Below, piece after piece: positions 1-52,774 of a DNA stretch of 52,774 nt. Location of the stretch: NCBI GenBank assembly GCA_903904855.1, contig CAIVEH010000098.1, forward strand, positions 1 through 52,774, in the 5' to 3' direction. Position numbers and translations under genes: made by a program. Each line of letters opens with the position of its first letter. Within the stretch, counting starts at the first letter, position 1. The stretch comes from an uncultured Bacteroidota bacterium (GTDB lineage Bacteria > Bacteroidota > Bacteroidia > Chitinophagales > Chitinophagaceae). The notes under the pieces were generated by a model. That model saw only the letters and a list, made by a program, of their open reading frames with translations. It was not told the DNA's origin and made no database searches.

Positions 1-110
1 AGACGCAATTTTCGATGAAAAGACGCAATTTTTTGAACAAAAGACGCAACAAACACGCAGTTTTTTTGACGAAAAGACGCAATATTTTGAATGAAACACG
101 CAACTTTTTG
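1..110. repeat. Degenerate ~21-bp repeat tract at left edge
   Basis: About five or six imperfect units built on GACGCAA or CACGCA(A/G) followed by a T-rich run and GAA occur here, spaced roughly 20-33 bp. Forward frame 2 is open from position 2 to a TGA at 92-94 and reads as a seven-residue repeat of the form FFDEKTQ, so this could be the 3' tail of a coding region entering from the left. It could equally be non-coding degenerate repeat DNA. The window edge prevents a decision. Confidence 0.55.
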
Positions 111-277
111 CCGGAACAAAAAAATCTCTTTTTCATCCCCCAACTTTTCAACTTGATCCGATTAACTGGTTACATATATTGTTAGCGTTTATAAGGAACT
201 ATATGCCAAAGGAGTACATGAAACTACTGTACTCCTATAGCGCCGGATCAATTAAATGGATCTACCCCAAAAGTTCA

Positions 278-862
278 CTATGCTCCCTGTTTCCTCACAT
301 ATTTCGTCAGGATCACAATTACCTGCCCTTCAATCTTTCCTTCAATCTGTTCCGTATTATCTTCCACCAGTCTGATATTTTTTACTACAGTTCCCAGTTT
401 GGCATTGAGTGTAGTTCCTTTCACATCCAGTGATTTGGTTAGTATTATGGTATCACCTGTCTGGAGTACGGTTCCGTTGCTGTCTTTATGAAGATCTACT
501 GCTGCATCGTTTTCATGGTCGCCGGATGCTTTAGCCCAGGCAAGGCGGTCGTCGTCCAGATACATCATATCCAGGTTATCGGCTGCCCAGCTTTCATTTC
601 TGAGGCGGTTCAGCATCCGCCAGCTTACTACCTGTACGGCAGGTACTTCGCTCCACATACTTGTACCCAGGCAGCTCCAGTGGCTGCTGTCCAGGTCTTC
701 TTTCTTAGCTATCTGTGCTAGGCATTTATCGCATACCATCAGGCAGTTATCTTCATTTGTTCTGTCTTGTGGTAATACCTCATACATACTCAGTTTTGAT
801 TCTGATGCACAGAGTTCACATTTATTGCCGCTTCTTTCAATCAGTATATCTTCCAGTTTCAT
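278..862 (-). CDS. PhnA/YjdM-family zinc-ribbon protein
   Basis: This 194-residue protein matches the PhnA (YjdM) family. An N-terminal zinc ribbon is visible, with CELC at residues 15-18 and a second CDKC pair near residues 44-47. The C-terminal PhnA domain (about residues 128-190) contains DSNGTVLQTGDTI and the ending VILTKYVRK. The family name comes from linkage to phosphonate genes in E. coli, but the protein is not the phosphonoacetate hydrolase of the same name and its function is unclear. There are no phosphonate genes nearby, so no metabolic role is inferred. It is divergent from the J-domain gene. A promoter-like TTG-N17-TACCTTCG lies just upstream and supports this start. Confidence 0.85.
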   Translation of the reverse strand: MKLEDILIERSGNKCELCASESKLSMYEVLPQDRTNEDNCLMVCDKCLAQIAKKEDLDSSHWSCLGTSMWSEVPAVQVVSWRMLNRLRNESWAADNLDMMYLDDDRLAWAKASGDHENDAAVDLHKDSNGTVLQTGDTIILTKSLDVKGTTLNAKLGTVVKNIRLVEDNTEQIEGKIEGQVIVILTKYVRKQGA

Positions 863-881
863 CCTGCCGTTTTTTTGCGTG

Positions 882-909
882 CGAAGGTAATTCTTTTAGT
901 TTACTGCAA
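882..909 (-). promoter_or_regulatory. Putative promoter of the PhnA-family gene
   Basis: On the minus strand TTG (plus 907-909) is followed 17 bases later by TACCTTCG (plus 882-889). This is one mismatch from the Bacteroidota -7 consensus TAnnTTTG, with a -33 TTG at a usual distance. The start codon lies about 20 bases downstream. Confidence 0.45.
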
Positions 910-1051
910 TCTGAGTATAAGCAGATGAAAGGATTTTTCGCTGTTTCCGGGTGTGTTTCAGTTATTGATATTCATAGTAATTGCTTTAAATCATGTTGTT
1001 TTTTTAACCTTTATTTAATGTATAGAATCCCGTTCATGCAATTATTAATAA

Positions 1052-1059
1052 TACTTTTG
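1052..1059 (+). promoter_or_regulatory. -7 box TACTTTTG upstream of J-domain gene
   Basis: The sequence is an exact match to TAnnTTTG, and only seven bases separate it from the ATG at 1067. The transcript would have almost no leader. No clear -33 TTTG was found. Confidence 0.5.
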
Positions 1060-1066
1060 CACCCCG

Positions 1067-1528
1067 ATGAAAAAAATCAATGAATACAGAAAACTACTGG
1101 GTGTAGGAGAAAATGCGGAACTGAAAGATTTAAAGACCATTTACCGTAATTTAATGAAAGACTGGCATCCTGATAAGTTCCAGGACAGCCATGAGCATAA
1201 ACACCTGGCAGAGGAAAAGAGTAAACATATCATTGAAGCTTATCATTTCCTGGTAAGTATAGCTCCAGAAACTCGGCTAGCTAATTTTGCTGCATATACA
1301 CTCACTACTACTACTTCAGGTATCGAATCGTTTGATTACAAATCATCTATCCTGCAGATCAACTTTCTTGATGGTAGCAGTTATGAGTATTTTGCTGTTC
1401 CAAAACCTTTGTACATAAAATTTGTAAATGCTCCGGCGCCAGGCAGGTTTGCACGCAGGCATATTTACGGTTCGTTTATTTACAGGAGTTTCAACAAGCA
1501 ATTAAAAGCAGAGCCTGAAATGGTGTAG
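1067..1528 (+). CDS. J-domain protein with C-terminal KTSC domain
   Basis: The first ~65 residues form a J domain with the diagnostic HPD tripeptide in WHPDKF (about residues 35-37), which in DnaJ-type proteins stimulates the ATPase of Hsp70. Residues ~88-145 resemble a KTSC domain, with SSILQINF, the aromatic YEYFAVP stretch and a basic end near FARRHIYG. At 153 residues it is a minimal two-domain protein without the Gly/Phe-rich, zinc-finger or client-binding domains of DnaJ. KTSC domains are usually found alone or with nucleic-acid-related domains; what the fusion does is unknown. It stands alone, with its own -7 box and a hairpin terminator downstream. Confidence 0.8.
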   Translation: MKKINEYRKLLGVGENAELKDLKTIYRNLMKDWHPDKFQDSHEHKHLAEEKSKHIIEAYHFLVSIAPETRLANFAAYTLTTTTSGIESFDYKSSILQINFLDGSSYEYFAVPKPLYIKFVNAPAPGRFARRHIYGSFIYRSFNKQLKAEPEMV

Positions 1529-1560
1529 GTTACAATGGTTATGTGGCTATAAAATAATTT

Positions 1561-1591
1561 CCCCCGGCTTCAAGGCATGGGGGCTTTTTTT
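1561..1591 (+). terminator. Rho-independent terminator after J-domain gene
   Basis: CCCCC at 1561-1565 pairs with GGGGG at 1579-1583. A short inner GCT/GGC helix closes on TCAA, and seven T residues follow. It lies 33 bases after the J-domain stop codon. Confidence 0.7.
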
Positions 1592-1667
1592 GCTTATTGG
1601 CATCTACAGCTGCGTTTCATCATTTAAATAATTACCGTACTATTGCTGTAATAATTCACACTATTCA

Positions 1668-2828
1668 ATGACCAAAGAAGCACAAATAGGCATAATAGGC
1701 TCGGGAGCTATGGGCTCAGGTATAGCTCAGGTAGCAGCTATGGCCGGTCACCAGGTAGTACTGTATGATAATAATACTGCTGCGCTTGAAAAAGCAAAAA
1801 CAAGTTTGTCATCTGCATTGCAGAAACTACAGGAAAAAGGGAAAATTACATCTGCTGCTGAGTTGCTCAACCAATTTACTTTTGCTGACAGCATATTGTC
1901 CTTTGCTGGTTGCTCACTGATAATTGAAGCAATAGTTGAGCGACTGGAAGTTAAGAAAAGTGTTTTTGGCGAAGTAGAAATAGTAGTAAACGCTGATTGT
2001 ATACTTGCCAGTAATACCTCCTCTCTCTCTATTACTTCGATTGCTGCATCCTGTAAGAAACCAGAAAGGGTGATTGGCTTACATTTCTTCAATCCGGCGC
2101 CACTTATGGCGCTGGTGGAGATAATTCCGGCAATACAAACTGATCCCGGCCTGATAACTATGGCTAAAGAACTGATGCTGCAATGGGGAAAACTACCAGT
2201 TATAGCAAAAGATACACCAGGATTTATAGTGAACCGGATTGCCCGGCCTTATTATGGGGAGGCAATCCGCCTATTTGAAGAGGGTATTGCCAGTATAGCT
2301 GCAATAGATAAAGTAATGACTGAAATAGCCGGTTTCCGGATGGGACCTTTTGCATTGATGGATTATATAGGCCATGATGTGAACTATGTAGTTACTGAAA
2401 CTGTTTTTCAGTCGTTTTTTTATGATCCGCGCTACAAACCTTCTTTTTCTCAGAAAAGATTATTGGAGGCAGGATGGCTGGGTCGCAAATCAGGCAGAGG
2501 GTTTTATAATTATGCCTCAGGTGATGACATAAAGGGTGATGCGACAGATATGAGTACTGCCGGACTTATTATGGACCGGATACTGGCAATGCTTATAAAT
2601 GAGGCAGTTGATGCATTATACCTTGGTGTTGCTTCGGTTGCTGATATTGAAACAGCAATGACAAAGGGCGTTAATTATCCCAAAGGTTTGTTGCAGTGGT
2701 GTGATGAATGGGGAGCATCGAATTGCCTCGCAGTTTTAGATGGCCTTTATGAAGAATATCATGAAGACAGGTACCGTTCCAGCCCATTATTAAGAAAACA
2801 TGCTGCTGGAAATAAAAAATTTGTTTAA
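1668..2828 (+). CDS. 3-hydroxyacyl-CoA dehydrogenase (PaaH/Hbd type)
   Basis: The enzyme oxidises 3-hydroxyacyl-CoA to 3-ketoacyl-CoA with NAD, in fatty-acid, butanoate or phenylacetate breakdown. The N-terminus has the Rossmann motif GIIGSGAMGSGIA (residues 8-20). Further on are SNTSSLSIT and GLHFFNPAP, which carries the conserved catalytic His, then TPGFIVNRI at the start of the C-terminal domain. The 386 residues give one NAD-binding domain plus two C-terminal 3HCDH helical domains, the second short. This is longer than Hbd (about 280) and shorter than PaaH (about 475). No other beta-oxidation gene is adjacent, so substrate range is not resolved. The next gene begins only 9 bases after the stop. 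Confidence 0.88.
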   Translation: MTKEAQIGIIGSGAMGSGIAQVAAMAGHQVVLYDNNTAALEKAKTSLSSALQKLQEKGKITSAAELLNQFTFADSILSFAGCSLIIEAIVERLEVKKSVFGEVEIVVNADCILASNTSSLSITSIAASCKKPERVIGLHFFNPAPLMALVEIIPAIQTDPGLITMAKELMLQWGKLPVIAKDTPGFIVNRIARPYYGEAIRLFEEGIASIAAIDKVMTEIAGFRMGPFALMDYIGHDVNYVVTETVFQSFFYDPRYKPSFSQKRLLEAGWLGRKSGRGFYNYASGDDIKGDATDMSTAGLIMDRILAMLINEAVDALYLGVASVADIETAMTKGVNYPKGLLQWCDEWGASNCLAVLDGLYEEYHEDRYRSSPLLRKHAAGNKKFV

Positions 2829-2837
2829 TTTTCGGAA

Positions 2838-3554
2838 ATGAAACAGATTCTACCCGTTGTTTTTTTATCATTCTGCTCACTTATTGGCCATTCACAGACT
2901 AATACTATCTGGGGCATATATGCCGGCGCCGGCGCATCTACAGTATATAATTACGATGTTGGTATTTCAGGTGGATTTGATTTTGCAAAGCAGGTCGGTA
3001 ACCGCACAGCTATAGGCGCCAGCCTAAAGTATCAGAGCTATGCATTTCTTTATGACAAGGAAGCGAATTTTGTAAACAATGGCGGCGGGAATGCAGGCGT
3101 ATCAATACTTAATAAAAGCAGTTATTTTTTTGTAACACCAAAGGTTAGCCAGTATTTCGGGAAACATGGGTGCCTTGAAGTTTACGTGGATGGAGGCGCC
3201 GGTTTCAAAATGAGCGGAACCGAAACGATGCGTAAGTGGGACTATAATAATGCAACAGGAACAGTGCCCTACGACAGTATACTCAATACTTCCAAAAACA
3301 TCAACTCAATGGTTTTGCGTTTTGGCTTCGGACTTACTGAATATGTTCATCTTAGTAATCATTGGTGGTTTACCATTACTGAAGATTGTGGTTTTCTAGG
3401 CAATACCCTGAGTAAAACGAGCAATGTGGATGATCCGTCGCGCACATCCTACAGCCCTAATGGAAGATTGAATCCTAATTACTTTTCATTACAGATAGGT
3501 ATTTTCCACACCAGGTATTGGGAAGAGCATAAAATGTGGACAGTTAAGTGGTAA
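2838..3554 (+). CDS. Outer-membrane beta-barrel-like protein, copy 1
   Basis: No named family was recognised. The 238 residues start with a signal peptide (MKQILPVVFLSFCSLIGHSQ) and continue as alternating hydrophobic/polar strands rich in Gly and aromatic residues, ending in an aromatic-rich segment, as in small outer-membrane beta-barrels of Bacteroidota. It is a paralogue of the next gene: both have a Y(F/L)F-x-(T/M)P(K/R) strand, a GxGxYLGG or GAGFKMSG turn, a strand pair near residue 165, and NYF(S/T)-x-x-(L)G near the end. It starts 9 bases after the dehydrogenase and may be co-transcribed, but no functional link is evident. Confidence 0.65.
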   Translation: MKQILPVVFLSFCSLIGHSQTNTIWGIYAGAGASTVYNYDVGISGGFDFAKQVGNRTAIGASLKYQSYAFLYDKEANFVNNGGGNAGVSILNKSSYFFVTPKVSQYFGKHGCLEVYVDGGAGFKMSGTETMRKWDYNNATGTVPYDSILNTSKNINSMVLRFGFGLTEYVHLSNHWWFTITEDCGFLGNTLSKTSNVDDPSRTSYSPNGRLNPNYFSLQIGIFHTRYWEEHKMWTVKW

Positions 3555-3687
3555 GGAGTATTCAGGGAAGTATTCTTCAGAATAATAGTTGGTTTTACTC
3601 AATCGGTTGAGATAAAAAACAAGCTTTTAGCCTTGAAAGTCTGCAAGGTAATTTTTAAACTCAAGCCCGATTCAGAAGAAATTTCAA

Positions 3688-4380
3688 ATGGGAGTAAAAA
3701 TAAAATATATTCAGGCGTACAAAATTATATTTTGTATAATTCTATCATTTCTATCTACACCTACGTTTTCACAGGGCAAGTATGGATTTGAGACCGGAGT
3801 TGGTTACACTACATACAATAAATCATATCTTACTGCAGCTGCCCAGGGATACTGGCTGGGCCGGTTGTCTCATACTTTTTATTTCGGAGGAGTTATTTCC
3901 TTCCAGAGATTGTCCATGAAGTACACTAATAACCCGGCGCCAGCAACACTTGATTCAGGCACAATTTTTAATATCCGGCAGAAAAGCGACTATCTTTTCT
4001 TTATGCCGAGGATTGAAATGGGTATAGGTCGCTACAAGCATCTTTTTGCCAACTTTTCAATGGGCCCCGGAATATATCTGGGAGGCAACCAATGGACACA
4101 TATGTATCAGCCATTTATTACTTCAGGCAACAATGGATATATTCCGGATACAGTGTTTCTGAATACTTCATATAATGTGCAGAACCTACTATTCAAGTTT
4201 ACAGCTGGTTTGAAACAGCGGTTTACTACCTACAGTTATTGGAATATAGTAATATCTGAAGAGTTCAGCTACGTGCCAGGTAAAATAAGCAGGGAAACTC
4301 CTGATTTCAAGACAAATTATTTTACTGTTACACTGGGAATTATGCATAAATATCCCTCAACACGATTTGAAGAAGATTAA
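3688..4380 (+). CDS. Outer-membrane beta-barrel-like protein, copy 2
   Basis: A 230-residue exported protein with an N-terminal hydrophobic segment (about residues 11-28) ending TFSQ, followed by repeated amphipathic strands such as KYGFETGVGY and HTFYFGGVISF. It aligns along most of its length with the preceding gene, though with low identity, which suggests an old tandem duplication. Both lie directly upstream of the giant T9SS cargo gene. T9SS genomes carry many such PorV- or OmpA-like small barrels, but nothing specific ties these two to secretion. Function is unknown. Confidence 0.62.
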   Translation: MGVKIKYIQAYKIIFCIILSFLSTPTFSQGKYGFETGVGYTTYNKSYLTAAAQGYWLGRLSHTFYFGGVISFQRLSMKYTNNPAPATLDSGTIFNIRQKSDYLFFMPRIEMGIGRYKHLFANFSMGPGIYLGGNQWTHMYQPFITSGNNGYIPDTVFLNTSYNVQNLLFKFTAGLKQRFTTYSYWNIVISEEFSYVPGKISRETPDFKTNYFTVTLGIMHKYPSTRFEED

Positions 4381-4726
4381 TAATCTGCTTGTGATCCTCT
4401 CTTTTAAAGCAAAATAATTGCCATACTGATTTGCAGTTATTTAATTGCATTACATTGTAAAATGAATGATAAGGCATATTGTGTATTTGGAAATTGAATA
4501 AATTGTATGGCTTTATTTTTAAATAAATAGTATTTTTTCCCGAAAGTTGCATATATTTATATATTAAAAAGTAACTACCGGAAATTTTCAGAAATCAAGC
4601 GGAGAAATCCCGCCAGATTCTGAGAAGTTCAGGTATTAATAAGTATGCCGGAAACCTTTTCTTTCGGCATTACAGATTATTTATTTTTGAGTAAAATATT
4701 CTAAACCTCGTACTAATTCTGAATCT
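4381..4726 (+). promoter_or_regulatory. 346-bp AT-rich leader region of the giant gene
   Basis: No gene is visible here. An inverted repeat at 4645-4670 (ATGCCG-G-AAA, 7-base loop, TTTCGGCAT) lies just before an exact TAnnTTTG match, TATTTTTG at 4682-4689, which is the best promoter for the giant gene at 4727. The hairpin is not followed by a T-run in the right place, so an operator or leader structure is as likely as a terminator for the preceding barrel gene. The rest of the stretch is very AT-rich with no other structure I could support. Confidence 0.5.
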
Positions 4727-7700
4727 ATGGCCCCAATTGTTTACCTACCAACAATGCTGATTAAATACCTGCAAATTCTGAAAGAGAAAATTGCGATCAG
4801 CTCCTATCTGACACGGCTGGCAATTATGTTTCTGCTCCTTATGGCGGGCCCATTGGCTTCGGAGACAGCCCATGCACAAGTTGTGGCAAGCTTTACAGCA
4901 GATGATACGGCCGGATGCGCACCATTGACAGTGCATTTTACAAATACCTCAACCGGGGCTACAAGTTATACCTGGAATGTGGGAGAAGGGCCAACGTATT
5001 ATACTACCGATGTTGTTGAAAGCTATCTGACTGCAGGTACTTATACTGTTACACTTACAGCGATTAACGGAACTATCACCAACACTTCAACATTGGTTAT
5101 AAAAGTATATCCGCCACCAACAGTATTATTTTCCGGAAGTGATACCCTTGTTTGCCCTAACAGCCCGGTAACATTTACGAGTACCAGTATTCCCGGCTCC
5201 TGGGGATCACTTACTTATAATTGGAATTTTGGTGACGGATATACAAGTACTGCATCCGCGCCATCACATTCTTATTCATCGCCTGGTTATTATAATGTTA
5301 CGCTTTTTGCTACTAATGTAAAAGGATGCAGCAATTCGTTAACCAAGCCCAACTATATTCATGTTCAGACCCCTCCGACAGAAAGTTTCAGTGCAGCCAC
5401 CACATTTTTCTGCAAGCCGCCTGCAGCAGTATCTTTTGTAAACAGTACCACCGGGTCCATGCCAATTACTTATAAATGGTATTTCGGTGATGGCGGGTCC
5501 GCACTTTCAACTAGCCCGACCCACATATATACTTCATCCGGGTCATATTCTGTTACACTGATATCTACCGACAACAAGGGGTGTAAAGACACATTAATTG
5601 TACCAAATTACGTTACAATCGGTAATCTTCATGCGGCTTTTACTTCACTTCCTGTATCATGCGGCGCAATACCAGTAACATTTACCAATACAAGTTCAAC
5701 GCATATTTCCAGCAAGTGGTTTTTCGGTGATGGCGATTCATCAACCTCAGAAACCGGATTGCACACATACACAGCGCCAGGAACTTTTACTGTAAAGCTG
5801 GTAGTATTTGATGGCACCTGCTATGATACAATTACCCACCCGATTAATATATCATACCCTACCGGTGGTACCTTCAATATACTTCCATTGCATCCCTGCC
5901 CTCCGCCCTCATTGCTGACATTTGCGGGTACTGCCCCCTCAGGCTGTACTGTTTCGTGGGTATTTGACGATGGTTCGATGCTTACCGGCCCAACAGTAAC
6001 CCATACCTATTCAAGTTCAAGAATATATTCTACCAGTATGGTGGTTACAAACAGCCTGGGGTGCACCGATACAATTATTAAACTAGATACACTTTATAAC
6101 TTAAACCTTAACCCCTCTCCATCGCTTGGTGATAGTTGTATACCAGTTACAAACCATTGGACCGTTTATGATTACTCGGTAGTGTATAACCCATTTACAC
6201 TGACAAGTATGTTTTTAGCTTACCCTGTACCAATCAGTTCTTATACCTGGAGGTGGGCAGATGGCACGCCCAATTCAACAAGTGCAACTCCTACCCATAC
6301 CTATACTGCCGTGGGTCGTTATGCCGATTCATGTACTATTGTCACTGCTAACGGTTGTACTATTACAGCAGTAGATACCATCAGGGTGGGGACTCCTCAG
6401 AGCGCTTCATTTACCTGCTCTCCAACCAGGATCTGCACCGGACATACAATAAACTTTACAAGTACCTCCACTTCATCTTCCCTGATAGATTTCTACCATT
6501 GGAATTTTCAGGATGGTACTGATACAGTAGGACCCAATGTTACCCATCCTCCACATACTTTTACGGAGCCTGGTATTTATAACGTACTTCTGTCTGTTGG
6601 TTATAACGGATGTTACGGGTTGCCATTTCAACTTCATGATACAGTTGATTCACCAGGCGCAATGATTAATTACCACCTTGATTGTTCACCTGCAAGTTGT
6701 GTTACTTTCATTGATACTTCGTTAGGCGAGACTTCACATACCTGGATGTTTGGAGATGGAACAACATCTACCGCGCATTTGGTTGACCACTGTTACCCCG
6801 TTATTTCGTTATTCAATATTAAACTGGCAACATTAAACTCCACAACAGGATGCCGTGACACAGCATCAGTATCAGTGAACCTTACCAGAGCCAATATTAC
6901 TTTTTTGCCTATTGATACTGCCATTTGTAAAGGGCAAAGTGATACCATTACTTCCAATGTTACGGTAAGGACTGCCGTACAGAATCATTGGTATGATAAT
7001 GGAGTCCTGCTCCCTGATTCCGGCGCCCATATTTATCATAATTATCCAACTTCAGGTATTCATAACATTGTTCTTGTAATCAAAGATAATTACGGATGTT
7101 ATGATACATCTTATACTATCCATATGCTCGCAGCCAAGCCAGCAGATAGTTTCGCCCTTTCGCCACCATCTGGTTGCGGGCCACTGGCCGTTACATTTAC
7201 TGACCACACAACAGATGTAAGCGGAGTGGTTCTAAGCAGTTATAACTGGAATTTCGGAGATGGAACACCACCAGGTTTGGGTGCAGCTGTTACCAGCCAT
7301 ACTTATTCCACAGCAGGTACTTATTCAATCCAGGAAATTGTAACAGACAATGCCGGATGTGCAGATACATTTACCAGCGCCACACATGTAATTGTTCATC
7401 ACCCGGTAGCTTCATTCTCCGTAACTGCCACTACTGTATGTGCAGGTACCAGCATTCATTTTATTAATACCTCGACCGGGATTACCAGCTCTTTATGGTT
7501 ATTTGGTGATGGTACAACTTCGACTCTCAACTCGCCTGCTCACCCCTATGCTTCAGCAGGTGTTTATACGGTTAAGCTGGTCGTTAATGATTCGTATGGT
7601 TGTCATTCTGATACTTTAACCATGCCTGGATTAATAACCATAAATTTTTCTCCTTCTGCATCCTTTACAATGAGCGATTCATTTGCCGTATGCCCGCCAC

Positions 7701-10700
7701 TCAATGTTAACTTTACCAATACAAGTACCGGGTCAGTGTCCTCTTATTGGGATTTTGGAGATACACGTACTTCATACTTTACCAGCCCGAGTAATGTATA
7801 TATAGCATCAGGGCTGTACCATGTTTACCTGGTTGCAACAGCGACTAACGGATGTACCGATACTGCCAGGCACAATGTCAGTATGTTTGGTTATACTGGG
7901 GCATTTTCCTACACTCCTCTTTCAGGGTGTACTCCGCTTCATGTGCATTTTACAGCAATCGGCACCAGTGTAGACAGTTTTACCTGGAGCTATGGAGATG
8001 GTGGAGGATTTTCGGGAGTTCTTGCAGATACTATTTCGCATAATTACCTGCATTCTGGCAATTATTTGCCCAAACTGGTTCTTAAGGACAGTTTTGGCTG
8101 TACCACCGGCTCATATGGATTAGATACAATAAGAGTAGATACTGTAGCACCCAAATTTACAATTTCGCCAAACCCTGCATGCCAGTATTCTCCTGTTACC
8201 TTTACAGATATATCAACATCCGGTAGTTATTTCCCTATGACCGGATGGATGTGGTCGTTTGGCAGTGGTGCAACAAGTACTGTACATTCACCCTCATACA
8301 CGTTTTCTGTATCTGGTGTACATACTGTAACGCTTACCGTTACAGATTCAAGTGGTTGCTCGGGTACCGTTACACATACCGTTACAGTCAATCCTGCACC
8401 ACCTCCTATTTCAGGGGTATCAATTGTCTGTAAGGGTAATTGCTACCTGTTTACTGATGCACTCGGACTCGGAACATGGACAAGCAGTAATCCTTCAGTT
8501 GCATCAGTAGGGTCAGGCACAGGTATGGTCTGTGGATCAGCAATTGGTACTTCAACTATTACCTATACATCTGGACCAGGCTGCCCGGCTGTAAAAGCTG
8601 TAACCGTTGCAGCATCTCCATCATCAATTACCGGCATCAACAATATGTGTATCGGCCTCACATCAACGTATACCGATAGTGTACCTGGCGGGACGTGGAG
8701 TATAGCCCCATTAACGGTTGCAACTGTATCGCCAACGGGTGTTGTAGGTGGCATCGCTCCGGGCATTGCTACACTTACCTATACACTGGGTTCATGCACT
8801 GCTACAAAAGTAGTTACAATTACATCAGTTCCTTCTGTTATTACAGGACCATCAACGGTTTGTACCGGTACCTCTGTAACCCTGCTGGACAGCATACCAG
8901 GTGGAATATGGAGCTCCACAAGCTCCCATGTATCAGTAGTCTCCGGTTCAGGATTGGTGACCGGATCTTCAACCGGAACGGCGGTTATTACTTATTCATT
9001 GGGAGTGGGCTGCACCAGAACCAAAACGGTGACTGTAAATCTGCTTTCACCGATTACAGGGCCGACAGGTGTCTGTGTTGGAGGAATAATTCCCTTAGCT
9101 GATTCAATATCCGGTGGCACGTGGAGCAGTAGTGCCCCTGGCATTGCCTTGGTCGGCACCGGATCTGTAACAATTATTGGTGTTGCTTCTGGTAGTGCAA
9201 CGATTTATTACACACTGCCTGATGGCTGCATAGCCACTCATCCGGTAACTGTTCATGGCCTGCCATCTCCTATTGGTGGCAATGTGCCGGTTTGCCAGTT
9301 TGCTACCGAGACACTAACAGATACTGCAGGAGGAGGAACATGGAGCATAACGCCACTGACTATTGGTACAATTGATCCGTTGGCAGGCGCCCTGACAGGT
9401 TTGCTGACAGGGACTGCTACAGTTACCTATTCACTGGGCAGTACAGGTTGCCAGACAACTTCGGTAATAACTGTGAACCCTGCACCAGCTCCAATAGGGG
9501 GTATCGCGCATGTATGTCAGTTGAGCACCACAACTTTAACAGATGTTACCAGCCCGGGAACCTGGAGCTGCAGCTCAGCTTTAGCATCTGTAGGAACGAG
9601 CTCCGGTATAGTAACCGGGATTTCATCTGGTATAGCTCCTGTAACATATACCGCTGCCAGCAACGGATGTTCCATTACCAGGAATGTAACTGTTAATCCA
9701 CTACCTTCGGTTATTTCAGGTCCGTCATCAAGCTGTATAGGAGTACCAGCTACCTATACGGATACTATGACAGGAACAACATGGAGCCAGAGCACACCTG
9801 CCAGAGCTTCTATCATACCAACTTCCGGCATACTTACCGGAACATCGGCAGGACCGGACACAGTAATAAATACCAACTTATCTACTGGCTGCAAGTCAAC
9901 CAAAGCAATAACAATAACTTCAGCACCTGATTCGATAATAGGTGCATCAGCAGTTTGTGTTGGTTCTACTGCTACATTAAGCGATGCTACCACAGGTGGT
10001 ACCTGGACTGCCAGCAATTCCCTGGCAACTATAGGATCTTCATCGGGTGTGGTTCATGGCATTACACCTGGCACAGATACAATAACCTATTCGGTGGGTG
10101 TTGGTTGTGCAGTTACTAAAATTATAACAATAATAGCTGTTCCTGCGCCTATTACCGGCATCAACCATGTATGTGCTGGGGCAATTGATACATTAACTGA
10201 TCCGACAGTTGGCGGTACATGGAACAGCAGTAATATGCTTGTTGCAACAACAGATGGAGCCGGCCATGTTACCGGAATTTCTCCCGGAACAACTATAATT
10301 AATTATTCTGTTGGCCCTGGTTGTACCGTGCCATTTTCTTTAACTGTAAATATTTCACCATCAGGCATTACCGGCAATAACTATGTTTGTCTTGGCTCCA
10401 CAACCAACCTTTATGATATAACACCATCGGGTGTATGGAGCAGTTCAAACTCATTAATAGCACCAGTCAGCCCAACCGGCGTAGTTACAGGGTCAGGCGT
10501 TGGTTCAGCGATAATCAGTTATACAATATCATCCGGTTGCACAGCAACCAAAACGATGACTGTTATCCTGGTACCTGCTATTACAGGCCTGCCAACCAGC
10601 AAATGTGCATTTGGTGACACATTAAATATCAATGATTCGGCAGTTGGCGGCGTGTTTACAAGCGCTGTTGTAACAGTAACCAATTTAGGTGGCGGATATG

Positions 10701-12592
10701 GAAAAATATTGACCCATACACCAGGATTGGCAGCGGTAACCTATACCATGCCTACCGGATGTTACACAACTTCATTAATGACTGTGAACCCATTGCCTGA
10801 TATTATCATGGGAAATTATCAGGCCTGTATGGGTCTTACATCTTTATTAACCGATGGCACTCCTGGTGGCGTGTGGAGCAGCCCAGGATATTCATCTATT
10901 CTTACGGTGGGCTCATCATCAGGTATTGTTACCGGCATTTCTGTTGGCAGCGCTATTGTTACCTATACTATTCCATTAACGGGATGTTATAAGGATACAT
11001 CAGTAACTGTATGGCCTCAGCCTTCTTCGATTTCCGGCCCGAATGCAGTTTGTGCAGGTGCAACTATTTCAATGAGTGATTCAGTATCAGGTGGTGTATG
11101 GAGCAGTAATCATGTTTCAATTGCCACAGTCGGCGCTACAACAGGTATTGTGTCAGGGTCATCGTCCGGTACCGATACAATAATCTATACGCTTGGTTCT
11201 CATTGTTCTTCCTATAAACCGATTACCGTTTATCCATTACCAACAATATTTACCACTGTTGGCGGAGGAAATTATTGCCTGGGAGGCACAGGTGTCCCCG
11301 TTTCCCTCAGCAGCTCACAGACAGGGGTTATGTACCAGTTATATGACGGGATAATAACTATGGGTACACCATTTTCAGGTACCGGATCTGTTCTTAATTT
11401 TGGTATGCAAACGGCTTCCGGAACCTATACAGTTATAGCTACCAGCACGGCTACCTCATGCAGTGCTACAATGTTAAGCAGTGCAATAGTAGGTATTAAT
11501 CCGCCTCCAACAGGATACGTTATTACCGGTGGCGGCGGGTATTGTGCTGATAGCCCGGGAATTCATATAGGTCTGGCAGGTTCTTCATCAGGAACCAATT
11601 ATCAGTTACTTTTTGGGACCCTTCCTGTCGGCCCGTTAACAGCGGGAACAGGCTCTGCCCTAAATTTTGGTGTTTATTCCTCACTGGGAACTTATAAAGT
11701 ATTTGCAACAAATGTAACCACCACATGTACTGGCTATATGCCAGATAGTGTAAACGTTTCTATTGCGCCTACTGTAGTACCATCTGTAAGCATTAGTTTA
11801 TCGCCAGGAGACACTGTATGTGCTGGTACTCCTGTAAATTTCACTGCATCTTCAATAAATGGCGGCAGCTCGCCGGTATATCATTGGCTGGTAAATGGTT
11901 CTGGCGGTGCTACCGGCGCTACTTATACATACTCGCCAGCCAATAGTGATGTGGTAAGTGTGAAACTGAAGAGCAATGCAACTTGTCCGCTTCCGGATAC
12001 AGCTGTCAATTCAGTGGTAATGAATGTTGATCCGCTGGTGATACCAGTAGTTACTATTTCGGCTAATCCGGGAACTACAATCACACCTGGACAAACTGTA
12101 ACACTTGTGGCGGTTTATACCAATGGTGGCCCGGCACCTACCTTCCAATGGTATAAAAACGGAGTGCTTATTCCCGGCGCCACTTCAGACACGCTGGTAT
12201 TGAGTAATGCTGCCAATAATGATTCACTTACCTGTGTTGTAACAGGCAGCGGCCCTTGTGGTAATCAGCCGGGGGCACATTCGGTTATTATTGTGGTTAA
12301 CAATGTAGGTGTTCTTCAACTGAACAGTACCGGAGAAATCAAGGTATTGCCAAACCCGAATAAAGGAGACTTTACCGTAAAGGGATCGCTAGGTTCTCTG
12401 GCAGATGAAGAAGTTACACTGGAGTTAACCGATGTGATAGGGCAAGTAGTATATAAGGGAATGTTTATTGCCCGTAACGGTATTATCAATGAACATGTAC
12501 GTCCGGATAATTCACTTGCAAATGGTGTTTATCTGCTCAGCATACATTCAGATACGGAGAACAGAGTTTTTCACGTGATTATTGAGCAGTAG
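4727..12592 (+). CDS. Giant secreted PKD/Ig-like repeat protein with T9SS sorting domain
   Basis: At 2621 residues this is the largest gene in the window. A long N-terminal leader with a hydrophobic core (about residues 28-50, ending ETAHAQ) should direct export; an ATG at 4754 is an alternative start. Residues ~50-1225 hold about 14 PKD-like units with FGDG, TYSSPG and GC-D-T signatures. Residues ~1227-2170 hold 13 tandem units of about 72 residues, each with (I)(T/S)G..xxVC.G, GGxWSSS, GxVTGxxxGxxxITY and a second Cys before a TVTV strand. Two GGG-YC units and two Ig-like units follow. The last ~80 residues start with VLPNPNKGDF and fit the T9SS type A sorting domain, which directs secretion and cell-surface anchoring. 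It is probably an adhesin or surface stalk; no catalytic domain is visible. A strong terminator follows. Confidence 0.88.
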   Translation: MAPIVYLPTMLIKYLQILKEKIAISSYLTRLAIMFLLLMAGPLASETAHAQVVASFTADDTAGCAPLTVHFTNTSTGATSYTWNVGEGPTYYTTDVVESYLTAGTYTVTLTAINGTITNTSTLVIKVYPPPTVLFSGSDTLVCPNSPVTFTSTSIPGSWGSLTYNWNFGDGYTSTASAPSHSYSSPGYYNVTLFATNVKGCSNSLTKPNYIHVQTPPTESFSAATTFFCKPPAAVSFVNSTTGSMPITYKWYFGDGGSALSTSPTHIYTSSGSYSVTLISTDNKGCKDTLIVPNYVTIGNLHAAFTSLPVSCGAIPVTFTNTSSTHISSKWFFGDGDSSTSETGLHTYTAPGTFTVKLVVFDGTCYDTITHPINISYPTGGTFNILPLHPCPPPSLLTFAGTAPSGCTVSWVFDDGSMLTGPTVTHTYSSSRIYSTSMVVTNSLGCTDTIIKLDTLYNLNLNPSPSLGDSCIPVTNHWTVYDYSVVYNPFTLTSMFLAYPVPISSYTWRWADGTPNSTSATPTHTYTAVGRYADSCTIVTANGCTITAVDTIRVGTPQSASFTCSPTRICTGHTINFTSTSTSSSLIDFYHWNFQDGTDTVGPNVTHPPHTFTEPGIYNVLLSVGYNGCYGLPFQLHDTVDSPGAMINYHLDCSPASCVTFIDTSLGETSHTWMFGDGTTSTAHLVDHCYPVISLFNIKLATLNSTTGCRDTASVSVNLTRANITFLPIDTAICKGQSDTITSNVTVRTAVQNHWYDNGVLLPDSGAHIYHNYPTSGIHNIVLVIKDNYGCYDTSYTIHMLAAKPADSFALSPPSGCGPLAVTFTDHTTDVSGVVLSSYNWNFGDGTPPGLGAAVTSHTYSTAGTYSIQEIVTDNAGCADTFTSATHVIVHHPVASFSVTATTVCAGTSIHFINTSTGITSSLWLFGDGTTSTLNSPAHPYASAGVYTVKLVVNDSYGCHSDTLTMPGLITINFSPSASFTMSDSFAVCPPLNVNFTNTSTGSVSSYWDFGDTRTSYFTSPSNVYIASGLYHVYLVATATNGCTDTARHNVSMFGYTGAFSYTPLSGCTPLHVHFTAIGTSVDSFTWSYGDGGGFSGVLADTISHNYLHSGNYLPKLVLKDSFGCTTGSYGLDTIRVDTVAPKFTISPNPACQYSPVTFTDISTSGSYFPMTGWMWSFGSGATSTVHSPSYTFSVSGVHTVTLTVTDSSGCSGTVTHTVTVNPAPPPISGVSIVCKGNCYLFTDALGLGTWTSSNPSVASVGSGTGMVCGSAIGTSTITYTSGPGCPAVKAVTVAASPSSITGINNMCIGLTSTYTDSVPGGTWSIAPLTVATVSPTGVVGGIAPGIATLTYTLGSCTATKVVTITSVPSVITGPSTVCTGTSVTLLDSIPGGIWSSTSSHVSVVSGSGLVTGSSTGTAVITYSLGVGCTRTKTVTVNLLSPITGPTGVCVGGIIPLADSISGGTWSSSAPGIALVGTGSVTIIGVASGSATIYYTLPDGCIATHPVTVHGLPSPIGGNVPVCQFATETLTDTAGGGTWSITPLTIGTIDPLAGALTGLLTGTATVTYSLGSTGCQTTSVITVNPAPAPIGGIAHVCQLSTTTLTDVTSPGTWSCSSALASVGTSSGIVTGISSGIAPVTYTAASNGCSITRNVTVNPLPSVISGPSSSCIGVPATYTDTMTGTTWSQSTPARASIIPTSGILTGTSAGPDTVINTNLSTGCKSTKAITITSAPDSIIGASAVCVGSTATLSDATTGGTWTASNSLATIGSSSGVVHGITPGTDTITYSVGVGCAVTKIITIIAVPAPITGINHVCAGAIDTLTDPTVGGTWNSSNMLVATTDGAGHVTGISPGTTIINYSVGPGCTVPFSLTVNISPSGITGNNYVCLGSTTNLYDITPSGVWSSSNSLIAPVSPTGVVTGSGVGSAIISYTISSGCTATKTMTVILVPAITGLPTSKCAFGDTLNINDSAVGGVFTSAVVTVTNLGGGYGKILTHTPGLAAVTYTMPTGCYTTSLMTVNPLPDIIMGNYQACMGLTSLLTDGTPGGVWSSPGYSSILTVGSSSGIVTGISVGSAIVTYTIPLTGCYKDTSVTVWPQPSSISGPNAVCAGATISMSDSVSGGVWSSNHVSIATVGATTGIVSGSSSGTDTIIYTLGSHCSSYKPITVYPLPTIFTTVGGGNYCLGGTGVPVSLSSSQTGVMYQLYDGIITMGTPFSGTGSVLNFGMQTASGTYTVIATSTATSCSATMLSSAIVGINPPPTGYVITGGGGYCADSPGIHIGLAGSSSGTNYQLLFGTLPVGPLTAGTGSALNFGVYSSLGTYKVFATNVTTTCTGYMPDSVNVSIAPTVVPSVSISLSPGDTVCAGTPVNFTASSINGGSSPVYHWLVNGSGGATGATYTYSPANSDVVSVKLKSNATCPLPDTAVNSVVMNVDPLVIPVVTISANPGTTITPGQTVTLVAVYTNGGPAPTFQWYKNGVLIPGATSDTLVLSNAANNDSLTCVVTGSGPCGNQPGAHSVIIVVNNVGVLQLNSTGEIKVLPNPNKGDFTVKGSLGSLADEEVTLELTDVIGQVVYKGMFIARNGIINEHVRPDNSLANGVYLLSIHSDTENRVFHVIIEQ

Positions 12593-12636
12593 TAACCAGT
12601 TAAAGCAAAAGGACAAAATTTTTGAGCCTGATATAT

Positions 12637-12669
12637 AAATTGCCCCGGTTCAATGAGCCGGGGCAATTT
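12637..12669 (+). terminator. Strong hairpin terminator after giant gene
   Basis: AAATTGCCCCGG (12637-12648) pairs perfectly with CCGGGGCAATTT (12658-12669) across a 9-base loop. The arms are A- and T-flanked, so it can work in either direction. It lies 44 bases after the stop codon. Confidence 0.85.
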
Positions 12670-12747
12670 ATTGAATAGCTACAGAGAATGCAAACCAGAA
12701 AAATATTCTTTAACGACTTCTTTTAAAACCAATAATACTTATTATAG

Positions 12748-12755
12748 CTAACTTT
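12748..12755 (+). promoter_or_regulatory. -7 box TAACTTTG of the LpxH-like gene
   Basis: This is an exact TAnnTTTG match. Its last two bases overlap the upstream in-frame TTG (12754), so that TTG cannot be the translation start if the promoter is real. The ATG at 12778 is therefore chosen, with a leader of about 15 nt. Confidence 0.6.
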
Positions 12756-12777
12756 GCCTGCTACTGCATTTATCTAC

Positions 12778-13545
12778 ATGGAATTACCGAAGGGCAAGAA
12801 GGTTTATTTCGCATCCGATTTTCATTTGGGAATACCAGATCGCAAAACCAGTCTTGCAAGGGAAAAGCGACTTATTCAATGGCTCGATGAGATTAAGACT
12901 GATGCTTACCACATATATCTGGTAGGGGATCTTTTTGATACCTGGTTTGAGTACAGGAATGTTGTTCCCCGTGGCTTTACCCGTTTTATGGGAAAGCTGG
13001 CAGAACTCAGGGATTCAGGCATATTGATAACTGTTTTTACAGGTAATCATGATCTGTGGATGCGTGATTATTTCAATACAGAGCTGGATATTCCCGTGCA
13101 TCATCAACCCATAACAATAGAGATGAACAGGAAGAAGTTTTTTATAGCTCATGGTGATGGTCTTGGGCCTGGTGACCATGGTTATAAAGTACTTAAGAAG
13201 GTACTTCGCAATCAGTTTTCACAATGGCTTTACCGCCGGTTACATCCCGATACCGGTGTGGGTTTTGCAGGCTGGCTTAGTCGGCTGGGGCCCAAGCACA
13301 GCGCAGAAGCGCCTGCTAAGAAATTTATGGGACCCGAGAAAGAAATGCTGGTTCAATTCTGCCTTGAAAAACTTAACAATGAACATTTTGACTATTTTGT
13401 TTTCGGGCACAGGCACATAGCTATTGAATACCCTTTGCCTCAAAACAGTCTTTATGTAAACCTGGGCGACTGGCTTCAATTCGACAGTTATGCTGAATTT
13501 GATGGGACAGATTTAAGGCTTAAATATTATAAGGTACTTTCCTGA
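12778..13545 (+). CDS. lpxH: UDP-2,3-diacylglucosamine diphosphatase (LpxH-like)
   Basis: A calcineurin-type metallophosphoesterase of 255 residues from the ATG. Motifs for the two-metal site are in order: SDFHLG near the start, GDLFDTWFEYR, GNHDLW, AHGDGLG and FGHRH near the end. The GDLFDxW and GDGLGPGDHGYK stretches are typical of the LpxH branch, which releases UMP from UDP-2,3-diacylglucosamine at the inner face of the cytoplasmic membrane in lipid A synthesis. A longer reading from TTG 12754 is less likely because the -7 box overlaps it. The 3' end overlaps the convergent prmC gene by 19 bases. No other lpx gene is close, so a related phosphoesterase role cannot be excluded. Confidence 0.85.
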   Translation: MELPKGKKVYFASDFHLGIPDRKTSLAREKRLIQWLDEIKTDAYHIYLVGDLFDTWFEYRNVVPRGFTRFMGKLAELRDSGILITVFTGNHDLWMRDYFNTELDIPVHHQPITIEMNRKKFFIAHGDGLGPGDHGYKVLKKVLRNQFSQWLYRRLHPDTGVGFAGWLSRLGPKHSAEAPAKKFMGPEKEMLVQFCLEKLNNEHFDYFVFGHRHIAIEYPLPQNSLYVNLGDWLQFDSYAEFDGTDLRLKYYKVLS

Positions 13546-14477
13546 TTTACGATACTACATTTGAGCATCCTCCACTTACCATTCATATCTTTTTTCAGTT
13601 CCACATTTGTATACCCAGCTGATTCGAGGAGTTGTTTACAGGCTTCAGCATGTGCCGCATCCAGCTCACAATATATTTGTCCCTCCTTTCTTAAATGGCT
13701 TTTCCCGAATTCGGCAATGGCGCGGTAAAATACAAGCGGGTCATTATCTGGTACGAACAAAGCAATTGTGGGCTCGTATTTGGTTACATTGTCATGGAGT
13801 TTGCTTTTTTCCTTATAGGGTATATAAGGGGGGTTGGATATAATTATATCATACCTGCCCAGTTCTTTATTTCTGGCGGTTTCATCGAGAAAGTCCAGTT
13901 CCAGCAGCCGTATGTTATCAGCGCTCTTCTGTTTTTCAGCTTCGGTCAGCACCCATTGAATATTGGTTCGCAAGGTATCAAGGGCATCGTGGCTGATATC
14001 TGCACATGTAACTATGGAAGAAGGCAACAATCTCAGGAGCGAGATACTGATACAACCACTGCCGGAGCCTATATCGAGGATACGTAATTTTGGGATTTGG
14101 AATTGGGGATCAGTGTTTTGCGTGTTGGATTTAGGATTTAGGATTTTGACTTCATCAATTACCCATTGCACCAGTTCCTCCGTTTCGGGACGTGGAATCA
14201 AAACATTTTCATTTACCAGAAACTCTCTGCCCATAAACCACGCACTGCCGGTAACATACTGAATGGGTTTACCTTTAAGCAGGTCTTTGGATTTGCTGTC
14301 GAACATGTCCTGCTGTCTTTTTGTAAAAGGGGTGTCTTTCTTATCCAGTCGTGCCATTTTGCCAAGACCGGTTATAAACTCCAGGTACAAGTGCGCAATG
14401 GCTGTAGCTTCACTGGTATCATAAAGAGGTTGCAATTGTTTGATTAACTGGTAGAAGGCCTGACTGTTTGTTAGCAT
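13527..14477 (-). CDS. prmC: Peptide chain release factor N5-glutamine methyltransferase
   Basis: PrmC (HemK) methylates the Gln of the GGQ motif in release factors RF1 and RF2 using S-adenosylmethionine. Visible signatures are the helical N-terminal domain, RPETEELVQWV, the SAM motif LDIGSGSGCISI and the catalytic NPPY in IISNPPYIPY. The frame is open further upstream, but the ATG at 14477 begins the normal family N-terminus and has a -7-like box just ahead; the extra 31 residues are Gly/Pro/Phe-rich and unlike the family. Between QWVIDEVK and LRILDIG there is an extra ~20-residue Asn/Pro/Gln-rich segment encoded by a CCTAAATCC-type repeat. It overlaps the lpxH-like gene tail to tail. Confidence 0.9.
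   Translation of the reverse strand: MLTNSQAFYQLIKQLQPLYDTSEATAIAHLYLEFITGLGKMARLDKKDTPFTKRQQDMFDSKSKDLLKGKPIQYVTGSAWFMGREFLVNENVLIPRPETEELVQWVIDEVKILNPKSNTQNTDPQFQIPKLRILDIGSGSGCISISLLRLLPSSIVTCADISHDALDTLRTNIQWVLTEAEKQKSADNIRLLELDFLDETARNKELGRYDIIISNPPYIPYKEKSKLHDNVTKYEPTIALFVPDNDPLVFYRAIAEFGKSHLRKEGQIYCELDAAHAEACKQLLESAGYTNVELKKDMNGKWRMLKCSIVNQESTL
14083..14150 (-). repeat. Short CCTAAATCC/CCAAATCCC-type repeat inside prmC
   Basis: On the minus strand this stretch reads as repeats of AATCCTAAATCC and a later CCAAATCCC-like element. It stays in frame and adds roughly 20 residues of low-complexity linker between the helical domain and the SAM motif of PrmC. The normal proteins have only a few residues at this place. 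Confidence 0.5.
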
Positions 14478-14481
14478 GATG

Positions 14482-14489
14482 TAAAGGTA
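14482..14489 (-). promoter_or_regulatory. -7-like box TACCTTTA of prmC
   Basis: On the minus strand TACCTTTA (one mismatch from TAnnTTTG) ends four bases before the ATG at 14477. This supports the shorter prmC start and suggests a leaderless or nearly leaderless transcript. Confidence 0.4.
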
Positions 14490-14644
14490 AGGCCTAAAAC
14501 CCCAAAACCCTCCCGAAAAAGGCCCGGGACCTTGTTCCTGGGTTACACTTAAGAATACGGGTGAACACATTGACTTTATTCAGCTGAAGGATAACATTAA
14601 CCCGGTGGTAGTTGAAAATTAATAAGGCAATTTATTTGTTTATT

Positions 14645-14652
14645 TACCTTTA
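14645..14652 (+). promoter_or_regulatory. -7-like box TACCTTTA of ribD
   Basis: The octamer is identical to the one ahead of prmC and ends seven bases before the ribD ATG at 14660. It lies downstream of the alternative TTG start at 14612, which argues against that longer reading. Confidence 0.4.
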
Positions 14653-14659
14653 CTACGTG

Positions 14660-15730
14660 ATGAATCAGGAATTGTATATGAACCGATGCTTCTCGCTTGC
14701 ACTGCAGGCAAGGGGATTTACAGCGCCTAACCCAATGGTAGGCGCTGTGCTGGTGTACAATAACGTGATAATAGGTGAAGGGTGGCATCAGCAATATGGC
14801 GGGAATCATGCAGAGGTGAATTGCCTGAACAGCGTAAAAGAGGAAGATAAACACCTGATACCAGAAAGCAGGATGTATGTGAATCTGGAACCTTGTGCCC
14901 ACCACGGGAAAACCCCGCCTTGTGCCGACAGACTGGTACAGGAAAAAGTGAAGCGCGTGATAATAGCCAATACAGACCCATTTGAGCAGGTAAGCGGAAG
15001 AGGTATTGAAATACTGAAACAGGCGGGTATTATTGTTACAACTGGTGTTCTGGAAAAAGAAGGATTATGGCTTAACCGCCGTTTCTTTTGTTTCCATACT
15101 TTCAAGCGGCCTTATATCATTCTTAAATGGGCGCAGACTGTCGATGGGTTTATAGCACCTACAGACCGCAGCAGATACCAGATAACAGGAAAATACAGCC
15201 AGATGCTGGTACATAAATGGCGCACCGAAGAAGCAGCAATAATGACCGGCACTACTACTACCCTCAATGATAACCCCCAACTTACTGCCAGGCTGGTGGA
15301 GGGAAAACAACCATTGAGAATTATTCTTGACCGAAGCCTGAAAGTACCTCAAACGCATAATGTATATGATGAAGCTGCCGATACATGGATAGTCAATGAG
15401 CAGATGGAGGATTTGGATGGTAATGTTCATTTTGTGAAGCTCGATTTTGATCATTTATTATTGGAACAGCTGATGAGGCGGCTGTATGAGGCGCGCATAT
15501 TATCGGTAAAAATAGAGGGAGGAGCTGCTTTGCTCAACAGTTTTACAGGCCCCGGGTTATGGGATGAAGCCAGGGTATTTAAAGGGGAAGCCCGGCTGAA
15601 ACAGGGGATACCAGCACCTGTATTGACAGATGCTGTGCCGGCTTTAAATACATTTGTAGAGCGGGATACGCTCGATATCTTTGTAAATAATAATAGCCCG
15701 TTTACATACGTAAAGGGAATGGAAATTTAA
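14660..15730 (+). CDS. ribD: Riboflavin biosynthesis deaminase/reductase RibD
   Basis: Bifunctional enzyme for the second and third steps from GTP to riboflavin: deamination of the pyrimidine phosphoribosyl intermediate, then NADPH-dependent reduction of the ribose. The deaminase domain has the zinc ligands in NHAEVNC and PCAHHGKTPPC and the substrate loop TAPNPMVGAVLV. The reductase domain starts near KRPYIILKWAQTVDG and contains the ITG-x(n)-HKWR stretch. Length from ATG 14660 is 356 residues, normal for the family. An extended start at TTG 14612 adds a hydrophobic leader that RibD does not have. The other rib genes are not in this window. An EamA transporter follows 10 bases after the stop and is probably co-transcribed. 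Confidence 0.93.
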   Translation: MNQELYMNRCFSLALQARGFTAPNPMVGAVLVYNNVIIGEGWHQQYGGNHAEVNCLNSVKEEDKHLIPESRMYVNLEPCAHHGKTPPCADRLVQEKVKRVIIANTDPFEQVSGRGIEILKQAGIIVTTGVLEKEGLWLNRRFFCFHTFKRPYIILKWAQTVDGFIAPTDRSRYQITGKYSQMLVHKWRTEEAAIMTGTTTTLNDNPQLTARLVEGKQPLRIILDRSLKVPQTHNVYDEAADTWIVNEQMEDLDGNVHFVKLDFDHLLLEQLMRRLYEARILSVKIEGGAALLNSFTGPGLWDEARVFKGEARLKQGIPAPVLTDAVPALNTFVERDTLDIFVNNNSPFTYVKGMEI

Positions 15731-15740
15731 ACACTCCTTA

Positions 15741-16610
15741 ATGTACTACCTGCTTGTTGCTATCCTGTTGAATGTTGTCATCTCTTCGCTTTTTAAACTG
15801 TTTCCCAAATATAGTATTGATACTTTTCAGGCAGTGGTTGTGAACTACCTGGTATGTGTAATAACAGGCTGTGTATTTATAGGGCAGATACCTTTGACTG
15901 TAGATACGGTTCATGCATCGTGGTTTACCTGGTCTCTGGTAATGGGTGCAATGTTCATAATCATCTTTACTCTGCTGGTACTATGTATAAAAGTAGATGG
16001 AATTACCACTGCTACCATTGCCAACAAGCTATCACTGGTAATACCTGTTCTTTTCTCTGTAATCCTTTACAAAGAAGTGCTGGGCCCTTTCAGGATTGCA
16101 GGCATACTACTGGCTATACCTGCTATTTACTTTACTACGAGGGTTAGGGAAGCAAACAATAAACCACAAAATCTTGTTCTACCGGTACTTGTGTTCCTGG
16201 GTGGAGGATTGCTTGATACTGCTATCAAGTATGTGCAGACATATCACCTCAGTACCGATGCCATACAGGCGCAATATGCCATATTCTGTTTTGCGGCAGC
16301 CGGCGGTATTGGCATTTTGATAATGATATTAATGCTATTGCTCAAAAAGAATAAAATACATGGCCGCAGTATCATTGCAGGGATCATTGTTGGCATCCCG
16401 AATTATTTTTCAATTTACTACATCATCAGGATGCTGAACAGTAATTTTCTTCAAAGCTCTGCTGCTATACCAGTATTTAATATCAGTATAGTAGTTGTTT
16501 CTTCGCTTACAGCTATTATTGTATTCCGGGAGCAGGTAAACAGGTTGCGCATTATTGGGCTATGCCTTTCGGTACTGGCTATACTTCTTATTGCTTTTGG
16601 AGACAGATAA
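15741..16610 (+). CDS. EamA/DMT-family transporter
   Basis: A 289-residue integral membrane protein with about ten predicted transmembrane helices in two five-helix halves, the layout of the drug/metabolite transporter (DMT/EamA) superfamily. Features include the ANKLSLVIPVLFSVILYKE stretch at the end of the first half and the matching AAIPVFNISIVVVSS-IIVFREQ pattern in the second, each with the conserved acidic residue after the helix (YKE, FREQ). The substrate is not evident. It follows ribD by 10 bases; riboflavin-pathway linkage could point to flavin or precursor export, but this is only inference. Its 3' end meets a convergent gene 4 bases away. Confidence 0.82.
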   Translation: MYYLLVAILLNVVISSLFKLFPKYSIDTFQAVVVNYLVCVITGCVFIGQIPLTVDTVHASWFTWSLVMGAMFIIIFTLLVLCIKVDGITTATIANKLSLVIPVLFSVILYKEVLGPFRIAGILLAIPAIYFTTRVREANNKPQNLVLPVLVFLGGGLLDTAIKYVQTYHLSTDAIQAQYAIFCFAAAGGIGILIMILMLLLKKNKIHGRSIIAGIIVGIPNYFSIYYIIRMLNSNFLQSSAAIPVFNISIVVVSSLTAIIVFREQVNRLRIIGLCLSVLAILLIAFGDR

Positions 16611-16614
16611 AAAT

Positions 16615-17157
16615 TTAAAACGCACCTTCCATCGCCAGATCTTCTATCAAAGCTTTACGGTCGGCGACCTTGGCATTGATCAAGGTAATTAACAAATTCA
16701 ATAACCGATCCGGATCTGTTTTCAGGTTATTGACGGATATGTTTAGATCACCATAACCCATATTTTTATCCCAATAGTGTATTAATTTCCAGAATGCACT
16801 CTTAATCATGTTTGGTGAATGGCCTTCTTTTGCATATAAGCAAATCAATTTTGACCACTTTGTTGTATTCTTAATTTCCACCCCATTTATGTATTGCCAT
16901 TCCAGATGACTATTATTTCGGCCCATTAAAGTGATCCCGTCTATAGTAAGAACAATGGCTGGTTTGCGGTCCAAAATCTGAAATAATGCTATCGGTATCA
17001 ACAAGCCAAAGAAGCCAACTGAAAGCCATCCTTCCCACTGGTTCTGAGGATCAGTCATGATGATATCAATGCCTAATATAACAAAGAAAAGACTTCCTCC
17101 CAGAATTTTAAAACCATTCCTTATAGACCTGTATATTTTTATCTCGTACATAAGCAT
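16615..17157 (-). CDS. Two-helix membrane protein, STM3941-like
   Basis: The 180-residue protein begins with a short basic strand (YEIKIYRSIRNGF) and two hydrophobic helices (about residues 18-34 and 44-62), followed by a soluble domain of alternating strands (LTIDGITLMGRNNSHLEWQYINGVEI) that resembles a membrane-associated PH-like fold. This arrangement matches small proteins annotated as the STM3941 family, with no known function. An ATG two codons downstream (17151) is an equally good start. It begins 6 bases after the fucP stop on the same strand, so it is likely transcribed with the sugar symporter. Confidence 0.6.
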   Translation of the reverse strand: MLMYEIKIYRSIRNGFKILGGSLFFVILGIDIIMTDPQNQWEGWLSVGFFGLLIPIALFQILDRKPAIVLTIDGITLMGRNNSHLEWQYINGVEIKNTTKWSKLICLYAKEGHSPNMIKSAFWKLIHYWDKNMGYGDLNISVNNLKTDPDRLLNLLITLINAKVADRKALIEDLAMEGAF

Positions 17158-17163
17158 CTTGAA

Positions 17164-18828
17164 TTAATGCCCAGCCCCGATACTGCTGTCATAGTCAATA
17201 CCCTGTCTGCGCAATATTCCTTTTACACTCATGGCAAAAACTGCCAGGTAACCAAAGCAGACAACTGTGATCCAGTAAGAATTATGGATACCTATACTCT
17301 TAAGGTCGGCAAGTTTGCCTTGGATTGGAGGGATTATAGCACCACCCAAAATCATCATAATCAGGAATGCAGACCCTTGTGAGGTGAACTTACCCAGACC
17401 AGCTATAGACAGCACAAATATGGCCGGCCACATAATGGAACAGAACAGGCCGCCACTTAGAAAGGCATAGGTAGCTACCTGGCCAGTGGTAAGAATACCA
17501 GTTATCATACACACCATGCCAAGTGAAGCAAACAGCAGTAATGTTTTGGCGGGCTTATCCTGACCGGCATAAAATGCAGCGGCAAGTATGAGCACACAGA
17601 TCACATAAGAGTAGAGTGGTGTAATATCGTTTTGCGCTATTGCATTGACAGCCATTACTACCCCAAAAGCAATAACTGGTACAAGGAAAATAAGTATTGC
17701 CCGGAGCGAAGCAGATGGATTAAAGTTCTTGATGGATCCCGTCCAGCGGCCAACCATAAGGCTACCCCAGTACATGGATATAAAGGGTGCAATCTGCGAT
17801 GAGTTATAACCGCCGAATTTTGGCTCGGCCAGTAAAGCGCCAAGGTTGCTCTGTATTGTTACCTCAACACCTACGTAAGTAAAAATCGCCAGCATGCCCA
17901 GCACAAGCTGCGGGTACTTCATAGCGCCCCAGCCATCACTTTTGCGGTTGGCCAGTGCTAGCGAAATAAGTAATGTGCCAACTATGATGACAAGGCCTGC
18001 TACAAGCCATTTTATGCGGTCCATTTCTATGGCCTGTTTCAGGACAGGATCGGTGGTTTCGACCAGGTAACTCCGGAAGATAGGTATGAAGATGCCAATG
18101 AGCAGGAAGGTCATAATAATAAGGGCGGTAAGTGCCTTAGGCGATTTTTCGGCATCGGTTTCGTATTTTCCTGAGGGCAGTTTTTTGGAAAAGAAAAATA
18201 CAGCAGCAGCCAGTACAAAGAGCGCACCTACGCAGGCATAAAGAATAGTTACTTTACCCAGTCCCAGTGAATTGATCTGGTCATCGCTGGCCCTGGTGGC
18301 ACCAAAGAGCGCCAATGCCACAATGATGGGCCCGATAAAGGTGCCGAATGAATTGATACCACCACCGAGGGTGATACGATTGGCACCTGTCTCGGGAGGG
18401 CCGAGGAGGGCTGCAAACGGATTTGCGGCAGTCTGCTGCAGGGAGAAGCCCAATGCAACTGCAAAAAGCCCTATGAGCATGCCGGGGAATGTGTTGGCAT
18501 TTACGGCAAGTATCATAATAACTGCGCCCATGGCAGAAAACAAAAGGCCATAAACTATACTGTTTTTATACCCCCACCGGGCTATAACATCGCGACCAAA
18601 AAGGGTAGCAATAGCATATAGCATAAGGGCACCTATATAGTAGGCCAGATAAAAAGCAAAATCTATGAGCTGCGACTGAAACTGGTCAAGATGAAAATAA
18701 TGCTTGCAGAAGGGTATAAAAACCCCGTTGCCGGCGGCGATAAAGCCCCAGAAAAAGAAAACGGTAACCAATGTAGAGAGCGCCCCTGAGTTGTTGGCAG
18801 GTGTGGCGGTGGTGGTTTTTTGCTGCAT
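17164..18828 (-). CDS. FucP-type sugar:H+ symporter (MFS)
   Basis: Major facilitator superfamily permease of the FucP/GluP branch, which imports L-fucose, glucose or galactose with protons. Visible family features are [11 protein letters not shown] at the first helix, the [12 protein letters not shown] helix with central aromatic residues, the [12 protein letters not shown] loop, and [28 protein letters not shown]. The frame is open to 18963, but ATG 18828 ([12 protein letters not shown]) starts a normal cytoplasmic N-terminus; the upstream extension is Ile/Ser-rich and unlike the family. At 554 residues it is longer than E. coli FucP (438), with a long middle part between the two six-helix halves. 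No sugar catabolic gene is adjacent, so the substrate is open. Confidence 0.82.
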
Positions 18829-19028
18829 AATCTGTTTACGTTGGGAGTAAAATAGGGAGTAATTGTGAATTATTATAATCGTGAAGGATGAATGGGTTTG
18901 GATGAGGGAATGAAGGGGGGTTATAAAGGAAACCGTCTGAATTTGCACAATAATAGTAAGCAAGCAATTTCATTAACTTAGAAACAGTACTCCTTCAAAA
19001 CTGAAATGCTTCTATCCATGATATTCAT

Positions 19029-19301
19029 TTAGCCCATTAGATCTTCATAACCCCGGTGTGTCTTCAGCCAGGCTGCCACAAACGGACAATACACAATCAT
19101 TTTTAAACCCTTCTCCCTGATATGATCCAGAACAAATTGCACCAGCATAACCCCTATACCCTTGCCCCGCCCTGATGCCGGAACATTAGTATGCATCAAT
19201 ACAATACTACCTTTAAGCCAGCGATACTCAAGTGTGGCATATTCGCCATCTGGTAACGCTATCTCAAATCGAAACAGTTTTTTGTTATTTACAACTTCCA
19301 T
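19029..19301 (-). CDS. Small GNAT-type N-acetyltransferase
   Basis: A 90-residue single-domain protein of the short YidJ/COG2388 branch of Gcn5-related acetyltransferases. It has the strand pair LEYRWLKGSIVLMHTNVP, the acetyl-CoA pyrophosphate loop GRGKGIG at about residues 44-50, the helix VMLVQFVLDHIREKG, and the final YCPFVAAWLKTH, a conserved ending for this branch. Substrates of these mini-GNATs are mostly unknown. It lies downstream of phoU on the same strand, separated by a hairpin terminator, so it is probably its own unit. Confidence 0.82.
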   Translation of the reverse strand: MEVVNNKKLFRFEIALPDGEYATLEYRWLKGSIVLMHTNVPASGRGKGIGVMLVQFVLDHIREKGLKMIVYCPFVAAWLKTHRGYEDLMG

Positions 19302-19361
19302 CTGGTATGCAATTGGTCAAATAATCCGGTAAATTTATAGTATTGCATTGTATCAGGCCAC

Positions 19362-19385
19362 AAAAAAACTCCGGAGAACCGGAGT
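19362..19385 (-). terminator. Terminator after phoU
   Basis: On the minus strand ACTCCGG-TTCT-CCGGAGT forms a perfect 7-bp stem with a 4-base loop, followed by seven T residues. It closes the phosphate operon 61 bases after the phoU stop. Confidence 0.85.
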
Positions 19386-19446
19386 CTATAAAAAATGCCG
19401 GGATACACACTAAATACCCGGACACTAATTATCCTATAAATATTAA

Positions 19447-20121
19447 CTATTTTTTGGACTGAACCTGCTCATCATGCTTCAGTACCTTGGCCTCAATATA
19501 AAATATTATCTCCTCAGCAATGTTTTTCGATTGGTCACCCACCCGTTCCAGCTTGCGGATTATTGAAAGTACATAAAGAGAATCACTAAGCACGCTGATA
19601 TCTTCCCTGATACACTCACTTACGTTCCGCATGGCATTGGTATTGATAATATCCAGAGCCTCGTCCCGTTTAAAAATGCTGCGTGCGAGCGTTGTGTTTT
19701 CATTCTCAAAGGCCAACCGGGTATCTGCCAGTATTTTTATTGCATCATCAAACATGGTAACCATATTTGATGCATGTAGCACACTCTGGTTAAAATTGGA
19801 CTCAGTCTCAATAATGTACTTACTGATTCCTTCGGCATAGTCACCTATACGCTCCAGGTTGGTATTTATCTTGAGGACAGCTAGTAGAAACCTCAGGTCG
19901 ATGGCAACAGGACAGTACAAAGCGAAGATATCTTCACAATCCCTGTCCAGCTTAAGTTCAAAGGCGTTTACACGCCGTTCCTTAAGCACCACTTCTCTTG
20001 CCAGGTCGCGGTCAAAATTCACTAATGCATTCCGCGACTTTTTCAGTTGTGATTCCACAAGGTTCCACATACTGATGAGTTCCACTTTTAATGCCTGTAA
20101 TTCATTTTCCAGTTGTGTCAT
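19447..20121 (-). CDS. phoU: Phosphate signalling regulator PhoU
   Basis: PhoU links the PstSCAB transporter to the PhoR kinase and represses the Pho response when phosphate is sufficient. The 224 residues form two similar three-helix bundles. The metal-cluster signatures appear twice: LKINTNLERIGDYAEGI in the first half and IRKLERVGDQSKNIAEE in the second, each with the E-R-(I/V)-GD core. It is the last gene of the pst operon, after pstB with a 145-base gap, and ends with a strong terminator. Residues near the start (ELISMWNLVESQLKKS) fit the usual family N-terminus. Confidence 0.93.
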   Translation of the reverse strand: MTQLENELQALKVELISMWNLVESQLKKSRNALVNFDRDLAREVVLKERRVNAFELKLDRDCEDIFALYCPVAIDLRFLLAVLKINTNLERIGDYAEGISKYIIETESNFNQSVLHASNMVTMFDDAIKILADTRLAFENENTTLARSIFKRDEALDIINTNAMRNVSECIREDISVLSDSLYVLSIIRKLERVGDQSKNIAEEIIFYIEAKVLKHDEQVQSKK

Positions 20122-20266
20122 ATAACTCCGAAATTATGCTTAACGTAATTTTTTTTTCAACCTCTATCAAATAAAATGATCAATTCTTTTCTCAATCTTC
20201 AAGTTATGCCCCAAGCTTAATGCATGGTTCCCTTTCAGGGGACAGGGGCTTATGGTATGAAGTTAC

Positions 20267-21025
20267 TTAACTAAACCTTCCTGTAATATAGTTCTGAGTC
20301 CTTATATCAGTTGGGTTTGTAAACATCTGTTTGGTATCATCAAATTCAACCAGTTCGCCTACATAGAAAAAAGCTGTTTTATCGCTTACCCTTGCAGCCT
20401 GCTGCATATTATGCGTTACAATAATAAGCGTGTAATTCTTCTTCAGTTCATGAAAGAGTTCCTCAACGGTAGAAGTGGAAATAGGATCAAGTGCAGAGGT
20501 GGGCTCATCAAAAAGCAGTACCTCAGGCTCCATAGCCACAGCCCTCGCAATGCAAAGGCGTTGCTGCTGGCCTCCCGAAAGGAAGGAACCCTTCTTGGTG
20601 AGTGAATCCTTTACCTCATTCCATAAAGCTACACGGGATAAGGATAGTTCTACAATCTTATCCTTCTCCGCTTTAGGCAATTTGATACCATTGAGCTTGT
20701 AGCCGGCAATAACGTTATCATAAATGCTGAGATTTGGGAAAGGGTTAGGCCGCTGGAAAACCATCCCGATTTTCAGCCGCACAAAGATGGGGTGCATTTC
20801 CATCACATCCTCGCCATTAAGCATAATTTTGCCCTTGGCAGTTGCTCCCGGAATCAGCTCATGCATGCGGTTGATACCCCTGAGGAAAGTAGTTTTTCCG
20901 CAACCCGACGGGCCCATAACTGCAGTTACAGTATTGCGGGTTATTTCAATGTTTACATTCTTAACAACATGATTGTCTCCGAAGTAAGCATTGTAATCAA
21001 TAGACTTTACAATTGTACTTTCCAT
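20267..21025 (-). CDS. pstB: Phosphate ABC transporter ATPase PstB
   Basis: Cytoplasmic ATPase that powers high-affinity phosphate import through PstC and PstA. Visible motifs are Walker [10 protein letters not shown], the Q-loop region [10 protein letters not shown], the ABC signature [14 protein letters not shown], Walker [14 protein letters not shown] and the H-loop [12 protein letters not shown] after the Q-loop is typical of PstB. The frame is open to 21097, but the ATG at 21025 (MESTIVKS) is chosen because it begins the family N-terminus; upstream codons lie inside pstA. The start overlaps the pstA 3' end by 19 bases, suggesting coupled translation. Confidence 0.95.
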
Positions 21026-21858
21026 TTTCTGGTTATCAGCTTTGTAAATATGTTCAGCAATAAAACGAATATCAGCAGGATACAGGAAGCCCCCCACGCA
21101 AGGTCATGCCAGTCGTTATATGGGCTGGTAGCGTAATTAAATATAAGCAAAGGCAGGCTTTGCATAGGTTTTAATACGTTGCCGGATAAATAGGGATTAC
21201 CAAATGCTGTAAATAGCAATGGCGCTGTTTCGCCAGCTATCCTTGCCACAGAAAGCATTACGCCTGAAAGAATGCCGCTAATGCCGCACGGAATAATAAC
21301 TTTAAGAATAACCCTATGAAAAGGCATACCTAGTGCATAAGCTGCCTCACGAAGTGAATCAGGCAGCATTAGCAATGTTTCTTCGGTAGACCGGATGATA
21401 ATTGGCAGCATCATTATAGCCAGAGCTGCGCTACCAGAGAGGGCAGAAAATCCACCTAAAGGCTTTACAAGCCAGAAGTATGCGACAATGCCTATTACAA
21501 TTGACGGAACACCCTGCAAAATATCAACACATAAGCGACTCCAATAAGCCAGTTTGCTAGTTTTATTTTCACTGAGGTATATGCCGCAGAGTATACCAAA
21601 CGGTATGGCAATGACTGAGGCGCAACCAATAATGATCATACTTCCAAGTAAAGCATTGGCAACACCACCACCAGCCTCACCAACGGGTTTTGGCAGATTG
21701 GTAATAAAATGCCAGTTGATTTTGGTGATACCAGCCTGAATAATATAAATAAGTATAAAGATAAGAGGAACAACACATGCAAATGCCAGCCCGACAGTGA
21801 GGGCCTGGAATCCGGTGCTTTTTCCAATCCTGAACTTTACATTCGATTGCGCTTGCAT
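21007..21858 (-). CDS. pstA: Phosphate ABC transporter permease PstA
   Basis: One of two inner-membrane channel subunits of the Pst importer. The 283 residues contain six hydrophobic helices and the ABC permease coupling loop near [20 protein letters not shown], with [14 protein letters not shown] and the [13 protein letters not shown] segment that is characteristic of PstA. It lies 5 bases after pstC and overlaps pstB by 19 bases. Confidence 0.95.
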
Positions 21859-21863
21859 AAATA

Positions 21864-22853
21864 TTAATTTGTAAACTGCTTGGTTAGCCTTTTTCCGATG
21901 AGATTGATTACTACAGTTACCAGGAAAAGAACAAGGCCTAGTTCGATCAGCGCTGAAAGGTATACGGGATGATCGGCTTCAGTAAATTCATTGGCTATAA
22001 CACTGGCCATAGTGTTGCCAGGAGCAAAAATACTTTTAGGAATCAGGGTTGTATTACCTATCACCATCGTTACAGCCATAGTCTCGCCCAGCGCCCTTCC
22101 CAAGGATAAAAGGATTCCTGCAAACAGGCCCGATTTGGTATAAGGCAATATAACGCTCCTGATCACTTCCCAGCGGGTAGCGCCAAGTGAATATGCTGCT
22201 TCCTTCAGGTTAGCAGGTACCATTTTAATCATCGACTGCCCCAGAGATGCAGCATAAGGGATGATCATAATTGCCAGTATGAGTGAGGAGGTAAAAATAC
22301 CAAGGCCAACAGGGGCCACACCGATCTTAGTTTCAAAACTCCTTACAATAGGCACTAAAACAGCAAGACCCCAGAAACCATATATTACTGAAGGCACAGC
22401 AGCAATCAGCTCAACCGTATTCTTAAGCAGGTTTGGTAACCAACCTTTAGGATAATACTCCCCAAGGAAAATAGCTACCGCGAATGAAAATGGGATAGAA
22501 ATAAATAAGGCCAGGAATGATGTAAGAATAGTACCAAGTATAAACGGATAGGCGCCGAAAATGTCTCTTACAGGGTCCCATGTTTTGCCCCACAGATATC
22601 CTATTCCCGATGCCTTAACAGACAATACAGACTGCAGGATAAGTGTAAGCATAATACCCAACACCAGTACCACTGTTGCCAGAGCTACAAGAATTATAGT
22701 TTTCCTGAAAACATTCTCGGCCTTTATCTGGCGATGCGAACGCTTGATTCTTTTAATACCCTTCACAGCATCACGGATTTTGGCAGAAGTAATTACCCGT
22801 CCCAGGATGTTCTCGGGACGGGTAATCAGATTATTATCAACAGTAGTTTCCAT
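21864..22853 (-). CDS. pstC: Phosphate ABC transporter permease PstC
   Basis: The second inner-membrane channel subunit, 329 residues. An N-terminal cytoplasmic stretch of ~50 basic residues precedes six helices. Signatures include WDPVRDIFGAYPFILGT, the AAVPSVIYGFWGL helix, and the coupling loop KEAAYSLGATRWEVIRSVILP. GRALGETMAVTMVIGN is a hallmark of PstC. It begins 17 bases after pstS in the same operon. Confidence 0.95.
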   Translation of the reverse strand: METTVDNNLITRPENILGRVITSAKIRDAVKGIKRIKRSHRQIKAENVFRKTIILVALATVVLVLGIMLTLILQSVLSVKASGIGYLWGKTWDPVRDIFGAYPFILGTILTSFLALFISIPFSFAVAIFLGEYYPKGWLPNLLKNTVELIAAVPSVIYGFWGLAVLVPIVRSFETKIGVAPVGLGIFTSSLILAIMIIPYAASLGQSMIKMVPANLKEAAYSLGATRWEVIRSVILPYTKSGLFAGILLSLGRALGETMAVTMVIGNTTLIPKSIFAPGNTMASVIANEFTEADHPVYLSALIELGLVLFLVTVVINLIGKRLTKQFTN

Positions 22854-22870
22854 TATTTTCTTATTGCAGA

Positions 22871-23962
22871 TTATTGCAAAACCGGTTTACCATCATAGGT
22901 AACTGATTTCAGGATAGCATCGCCAACAGCAACTGCTTTGGCAGAAAGAGGAGCATAATTGAGCGCTCCGCTATACTGTTGTCCGTCGTGGATCATCCAT
23001 TGAACCAGTTTCAACATTTTGGTAACCTTATCAAGGCTGCGGTCGTTATACTTCTGCTCTTTGTAGACCAATATCCAGGAAAGACCTGAAATCGGGTAGC
23101 CATCAGGAGCATCAGTATTTGTGAGTGATACTTTACCATCAGCCGGGATTTCAATATTGGCAGCAGCAGTAACACTTGATATGCTTGGCAGGATAAAATT
23201 GCCAGCCTTGTTCTTCAGTTTACCATAAGCCATATTGTTCTGGCAGGCATAAGCCAACTCAACATAACCAATGCCACCAGGAGTTTGCTTAACACCACCT
23301 GCAACACCCTCATTTCCTTTTCCACCAAGACCAACAGGCCAGTTTACAGCAGAACCTTTACCAACTTTTGTTTCCCAATCCTTGCTAACCTTGCAGAGAT
23401 AAGTAGTAAAGATGTTAGTAGTACCACTGCCATCAGAACGGTGAGAAACCTGGATATCAGTTGAAGGAAGTTTTACACCTTTATTGATTTCAGCAATTTT
23501 AGGATCATTCCATTTCTTGATTTCACCAAGGAAAATGGCTGCAACTACTTCAGGAGTAAAATTTAATGTATCCTTCAGGTCCGGCAGGTTATAACTGATA
23601 ACCACTGCGCCTGCTGTAGCAGGGATATGAACTGCAGGTGCAGAAAGAGCTGAATCCTGTTTGCCGTTCAATGGTGCATCAGAAGCTCCGAAATCAACAG
23701 TTTTAGCTGTAAGCTGCTGGATACCACCACCAGAACCAATAGACTGATAATTTACTTTCAGGCCATTGCTCTTGTTGTATTCAGAGAACATCTTTGAATA
23801 TAAAGGGTTAGGGAATGTAGCGCCTGCACCCAGAATGGTATTGTCAGTTGTGTCCGATTTTGAGGCTGTTCCTGAACCACTGCCATTACAGCTTGTAAGC
23901 ATAAGTCCGCCCGATACTACTATCGCGATTGCGGATAAAGCCAGTTTGTTTACAATTTTCAT
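22871..23962 (-). CDS. pstS: Phosphate-binding protein PstS (lipoprotein)
   Basis: Periplasmic phosphate receptor that delivers phosphate to PstCA. The N-terminus is a lipoprotein signal with lipobox LTSC (Cys at about residue 25), so it is membrane-anchored. Phosphate-binding motifs are visible: GAGATFPNPLYSKMF near the start, GSGGGIQQL, FGASDAPL, and SHRSDGSGTTNIFTTYL, where the Ser/Arg/Asp residues contact phosphate. At 363 residues it is normal for the family. It sits between the porin and pstC with gaps of 36 and 17 bases. Confidence 0.95.
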   Translation of the reverse strand: MKIVNKLALSAIAIVVSGGLMLTSCNGSGSGTASKSDTTDNTILGAGATFPNPLYSKMFSEYNKSNGLKVNYQSIGSGGGIQQLTAKTVDFGASDAPLNGKQDSALSAPAVHIPATAGAVVISYNLPDLKDTLNFTPEVVAAIFLGEIKKWNDPKIAEINKGVKLPSTDIQVSHRSDGSGTTNIFTTYLCKVSKDWETKVGKGSAVNWPVGLGGKGNEGVAGGVKQTPGGIGYVELAYACQNNMAYGKLKNKAGNFILPSISSVTAAANIEIPADGKVSLTNTDAPDGYPISGLSWILVYKEQKYNDRSLDKVTKMLKLVQWMIHDGQQYSGALNYAPLSAKAVAVGDAILKSVTYDGKPVLQ

Positions 23963-23998
23963 AATTATTTGTTTTGCGGGTAATTCATACCCTTGTTA

Positions 23999-25345
23999 TT
24001 ATTTTCCGTAGATGTAGTAGAAAGTCAAACGATAAACTGCATCTGTACCTTTAATACCATTTACGTTGCCGTTCATTGAAGCATATGTAGTATTGGCAGA
24101 GTTTTTACCAGTTACATCCAGACCGCTGTTGTATGTATTCATCCAGATGTTTGGCATGATGTGTACATTTTTGATCGGAGTGTAATCAATACCAAAAGTT
24201 GCAAACATTTCTTTAGTAGTTGGCTCATACTGTGAAGTCGATGCAGAATAACTCTTTGTATTTTTATCGCTTGCAATATTGCTCAGATTACCTGTTGGGT
24301 CGTAATTATCAAAACGTGCAAAGAAGCCCAATTTCTCAGGAGTGATACGACCTTTTGCAAATACAGAAACACCCATTGCAGAAGTGGTACGGTAATAAGT
24401 ATAACCATCCTTGCCCGTAACTGCAACATCACCCATCAAAGTATTCATAAACACTTCAGCGCCTGCAGTGAATTTTTTACCAGCATAAGCAACAAATAAT
24501 TTTGTCAAATTGCGGTCGAAGTATCTTGGACCATTAAAACCCTTTACATAAGTACCCCAAGCCTGTTTTGTATAATCCTGGTAAAGATCAACGATGATTT
24601 TCCTGTTAGCAAACTTAGCCCATACGTCACCATAGAAGGATTTGAACATATCACTTTCTGGTTTAGCACCCTGGCCGTTACCAACCATTACAACATAGCC
24701 GAAGTTTCCTTTGTTGTCAAATTTACCCTGAAGACAAGCGCCGAAATCATAAGAAGTAGTACGGCGCGTATCCGTAATAGTCCTTTCAATAGCACGGTAA
24801 CCCCAAACTTCCTCTGAAGCCATACCACTTCCGTTTTTAGCAAAAGTTGGAGTAGCTGTTTGTCCGAAAATCAAATCGGCATTCTTATAGATGTTTTTCC
24901 AACGGATATTTGCCAGTTTTACATAAGGAGCGAACTTATTATTTACCAGAACATCTCCGTTATTACCTAATGCTAATGTTCCTGCTGTAGAACCTGAAGG
25001 AGTAGATGTAGCATTTGCCTTCTGGCCTAAAACGCCTGCAGCCCAATCATCTTCTGCCGCAAGCAAAAATTCTGCTGAAAACTTAGCACTGATGTTATAA
25101 TCATAACCCAGATAAATACGACGCCATTGAAAAACATTGCTGTTTAAAGGAACGTTTGTGTATTGGTTAGAACCACCACGGTTAGCTTCATCGCTACCAC
25201 CTTTATAAGCGTAGTCGCCAAAAGCATAACCCCACAATTTACCGCTTGGTTTGAAGGTTGAATCGGCTGTTTGTGCAGTAGCAGAGCCTGCAACCATTAA
25301 AAAAAGAGAGCAATAAATGCTGATCTTAGTAAAAGTTTTTCTCAT
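23999..25345 (-). CDS. Outer-membrane porin heading the pst operon
   Basis: The protein (448 residues from ATG 25345) begins with a signal peptide ending GSATAQ and continues as amphipathic strands with aromatic girdles, e.g. FQWRRIYLGYDYNISAKFSAEFLLAAE. It ends in the aromatic-rich LTFYYIYGK typical of a barrel terminus. It resembles the phosphate-selective porin O/P-like group. Its place at the head of pstSCAB-phoU argues for phosphate entry across the outer membrane. The frame is open nine codons further up (25372), but MRKTFTK fits the signal peptide better and leaves the promoter region free. The 11-bp repeats upstream suggest Pho control. Specificity is inferred from context only. Confidence 0.78.
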   Translation of the reverse strand: MRKTFTKISIYCSLFLMVAGSATAQTADSTFKPSGKLWGYAFGDYAYKGGSDEANRGGSNQYTNVPLNSNVFQWRRIYLGYDYNISAKFSAEFLLAAEDDWAAGVLGQKANATSTPSGSTAGTLALGNNGDVLVNNKFAPYVKLANIRWKNIYKNADLIFGQTATPTFAKNGSGMASEEVWGYRAIERTITDTRRTTSYDFGACLQGKFDNKGNFGYVVMVGNGQGAKPESDMFKSFYGDVWAKFANRKIIVDLYQDYTKQAWGTYVKGFNGPRYFDRNLTKLFVAYAGKKFTAGAEVFMNTLMGDVAVTGKDGYTYYRTTSAMGVSVFAKGRITPEKLGFFARFDNYDPTGNLSNIASDKNTKSYSASTSQYEPTTKEMFATFGIDYTPIKNVHIMPNIWMNTYNSGLDVTGKNSANTTYASMNGNVNGIKGTDAVYRLTFYYIYGK

Positions 25346-25390
25346 TGCGTGTGTTTGTTTTAATTTGTGCACAAAGGAAATAATAGCCTA

Positions 25391-25434
25391 TTACGCCAAT
25401 GTTACGCCAATATTAATTTAATGTTAACTCGCTA
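25391..25434 (-). promoter_or_regulatory. 11-bp phased direct repeats, Pho-box-like, with promoter
   Basis: Four consecutive 11-bp units each begin with TTA on the plus strand: TTACGCCAATG, TTACGCCAATA, TTAATTTAATG and TTAACTCGCTA. The first two differ in one base. An 11-bp period is that of PhoB/OmpR-family tandem binding sites. On the minus strand the ATTG inside the unit nearest the gene is followed 17 bases later by TTCCTTTG (near TAnnTTTG), so the repeats overlap the likely -33 element, 46-89 bases ahead of the porin ATG. No PhoB/PhoR pair was recognised in this window. Confidence 0.6.
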
Positions 25435-25628
25435 AATTTTTAATTTTCATGCGTGTAATTTCATCTTTATAGTCTTTTAAAGATTATTACTTTATGTCTT
25501 TATGAAGCAATTAATCAGCATGTTTCCCAAATCCATACTTTTAGTTAATCTGGTAACATTACTTAACTTCAATGATCAAAATGACAATGGCCGATGAATT
25601 TTCCAGGTCATTATAAAGAGGAAAACTT

Positions 25629-26240
25629 ATGAATTTGACCATTTTTACTGACGACAGGCTACTTGAGGAGATCATAAAATATACGAGGGTCAAGGCCTTA
25701 AAAAAGGATTCAATAGTCATAAATTCAGGAGATGAAGTATTTTTTGTACCGATTGTGCAAACAGGCGTACTGCGCATAGTGAGGCAGAATGAAGATGGAA
25801 AGGAAATTTTCCTTTATCACCTTTACCCCGGCCAGACCTGTGCTATGGCCATTAATTGCTGCCAGGCACATAAAAAAAGCATGGTTAAAGCAATTGCCGA
25901 GGAGGATAGTGAAATATTGCAGGTACCTGTGAATATGGTGGAAGAGTGGTTTAAATACCCCGAATGGAAGACCTTCATCAACAGTACGTATGGAAGCAGG
26001 TTTGCAGAATTGATAGAAGTTATAGACCTGATAGCATTCAGCAATATGGATAAGCAGGTGCTGCATTACCTGCAGAAGCGTGCAAAAGCTTGCGGAAGTA
26101 ATGCATTGGTAATCACACATCAGCAGATAGCAGATGAATTGCATACACATCGTGAAGCGGTTAGTAGGTTACTGAGAACTATGGAGCAAAAGGATATTTT
26201 AAGGCTGGGTAGAAATACGATTGAGTTACTTCACGATTGA
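25629..26240 (+). CDS. Crp/Fnr-family transcription regulator, copy 1
   Basis: A 203-residue regulator with an N-terminal cyclic-nucleotide-binding-like beta-roll (VRQNEDGKEIFLYHLYPGQTC) and a C-terminal winged helix whose recognition helix is THREAVSRLLRTMEQK. The usual cAMP-contact residues are not evident, and a vicinal Cys pair (NCC, about residues 76-78) follows the beta-roll. Members of this Bacteroidota branch commonly carry that CC pair, so redox or persulfide sensing is conceivable but unproven. It is divergent from the pst operon and heads a region of rhodanese and thioredoxin genes. A purine-rich AGAGG lies ahead of the ATG. Confidence 0.88.
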   Translation: MNLTIFTDDRLLEEIIKYTRVKALKKDSIVINSGDEVFFVPIVQTGVLRIVRQNEDGKEIFLYHLYPGQTCAMAINCCQAHKKSMVKAIAEEDSEILQVPVNMVEEWFKYPEWKTFINSTYGSRFAELIEVIDLIAFSNMDKQVLHYLQKRAKACGSNALVITHQQIADELHTHREAVSRLLRTMEQKDILRLGRNTIELLHD

Positions 26241-26285
26241 CAAATACTTATTTCAATGAAATCGTGCTGATTTTATTCTGAAGAT

Positions 26286-26293
26286 TAACTTTG
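26286..26293 (+). promoter_or_regulatory. -7 box TAACTTTG of the second Crp/Fnr gene
   Basis: An exact TAnnTTTG match lies 39 bases ahead of ATG 26333. It overlaps the alternative TTG start at 26291 and so excludes that start if used. The second regulator therefore probably has its own transcript. Confidence 0.5.
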
Positions 26294-26332
26294 AACATTC
26301 AGGACCTGCCATTTAACGGTAGGAATATAATC

Positions 26333-26950
26333 ATGCTGGTCAATAAGCCAATATTTTCAGATCCAATCCTGGCAGATGAAATCAACCGATACGGCAAAAC
26401 AAAATCAGTTAAAAAAGATGCTGTAATCATGTCACCAGGCGATAATGTATTTTTTCTGCCAATTGTGATGCAAGGGGTATTTCGGATCATCAGGCAAAAT
26501 GCAGAGGGTAAAGAAATTTTTCTCTATCACCTTTACCATGGGCAGACCTGCGCAATAACTGTAAATTGCTGCCTGGAACACAAAAAGAGCAGTATAAAGG
26601 CTATTGCTGAAATGGACACTGAGGTATTGTTGATTCCCGGCAATATGGTAGATGAATGGTTCCGGTTTCCTGAATGGCGGAATTATATCAATAGTACCTT
26701 CAGCAAACAATTTCTGGAACTTATAGAAGTAATTGACCTTATTGCCTTCAGCAATATGGACCGGCAAGTGCTTCATTACCTTCAGGAGCGGGCAAAAGCT
26801 ACCAATGTGAAAGTTATAAGCATTACCCACCAGGAAATTGCAGATGAATTTCATACGCACCGGGAAGCGATCAGCAGGTTGCTGAGGACCATGGAACAAA
26901 AGAACCTGGTAAAGCTGGGAAGAAATACGATAGAACTTTTTGGCAGTTAG
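26333..26950 (+). CDS. Crp/Fnr-family transcription regulator, copy 2
   Basis: A close paralogue of the preceding regulator, alignable end to end without large gaps (205 residues from ATG 26333). Shared landmarks are EIFLYHLY-GQTCA, NCC-x-x-HKKS, the dimer helix IEVIDLIAFSNMD-QVLHYLQ-RAKA, and the recognition helix THREA(V/I)SRLLRTMEQK. The recognition helices are almost identical, so the two proteins should bind the same or very similar DNA sites, while the sensory domains have diverged. A 14-bp perfect palindrome touches its stop codon. The frame is open to TTG 26291, but the -7 box there makes ATG 26333 preferable. Confidence 0.88.
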   Translation: MLVNKPIFSDPILADEINRYGKTKSVKKDAVIMSPGDNVFFLPIVMQGVFRIIRQNAEGKEIFLYHLYHGQTCAITVNCCLEHKKSSIKAIAEMDTEVLLIPGNMVDEWFRFPEWRNYINSTFSKQFLELIEVIDLIAFSNMDRQVLHYLQERAKATNVKVISITHQEIADEFHTHREAISRLLRTMEQKNLVKLGRNTIELFGS

Positions 26951-26964
26951 GGAACATATGTTCC
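26951..26964. promoter_or_regulatory. Palindromic operator candidate 1 (GGAACATATGTTCC)
   Basis: A perfect 14-bp palindrome immediately follows the stop codon of the second Crp/Fnr gene, 54 bases ahead of the DUF2892 gene. A weak -7-like octamer GAATTTTA lies at 26987-26994, so the site is centred about 36.5 bases before the end of that box. This is the class II spacing of Crp/Fnr activators. Confidence 0.55.
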
Positions 26965-27018
26965 TGAATAATAAACAAGTGTATCCGAATTTTACACTCA
27001 GAACCAAAAAAGTTTTTT

Positions 27019-27222
27019 ATGAAAAAAAATATGGGTACCGTCGACCGCATTCTGCGGATATTGATTGCGGCTGTAATTATTACATTGTATTTCACCAATG
27101 TAATCAATGGCACTGTGGCAATAGTGTTACTGGTTTTATCAGGGATATTTATCCTTACCAGTTTCATCAGTTTTTGTCCTTTGTATCTTCCATTCGGAAT
27201 AAGCACCAAAGGGAAGAAATAA
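27019..27222 (+). CDS. DUF2892 (YgaP-like) small membrane protein
   Basis: A 67-residue protein with the DUF2892 layout: basic N-terminus MGTVDRILRILI, then two hydrophobic helices (about residues 10-28 and 32-50) and the closing FCPLYLPFGI motif with the conserved Cys. This module occurs alone or fused to rhodanese domains, as in E. coli YgaP, and is often linked to sulfur handling. Here it stands separately between the Crp/Fnr pair and the rhodanese operon, with a palindromic site upstream and a terminator downstream. Confidence 0.82.
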   Translation: MKKNMGTVDRILRILIAAVIITLYFTNVINGTVAIVLLVLSGIFILTSFISFCPLYLPFGISTKGKK

Positions 27223-27238
27223 AAAGCTGTAAGATCTG

Positions 27239-27274
27239 AAAAAGAATCATCCTGATCAACGGGTGATTCTTTTT
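27239..27274 (+). terminator. Terminator after DUF2892 gene
   Basis: AAAAAGAATCA (27239-27249) pairs perfectly with TGATTCTTTTT (27264-27274), with an inner TCC/GGG extension. The 3' T-run makes it a strong intrinsic terminator. Confidence 0.85.
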
Positions 27275-27311
27275 CATTTTAACAAGGTCTTTTAAAGAAT
27301 TTTCTGTTTAT

Positions 27312-27355
27312 CCAACAAATGTTCCCGACAGCATTGAAATATCATCTCACCTTTG
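27312..27355 (+). promoter_or_regulatory. Palindromic operator candidate 2 plus -7 box
   Basis: CCAACAAATGTTCC at 27312-27325 matches GGAACATATGTTCC in 11 of 14 positions, with one complete half site (ATGTTCC). The box CACCTTTG (27348-27355) is one mismatch from TAnnTTTG. The site centre is 36.5 bases from the end of the box, exactly the spacing seen at candidate 1. Confidence 0.5.
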
Positions 27356-27379
27356 TGCAGCAAAAGGGAAAAAACACAG

Positions 27380-27592
27380 ATGAATAAGTTGTTAAGATAC
27401 AGGTTAGAAATTCTGGGAGTAATAGCAGGGGCAATTGCCGGATGGTGTTATTGGTATTTTGTGGGTTGTGCATCCGGCACTTGCCTTATTACTTCCCGGC
27501 CATTGAACAGCTCCCTGTATGGTGCCGTTCTGGGATTCCTGATATTCAGTATGTTTAAAAAAGGGGAACCGAAAGAACAAAAACAGGAGTGA
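27380..27592 (+). CDS. DUF6132-like small membrane protein
   Basis: A 70-residue protein starting at ATG 27380 (an upstream in-frame TTG at 27353 lies inside the -7 box). Two hydrophobic helices flank the diagnostic loop with GC-x-SG-x-C-x-ITS-x-PLNSSLYGA. The two Cys in this loop are conserved in the Bacteroidota proteins called DUF6132. Function is unknown; the genes commonly sit beside rhodanese and thioredoxin genes, as here. Confidence 0.78.
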   Translation: MNKLLRYRLEILGVIAGAIAGWCYWYFVGCASGTCLITSRPLNSSLYGAVLGFLIFSMFKKGEPKEQKQE

Positions 27593-27596
27593 ACTT

Positions 27597-27629
27597 AGGT
27601 GTCCTACACCTTTAAGATGTGCGACACAT
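27597..27629. promoter_or_regulatory. Two adjacent inverted repeats before the rhodanese operon
   Basis: AGGTGT-CCT-ACACCT (27597-27611) is followed by ATGTG-CGA-CACAT (27617-27629). Both contain TGT-N3-ACA, 18 bases apart. They fill the gap ahead of the first rhodanese gene and look like operator half-sites, but no regulator can be assigned. Confidence 0.4.
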
Positions 27630-27673
27630 GAGTAGCATGATCAAAACAAATTAATAATCATAAAGCATAAACA

Positions 27674-27952
27674 ATGAACAACATTAATGAATTAATTAAA
27701 GACGAAAAAACAACCATTGTAGATGTGCGGACTCCGATGGAATTTATGGGTGGCCATGTGGCTGGTAGTATTAACATCCCATTGAATGAAATACCAATGC
27801 ACATGGATGAATTAAAAAAGATGGAACAATTAGTATTGTGCTGTGCTTCTGGTGGAAGGAGTATGCAGGCATCTATGTACCTTAAACAAAATGGCATAGA
27901 CTGCAGCGATGCGGGACCATGGACAAACGTTAACTATATAAAAAACAACTAA
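27674..27952 (+). CDS. Single-domain rhodanese-like protein, copy 1
   Basis: A 92-residue rhodanese with VDVRTPMEFMGGHVAGSINIPL at the N-terminal half and the catalytic loop CCASGGRS, where the second Cys is the expected persulfide carrier. Single-domain rhodaneses move sulfane sulfur to acceptors such as thioredoxin, CoA or cyanide. It has no signal peptide and should be cytoplasmic. It opens a compact operon: the next gene starts 3 bases after its stop. An extra Cys before the catalytic one (CC) is shared with the next rhodanese. Confidence 0.88.
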   Translation: MNNINELIKDEKTTIVDVRTPMEFMGGHVAGSINIPLNEIPMHMDELKKMEQLVLCCASGGRSMQASMYLKQNGIDCSDAGPWTNVNYIKNN

Positions 27953-27955
27953 AAA

Positions 27956-28270
27956 ATGATAGCAACAATCAAAAAAATACTGGGCATTGGCCCGAAGGCG
28001 GATCTGGGTGAGGTAATAGCCAGGGGTGGAGTAATCATTGATGTGCGCACAACCGGTGAGTATGCTGGTGGCCATGTAAAGGGATCAATGAATATACCTC
28101 TTAATGCACTTTCTGCGCAGATGCAGAAACTCAAAAGAGACAAACCGGTAATTACCTGCTGCGCATCTGGTATGAGAAGCGGATCTGCAAAATCAATGCT
28201 GCAGGCCAACGGATTTACAGAAGTGTATAATGGCGGTAGCTGGATGAACCTTAAAAAATTCGAACGATGA
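27956..28270 (+). CDS. Single-domain rhodanese-like protein, copy 2
   Basis: A 104-residue rhodanese with VIIDVRTTGEYAGGHVKGSMNIPL and the catalytic loop CCASGMRSGSA. It resembles the preceding gene closely in the core, but has a 20-residue N-terminal extension (KKILGIGPKADLGEVI) and a complete C-terminus (YNGGSWMNLKKF). Its stop overlaps the ATG of the next gene by 4 bases (ATGA), so translation is probably coupled. Confidence 0.88.
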   Translation: MIATIKKILGIGPKADLGEVIARGGVIIDVRTTGEYAGGHVKGSMNIPLNALSAQMQKLKRDKPVITCCASGMRSGSAKSMLQANGFTEVYNGGSWMNLKKFER

Positions 28271-28524
28271 ATACATGGAAGCAGAAATTATTGACCAACT
28301 GGCATCTGATGAGGGTGGTAAGAATGGGTCTTGGAGTCATGATGGTAGTAATGGCCATACAGAGTAAGGATTGGACCATAGGACTGTTCAGCAGCTTCTT
28401 TTTTTACCAGGCAATTACTGATACGGGTTGCTGCGGCTCATCGGGTTGTGATACTCCTTCGTTAAGGAAGGAAAGGTCTACTTACAAGGACGCTACTCCA
28501 ATTGAATATGAAGAAATAAAATAA
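28267..28524 (+). CDS. Small membrane protein with CCGSSGC motif
   Basis: An 85-residue protein of a type often found beside rhodanese genes in Bacteroidota. The N-terminal part ([29 protein letters not shown]) forms a helix, a second hydrophobic stretch ([11 protein letters not shown]) follows, and then the cysteine motif [12 protein letters not shown]. Overall it is like DUF2892/YgaP membrane modules with a Cys-rich tail. The three Cys could take part in persulfide or metal handling; this is inference. It overlaps the upstream rhodanese by 4 bases. Confidence 0.72.
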
Positions 28525-28529
28525 AAACT

Positions 28530-28835
28530 ATGCAGTCAAAATCATTTTCAGAAATAATAAACGATACCCAGCCAGTGCTGGTTGACTTCTCGGCAGAATG
28601 GTGTGGCCCATGTAAAATGATGGCGCCCATATTAAAGCAGGTGAAGGATGCTGTTGGTGAGAAAGCCACCATCATTAAGATAGATGTGGATAAAAACCCG
28701 GAACTGGCAAATGGGTATAATATTTCGGGAGTGCCTACCCTTATCCTCTTTAAGAATGGTAAGACATTATGGCGTCAATCGGGGGTAGTTCCGGCGCATC
28801 ATTTGAAAAGCATTATTGAAGAACATTCGAAGTAA
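28530..28835 (+). CDS. Thioredoxin
   Basis: A 101-residue classical thioredoxin with the active site WCGPCK (about residues 27-32), the conserved cis-Pro in [13 protein letters not shown], and the D-F-S-A-E-W strand. No signal peptide is present, so it should act in the cytoplasm. Placement between rhodaneses and a CoA-disulfide-reductase-like enzyme suggests it reduces persulfides or disulfides made by them. It is probably not the only thioredoxin of the genome. Confidence 0.92.
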
Positions 28836-28860
28836 ACCAGAGAGGAAAAATTAAGAAAGG

Positions 28861-30528
28861 ATGAAGTATATTATAGTAGGTGCAGTAGCAGGCGGAGCAA
28901 GCACTGCGGCGAGGTTAAGGAGGCTGGATGAACATGCTGAGATAGTAATCTTTGAGAAAGGGGAGTATATATCTTATGCCAATTGCGGATTACCATATTA
29001 CATTGGTGAGGTAATTAAGGACAGGAATAAATTGTTTGTACAAACAGCTGCTGCATTCAACAAGCGTTTCAATATAGATGTTCGTGTTTTGACAGAGGTG
29101 ACAGCAATAAATCCGGCTCAGAAAACCATTACTGCCAGAAATCAGGTTAGCGGACAGACTTATGAAGAAACATACGACAAACTGGTTTTATCGCCCGGTG
29201 CAGAGCCTTTAAGGCCACCACTCCCCGGTATAAACAGTGAAGGTATTTTTACCCTTAGGAATGTAAATGATACTGACTACATCAAAAATTATGTTCAGGA
29301 TAAAAAATCAGGGAAAGCTGTAATAATAGGCGCTGGATTTATTGGACTGGAAATGGCCGAAAACCTGAAGGATATAGGAATGGATGTAACCATTATTGAA
29401 ATGGGTAACCAGGTAATGGCGCCTATCGATTATCCTGTTGCCGCTCTCGTGCAACAGCATATCCGGTCGAAAGGGGTAACACTTAAACTAAATAATGCAG
29501 TTTCAGGATTTAATAAAACTTATTCCGGAATTGAGGTATTGCTGAAAACGGGTGGTGCAATAAATGCCGATGTGGTTATCTTATCTATAGGAGTAAGGCC
29601 GGATACACGACTTGCAACAGCAGCCGGATTAAAAATTGGTGAGGCCAGAGGCATCTGGGTTAATGAATATCTTCAGACTTCTGACCCCGATATTTATGCA
29701 GTAGGCGATGCAATTGAATTCAGGAACCCTATTACCAGGCAATCAATGATCACCTACCTGGCTGGTCCTGCAAATAAACAGGGCAGGATATGCGCTAATA
29801 ATATTGTGATGGGCAATGTGCAGCAATATCATGGTTCAATAAATACTGCTATAGTTAAGGTGTTTGACATGACCGTAGGTACAGCAGGGACTGCCTCAAA
29901 ACACCTTACTGCAGCAGGAATAAATCATATTGTATCCACCACTCATAGCGGATCACATGCCGGATATTATCCGGGGTCACAACAAATGACCATCCAGATT
30001 GCATTTTCGCCAAAAGACGGGCGGATATTCAGCGCACAGGTTGCAGGGTATGACGGTGCAGACAAACGACTGGATATTTTAGCTGCTACAATAAAACGAA
30101 ATGGCACGATCTTCGATCTTGAAGAATTTGAACACGCGTATGCACCACCCTATTCCTCGGCGAAAGACCCGGTGAATATGGCGGGGTTTGCTGCAGAAAA
30201 TATATTACACGGTAAACTCAATGTATTCTATTGGAATGAATTTGGGAAAATTAATCCGGAAGATATGCTGATAGATGTACGGACTAAAGAAGAATTCGAC
30301 AATGGTAATATCAAGGGTTCGGTGAATCTTCCTGTAGATGAGTTGAGAGACCGGCTTGGTGAACTGCCTACTGACCGCAACATCTTTATATACTGCGAAG
30401 CTGGGTTAAGAGGCTACCTGGCACAAAGGATTCTAAAACAAAGCGGGTATTATCATGTATTGAATCTGTCAGGAGGTTATAAACTCTGGTTGGCATGCAA
30501 TAGGGAAACTGAACTACTCAAATCATAA
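28861..30528 (+). CDS. CoA-disulfide reductase-like flavoprotein with rhodanese domain
   Basis: A 555-residue fusion. Residues 1-445 are a pyridine-nucleotide-disulfide oxidoreductase of the CoA-disulfide/persulfide reductase type: FAD motif VGAVAGGAS (6-14), the single active-site Cys42 in SYANCGLPYYIG, a second dinucleotide motif VIIGAGFIGLEMAE and the FAD motif IYAVGDAIEF. The C-terminal ~100 residues are a rhodanese domain (IDVRTKEEFDNGNIKGSVNLP, catalytic loop YCEAGLRG). Related CoADR-rhodanese enzymes reduce CoA persulfide or polysulfide with NAD(P)H. It starts 25 bases after the thioredoxin stop and is the central enzyme of this operon. Confidence 0.88.
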   Translation: MKYIIVGAVAGGASTAARLRRLDEHAEIVIFEKGEYISYANCGLPYYIGEVIKDRNKLFVQTAAAFNKRFNIDVRVLTEVTAINPAQKTITARNQVSGQTYEETYDKLVLSPGAEPLRPPLPGINSEGIFTLRNVNDTDYIKNYVQDKKSGKAVIIGAGFIGLEMAENLKDIGMDVTIIEMGNQVMAPIDYPVAALVQQHIRSKGVTLKLNNAVSGFNKTYSGIEVLLKTGGAINADVVILSIGVRPDTRLATAAGLKIGEARGIWVNEYLQTSDPDIYAVGDAIEFRNPITRQSMITYLAGPANKQGRICANNIVMGNVQQYHGSINTAIVKVFDMTVGTAGTASKHLTAAGINHIVSTTHSGSHAGYYPGSQQMTIQIAFSPKDGRIFSAQVAGYDGADKRLDILAATIKRNGTIFDLEEFEHAYAPPYSSAKDPVNMAGFAAENILHGKLNVFYWNEFGKINPEDMLIDVRTKEEFDNGNIKGSVNLPVDELRDRLGELPTDRNIFIYCEAGLRGYLAQRILKQSGYYHVLNLSGGYKLWLACNRETELLKS

Positions 30529-30547
30529 CAATTCTAAATTTTATAAG

Positions 30548-31291
30548 ATGAAAAAGTTATTCTCAATCGCATTGATGGTACTGGCTGTAAATCTTGCATC
30601 CTGCCAGAATAGTACGAGCAGCCAAACCAATGAAACAGCAACTGGAGGAATGGTAAAAAGCACAATTTCAGCTGATGAGTTTGATAAGAAACTAACCAGC
30701 GATGCAACAGCTCAACTGGTTGATGTACGAACACCAGAGGAATATGGCAGCGGGCATCTGAAGAATGCCGTAAACATCAATATCAGGGATAACAGCTTTG
30801 AGCAGCAGGCAGCTAAACTGGATAAGAGCAAACCGGTAATGGTGTATTGCAAGGCCGGTAGCCGTAGCGCAGCGGCAGCTGATAAGCTGCAGGAAATGGG
30901 CTTTAAAGTAATCTATAACCTTGATGGCGGCATCATGAAATGGGAAAGCACCGGGAAACCATTGGCTGGCGCTCCAAATGTTACCAATTCAGGCATGACG
31001 ATGGAAGCATTTACCCAACTGGTTTCAAAAAATAAATTTGTGCTGGTTGATTACAACGCGCAGTGGTGCGCACCTTGTAAAAAAATGCTGCCTATCCTGG
31101 AAGCATTGGCAGACAAAAAGAAGGATAAGTTAACACTGCTCAAGATAGATGCTGATGAAAATAAGGATCTGCTGAAACAAAAAAACATTTCTGATATCCC
31201 TTACCTGGAATTATATAATAATGGTAAGCTGGTGTGGTCGCATAAAGGTGCAATAGAGGAGAATGAATTATTGCAGGAAACCAAACTCTGA
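30548..31291 (+). CDS. Lipoprotein with rhodanese and thioredoxin domains
   Basis: A 247-residue fusion with a lipoprotein signal (lipobox LASC, Cys near residue 19), so it should be anchored in the periplasm or outer membrane. Residues ~38-135 are a rhodanese domain (LVDVRTPEEYGSGHLKNAVNI, catalytic loop YCKAGSRSAAA). Residues ~150-245 are a thioredoxin domain with active site WCAPCKK and cis-Pro SDIPYLELYNNGK. It would pair a sulfur-transfer site and a disulfide site on one polypeptide outside the cytoplasm, matching the cytoplasmic set made by the upstream genes. It is the last gene of the operon, 19 bases after the flavoprotein. Confidence 0.9.
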   Translation: MKKLFSIALMVLAVNLASCQNSTSSQTNETATGGMVKSTISADEFDKKLTSDATAQLVDVRTPEEYGSGHLKNAVNINIRDNSFEQQAAKLDKSKPVMVYCKAGSRSAAAADKLQEMGFKVIYNLDGGIMKWESTGKPLAGAPNVTNSGMTMEAFTQLVSKNKFVLVDYNAQWCAPCKKMLPILEALADKKKDKLTLLKIDADENKDLLKQKNISDIPYLELYNNGKLVWSHKGAIEENELLQETKL

Positions 31292-31350
31292 TAACTATAA
31301 ATAGAGCTGATGCCAGAATAATAGTAAAACATAAAGGGCGCTTTATCACC

Positions 31351-31358
31351 TACCTTTA
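31351..31358 (+). promoter_or_regulatory. -7-like box TACCTTTA of the DUF2061 gene
   Basis: One mismatch from TAnnTTTG, placed 15 bases before the ATG at 31374. It suggests that the DUF2061 gene is transcribed on its own rather than with the rhodanese operon. Confidence 0.4.
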
Positions 31359-31373
31359 TGATAAATACCTTTT

Positions 31374-31628
31374 ATGGCAGATAAAGTTCTTTCCATCAAA
31401 AAACTTCGTTCAGAAACATTAAAAAGGTCTATAGTAAAAACTATCAGTTACAGGATTATCATTTTAATCCTTGACTTTACTTCCATTTATATTTTTACCG
31501 GCCAAATAAAGATTGCGTTCGGTTTTATGGTTGTTAGCAATGTTTATACAACGGTTGGTTACTTTTTTCATGAGCGGATATGGGATAAAATAAAATGGGG
31601 TAAAATTGCTGCAAACCAACAAGGATAA
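31374..31628 (+). CDS. DUF2061 membrane protein
   Basis: An 84-residue protein with the DUF2061 layout: basic N-terminus followed by RSIVKTISYRIIILILDF, a hydrophobic stretch of two helices, and YFFHERIWDKIKWG, which is the family's conserved C-terminal signature. DUF2061 proteins are often linked to sulfate assimilation or other sulfur genes; the neighbourhood here fits this, but the biochemical role is unknown. The stop codon lies inside a large hairpin shared with the convergent efflux operon. Confidence 0.85.
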   Translation: MADKVLSIKKLRSETLKRSIVKTISYRIIILILDFTSIYIFTGQIKIAFGFMVVSNVYTTVGYFFHERIWDKIKWGKIAANQQG

Positions 31629-31653
31629 TACCTTTGGTTGGCCTGCAGCAATT
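31604..31653. terminator. Bidirectional hairpin between DUF2061 and efflux genes
   Basis: AATTGCTGCA (31604-31613) pairs with TGCAGCAATT (31644-31653), and inner CCAAC/GTTGG and AAGG/CCTT helices extend the stem. It covers the DUF2061 stop codon and ends just before the stop of the convergent adaptor gene, so it may terminate both units. Confidence 0.65.
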
Positions 31654-31655
31654 GT

Positions 31656-32741
31656 TTATTGTGCCAGTGTATCCCCATCCTTTATCCGGTAGTTGGGGTT
31701 TGTTACTATTTTGTCGCCATTTGTCAGGTTTATAAATATTTCGGTTGAGTCACTGCTCTGATTACCTTCCGCAATATCAACCAAATGTGTAGTATTATTT
31801 TCAAGAGCCACTATATACTTCCGCTCTGTAGTAACAATAATAGCTGACTTAGGCACAACAAAAGCGTGTGCATTTCCGCTGGTTGGCAAAGTCACTTCTG
31901 CATACATACCTGGCTTGAATTTATTATCCGGGTTGAGCACATCAATTTCGATAGTTTCTGAACGGAATTTATCACTAAGGCTTTGTGATGAGCGGGATAC
32001 CTCGCCCGAAAATTCCTGCCCCGGTAATGCATTGGCTTTAAAATGAACCTTATCGCCCTCATTTATCTGTGTGGCAAACTGCTCGGGTATCACTACTTCC
32101 AGCCGTAGTTTCGAAAGCTGCTGCAATACCAGCAGTGGTTTGGCATTTTGAGCACCCGGGCCGGCAAGCGCACCGGGATGCACATTCCGCTCAGTTATAA
32201 CGCCATCGAAAGGCGCAATAATTGTCAGGTAATTTTTCATTGTTTCTGCAGCTTTATAGCTGGCATACTCGCCTTGAGCAGTTGCGCTGTCGCCTTGCAT
32301 TTTTGAAGCAGCAGCCTCCAGGTCAAATGGAGCTATGGTGCCAGGTGTTTTGCTGGTTTCCAACATGCGGCGATACCGGTCTTTACTTGTGATATAGGCC
32401 GCCTGAGCCTGTGTATATTTCTGCATTGCTGCAGCCACCTGCTGCGCCACTTCAGGGGCATCGAGTGTAATAAGTACCTGGCCCTGGTGTACCGCACTGC
32501 CCCGGTCAACAGCTACATTCTTTACAAACCCGTTTATTTTAGGGAAGATCTGGACAAACTGAAAAGGCTGCATCACACCAGGTAGCTGCACATTTCCGCT
32601 TATCTGCTTCGGCTGCAGTTCCATAGTATTATACTTAACAGCCGTCACAGCAACAGGCTTTTTATTCTCCTCATTACTACCGCATGATGCTATTAATATT
32701 GTGATCAGCATTGCGGTAGACACCTTAAATTTATTGTTCAT
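31656..32741 (-). CDS. RND efflux periplasmic adaptor (lipoprotein)
   Basis: Membrane-fusion protein that connects an RND pump to its outer-membrane channel. The 361 residues begin with a lipoprotein signal (lipobox IASC). Lipoyl/barrel-sandwich halves are visible as FPKINGFVKNVAVDRGSAVHQGQVLITLDAPE and the later IIAPFDGVITERNVHPGALAG. A helical hairpin (QQVAAAMQKYTQAQAAYI) lies between them. The beta-barrel part contains LRLEVVIPEQFATQINEGDKV. It is the last gene of the efflux operon. Substrate cannot be told from this subunit. Confidence 0.92.
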   Translation of the reverse strand: MNNKFKVSTAMLITILIASCGSNEENKKPVAVTAVKYNTMELQPKQISGNVQLPGVMQPFQFVQIFPKINGFVKNVAVDRGSAVHQGQVLITLDAPEVAQQVAAAMQKYTQAQAAYITSKDRYRRMLETSKTPGTIAPFDLEAAASKMQGDSATAQGEYASYKAAETMKNYLTIIAPFDGVITERNVHPGALAGPGAQNAKPLLVLQQLSKLRLEVVIPEQFATQINEGDKVHFKANALPGQEFSGEVSRSSQSLSDKFRSETIEIDVLNPDNKFKPGMYAEVTLPTSGNAHAFVVPKSAIIVTTERKYIVALENNTTHLVDIAEGNQSSDSTEIFINLTNGDKIVTNPNYRIKDGDTLAQ

Positions 32742-32804
32742 AAAAGAATTTTAGTATTAAGTGTTTTATAGTAATTCATTCCTTTCTTACAGTTATTCGT
32801 TGAT

Positions 32805-35800
32805 TCAGTTATTCTCCGGCATCATTGAAGGTGATTTCAATGTAGCTTTCTGTTGCAGCCATGCATAGCATTGCGGAACGATATATAAAGCAGCAAAAGT
32901 AGATGCTATCAGCCCGCCTATTACCGCCCTGCCAAGCGGGGCTGTCTGGTCGCCCGACTCACCCATACCACTTGCCATTGGTATCATTCCTGCTATCATT
33001 GCCAGGCTGGTCATCAATATAGGCCTAAGCCTTACTGAGGCGCTCATTGTAGCAGCTCTTACTACATCGTTGTTATATTCCACTCTTAACTTTTCTGCAT
33101 TGGTAACGATAAGTATTGCATTAGCCACTGATACTCCGGTTGACATAATGATACCCATATAAGATTGCAGATTAAGTGTGCACCCTGTTAATAAGAGGAG
33201 TATTATAGCGCCCAGCAGAACAGCGGGAATAGTACACAATACTGCCAGTGAAACTTTGAAGGACTGATAGTTAGCAGCCAGTAACAGGAAAATTACAATT
33301 ACAGCAAGCAACAAACCGCTCTGCAGACTATCCAGTGTTTCAGTAAGCAGGTTCGACATGCCCATTACATTAATCATCACACCCTTTGGTGGATCACCCA
33401 GTGATTTAATTGCCTGGTTTACCATATCAGTGCCCCTCTTAAGGTCCACTTTATACAAATTCGCGCTTACAGTTACAAACCTGCGTGGGCCGGTGCGGTC
33501 ATATTCTCCTGCTGCCGAATCTACCTGAAAAGTTGCCACATCCTGCAGCACCAAACCTGCCTGGCCAGTCATCAGGGGTATCTCTTTCAGGTCGCTCAGG
33601 TTGTTCATGATATATTCAGGTACCTGGGCCTGAACCTGGTAGGTATAGGCGCTCCGGGTATCGAGCCACATATTCTTTTCGGTATACCTGCTCGATGAGG
33701 TAAATGCAGCAATAGACCTGGATACATCCTGCAACTTCAATCCCATCTTAGCAATTTTATATCGGTCGAGTATTATGTTGATGGTGGGATATTTAAGAGG
33801 CTGCTCTATTTGTACATCTCTAAGGGCTGAAATGTTTTTCAGAGATTCAGTAAGCCTGGCCGCATATTCAGTTATATCCTGCATATCCTTACCAGCTACC
33901 TGCACTTCGATAGGTGTGGCAGCGCCCTGACTCATGATCTTTTCGGTCAGTTCAATGGGTTCGAAAGATACCTTTACATCAGGCAACCTGTTTTTGACCA
34001 CCGCCCGGAAAAGATCCTGGAACCTGTCTTTATTCATCTTGAAATGTTTATCAAGCTGAATCTGCAGGGATGCTTCCTGCGGGCCACTGTTAAAAACATA
34101 TAGATTTGCTGTAGCATAATTGGGCGGCGTCATACCCACAAAAGCCGAACTTATCTCAACATGCTTATCAGTAATGCTGTCAAGGATCTGCAACACACTT
34201 AGTAGTATACCTTCTGTCCGTTCTATACGTGTGCCGTCTGGCAGCCTGAGCTTTACCTGGTATTGGCCATTATTGGTTTTGGGCAGCAGGTCTTTTCCAA
34301 TCCAGACAAAACCAGCGCCAGTAAGTAATAAAACGGCTATCAGGTATAAACTCACGTTCCTCTTTTTCTTACTGATCATTTTAGTAAGTGAACTCAGGAA
34401 ACTTAATTTTATCCTTTCAAAAAAATCATTTTTATGTGGCTCAGCCAGTTCATTGCTTAAGTGCTCTTCGATATCAATTATTTCTTCGGCATCGAGGGCA
34501 AGACCTGCATGAGCATGTGGTTTCCCGTGTTGGTACTTAAACATATCTTCCTTAAGCAACCAGTTTGCTACAATTGGAACTATGCTCTGAGCCAATACAT
34601 AAGAGGCAATCATCGCAAAACCAATTGAAAGGGACAAAGGCAGGAATAAAGCCCTTGGCACCCCCTGCATAATAAACGATGGTGCAAACACAGCAATAAC
34701 ACAAAGCAGGATAAGAAACAGCGGAAAAGCAATCTCTTCACAGGCATCAAAAATTGCCTGCCGTTTTGTTTTCCCCATCTCCAGGTGCTGATGAATGTTT
34801 TCGATGGTAACGGTAGCCTGATCGACCAGGATACCAATAGCCAAAGCAAGTCCGCTAAGGGTCATAATGTTAATTGTTTGACCTGCCAGCTTCAGGCAAA
34901 ATACAGCGCTCAGCACAGATAGCGGAATAGTTACAACTACAACAATACAGCTCCGCCAGTCTTTCAGAAACAATAAAACCATAAGGCCGGTAAGTATGGC
35001 GCCTATTATACCTTCTGTAACAAGACTTTTTACAGAGTTAATTACAAAAACCGACTGGTCGAATTCATAACTGATGTGCACATCATCGGGCAGCAAGCTC
35101 TGCATTTCAGGGAGTTTAGACTTAAGTTTCTGCACCACTTCCCACGTAGAGGCATCAGGCGTTTTTACAATCGGCATGTATATGGAACGTTTGCCGTTAA
35201 TCAATGCATAGCCGGTTGTTACATCAGCCCCATCCTGAACTGTACCTATATCGTGGATATAAACTGAATTGATATTGTCGGTACGGATAGGAATATCTCC
35301 AAAAGCCTTAACGTTACTTTCAAGTGAGTTGGTAGTAGCCACAAACATGGTATTGCCAATACGGATATTGCCAGAAGGCGATATAGCATTATTACCAGCA
35401 ATAGAGGCTACTACCTGGTCTGGTGTAAGGTTAAAACTGCGGAGTTTGTCGGGATCAATATTCACAACTATGGTCCTGATATTGGCACCCACAGGCGGTG
35501 GTGCAGTAAGCCCTGGAACAGAGGAGAACAGAGGCCGGATACGGGTAGCGGCGAGGTCGTTTATCTCTTCGAGCTTTCTATTCTGACTACTGAAAACCAA
35601 GGTTCCGACAGGCAATGAAGATGCATCGAACCTTATTACCTGGGGCGGCAAAGCACCTGGAGGAAAAAAGGTCATGGCGCGGTTCAATTGAAGTGCTACT
35701 TGGGCAGAAGCCTCTGCCATATCTGTACTCTCAAAAAACGTAAGTTTAAGGATACTTACACCCTGTATATTCTTGCTGGTAATGTTCTTTATACCGTTAA

Positions 35801-36020
35801 CATACAGAAACTGGTCCTGAAGCCTTGTAGAGAAGAACCCCTCCATCTGCATTGGGGTCATACCACCGTAGGGTTCAATAACATAAATTACCGGGAGATT
35901 CAGTTTAGGAAATATATCAACCGGGATACTTCTTATTGCTGCGATAGAGCCTAAAAAAACTGCAGATATGATAACCAATACCGTTACAGGTCTTTTAAGC
36001 GATGCGGATACCAAGCTCAT
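32805..36020 (-). CDS. RND efflux pump permease
   Basis: A 1071-residue inner-membrane proton-driven pump of the AcrB/MdtB-like RND superfamily. It has the N-terminal helix with VDIFPKLNLPVIYV, two large periplasmic loops and twelve helices. The proton-relay helix 4 reads LVDQATVTIENIH near residue 397: the usual Asp pair (DD) is D-Q here. Helix 10 keeps GVSVANAILIVTNAEKLR. A His-rich stretch (HGKPHAHAG) and an acidic run follow helix 6 in the middle cytoplasmic loop. The heavy-metal (CzcA/CusA) Met motifs are not evident. It lies between adaptor and TolC genes; likely substrates are hydrophobic organic compounds. Confidence 0.93.
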   Translation of the reverse strand: MSLVSASLKRPVTVLVIISAVFLGSIAAIRSIPVDIFPKLNLPVIYVIEPYGGMTPMQMEGFFSTRLQDQFLYVNGIKNITSKNIQGVSILKLTFFESTDMAEASAQVALQLNRAMTFFPPGALPPQVIRFDASSLPVGTLVFSSQNRKLEEINDLAATRIRPLFSSVPGLTAPPPVGANIRTIVVNIDPDKLRSFNLTPDQVVASIAGNNAISPSGNIRIGNTMFVATTNSLESNVKAFGDIPIRTDNINSVYIHDIGTVQDGADVTTGYALINGKRSIYMPIVKTPDASTWEVVQKLKSKLPEMQSLLPDDVHISYEFDQSVFVINSVKSLVTEGIIGAILTGLMVLLFLKDWRSCIVVVVTIPLSVLSAVFCLKLAGQTINIMTLSGLALAIGILVDQATVTIENIHQHLEMGKTKRQAIFDACEEIAFPLFLILLCVIAVFAPSFIMQGVPRALFLPLSLSIGFAMIASYVLAQSIVPIVANWLLKEDMFKYQHGKPHAHAGLALDAEEIIDIEEHLSNELAEPHKNDFFERIKLSFLSSLTKMISKKKRNVSLYLIAVLLLTGAGFVWIGKDLLPKTNNGQYQVKLRLPDGTRIERTEGILLSVLQILDSITDKHVEISSAFVGMTPPNYATANLYVFNSGPQEASLQIQLDKHFKMNKDRFQDLFRAVVKNRLPDVKVSFEPIELTEKIMSQGAATPIEVQVAGKDMQDITEYAARLTESLKNISALRDVQIEQPLKYPTINIILDRYKIAKMGLKLQDVSRSIAAFTSSSRYTEKNMWLDTRSAYTYQVQAQVPEYIMNNLSDLKEIPLMTGQAGLVLQDVATFQVDSAAGEYDRTGPRRFVTVSANLYKVDLKRGTDMVNQAIKSLGDPPKGVMINVMGMSNLLTETLDSLQSGLLLAVIVIFLLLAANYQSFKVSLAVLCTIPAVLLGAIILLLLTGCTLNLQSYMGIIMSTGVSVANAILIVTNAEKLRVEYNNDVVRAATMSASVRLRPILMTSLAMIAGMIPMASGMGESGDQTAPLGRAVIGGLIASTFAALYIVPQCYAWLQQKATLKSPSMMPENN

Positions 36021-36026
36021 AATTTA

Positions 36027-37436
36027 TCATTTAAAATTTTGTAAAAAAATATCTGATTGTCCGGCAAGGCCGGCCTGAATGTATTGTAACTGTAAGAGTT
36101 CATCCCTTGTTAGCACATCATTTGTTTCGGCCTGCATTAAAGTATATTGAGCATTGGTTACCTCTATCAAAGTATTCAAACCTGAACGGTATAACGCCAT
36201 TTGCTGTAAATATGCCTGCTGGGCAGAGTTCAGTTGCATGGGTAGTTCCTTCAATTTCAACAATGTAGTTGCATAAGATGAATTTGCCTGCTGCACCATC
36301 CTGTTCAGCATCAGCGCTTCATTTTGTAAAGCGCTTGTTTTTGCCAGTGCCTGAAACCTGCCCTCTATAAGCTGATCATGCCTGTGCTTAAGATCGAACA
36401 GATTGTAGGTAAAAGTCATCCCAAACATGTAATTATACTTGCTGTAGGGGAGCCCGTCCGAAATACTTTCAGGATAAGAACCAGTATAGGATATGCCAGA
36501 ATTTCGCTGCCAGGCCACGCCATTCATACTTAATTTGGGGAGGTATTTTTTAGCTATGGCATCATTATCAATTAATTGCTGTTCATATTGTTTTTGGTAA
36601 ACATTTAGTAGTGGATGACTGAGTGGAACACTATCTGTCTGAAAATTTGTACCCTGCAACAGCGCCCGATTGATAATTGTAGTATCAGGTACTATATTTT
36701 TCATACTTAACCCTGTAAAAGAAGCCAGCGCTATCTGATCAATATTATATGCATCCAATGCCTGTAAATAAGAAATACGTGCATCAGAAAATGCAGCGCT
36801 TGCAGTGCTGCTGTCAACTCCGGGCTTTAACCCGCTCTGCACATTAGCTCTTATTGCTGTTACCATTACCTGGGCACGCTGCATATTTTCATCCTGTATC
36901 TGCAAGAGCCTGTATTTCTTGAGCCAATCAAGGTAGAGTGAAACTATATTCATGGTAAGCAGGTACCTGTCGCTACCTAGACTTGCCTCACCGACGGCTA
37001 CCTGTGCCTTTGCCAGCTTTTTCTGTGCATTATAATAACCAAAATTGTAAAACTCCCATTGCAAAAAAGTCAGAGCCACATTGTTTGGATTTGGATTATT
37101 ATTCTGTAAAGCGCTATTGTTGGTGCCAGGCGTGGATGGCACCATGCCAGATGTGAGGTACGACCCCTGAAGGCCATTATTGGTAGCTGCATTCAACTGG
37201 TCCTGCATAATAAGCGATGGCAGCCTGTTGTTATTAACTGTAGTAATATGTGCCCTGCCAGCGGCAATTTCAGATTGTCTTTGCTGAAGCAAGGGGTACC
37301 AAGCAATAGCTTTGTTTACTGCATCGTATAGTTTAAGTACCTGTGCATGACAGTGATTTGGCAGGAAAAATACACATAACGCAAGAAGACTGAATAGCTT
37401 CAGCACAGGCCTGGGCCTGTTTTTATTAATATCCAT
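36027..37436 (-). CDS. TolC-family outer-membrane efflux protein
   Basis: Outer-membrane channel partner of the RND pump, 469 residues, with a signal peptide ending NHCHA. The body shows long amphipathic helices in two repeats (LLQQRQSEIAAGRAHITTVNNNRLPSL; then LNRMVQQANSSYATTLLKLKELP) typical of TolC/CusC-type proteins, with strand regions such as YMFGMTFTYNLFDLKHRHDQ. No N-terminal lipobox Cys is seen. It starts the core of the efflux operon, 6 bases ahead of the permease. Confidence 0.9.
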   Translation of the reverse strand: MDINKNRPRPVLKLFSLLALCVFFLPNHCHAQVLKLYDAVNKAIAWYPLLQQRQSEIAAGRAHITTVNNNRLPSLIMQDQLNAATNNGLQGSYLTSGMVPSTPGTNNSALQNNNPNPNNVALTFLQWEFYNFGYYNAQKKLAKAQVAVGEASLGSDRYLLTMNIVSLYLDWLKKYRLLQIQDENMQRAQVMVTAIRANVQSGLKPGVDSSTASAAFSDARISYLQALDAYNIDQIALASFTGLSMKNIVPDTTIINRALLQGTNFQTDSVPLSHPLLNVYQKQYEQQLIDNDAIAKKYLPKLSMNGVAWQRNSGISYTGSYPESISDGLPYSKYNYMFGMTFTYNLFDLKHRHDQLIEGRFQALAKTSALQNEALMLNRMVQQANSSYATTLLKLKELPMQLNSAQQAYLQQMALYRSGLNTLIEVTNAQYTLMQAETNDVLTRDELLQLQYIQAGLAGQSDIFLQNFK

Positions 37437-37506
37437 AAATAGATAGTATTGATCAGGCGGGAAGCCTGTTTGAATAAATGAAATAAATGTTGCTATGGAA
37501 ATGAAT

Positions 37507-37869
37507 TCAGGCTACAGGAGGGCCTCGCAAACTATTGCTGAATAAGCAGGTAGACTGAAAATAAAATACATACTTAGAATAGCCTACTTTAGTATAAAAT
37601 AAAACTGGTTCGACATCCAGGCAGTGCTCATTAAAATTTATGGTGGCAAAATCATCACAAGCTTTGATTCTGATTTTATTCCGGTTCCTATCCTGATTAT
37701 CCTTGTTAAGTACAGAAGATGAATTATTGTTAGTTTGTACTGACTTAATTAAAAAACTTTTTTGGTGAAAGTCTCTAAACTGAAAGACATGGTTTCGCCC
37801 CTCGCCATTATTAAGGAAACTTAATAAAGAAAGAAATGGCAAAAGAATAAAAAGGAGTCTTTTATTCAT
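37507..37869 (-). CDS. Small exported protein heading the efflux operon
   Basis: From ATG 37869 the protein has 120 residues: a hydrophobic signal peptide (MNKRLLFILLPFLSLLSF), an Asn/Ser-rich middle, two Cys (one in IKACDDF, one in EHCLDV) and the C-terminal ending NSLRGPPVA. Small proteins ending in RGPP-like motifs recur at the head of Bacteroidota efflux operons, from memory of such loci; no function is known to me. An exact -7 box lies seven bases upstream, so this is the first gene of the efflux operon, 70 bases ahead of the TolC gene. The further-upstream start at 37893 would lie inside the promoter. Confidence 0.6.
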   Translation of the reverse strand: MNKRLLFILLPFLSLLSFLNNGEGRNHVFQFRDFHQKSFLIKSVQTNNNSSSVLNKDNQDRNRNKIRIKACDDFATINFNEHCLDVEPVLFYTKVGYSKYVFYFQSTCLFSNSLRGPPVA

Positions 37870-37876
37870 TGAAAGG

Positions 37877-37884
37877 CAAAGGTA
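37877..37884 (-). promoter_or_regulatory. -7 box TACCTTTG of the efflux operon
   Basis: An exact TAnnTTTG match on the minus strand, ending seven bases ahead of ATG 37869. It supports this start and a nearly leaderless transcript for the whole efflux operon. Confidence 0.6.
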
Positions 37885-38053
37885 TATTAACAAAATTAAA
37901 AATAAATGGAGAAGATCGGAATTCTTTAAATATTAACTTACCGGATGCTTAAATTAGAATTTTCAGGAAAATTAATAGTCAGCTACTTTGGTCTCATCGC
38001 ATCTGGGACAGTAGAATATCTTTTCTTAACTTCATTGATTATAAAGCGCAGCA

Positions 38054-41000
38054 ATGACCGACAACGACGAACAATTTCTTGATAGATACAATAAACTGAA
38101 TGAGCGCCAGAAAGAGGCGGTTGATCACATTTACGGGCCAGTAATGGTAATTGCAGGGCCGGGTACCGGCAAGACCGAAGTACTATCTATGCGTATAGCC
38201 AGCCTGTTGCGCAGCGAAGCCCAGGTGCAGCCCCATGAGATACTCTGCCTTACCTATACCGATGAGGCTACCAGCTCCATGCGCCGCCGACTGGTGCAGA
38301 TTATAGGCCCTGCAGCGCATAAAGTAAACATCTATACTTTTCATGCCTTCTGTAATAATGTAATACAGAACAACAGTGAAACCTTCTCCATGCGCTCCCT
38401 GCAGCCGATAACCGACCTGGAGCGTACCGAGTTGCTTTATAAATTACTGGAAAATCTGCATTCAGGGCATCCGCTGCGCAAACTGAGTGGTAATATCTAT
38501 TTCGATGCCGGAAAGATCAGCCGACTGTTCGACCTGATGAAGCGGGAATACCTATCCTCTCAGTATATTTCTGATGGCATTGATGGTTATCTGAAAGAAT
38601 TGCCGGAAAGAGAAGATTTCAAATATAAAAAATCGGGTAAAGGCTACCAGAAAGGAGACATAAAACAAAACCTGGTGGATGAAGAAACAAAGAAAATGGA
38701 AAGTACCAGGTCAGCTGCATTGCTTTTTGACAGGTATGAGGAGCTAATGAAGGAATCGGGGAGATATGACTTTAATGATATGATCATATGGGTGCTGGCA
38801 GCTTTCAAAGAAAATCCTGCATTGCTACAGAGCTACCAGGAGCGCTACCAGTTTATACTGGTTGATGAGTTTCAGGATACCAATGGCTCCCAAAATGAAC
38901 TGCTTAATCTGCTGGCATCCTATTGGGAGGACCCCAACATTTTTGTGGTGGGCGACGACGACCAGGGTGTATATGAATTTCAGGGTGCAAGAATCCGCAA
39001 CATTGTTGACTATTATGAACGATACAAAGAATCAATTTCTATAATTGTACTCCCGCACAATTACCGTTCATCGCAGATGATATTGGATAAGGCTATGGCT
39101 ACTATCCATAATAACCAGCAAAGGCTCATCAACCAGTTGCACGAGCTTAACCTGGATAAACAGATCATAGCATCTGCTGACCGGTTTAGAGATGGCGCCG
39201 ACACTGTACAGCCAATAGTGAAGATATACAATAATGTGCCGCAGGAAGAGTGTGATATTGTATTGCAGATTCAGGGCCTTCAGCAGGCAGGTGTACCACT
39301 CAAGAATGTAGCTGTATTGTATGCCCAGCATAAGCAGGCAGCCAATATTATGAGCATTATGGAGAAACAGGGTATACCCTATAATGCAAAGAAGCCGGTA
39401 AACATTCTAAAAGAACCACTCATAGAGCAGATACTGAATGTGCTGCAATACCTCAATGATGAAAAGAAGAAATCGTTTGAGGGTGAAGAGGCATTGTTTG
39501 AATTGATGCATGCACCCTGCTTCGGCATATCACCAACTGATATTGCCCAACTGGCCCTTTACCTGCAGCATACCCGAAAAGAAAAAGGCCCTACCCGCTG
39601 GCGACTGATACTTAATGATGTATTATTGCTGGAAACACTCGGGCTAAGCTCAGCTAAAGCTATGGCAAGGCTGGGCTATTGCCTCGACAACTGGGAGACA
39701 CAACAATTATCCCTGCCGCTGCCATTGCTGCTTGAAAAAATAATGCATGAAAGCGGCATGGTAGCTTACCTGGTGCGCACTACTGATCATGTATGGAATA
39801 TACAGGCGCTGTTTACATTCTTCGAGTTTGTGAAAGATACATGGGCGCGTAATCAGAAAATAAAACCAGCCGGCCTACTGGATATGATTAAGCGAATGAA
39901 TGATGAAAACATTTCATTGCCTTTGCAACGAGTAATACAGAATGAAAACGGCGTTCATTTCTACACTGGGCACAGCTCCAAGGGCAATGAGTTTGAGTAT
40001 GTTTTCCTGATAGGCTGCACCAAGAATTTTTGGGAAGATAAGCGGGGTGGTAATAATGAGTACCGGCTGCCTGATACCATCACTGCCACAGTAGATGACT
40101 CCCAGAAAACAAATAAAATAGAAGTGGCCCGCCGCCTTTTTTATGTAGCCCTTACACGTGCCAAAAAACATCTTCATGTATCATTTGCCATAAGTGATAC
40201 CGGAGGTAAGCCTCTGGACGCTTCGGTTTTTGTGGATGAGATTTACCCCCAGGTTGAAAGAATTAATCAGGAAGTATCGTCTGCTGAGCTGGTGCAGTTT
40301 ATGGAAATTGCTATACAGCCAGTACCTGAAATATGGATCAAGACTGCCAATGGCCGGTGGATAGACCAGGAGCTGAAGCAGTTTATTGTCAGCGCTACTT
40401 CGCTCTCCAAATTCCTGCATTGCCCGCTGACTTTCTATTTTGAAAACATCCTTAAAGTACCCTTCCAGAAGAATGACGCACTTGCATTTGGAAGTGCGGT
40501 GCATACTGCCCTTGAGCGGATGTTTCTGGATATGAAAGCCAATAAAGGTACTTTCCCAACTAAAGAACAGGTGTTGGTTATTTTTAAAAATGCACTTTTC
40601 TCAGAGGCTTCCAGTTTTACCCCGGTACAATTTGAACGCAGAATGGAGCAGGGGAATACATTGCTTTCGGAATATTATGATCACTACATCAACACATTCC
40701 ATAAGGATGTGGAGATAGAATTCAAGGTGCCACGCTACTTGCTGGATGGAGTGCCGGTAACCGGCAAGATAGATAAGATAGAACAGCATGGCGACACCTG
40801 CACTGTGGTGGATTACAAAACCGGAGACCCCGATAAATCGGCGAATGCCAATGTGGCTCCTCCCAATGACAAAGAACCACTGGGCGGCGACTACTGGCGT
40901 CAGATGGTATTCTATAAATTACTCCTAGAGAACCTTGAAGAACGGCCGCGAAGAGTAACCATTGGCATGTTCGACTACATACAACCCAGCAAAACCGGTG

Positions 41001-41203
41001 AATATAAACAAATGGTAGTGCCCGTATTTGCACAGGACGAAACAACGGTGCGCAACCAGATAAAAGATGTTTACAGCCGCATCATGAACCACGAATTCGA
41101 CCGGGGATGCGGCGAAGAAAAATGCCACTGGTGCAACTTTGCAAAGCGATATGAGTTGATAAGGCCGGGTAAGGAGGAAGTAGTGGAGATGGATGATTTG
41201 TGA
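38054..41203 (+). CDS. UvrD-like helicase with C-terminal PD-(D/E)XK nuclease
   Basis: A 1049-residue superfamily 1A helicase: Walker A AGPGTGKT (residues 34-41), GDDDQGVYEFQGA, motif II VDEFQDTN (~270), the LPHNYRSS motif and VARRLFYVALTRAKK near residue 700. The C-terminal ~250 residues are an AddB/RecB-type nuclease: SLSKFLHCPLTFY (~780-795), FGSAVHTALE, VVDYKTGD (catalytic D and K, ~919) and GCGEEKCHWCNF (~1018-1028). The Cys spacing suggests an iron-sulfur cluster like AddB. It should unwind and cut DNA, in repair or against foreign DNA. It lies 52 bases ahead of the RuvB-like/Mrr fusion on the same strand, but composition changes sharply between them. Confidence 0.9.
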   Translation: MTDNDEQFLDRYNKLNERQKEAVDHIYGPVMVIAGPGTGKTEVLSMRIASLLRSEAQVQPHEILCLTYTDEATSSMRRRLVQIIGPAAHKVNIYTFHAFCNNVIQNNSETFSMRSLQPITDLERTELLYKLLENLHSGHPLRKLSGNIYFDAGKISRLFDLMKREYLSSQYISDGIDGYLKELPEREDFKYKKSGKGYQKGDIKQNLVDEETKKMESTRSAALLFDRYEELMKESGRYDFNDMIIWVLAAFKENPALLQSYQERYQFILVDEFQDTNGSQNELLNLLASYWEDPNIFVVGDDDQGVYEFQGARIRNIVDYYERYKESISIIVLPHNYRSSQMILDKAMATIHNNQQRLINQLHELNLDKQIIASADRFRDGADTVQPIVKIYNNVPQEECDIVLQIQGLQQAGVPLKNVAVLYAQHKQAANIMSIMEKQGIPYNAKKPVNILKEPLIEQILNVLQYLNDEKKKSFEGEEALFELMHAPCFGISPTDIAQLALYLQHTRKEKGPTRWRLILNDVLLLETLGLSSAKAMARLGYCLDNWETQQLSLPLPLLLEKIMHESGMVAYLVRTTDHVWNIQALFTFFEFVKDTWARNQKIKPAGLLDMIKRMNDENISLPLQRVIQNENGVHFYTGHSSKGNEFEYVFLIGCTKNFWEDKRGGNNEYRLPDTITATVDDSQKTNKIEVARRLFYVALTRAKKHLHVSFAISDTGGKPLDASVFVDEIYPQVERINQEVSSAELVQFMEIAIQPVPEIWIKTANGRWIDQELKQFIVSATSLSKFLHCPLTFYFENILKVPFQKNDALAFGSAVHTALERMFLDMKANKGTFPTKEQVLVIFKNALFSEASSFTPVQFERRMEQGNTLLSEYYDHYINTFHKDVEIEFKVPRYLLDGVPVTGKIDKIEQHGDTCTVVDYKTGDPDKSANANVAPPNDKEPLGGDYWRQMVFYKLLLENLEERPRRVTIGMFDYIQPSKTGEYKQMVVPVFAQDETTVRNQIKDVYSRIMNHEFDRGCGEEKCHWCNFAKRYELIRPGKEEVVEMDDL

Positions 41204-41255
41204 AGGGAGATTTGATTTCAAAAATAAAAAGAAAATTAGACTGTATATTTAATCT

Positions 41256-42344
41256 ATGGAAAACGAATCTTCATCAGCTATAACCTTTCTTGAATATATC
41301 GGACAAAAACAAATAATTTTTGATATAGAAGAAAGAATTAGAACTTCAAAAACAACCGGAGTATCATTAGAACATATTCTACTGTGTGGACCACTTGATA
41401 TGGGGAAAAGAACCTTAGCAGCCGCAATTGGAAATGAATTGGGTATAAACTGGCTATTTGTGCATGCTAATGAAATTGAGAAGCCGGCCGATTTAGCTGG
41501 AATATTAACCTGTGGCAAAATAATTGTTCTTGATGAATTTAAAGGTTTGAAAAAAAACCTACAAGAATATTTGTATCAAGCAATGACAAATTCAAAAATT
41601 GACATTTTGATTGATTCAGGTCCCCCATCTAGATATATCCAAATTGAAATAGCTACATTTACTTTAATAATCCTGGCAACAAAACCATGGGATGTAATTG
41701 AAAAATTTAGAAGGTGGTTTTTAGTATATGATTTTACTTCTTATTCTTTAGAAAACTTAAGAGACATTATTTTAAATATAGCTGTAAAAGAAGGCATTAA
41801 AATTGAATTAAAAACTGCTGAATTATTGGCAAATTATTGTAATGGCAAACCAGGTAATGCAGAAGTAATTATTAAACGAATAGTCAAGGCTAGTAAATAT
41901 TCGACTACTGTAATTAATGATGAGAATATTCTTGAAATAATAAATTATTTAGGGTATGGCAAAACCTATCCAAAATCATTAACATTAGCTGACAAATTCA
42001 GTAAAATGTCAGGAATAGAATTTGAAAGATGGGTAGCCGACCATTTTCGTGGGCAAGGATTTGATGTTAGAGAAACAGAAACGATTGGCGACCATGGCAT
42101 AGATTTGTTACTTTATAAGTCAAATAATCTAATTGCAGTGGTTCAATGTAAATGCTGGGATGGAGTTGTTGGTGAGCCCACAATAAGAGAATTTTTCGGC
42201 TCTTTAATAAGTAGTAAGGCCCCATTAGGTTACATGATCATTACTTCTTCATTTAGTCAACACGCTATAAATTTTTCAAACGACAAACCAATTAAGCTTA
42301 TTGATCTTGAAGCATTAATTAATCTAGAAATTAATTACCAATGA
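41256..42344 (+). CDS. RuvB-like AAA+ domain fused to Mrr-like nuclease
   Basis: A 362-residue protein not matching a named family as a whole. Residues ~10-235 align with the RuvB ATPase core: FLEYIGQ, SLEHILLCGPLDMGKRTLA (45-53 is Walker A), EKPADLAGILT, VLDEF (Walker B, 91-95), FTLIILATKP and GKPGNAEVIIKR. Key motifs are altered: GPPGLGKTT becomes GPLDMGKRT, DEIH becomes DEFK, ATTR becomes ATKP, LRxRFG becomes FRRWF, and GTPR becomes GKPG, so ATP hydrolysis may be impaired. The RuvB winged helix is missing. Residues ~248-340 are an Mrr-type PD-(D/E)XK nuclease: GIEFERWV, GDHGID (D279/D283), VVQCK (Q297-K299). AT-rich compared with neighbours. Confidence 0.85.
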   Translation: MENESSSAITFLEYIGQKQIIFDIEERIRTSKTTGVSLEHILLCGPLDMGKRTLAAAIGNELGINWLFVHANEIEKPADLAGILTCGKIIVLDEFKGLKKNLQEYLYQAMTNSKIDILIDSGPPSRYIQIEIATFTLIILATKPWDVIEKFRRWFLVYDFTSYSLENLRDIILNIAVKEGIKIELKTAELLANYCNGKPGNAEVIIKRIVKASKYSTTVINDENILEIINYLGYGKTYPKSLTLADKFSKMSGIEFERWVADHFRGQGFDVRETETIGDHGIDLLLYKSNNLIAVVQCKCWDGVVGEPTIREFFGSLISSKAPLGYMIITSSFSQHAINFSNDKPIKLIDLEALINLEINYQ

Positions 42345-43345
42345 AATTATCGAATTGGGAATACACCAAAGACCTTGATGGAAAAGTCATTATCACCACT
42401 GTCGATAATAAATCTAAGCCTGAAAAGCTTATCAAATATTATTCATTAACCGACTATAATATAGATGCATTTAAAAGAAATTATCTCTTTTTTTCGCATC
42501 CCTTAGATTTAAATGATCCATTTGACTCTTGTCGTTATATGATAGATTTAAGATTCTTATCAAAGGGATATTTTATAACACTAATTAGTAGGTACATGCA
42601 TTTTTTTATGCCAAGCCGAAAATTGTCGATAGCAGAGATAATAAATTATGTGGAACATGGTTTTAATAATGAAACATCTAAGATGGATTTCTTCCAAACT
42701 CATAATCCCTTTTATTGGAACATTATTTTCAGTAAAGTAGCTGTGTTATCCTTATCTGAAATTGAGGACTCAATGTTACTTTGGTCATATTATACTAATC
42801 ATAAGGGATTTGCTGTGAAATTTATCAATTTAAATTTTGAAACAACCATTTCAGGTCCCTATCCTATGAACTATTCTAACAAATACGAAATCATATATCC
42901 TCGAAAAGTAGAAATTGAAATTGAAAAACTAATCTATCTTTTAACAATAAAATCTGAAGAATGGAAACATGAAAATGAATGGCGCTTTATACTAAGAAAA
43001 GATAATCTGGCTATACCCGAATATGATGAGTATGATATTAAAATTAGCAACAACAAAGTAACGTATGATCCAAAACAAATTGAGTATATTGTATTAGGAT
43101 TTAAATTTTTTAAAGGAAATATAACACCAATATACATAAGCGACAACTCTCGCATTTATACTTTCAACAACAAATCCCACTCCGATAAACTGAAGATTGA
43201 TCTTCTTAATTTAATAATTGAAAATAAAATTGTGGTTCGACAAATAGAAGCTAAAGAGGACAATAGTTTTACTCTTGTTTCATTTCCTATTAAAATTGAA
43301 ATGAAAGAAAAAAACAGAACTTATATTATTGAAACACAAAAATAA
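42341..43345 (+). CDS. DUF2971-domain protein coupled to the RuvB-like/Mrr gene
   Basis: A 334-residue protein whose first ~230 residues fit DUF2971: KYYSLTDYNIDAFKRNYLFFSHPLDLNDPFDS near residues 32-65, LSLSEIEDSMLLWSYYTNHKGFAVKF near 140-165, and KSEEWKHENEWRFI near 205-220. DUF2971 proteins have no established activity but occur in anti-phage and mobile-element loci. The ATG overlaps the upstream stop by 4 bases (ATGA), which strongly suggests the two genes act together. The C-terminal ~90 residues are extra, Asn/Lys-rich, with no domain recognised. Base composition is as AT-rich as that of its partner. Confidence 0.82.
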   Translation: MKLSNWEYTKDLDGKVIITTVDNKSKPEKLIKYYSLTDYNIDAFKRNYLFFSHPLDLNDPFDSCRYMIDLRFLSKGYFITLISRYMHFFMPSRKLSIAEIINYVEHGFNNETSKMDFFQTHNPFYWNIIFSKVAVLSLSEIEDSMLLWSYYTNHKGFAVKFINLNFETTISGPYPMNYSNKYEIIYPRKVEIEIEKLIYLLTIKSEEWKHENEWRFILRKDNLAIPEYDEYDIKISNNKVTYDPKQIEYIVLGFKFFKGNITPIYISDNSRIYTFNNKSHSDKLKIDLLNLIIENKIVVRQIEAKEDNSFTLVSFPIKIEMKEKNRTYIIETQK

Positions 43346-43401
43346 AATTACATATGACTGTGTCCTTTAGTAGCCAGTTTTCCTATATTAGGTAACGATC
43401 A

Positions 43402-43448
43402 GAAGATGCTGTTGAAAAAAGTAAATCTAAATTATTTTTAGCATCTTC
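43402..43448. repeat. Inverted repeat GAAGATGCT/AGCATCTTC
   Basis: A perfect 9-bp inverted repeat encloses a 29-base A/T-rich spacer with an extra AAAAA/TTTTT pairing. It lies after the DUF2971 stop and ahead of the broken antitoxin-like gene. It may be a terminator for the accessory operon or an operator for the next gene; neither is proven. Confidence 0.5.
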
Positions 43449-43469
43449 GTTAATACGTGAATTTCAAAT

Positions 43470-43477
43470 TAAATTTG
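43470..43477 (+). promoter_or_regulatory. -7 box TAAATTTG of the antitoxin-like gene
   Basis: An exact TAnnTTTG match 13 bases before ATG 43491, with a TTCG about 20 bases upstream as a weak -33. AAAAAGG ahead of the ATG is a reasonable ribosome site. Confidence 0.5.
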
Positions 43478-43490
43478 TAAAAAGGACTTT

Positions 43491-43730
43491 ATGACTACTA
43501 AAGCTACAGTTATAGAAAACGAAATTGCAAAGTAAGTCAAGCAGTTGAATACGAGGCAAAAGAAAACTGTATTAACTGTAGTAAAGACATTCGCAGAAGA
43601 AAAGAAAGACTGGTGGGATGAATTATCTGAAGAACAATTGGTTGCGATAAAAGAAGCGGAAGCAGAACTTGATGCAGGAAAGGGTATACCACATAATGAA
43701 GTTCTGAAAAAACTAAGCAAGTGGTTATAA
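43491..43730 (+). pseudogene. Antitoxin-like gene broken by in-frame TAA
   Basis: ATG 43491 opens a frame that reads MTTKATVIENEIAK and then meets TAA at 43533-43535. The same frame resumes without any shift as VKQLNTRQKKTVLTVVK and runs to a stop at 43728. A one-base change CAA to TAA would explain it. The 79-codon product resembles small RelB/ParD-like antitoxins, ending LSEEQ-x(6)-AEAELDAG-x-GIPHNEVLKKL. A promoter box and ribosome site are intact. An alternative is that the C-terminal 61 residues are translated from TTG 43545. No RelE/ParE toxin gene was found next to it. Confidence 0.65.
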
Positions 43731-43743
43731 AATTCACAACAAA

Positions 43744-43908
43744 ATGACCGACACTCCAGACCACATAAAAAAACTACAACTACAGATATGGCTTGCAAAA
43801 ACTCCGGAAGAGCGATTGTTTCAAGCTATAAAGGACAATGAAGACTTATTTAATTTCTGGAAAGCGGCAAGATCACAGCTTGATCCATCAATTGAGACTA
43901 CCCATTAG
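43744..43908 (+). CDS. 54-residue unrecognised small protein
   Basis: A short gene starting 13 bases after the antitoxin-like frame ends. The product is charged, helical and soluble, with the core IWLAKTPEERLFQAIKDNEDLFNFWKAA. From memory, similar (K/S)TPEERL-x-Q-x(3)-DN proteins occur in Bacteroidota accessory regions, but I cannot name a family. It may be the second half of a former addiction pair with the broken gene or an unrelated orphan. The stop TAG lies inside an inverted repeat at 43904-43945. Confidence 0.5.
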   Translation: MTDTPDHIKKLQLQIWLAKTPEERLFQAIKDNEDLFNFWKAARSQLDPSIETTH

Positions 43909-43945
43909 GAAACGATATCCGGATAATCTTTTGTTTCTTCCTAAT
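43904..43945. terminator. Bidirectional hairpin between accessory island and rluA
   Basis: ATTAGGAA (43904-43911) pairs with TTCCTAAT (43938-43945), with a smaller GATATCCGGAT-like palindrome inside. It sits between convergent genes at the right end of the AT-rich insert. There is no long T-run, so terminator function is only probable. Confidence 0.45.
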
Positions 43946-43960
43946 CGAGTATTAATAATC

Positions 43961-44701
43961 TTATAATCCATCATTCACCTTACTCTTTGTCCATTTATTC
44001 AGTTGCTTGATGCAAGCGCTCATATCCCTGGGTATTTCAGCCTCAACTACAATGGGTGTGCCATCTTCTTTAACAAATTCCAGCTTATATGCATGTAGAG
44101 CCAATCTGCTAAGTAATGGTTTCTCCTGCTCGTCTTTTTCTGAAAGGCGGAATTTGCGCTTGATATTTGAGAGCAAAAATGGTTGGCCATCGCCATAGAG
44201 TTCATCACAAACTATGGGGTGGCCTATAGATGCCATATGCACGCGTATCTGGTGCGTTCGCCCTGTATGTATCTGGAACTGCACCAACGAATATAACGGC
44301 CATTGTTCTACAACCCGGTAATCAGTAACCGCAACTTTACCTTTACGGTTAACCACCATTTTGCCATGCACAGCAGGGTGCTCGGCTATGGGGCTTTCTA
44401 TTCGCCCATCAGGTGGGATAACAATGCCAGTAACCAGCCCTGCATAAAATTTATTCACATCGCGCTCCTGGAAACAAATGGACAAATAGCGATGAGCCTG
44501 TTCGGTTTTAGCAAAACAGATAACTCCGCTTGTGTCCTTATCTAACCGGTGCACCACCCATATTTTCTGGCCTGTTTTGCTTTCCAGAATGCGGTTGAGG
44601 CTGGGCAACTCATGATTGAACCGGTCAGGGATAACCAGCAATCCGGCAGGTTTATTCACAATTATCAGGTCTTCATCTTCGTAAAGTGTCTCTATCTGCA
44701 T
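43961..44701 (-). CDS. RluA-family pseudouridine synthase
   Basis: Pseudouridine synthase of the RluA/TruC family, which isomerises uridines in 23S rRNA or tRNA. The 246 residues contain LIIVNKPAGLLVIPD, the catalytic HRLDKDTSGV (Asp is the nucleophile) and GRTHQIRVHMASIGHPIV. There is no N-terminal S4 domain, as in short RluA/TruC-type members. Its start shares one base with the ybeY stop (TGATG), so the two are translationally coupled. The exact target site cannot be told from sequence. Confidence 0.9.
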   Translation of the reverse strand: MQIETLYEDEDLIIVNKPAGLLVIPDRFNHELPSLNRILESKTGQKIWVVHRLDKDTSGVICFAKTEQAHRYLSICFQERDVNKFYAGLVTGIVIPPDGRIESPIAEHPAVHGKMVVNRKGKVAVTDYRVVEQWPLYSLVQFQIHTGRTHQIRVHMASIGHPIVCDELYGDGQPFLLSNIKRKFRLSEKDEQEKPLLSRLALHAYKLEFVKEDGTPIVVEAEIPRDMSACIKQLNKWTKSKVNDGL

Positions 44702-45138
44702 CAGGCTGATTCGTTTTTATAATGTTCCAGGCAATAATCTTCATTTTCCCGCATGATCTTCTGGTCTTTGGGTGTTTTATCTTTAAATCCACAAAGATGT
44801 AGCACGCCATGAAATATTACCCGGTGCAATTCATCGGTAAAAGTAGTCTTATATAATTTCGCATTCTCCTTTACCCGTTCTATACTGATATAAATTTCGC
44901 CCTGCAGTTCCTGTTTTGATTCGCTGAGGTCGAAAGTAATTATATCTGTAAAGGAGTCATGGTCGAGAAAATTTTTATTCATTTCCAGCAGGAAATTATC
45001 ATTGCAGAAAACATAAGTGATCTCAGATGTTTTTACATTCTTCAGATACTTTGAAACCAGTCCATCTATATAGGCTGAAAGCTTACGTTTGTTTTTCAGA
45101 CCGGCTTTAATTTCATGTTCATAAAATGTGGCAGGCAT
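44701..45138 (-). CDS. ybeY: rRNA maturation endonuclease YbeY
   Basis: Zinc-dependent single-strand RNA endonuclease that helps process 16S rRNA and control ribosome quality. The 145 residues contain FTDIITFDLSE and the metal-binding HGVLHLCGFKDKTPKD; the third ligand position differs from the proteobacterial HGxLHLxGYDH, as is usual in Bacteroidota. An RRE-like MRENEDYCL stretch closes the protein. It is divergent from kmo with a 203-base gap, and a box one mismatch from TAnnTTTG (plus 45154-45161) lies 15 bases upstream. Confidence 0.92.
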   Translation of the reverse strand: MPATFYEHEIKAGLKNKRKLSAYIDGLVSKYLKNVKTSEITYVFCNDNFLLEMNKNFLDHDSFTDIITFDLSESKQELQGEIYISIERVKENAKLYKTTFTDELHRVIFHGVLHLCGFKDKTPKDQKIMRENEDYCLEHYKNESA

Positions 45139-45341
45139 AGTATTTGGTTTTTACAAAGGTCGGAATATTTTGGTAACCGGGTTATGATTTGGGTATCGAC
45201 TCGAAATTATAAACTTAAACATATATTGTACATCACAAAACCTTTGTTTATTATTTCTTAACTTGCCTTCAAACTGGAATTAACAGGTTTTTGCTGCCTT
45301 ATAAAAGTCAAAATTTCACATTCAGATACAATAATCATATT

Positions 45342-46721
45342 ATGTCACGTAAAGTTACCATTTTAGGAGCAGGGCTGGTTGGTTCGTTGCTCGCCATTAT
45401 TTTGAAAAAAAGAGGCCATGAAGTTGATCTGTATGAGCGTAGGCCGGATATGCGCAGTGCATCCATCTCTGCAGGTAAGTCAATCAACCTTGCAACCAGC
45501 CACCGTGGCTGGAAAGCGCTGGAGCTGGCAGGATTGAAAACGGAAATGGAGGCCCTGGCTATACCCATGTTTGGACGCTACCTGCACCAAGCCGATGGCA
45601 GCACCGGATTTCAGCCTTACAGCAAGAATAATGAGGCTATCTATTCTGTAAGCAGGGGTGAACTGAACAAAAAACTGATGACACTTGCCGAGCAACATGG
45701 TGTAAAAATATTTTTTGAGCACAGATGCACCAATGTAGATGTTGCAACGAATACTGTTTATTTTGAATTGCCTGATAAATCGCAAAAAGTTGTTGAGGCT
45801 GACCTGCTGTTTGGCGCCGATGGCGCTTTTTCGGCACTGAGAGATAGTTATACCCGCCAAACTAGGGTTAATTGTGATCAGCATTACCTGGAATATGGCT
45901 ATAAGGAATTATGCATCCTGCCCGGGAAGGATGGCGAATTCCTGATGGAAAAGAATGCCTTGCACATCTGGCCTCGTGGCAATTATATGCTGATTGCATT
46001 GCCAAATACCGACGGCACATTTACCTGCACTTTGTTTCTGCCTTTTGAAGGTCCTGTATCATTTGAAAAATTAAAGACCGAAGCAGATGTATCGGAGTTT
46101 TTTGATAAACAATTTCCTGATGCAAAAGCATTAATGCCAGGGCTGCTGCACGACTTCTTTACCAATCCTACTGCTGCCCTGGTTACCATGCATATCAATA
46201 AATGGCACCACCTGGACAAGAGTGCACTGATAGGCGATGCTGCACATGCCATTGTGCCGTTTTATGGCCAGGGTATGAATGCCGGTTTTGAAGACTGCAC
46301 TGTACTCAGCTCATTAATGGATAAGTATGGTGAAGACTGGGAAACCATCCTGGATATATATGCAATAAAAAGACGGCCAAATGGCGATGCTGTGGCAAGC
46401 CTTGCCCTGATGAATTTTATTGAAATGCGCGATAAGGTATCTTCTCCTATGTTTCTTGAGCGGAAGAAAATTGAAAAGGAACTGGGTAAGCGTTATCCTG
46501 AACAATTTATCTCAGTATATGAGATGGTATCATTCAGCCATATTCCTTACGACACTGCAATAAAATGTATACAAGTGCAGGATGGCTTACTGGAACAGAT
46601 AATGGGCGCAGGAGATTTTTTTACCAACTGCAATGAGGCAGGTTTTGGTGAAAAGCTGGATTTATGGATTAAAGATTATCACCACGCCCTACAAGAATTC
46701 GATTTCGGTAATGAAGCCTGA
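45342..46721 (+). CDS. kmo: Kynurenine 3-monooxygenase
   Basis: FAD-dependent hydroxylase that converts L-kynurenine to 3-hydroxykynurenine with NADPH and O2, in tryptophan breakdown or NAD synthesis. From ATG 45342 it has 459 residues: the dinucleotide motif ILGAGLVGSLLA, the KMO-specific SAGKSINLATSHRGW and IYSVSRGELNKKL, the FAD motif GADGAFSALR, and IGDAAHAIVPFYGQGMNAGFED. The upstream TTG (45291) adds 17 unlikely residues. No kynureninase or HAO gene lies in the window, so the rest of the pathway must be elsewhere. Its last 11 bases overlap recJ. Confidence 0.93.
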   Translation: MSRKVTILGAGLVGSLLAIILKKRGHEVDLYERRPDMRSASISAGKSINLATSHRGWKALELAGLKTEMEALAIPMFGRYLHQADGSTGFQPYSKNNEAIYSVSRGELNKKLMTLAEQHGVKIFFEHRCTNVDVATNTVYFELPDKSQKVVEADLLFGADGAFSALRDSYTRQTRVNCDQHYLEYGYKELCILPGKDGEFLMEKNALHIWPRGNYMLIALPNTDGTFTCTLFLPFEGPVSFEKLKTEADVSEFFDKQFPDAKALMPGLLHDFFTNPTAALVTMHINKWHHLDKSALIGDAAHAIVPFYGQGMNAGFEDCTVLSSLMDKYGEDWETILDIYAIKRRPNGDAVASLALMNFIEMRDKVSSPMFLERKKIEKELGKRYPEQFISVYEMVSFSHIPYDTAIKCIQVQDGLLEQIMGAGDFFTNCNEAGFGEKLDLWIKDYHHALQEFDFGNEA

Positions 46722-48420
46722 AAAAAGATGGACCCTGAAACCTGTTGATGAGGAAATTGTAAACACACTTTCAGCAGCACTTAATATTCAACCTGCCATA
46801 TGCAGGATACTGGCATTGCGCGGCGTGAAGGATTATGAAACAGCAAAGCTCTTCTTCAGGCCTGAATTGTCGCAATTGCACGACCCGTTTCTGATGAAAG
46901 GAATGAAGCGGGCAGTTGACCGCATCTGTGAAGCTATGGAATGGCATGAGCGCATTATGGTTTATGGCGACTATGATGTGGATGGCACTACTTCGGTTGC
47001 ACTTTTTTATTCTTTCCTGAAAAAAAATTACGATGGTCCGTTGGCCTATTACATACCACACCGTTATCGCGAAGGGTATGGCATATCGAAGCAGGGTATA
47101 GACTTTGCCCATGGCAACGGATATACATTCATGGTAACGCTTGACTGTGGCATTAAGTCTGTGGAGATGATAGCGTATGCCCAGTCGCTGGGAATAGATG
47201 TGATTGTATGCGACCATCACCTGCCGGATGCGCATATACCACCTGCCTATGCCATACTGAACCCCAAACAAAGTGACTGTAAATACCCCTATAAAGAGTT
47301 GAGCGGTTGTGGCATAGGTTTTAAACTGGCATCAGCACTGGCAATTCACTGGAAACAGCCGATGGAAACTGTTTACCAGTATCTTGACCTGGTGGCAACA
47401 AGTATAGCCGCAGATATTGTACCCATGGATGGCGAGAACAGGATTCTTGCTTTTTATGGTATTAAGCGCATAAATGAATCACCTTGCCTGGCTATATCCA
47501 CGCTAAAGGAACTGGGAGGCGTGCAGAAAGCATTATCTATATCCGATCTTGTTTTTGTTATTGGCCCGCGCGTTAATGCTGCCGGCAGAATGGATGATGC
47601 AAGGAAAGCTGTAGAGTTTTTTATTGAAACTGACCCGGAAAAAATACAAACCCTTGCAGCAGCACTACATTCTGATAATGACGACCGCAAAGAAGTGGAT
47701 AAAAGCACCACTGAAGAGGCACTGGCCATAATGCAGGAGGATGAAAATATGTGGCGGCGTAAATCAACTGTGCTTTACAGGCCGCACTGGCATAAAGGAG
47801 TGGTGGGTATCGTTGCATCCCGCCTGATAGACCATTATTACCGGCCAACTATAATGCTTACTTCGGCCAATGGCAAGGCTACAGGCTCGGCCAGGTCAGT
47901 TTCAGGGTTCAATATCTATGAAGCCATACATGAATGCCGTGACTTGCTCGATAATTACGGCGGACACTTCTATGCTGCAGGTATGACAATGGCTGAGGAT
48001 AGGGTAGAGGAATTCATTACAAGGTTTGAGCAAATTGTATCCTCGACTATTACTCCCGAACAGGAAATTCCTGAAATAGAAATTGATGCCGAAATCTCTC
48101 TGGCACTGGTAAAACCTGCTCTCAATAATATACTCAAGCAGTTTGAACCTTTCGGCCCGGCAAATATGAAACCTGTTTTTATTACACGCCAGGTATATGA
48201 TTATCAAGGCAAATCGAATCTGGTTAAGGATATCCACCTGAGAATTGTAGCTAACCAGCAAAACGGCTCTATTATTGAAGGTATAGGTTTTAACATGGGT
48301 GATAAATACAACATAGTAAGAGACGGGCCTTTTGATATGGTTTATAACCTGGACGAGAATGAATATAATGGTACAACCAGATTGCAGGTGAGGGTTATTG
48401 ATGTGAGAAGAAGTATTTAG
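46711..48420 (+). CDS. recJ: Single-strand DNA exonuclease RecJ
   Basis: 5'-3' single-strand DNA exonuclease in recombination and repair. From ATG 46711 it has 569 residues. DHH-family motifs are VYGDYDVDGTTS, VCDHHLPD, and the DHHA1 part with GSARSVSGFN and GGHFYAAGM. The C-terminal OB-like domain (ITRQVYDYQGKSNLVKDIHLRI) is present. An ORF start at 46633 lies inside kmo; ATG 46711 starts the family N-terminus and overlaps the kmo stop by 11 bases, suggesting coupled expression with an otherwise unrelated enzyme. Confidence 0.93.
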   Translation: MKPEKRWTLKPVDEEIVNTLSAALNIQPAICRILALRGVKDYETAKLFFRPELSQLHDPFLMKGMKRAVDRICEAMEWHERIMVYGDYDVDGTTSVALFYSFLKKNYDGPLAYYIPHRYREGYGISKQGIDFAHGNGYTFMVTLDCGIKSVEMIAYAQSLGIDVIVCDHHLPDAHIPPAYAILNPKQSDCKYPYKELSGCGIGFKLASALAIHWKQPMETVYQYLDLVATSIAADIVPMDGENRILAFYGIKRINESPCLAISTLKELGGVQKALSISDLVFVIGPRVNAAGRMDDARKAVEFFIETDPEKIQTLAAALHSDNDDRKEVDKSTTEEALAIMQEDENMWRRKSTVLYRPHWHKGVVGIVASRLIDHYYRPTIMLTSANGKATGSARSVSGFNIYEAIHECRDLLDNYGGHFYAAGMTMAEDRVEEFITRFEQIVSSTITPEQEIPEIEIDAEISLALVKPALNNILKQFEPFGPANMKPVFITRQVYDYQGKSNLVKDIHLRIVANQQNGSIIEGIGFNMGDKYNIVRDGPFDMVYNLDENEYNGTTRLQVRVIDVRRSI

Positions 48421-48477
48421 TTGTTGTTTTATGGAAAACCTAAACAGATAGCATCTTTTTATAAACATGCGCACTTC

Positions 48478-49107
48478 ATGAAACGGTCAGTATTTCTGTG
48501 GTTGGTATTGATAATTGTAACCATTACAATCTCGGTAATCTATTCTGTTAATAAGAGCAGTTTCAATCCAAACACAAAATACTCAATTGGCCAGTCGATT
48601 GATAGCATTAATGAGGTATTAGTATACTATAACGGAATGGTTGGTCATAATGAAGGACGTAATATTGCCCCTGACGGATATAATATTGGTATGAAATACC
48701 AATGCGTGGAGTTTGTAAAAAGGTACTATTACCAATACTATCATCATAAAATGCCCGATAGTTATGGCAATGCCAAAGACTTTTATGATTCAGGCATAGT
48801 GGATAGTTCGGTGAATAACAAAAGAGGACTGCGGCAATTTTCTAACGGTAGTGTGTCAAAGCCAATGGTTGGAGACCTGGTTGTATTTGATGGACACCCT
48901 GGAAATATTTATGGTCATGTAGCTATTATCTGTTCCGTCTCAGATTCATCTGTTTGCATTATACAACAAAATCCCGGGCCATTTGCTTCATCACGTGCTA
49001 TGATGAGCCTTCAACTTGCTGACAAAAAATGGACTATCCTTGATAAACGGCTCCTGGGCTGGCTAAGAAAAGATACCGTAAGTCAGCAGACTGCAATTGT
49101 GAATTAA
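48478..49107 (+). CDS. CHAP-domain amidase-like protein
   Basis: A 209-residue protein with an N-terminal hydrophobic segment (about residues 5-21) that should anchor it in the inner membrane or act as a signal peptide. The CHAP domain shows the catalytic Cys in YQCVEFVKRYYYQ, the His in GHVAII and a downstream Asn in IQQNPGP. It resembles the amidase half of glutathionylspermidine synthase (YQCVEF, GDLVVFDGHPGNIYGHVA), as well as peptidoglycan amidases. A cell-wall role is more likely given export, but the substrate is open. The TTG at 48421 is an unlikely start. Confidence 0.8.
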   Translation: MKRSVFLWLVLIIVTITISVIYSVNKSSFNPNTKYSIGQSIDSINEVLVYYNGMVGHNEGRNIAPDGYNIGMKYQCVEFVKRYYYQYYHHKMPDSYGNAKDFYDSGIVDSSVNNKRGLRQFSNGSVSKPMVGDLVVFDGHPGNIYGHVAIICSVSDSSVCIIQQNPGPFASSRAMMSLQLADKKWTILDKRLLGWLRKDTVSQQTAIVN

Positions 49108-49149
49108 GTAATAGTTATGTTTTCTACTTAATTCAGCTCGTCAGCAATT

Positions 49150-49167
49150 CTACAGAAAGCCTACAGA
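49150..49167. promoter_or_regulatory. 11-bp direct repeat CTACAGA ahead of PepSY-like gene
   Basis: CTACAGA occurs at 49150-49156 and again at 49161-49167, an exact 11-bp period. It is followed by TTGACA at 49172-49177. The spacing fits binding by an OmpR/PhoB-family regulator such as the one encoded at 50705. Confidence 0.4.
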
Positions 49168-49215
49168 TTTATTGACAATATTTGCATTAGAGTTTACAAA
49201 TTCAAAGCATTTTTT

Positions 49216-49641
49216 ATGAAAAAACTGATGTTTTTAGGCCTTCTGCTGGCCAGTGTTTCCGCCTTCGGCCAGAAAATTGAGGCTTCACAAGTACCTGTGG
49301 CGGTTAAGGCGGCTTTCAACAAGCAATTCCCTGGTATTAAAGAGGTGAAATGGGAAAAGGAAAAGGCCAATTACGAAGCTAATTTCAAAGAGAATGGAAA
49401 TAAAATGGCTGCATTATTTGATTCTGATGGCAAATGGCTGGAAACCGAAACAGGTGTTAATGCCAGTTTGCTACCAGCAGGAGCAAAAGAATATATTGCT
49501 CAAAACTACAAGGGAGCTAAAATAAAGGAAGTAGCAAAACTGAAGATGGCTAATGGCGATGAAAATTACGAGGCTGAAGTGAAAGGTATAGATCTGATTT
49601 TCGATGCCAATGGCAAGTTCATTAAGAAAATGAAGGACTAA
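49216..49641 (+). CDS. Periplasmic PepSY-like protein
   Basis: A 141-residue exported protein with signal peptide MKKLMFLGLLLASVSAFGQ. The mature part has two tandem PepSY-like repeats: VKAAFNKQFPGIKEVKWEKEKANYEANF and AKEYIAQNYKGAKIKEVAKLKMANGDENYEAEV, each ending in a (I/L)FD-(A/S)-(D/N)GK(W/F) strand. This is the DUF2874-type PepSY-like family of Bacteroidota, whose genes often lie beside two-component systems. Here a YncE-like protein, a response regulator and a kinase follow on the same strand. Confidence 0.85.
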   Translation: MKKLMFLGLLLASVSAFGQKIEASQVPVAVKAAFNKQFPGIKEVKWEKEKANYEANFKENGNKMAALFDSDGKWLETETGVNASLLPAGAKEYIAQNYKGAKIKEVAKLKMANGDENYEAEVKGIDLIFDANGKFIKKMKD

Positions 49642-49668
49642 ATAATTAATACATTCAACAACTTATTT

Positions 49669-50688
49669 ATGAAGATGAATTTCAGGGCAGTTATTGCAGG
49701 CATCGCCATTCTTGGCGCATCAAATGCTTCATTTGCACAGGGTTACCATGTTACTAATACATTACACATCGCCAGTTCGGGTGGATGGGATTATATCACC
49801 ACCTGCCCGGTCAATGATAATATCTATGTGAGCCATGGCACACAAGTCAACATTCTGAACAAGAATACCGGAGACTCAGTTGGTGTGATACCGAATACAG
49901 ATGGTGTGCATGGTATTGCATTTGCCCTTGAATTCAATAAAGGTTTTACCAGCAATGGCAAATCAAATGACCTGAGTGTATTTGATATCAAAACCAACGC
50001 AGTAACCGGAAAAATTAAAACAGGTGAAAAACCAGATGCTATTATGTATGACCCGTTTACCAAAATGATCCTTGTGTGCAACGGGAAAAGCAAAGACCTT
50101 AGTGTTATTAATCCTAAAAATAATGAGGTTGTAAAAACTATAGCACTTGGTGGCAAACCTGAAACTGCAGTAACAGATCTGGCCGGTAAAATCTACATCA
50201 ATATTGAAGACAAAAGTGAAATAGTAGTAGTAAATACAAAAACATGGACTGTTACCAATCACTGGAAGACCGGAAAAGGCGAAGAACCTACCGGCCTGGC
50301 CATAGATACCAAAACCAAAAAATTGTTTGCAGGCTGCAATAAACTGATGGTGATAATGAATGCCGAAAATGGCAAGGTAGTTAAAGAACTGCCTATTGGT
50401 GATGGTTGTGATGGTGTGGCTTTTGACCAGGAAACCAGGACTGCTTTCAGCTCGAACGGCGATGGCACGCTGACTGTAGTAAAAGAAGGGAAATTTATCG
50501 AAAGTCCAGGATTTGACTTTACGGTAGTGGAAAATGCCCCCACCAAGAAGGGCGCACGCACTATTGCCCTTGATGAAAAGACTCATAAAATATATCTGCC
50601 AACAGCAGATTTGGGCCCATCAGCAGAAGGGCAGAAAAGACCATCTATGGTTCCGGGAACTTTTCAGATATTGGAAGTGGGTAAATAA
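49669..50688 (+). CDS. YncE-like periplasmic beta-propeller protein
   Basis: A 339-residue exported protein with a signal peptide ending ASFAQ. The mature part contains about seven blades of ~42 residues of the YVTN/YncE type, such as NDLSVFDIKTNAVTGKIKTG, KDLSVINPKNNEVVKTIALG and KSEIVVVNTKTWTVTNHWKTG. The proteins bind ligands or partners; no enzymatic residues are apparent. It is 27 bases after the PepSY-like gene and 16 bases ahead of the response regulator, so the four genes probably form one unit. It may supply or sense the signal read by the kinase, which is inference. Confidence 0.85.
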   Translation: MKMNFRAVIAGIAILGASNASFAQGYHVTNTLHIASSGGWDYITTCPVNDNIYVSHGTQVNILNKNTGDSVGVIPNTDGVHGIAFALEFNKGFTSNGKSNDLSVFDIKTNAVTGKIKTGEKPDAIMYDPFTKMILVCNGKSKDLSVINPKNNEVVKTIALGGKPETAVTDLAGKIYINIEDKSEIVVVNTKTWTVTNHWKTGKGEEPTGLAIDTKTKKLFAGCNKLMVIMNAENGKVVKELPIGDGCDGVAFDQETRTAFSSNGDGTLTVVKEGKFIESPGFDFTVVENAPTKKGARTIALDEKTHKIYLPTADLGPSAEGQKRPSMVPGTFQILEVGK

Positions 50689-50704
50689 TAATTAAATTTA
50701 CTCA

Positions 50705-51382
50705 ATGAAGATCCTTATTGTAGAAGATGAGCCTGCGCTGAATAAAAGCATTGTTGATTATCTTACCTCGCAACAATACCTGTGCGAAGCAGTCAGCAAT
50801 TACCGCGATGCACTGGATAAAACTGAGAGTTATGACTATGACTGCATTGTACTGGATATTATGCTGCCTGGTGGTAACGGATTGCAGTTGTTGCAGGAGC
50901 TTAAGAAAGCTGGTAAAACAGACGGTGTAATAATTATCTCAGCAAAGAACGAGCTTGATGATAAGATTAAAGGCATAAGCCTTGGCGCAGATGACTACCT
51001 GACCAAGCCATTCCATTTATCAGAATTAAGTGTGCGGATAGCTGCCATTATAAGGCGCAAAAACGGGATGGGCAGCAATCTGCTCACATTTGAAGAAATA
51101 GTTATTGATATACAGGCGCATACGGTGGTAGTGTATAATCAGAATATTATACTCACCCGCAAAGAATTTGAACTGCTGCTATATCTGGTGATCAATAAAA
51201 ACAGGGTACTTTCAAAAAACACCATTGCAGAGCATATGTGGGGCGATGATATGGATATGGCCGAAAGTTATGACTTTATTTATGCCCATATCAAAAACCT
51301 GAGGAAGAAGTTACTGGCTGCAGGAGCAGGAGATTATATACAAAGCGTATACGGTATGGGCTATAAATTTGCACTTCGTTGA
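50705..51382 (+). CDS. OmpR-family response regulator
   Basis: A 225-residue regulator. The receiver domain has the acidic pocket EDE (7-9), the phospho-acceptor Asp51 in IVLDIMLPG, a Ser in IIISAK and the conserved Lys in YLTKPF. The C-terminal winged helix shows LTRKEFELLLYLVINKNRVLSK and the ending YIQSVYGMGYKF. It is coupled to the next gene by a TTGA overlap. The pair resembles general QseB/CusR or Bacteroidota RprY-type systems rather than PhoB/PhoR. The target is unknown; an 11-bp repeat upstream of the cluster is a candidate site. Confidence 0.93.
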   Translation: MKILIVEDEPALNKSIVDYLTSQQYLCEAVSNYRDALDKTESYDYDCIVLDIMLPGGNGLQLLQELKKAGKTDGVIIISAKNELDDKIKGISLGADDYLTKPFHLSELSVRIAAIIRRKNGMGSNLLTFEEIVIDIQAHTVVVYNQNIILTRKEFELLLYLVINKNRVLSKNTIAEHMWGDDMDMAESYDFIYAHIKNLRKKLLAAGAGDYIQSVYGMGYKFALR

Positions 51383-52632
51383 AACTGCTTGATAAATATA
51401 GCAGGCTGAATATTACAGCTACCATTCTTACCTTTCTGATAGGTAGCTGCACTTTTTATTTACTACTGAACTATATCCTGATCAGGGAACTGGATGAACG
51501 GCTGCAGGCGGAACAACAGGAGATACAGGCCTATGTAAATGCACATAATGCCTTGCCGGACATTATACAGACCAAAGACCAGTTTACATTATTTGAACCG
51601 GTGTCTTCAAAGAGTAAGACCGCCTACATTTCGGTTAAATTAAAGCAGAATAAAGATCAGGAAGATTACAGGGAAATTAAATTTTCATTACTCGCGGATA
51701 AAAAAACTTACCTGGTTACAGTAGGCGCTCCGCTTGAAGAGACTGAGGCTTTACTAAAGGTGATAATTGCAGTTACTATTGCAATGATCGGTATTATTTT
51801 ATTAATCGGTTTTCTGATTAACCGGGTCGTAATACGCAGGCTTTGGAAACCATTTTATTTCACTATTGAAAGAGTAAAATCTTACCACCTATCTGACCAG
51901 GAGAATCTCAAACTTGAAATGACGGATATTGATGAATTTTCATTGTTGAACCAGACTATAAGCGAGATGGTAGAAAGGATTCAGCAGGATTACGGTTCAC
52001 TTAAAAATTTCACTGGCCAGGCAGCCCACGAAATGCAAACGCCACTTGCAGTTATCCGCACAAAGCTGGATACGCTGATGCAGAATGAAGCCTTACTGGA
52101 AAAAAATGCACAACACATAATAGACATTGAGAAATCGGTACATCGCCTGTCCCGCCTGCATCATTCACTTTTATTACTTACCAAAGTTGAAAACAAACAA
52201 TTTATATTAGATGAAACAATAAACCTTGATAGTGTTATTCGTGATAAATGTGAAGAATTTGGAGAGATGGTATCAGCTATGAATCTGACAGTGACGCTTG
52301 ATGTACAGCCACTAACAATGAGGTTTCACCACCAGCTGGCAGAAATAATTATCAGCAATCTCTTAAATAATGCTATAAGGTATAACCGTTCCGGTGGAGC
52401 TATAGAATTAAGTCTGCAGGAAACTATATTGACAATATCCAATACATCAGTTAAGGGAAAGCTGGATAGTACAAAATTGTTCAAACGGTTTTACCGGGAT
52501 ACTGATTCGTCAGAGGGTACAGGTTTGGGTTTATCTATAGTAAAACAAATCTGCGACATTGCTGGTTACACCTTAACCTATCAGTTTATGGACGACAGAC
52601 ATCACTTTAAAATAAATTTCAATCAGTCATAA
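51379..52632 (+). CDS. Sensor histidine kinase, TTG start
   Basis: A 417-residue inner-membrane sensor kinase: helix 1 at about 13-33, a ~95-residue periplasmic domain, helix 2 at about 132-153, a HAMP-like linker, then the H box QAAHEMQTPLAVIRT (His217), the N box ISNLLNNAIRYNRSGG and GTGLGLSIVKQI. The D-F/G1 region is short (TLTISNTSVKG) with no clear DxGxG. The only reasonable start is TTG 51379, whose TTGA overlaps the regulator stop; the next Met is far inside. It is the partner of the preceding regulator. Confidence 0.92.
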   Translation: MKLLDKYSRLNITATILTFLIGSCTFYLLLNYILIRELDERLQAEQQEIQAYVNAHNALPDIIQTKDQFTLFEPVSSKSKTAYISVKLKQNKDQEDYREIKFSLLADKKTYLVTVGAPLEETEALLKVIIAVTIAMIGIILLIGFLINRVVIRRLWKPFYFTIERVKSYHLSDQENLKLEMTDIDEFSLLNQTISEMVERIQQDYGSLKNFTGQAAHEMQTPLAVIRTKLDTLMQNEALLEKNAQHIIDIEKSVHRLSRLHHSLLLLTKVENKQFILDETINLDSVIRDKCEEFGEMVSAMNLTVTLDVQPLTMRFHHQLAEIIISNLLNNAIRYNRSGGAIELSLQETILTISNTSVKGKLDSTKLFKRFYRDTDSSEGTGLGLSIVKQICDIAGYTLTYQFMDDRHHFKINFNQS

Positions 52633-52639
52633 TTCGTAA

Positions 52640-52774
52640 CTATTCAGCCCCATACAGAGCTACAAGCCTGAGTGCATTCAAAACATTTTGTCCAGCCTTT
52701 ATGGTTGTATCAATAACAGACCTTAGGACGACAAAACAATCTGCGCCATGATCCGATTTGAACTGTCCGGAGAT
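52640..52774 (-). mobile_element. C-terminal end of an IS66-like transposase, cut by window edge
   Basis: On the minus strand an open frame enters from the right edge and ends at TAG (plus 52640-52642), giving 44 residues that include ISGQFKS, LRSVIDTTIK and GQNVLNALRL. From memory this is the usual C-terminal ending of a Bacteroidota IS66-type transposase. It ends 8 bases after the kinase stop, on the opposite strand. The rest of the element, including any inverted repeat, is not in the window, so an intact IS cannot be claimed. Confidence 0.65.

Follow-up and report, generated by a model that had tools for sequence, protein, structure and literature searches.

We analyzed a 52,774-nucleotide stretch of DNA from an uncultured bacterium of the phylum Bacteroidota (contig CAIVEH010000098.1; "the window" below is this whole stretch) and focused on two overlapping genes on its forward strand. 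Gene A (positions 41256..42344, +) is an intact open reading frame (ORF) of 362 amino acids in which NCBIfam and Pfam models recognize a RuvB-like AAA+ domain fused to an Mrr-type nuclease. Gene B (42341..43345, +) encodes a protein of 334 amino acids that PDC-S31 models and conserved alignment columns mark as a divergent DUF2971/PADLOC PDC-S31 protein. Both frames are intact, and the stop of A and the start of B share the four bases ATGA at 42341-42344, an overlap that the first-pass annotation had reported and that suggests translational coupling. The foreign composition noted there was also confirmed: GC content is 31% in A and 28% in B, against 44-45% in three other genes of the window and 52% in the genome's own ruvB; GC3 is 21% in A and 25% in B. 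A decayed small ORF adjoins the A-B unit.

Pfam RuvB_N matches A at residues 11-145 above its cut-off (3.3e-28) and Mrr_cat matches residues 249-357 (6.8e-26; 91 bits against a cut-off of 21), which places the fusion claimed at first reading on a single ORF. The RuvB-like part comprises the large and small ATPase subdomains (residues 11-226; 41286..41933, +), as supported by RuvB_N, the NCBIfam RuvB match to residues 10-226, and the PDB: in a sequence search with A (E up to 0.01), all 18 distinct sequences matched were RuvB chains, all within A residues 9-236. Two RuvB equivalog models scored 133 and 128 bits (cut-offs 282 and 299, respectively), with matches ending by residue 226, and no RuvB C-terminal model was among the nine Pfam families reported for A at E values up to 10. 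Because the RuvB match ends at residue 226 and Mrr_cat follows, with no match to a RuvB C-terminal model, the Mrr domain occupies the position of the RuvB winged helix, whose loss had likewise been claimed. Besides the domains named, Pfam found no DNA-reading domain in A.

The nuclease domain (residues 249-357; 42000..42326, +), identified by Pfam, alignment and the structural model, retains the putative catalytic residues D283, Q297 and K299, all of which are common to the four other Mrr proteins aligned. The motif is intact and follows the pattern (D/E)..(D/E/Q)xK given in the relevant portion of PMC3874153; in that same portion, likeness of the nuclease domain does not settle modification preference. 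By domain content, A is a member of the Mrr_cat nucleases. In the predicted structure, the Mrr part is good (block pLDDT mostly near or above 90) and the AAA+ part poor, giving a mean pLDDT of 63, and Foldseek matches of the model to RuvB, at TM-scores near 0.2, add little beyond the sequence match.

According to the part of PMC9477746 that treats the ATP site of RuvB, the Thr of Walker A coordinates Mg, helix alpha4 carries a Glu-Asp pair that works in trans, and the nucleotide is contacted by an N-terminal Arg and the sensor-2 Arg. By alignment, every one of these differs in A: the Mg-coordinating Thr is replaced (T52R), as are both residues of the trans pair (E111T and D112N) and the sensor-2 Arg (R200G), and the N-terminal Arg-Pro is absent. 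The sites are otherwise stable, T52, E111 and R200 being invariant in 23/23 RuvB-type sequences and D112 present in 22. The Walker A motif as a whole reads GPLDMGKRT (residues 45-53; 41388..41414, +), compared with GPPGLGKTT in the aligned RuvBs, and the ATPase is degenerate, as had been claimed. An arginine beside Walker B that contacts DNA in RuvB, by the account in a section of PMC10272136, is a Gly in A (R97G). Still kept are the Walker A Lys and the Walker B DE. An arginine finger can be assigned only with uncertainty: R153 falls on it in two alignments, and R153 or its neighbor may be alignable or not. Since the Walker A lysine, the Walker B DE and R153 are among the kept positions, the ATPase of A may not be dead. 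A is not a RuvB, as it falls short in equivalog score, winged helix and ATP site, yet it may dock like one.

The decay of the AAA+ domain is uneven. RuvA domain III binds a hydrophobic surface of RuvB formed by helix alpha3 and the presensor-1 hairpin, as described in part of PMC9477746, and the RuvA-binding hairpin of Escherichia coli RuvB spans L135-L152, according to a passage of PMC2628435. The corresponding regions of A form its predicted docking surface. The helix alpha3 region, IEKPADLAGILT (residues 74-85; 41475..41510, +), was located by alignment and predicted secondary structure, with the helix itself, the one preceding the Glu-Asp-bearing helix, bounded at residues 77-84 in a low-confidence part of the model. 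The presensor-1 beta-hairpin, IDILIDSGPPSRYIQIEI (residues 115-132; 41598..41651, +), was bounded by the positions aligned to E. coli L135-L152 and verified on an E. coli RuvB sequence. Two alignments were used. The first contained A and 13 RuvBs of the same genome and family, remaining from 15 loci after one (L005) was dropped for a frame that began in unrelated sequence and another (L011) was left out; the second added nine RuvBs of other groups and one plasmid RuvB-like protein, with L119 dropped for having no frame under the filter.

Where all 13 family RuvBs agree, A has the same residue at 15/18 positions in the docking surface and at 40/129 elsewhere (one-sided Fisher 3e-5). An earlier version with boundaries set by eye gave 19/22 against 39/124, and among random segment pairs of the by-eye size, 3/100,000 matched the family consensus equally well. 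All these figures are descriptive, as the surface pattern was noticed in the alignment before testing, comes from one protein and involves linked neighboring sites. The surface of A is identical at 16-19/26 positions to the 13 same-family RuvBs and at 17-18 to three Bacteroidales RuvBs, falling to 9-13 for six RuvBs of other phyla; outside it, A is equally distant from all 22 RuvBs (48-59/194).

The genome's own RuvB showed no such bias when compared with the six sequences of other phyla (12-16/26 in the surface and 105-119/194 outside; 15 and 116 for E. coli). Against the three Bacteroidales RuvBs, it was identical at 20-21/26 and 134-140/194 positions; over all 220 positions, it is nearer to these three (154-161) than to the six (118-132), as fits a host within Bacteroidota. 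The plasmid RuvB-like protein is a mirror image of A, with ATP-site motifs intact and the surface diverged (5/26). A recent gene conversion of the surface from the genome's own ruvB was ruled out, because the codons differ: A and ruvB use one and the same codon at just 2/11 and 3/11 identical residues.

Conservation in A is not confined to the docking surface, and patches beyond it are kept too, 34/69 positions invariant in the 22 RuvBs being retained. At 15 residues diagnostic for the family RuvBs, A matches two, carries the commonest residue of the other RuvBs at three and neither at ten, and in the tree its branch is 6.3 substitutions per site long and weakly placed. "Bacteroidota-like" is therefore a description of the surface only. 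In our reading, the AAA+ half descends from a RuvB, and probably from one of Bacteroidota. As A is a single sequence, there is no relative to show selection on the surface pattern.

The host genome encodes a RuvA with domain III and a separate full-length RuvB. Together with the kept docking surface and the nuclease residues D283, Q297 and K299, this host RuvA led us to propose, tentatively and with somewhat less than even confidence, that A is a nuclease which RuvA guides to four-way junctions or reversed forks, that it is likely carried as mobile defense cargo, and that B serves as its partner or regulator. An ancestral RuvB would have lost the winged helix that grips DNA, along with part of its machinery for ATP hydrolysis, retained the surface that binds RuvA domain III, and received an Mrr nuclease domain in place of the winged helix. 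Host RuvA bound at a four-way junction or reversed fork would then recruit A, and A would cut there. Nucleotide binding, for which the Walker A lysine and Walker B are kept, might gate its assembly, and B, made from the same message, would act as the partner or regulator. Four-way junctions and reversed forks arise in replicating and recombining phage and plasmid DNA, and for this reason defense as mobile cargo seems the likeliest role.

The earlier suggestion that the RuvB-like part could direct a nuclease to Holliday junctions or forks gains specific but indirect support from the docking surface, and we infer docking on RuvA from these sequence patterns. The fuller reading, in which a degenerate RuvB has become an adaptor instead of a motor, its RuvA-docking face kept and its nuclease delivered by RuvA to Holliday junctions and reversed forks, we regard as possible and would put forward with reservation. 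Known restriction nucleases mostly find their targets by sequence, modification or DNA ends. Should the proposal be true, A would represent a kind of restriction that goes by DNA structure, with a host repair protein as its guide, instead of by sequence or modification, and a nuclease reading branched DNA by way of host RuvA would follow a different targeting logic, one linking the recombination machinery to defense. The docking surface is predicted residue by residue and can be tested directly, with controls in the RuvB of the genome itself and in the plasmid RuvB-like protein of opposite pattern.

The main rival to a RuvA-steered nuclease is that the AAA+ half merely provides an oligomerizing, nucleotide-gated scaffold for the Mrr nuclease, with RuvA uninvolved and the nuclease itself recognizing modified or foreign DNA. 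The kept Walker A lysine and Walker B DE and the arginine at or near the finger position fit such a scaffold, as do the frequent occurrence of Mrr domains with other N-terminal parts and the place of ATPase-nuclease pairs as a known theme in defense (DUF4297-HerA, in the part of PMC11291478 that bears on it). What a scaffold leaves unexplained is why the best preserved part should be the RuvA-binding surface, Bacteroidota-like as it is, when the Mg-coordinating Thr, the trans Glu-Asp and the sensor-2 Arg have changed. We judge this alternative unlikely, though a serious one.

The assignment of B to DUF2971, made at first reading, stood by one measure and not by another. The Pfam DUF2971 model (PF11185) scored B at 8.5 bits (E 6.8), under its cut-off of 22. 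Four PADLOC models of PDC-S31, a candidate phage-defense family, nevertheless recognize B (best 2.3e-31), and it keeps 14/14 invariant columns in an alignment of eight proteins that includes B itself. The two families meet in other proteins: nine DUF2971-type relatives match PDC-S31 models too, and all seven of those scanned with Pfam pass the DUF2971 cut-off with 28.5 bits or more. Judged by profile and conserved residues, and not by the Pfam cut-off, B belongs to PDC-S31/DUF2971. The predicted structure of B has a mean pLDDT of 31, too low to assign a fold, and a sequence search of the PDB gave no credible relative. That DUF2971 proteins might be ADP-ribosyltransferase-like is no more than an idea suggested by motif shape.

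A profile search found a DUF2971 protein in 15/137 family genomes, its own included. We inspected about 1.5 kb on each side (less at contig ends) of 15 other loci from the 14 other genomes, with one further DUF2971 place lying outside this set, and found an Mrr or RuvB-like ORF at 0/15. At one locus, the next gene after DUF2971 encodes a DUF4357 protein that weakly matches GIY-YIG. DUF2971 genes on three plasmid stretches lacked Mrr or RuvB-like neighbors, as did those in viral contigs. A Rahnella plasmid carries, about 4 kb ahead of a DUF2971 gene, a pair annotated as AAA ATPase and UvrD-helicase. In the viral contigs, DUF2971 genes were seen beside likely tail or lysis genes (named by eye), a vicinity that is a common site of accessory phage genes. 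B itself was not matched in the phage records at 1e-3, nor by its own patterns in the viral contigs. B is a member of a scattered accessory family, and its pairing with A is not recurrent.

Full-length A was found in its own genome only, among all sets searched, the genomes being of one phylum. At 1e-35, there was no other in 395 phylum, 248 order or 394 family genomes, and at 1e-33, A had no match in 34/34 other genomes of the genus; the genus set comprised 35 genomes including its own, of which 25 (24 of the other 34) were at least 90% complete and at most 5% contaminated. These draws from genus, family, order and phylum overlap. In a set of 294 family genomes, 14 others matched A at 1e-30, over residues 9-215 at most, as RuvB does. 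Nowhere in 185 plasmid or 36 phage records was 80% of A covered, and among the matches listed (30 and 20, respectively), the query end lay at residue 267 or before. Pattern scans, which require exact eight-residue matches and would miss distant relatives, gave two loci each in genome contigs and viral contigs, all four of them Mrr domains in other proteins.

The Mrr domain of A was matched in 37/247 genomes of the phylum sample, its own included. When 34 Mrr loci, made up of 30 of those places and the four contig loci, were compared with the RuvB model, only A's own ORF matched; at the other 33 loci, the Mrr ORF was re-found in 29 and not in four. Mrr domains joined to other N-terminal parts were common. 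In open-licence papers, a body of literature that leaves most subscription journals and bioRxiv preprints outside, we found no description of the fusion or of a RuvB-Mrr-defense combination, and DUF2971 came up in a single paper.

The first-pass annotation had presented A and B as a candidate two-gene system, one that a fusion confined to a single genome, or lacking conserved linkage to DUF2971, would speak against. Within the sets covered, both of these hold. The search for proteins with both RuvB_N and Mrr_cat gave none beyond one genome in the genomes of one phylum, plasmids, phages and viral contigs covered, and no linkage to DUF2971 was repeated at the 15 other family loci. Since the fusion was seen once and DUF2971 is not linked to Mrr or RuvB-like genes, the term two-gene system is unsupported. 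A conserved A-B defense system in the usual sense of a recurrent pair is not supported by these counts, with relatives possible beyond the sets searched.

The same counts favor the view that A and B form no working unit, A being an isolated or decaying fusion and B an independent DUF2971 accessory gene whose overlap with it is a matter of chance. The fusion was found once, none of the 15 other family DUF2971 loci has an Mrr or RuvB-like neighbor, DUF2971 genes stand without such neighbors on the three plasmid stretches and in viral contigs, and the unit has a decayed small ORF next to it. Decay and chance fit less well with two intact frames whose ATGA overlap suggests translational coupling, or with the intact motif of the nuclease and the full set of 14 invariant DUF2971 columns, and the selective keeping of one surface is unexpected in a freely decaying gene. 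We find this view doubtful; cooperation between A and B, if any, would be of the kind proposed above, with B as partner or regulator.

We studied the origin of the unit by comparing its surroundings with those in relatives. The upstream UvrD/PD-(D/E)XK helicase is present in 34/35 genus genomes, the one without a match being 59% complete. A-B as part of an operon with this helicase was rejected, as the helicase is core to the genus and differs in GC content. The helicase strongly matches PADLOC helicase models (RTasHel 2e-74, GajB), which we took as ordinary UvrD kinship and not as the mark of a defense gene; the defense-family scan covered A, B and the helicase, and the other neighbors look housekeeping-like by eye. 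The four downstream window genes were named by eye as pseudouridine synthase, YbeY, monooxygenase and RecJ. Neither A nor B nor any of these four genes turned up in protein searches of the 3.5-7 kb that follow the helicase in 20 relatives.

The nearest relative is G689, whose helicase is 93% identical. Its sequence matches the window up to 41213 and again from 43744, there on a different contig, so that the interval 41214..43743 (no strand assigned) is specific to A's own genome among the stretches compared. Its left edge falls right after the helicase stop and its right edge at a small ORF also present in G689. Gene order at the site, flanks included, differs from that in the compared relatives. 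Both flanks match the genus, and a misassembly at the two edges is possible. The window contains no tRNA, and comparison of two short stretches at the edges gave no direct repeat of 8, 9, 10 or 12 bases common to both. Neither the 20 promoter-like sites (14.1 expected) nor the count of 0 terminator-like sites amounts to evidence.

The AT-rich composition relative to the genome, the occurrence of A in 0/34 other genus genomes and the interval without a match in G689 all point to transfer, as the first-pass annotation had claimed, and we consider it probable that the A-B unit was acquired in this way. A host repair role for A, as a RuvC-like junction-cutting factor working with RuvA and having no part in defense, would suit a docking surface resembling the RuvB of the host family but is improbable for a gene that is AT-rich, unlike the genome's own ruvB, and unmatched in 34/34 other genus genomes (24 of good quality), features of cargo and not of housekeeping.

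Compared with known systems, A shares with RuvB the large and small ATPase subdomains, the presensor-1 hairpin, helix alpha3, the Walker A lysine and Walker B. It differs in having no winged helix, in the loss of the N-terminal Arg, the Mg-coordinating Thr, the trans Glu-Asp and the sensor-2 Arg, in scoring far under the equivalog cut-off and in ending in a nuclease. With the Mrr-type nucleases, found in type IV restriction and other Mrr_cat proteins, A has in common the Mrr_cat domain and its D..QxK motif, but its RuvB-like part sets it apart: 0/33 other fetched Mrr loci carry a RuvB-like ORF (Mrr ORF re-found in 29/33). B resembles the DUF2971/PADLOC PDC-S31 proteins in the 14/14 invariant columns of the eight-protein alignment and the four PDC-S31 models matched; unlike them, it falls under the Pfam cut-off, has extra N- and C-terminal residues and overlaps an Mrr nuclease gene, which 15/15 other family loci do not. 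In pairing a ring-type ATPase fold with a nuclease, A is similar to DUF4297-HerA and other ATPase-nuclease defense pairs. DUF4297-HerA consists of two proteins with an active HerA ATPase, whereas A is one fused protein with a decayed RuvB-type site. As defense complexes such as DUF4297-HerA exist (described in part in PMC11291478), the ATPase-nuclease kind is already known; a variant of it directed by RuvA would be new.

Upstream of the two genes, the UvrD/PD-(D/E)XK helicase (window 38054-41203) was found to be conserved in 34 of the 35 genus genomes. None of its downstream neighbors in the window was seen beside the helicase in any of the 20 relatives examined, and in two of these (L046 and L050) its direct 3' neighbors were genes matching the window at 25.7-31.3 kb. 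Downstream, a short ORF with an internal in-frame stop (window 43491-43727) separates gene B, the DUF2971 protein, from a putative pseudouridine synthase gene, named by eye; a family search with the stretch past the stop gave no convincing match.

DUF2971 genes were also present in three viral contigs, at L107 1-735, L108 642-1493 and L109 1029-1880, the latter two carrying one and the same gene. By eye, the adjoining genes resemble tail or lysis genes, which are common neighbors of accessory phage genes. Another locus, from a genome of the family (L130 559-2187), has a DUF4357 gene immediately downstream of its DUF2971 gene; the DUF4357 product showed a weak GIY-YIG match, so that this is possibly another pairing of DUF2971 with a nuclease.

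Plasmid NZ_CP143488.1 encodes a RuvB-like protein of 328 aa, the length of RuvB (L027 2255-3241), next to a putative UvrD-type helicase gene, judged by eye. In alignment with RuvBs, its ATP-site motifs are intact. At the docking surface (helix alpha3 and presensor-1 hairpin, contacting RuvA domain III in RuvB), it is identical to gene A, the RuvB-like/Mrr fusion, at 5 of 26 positions and to the separate RuvB of the same genome as gene A at 7 of 26. With its ATP site retained and its docking surface diverged, the plasmid protein is the mirror image of gene A.
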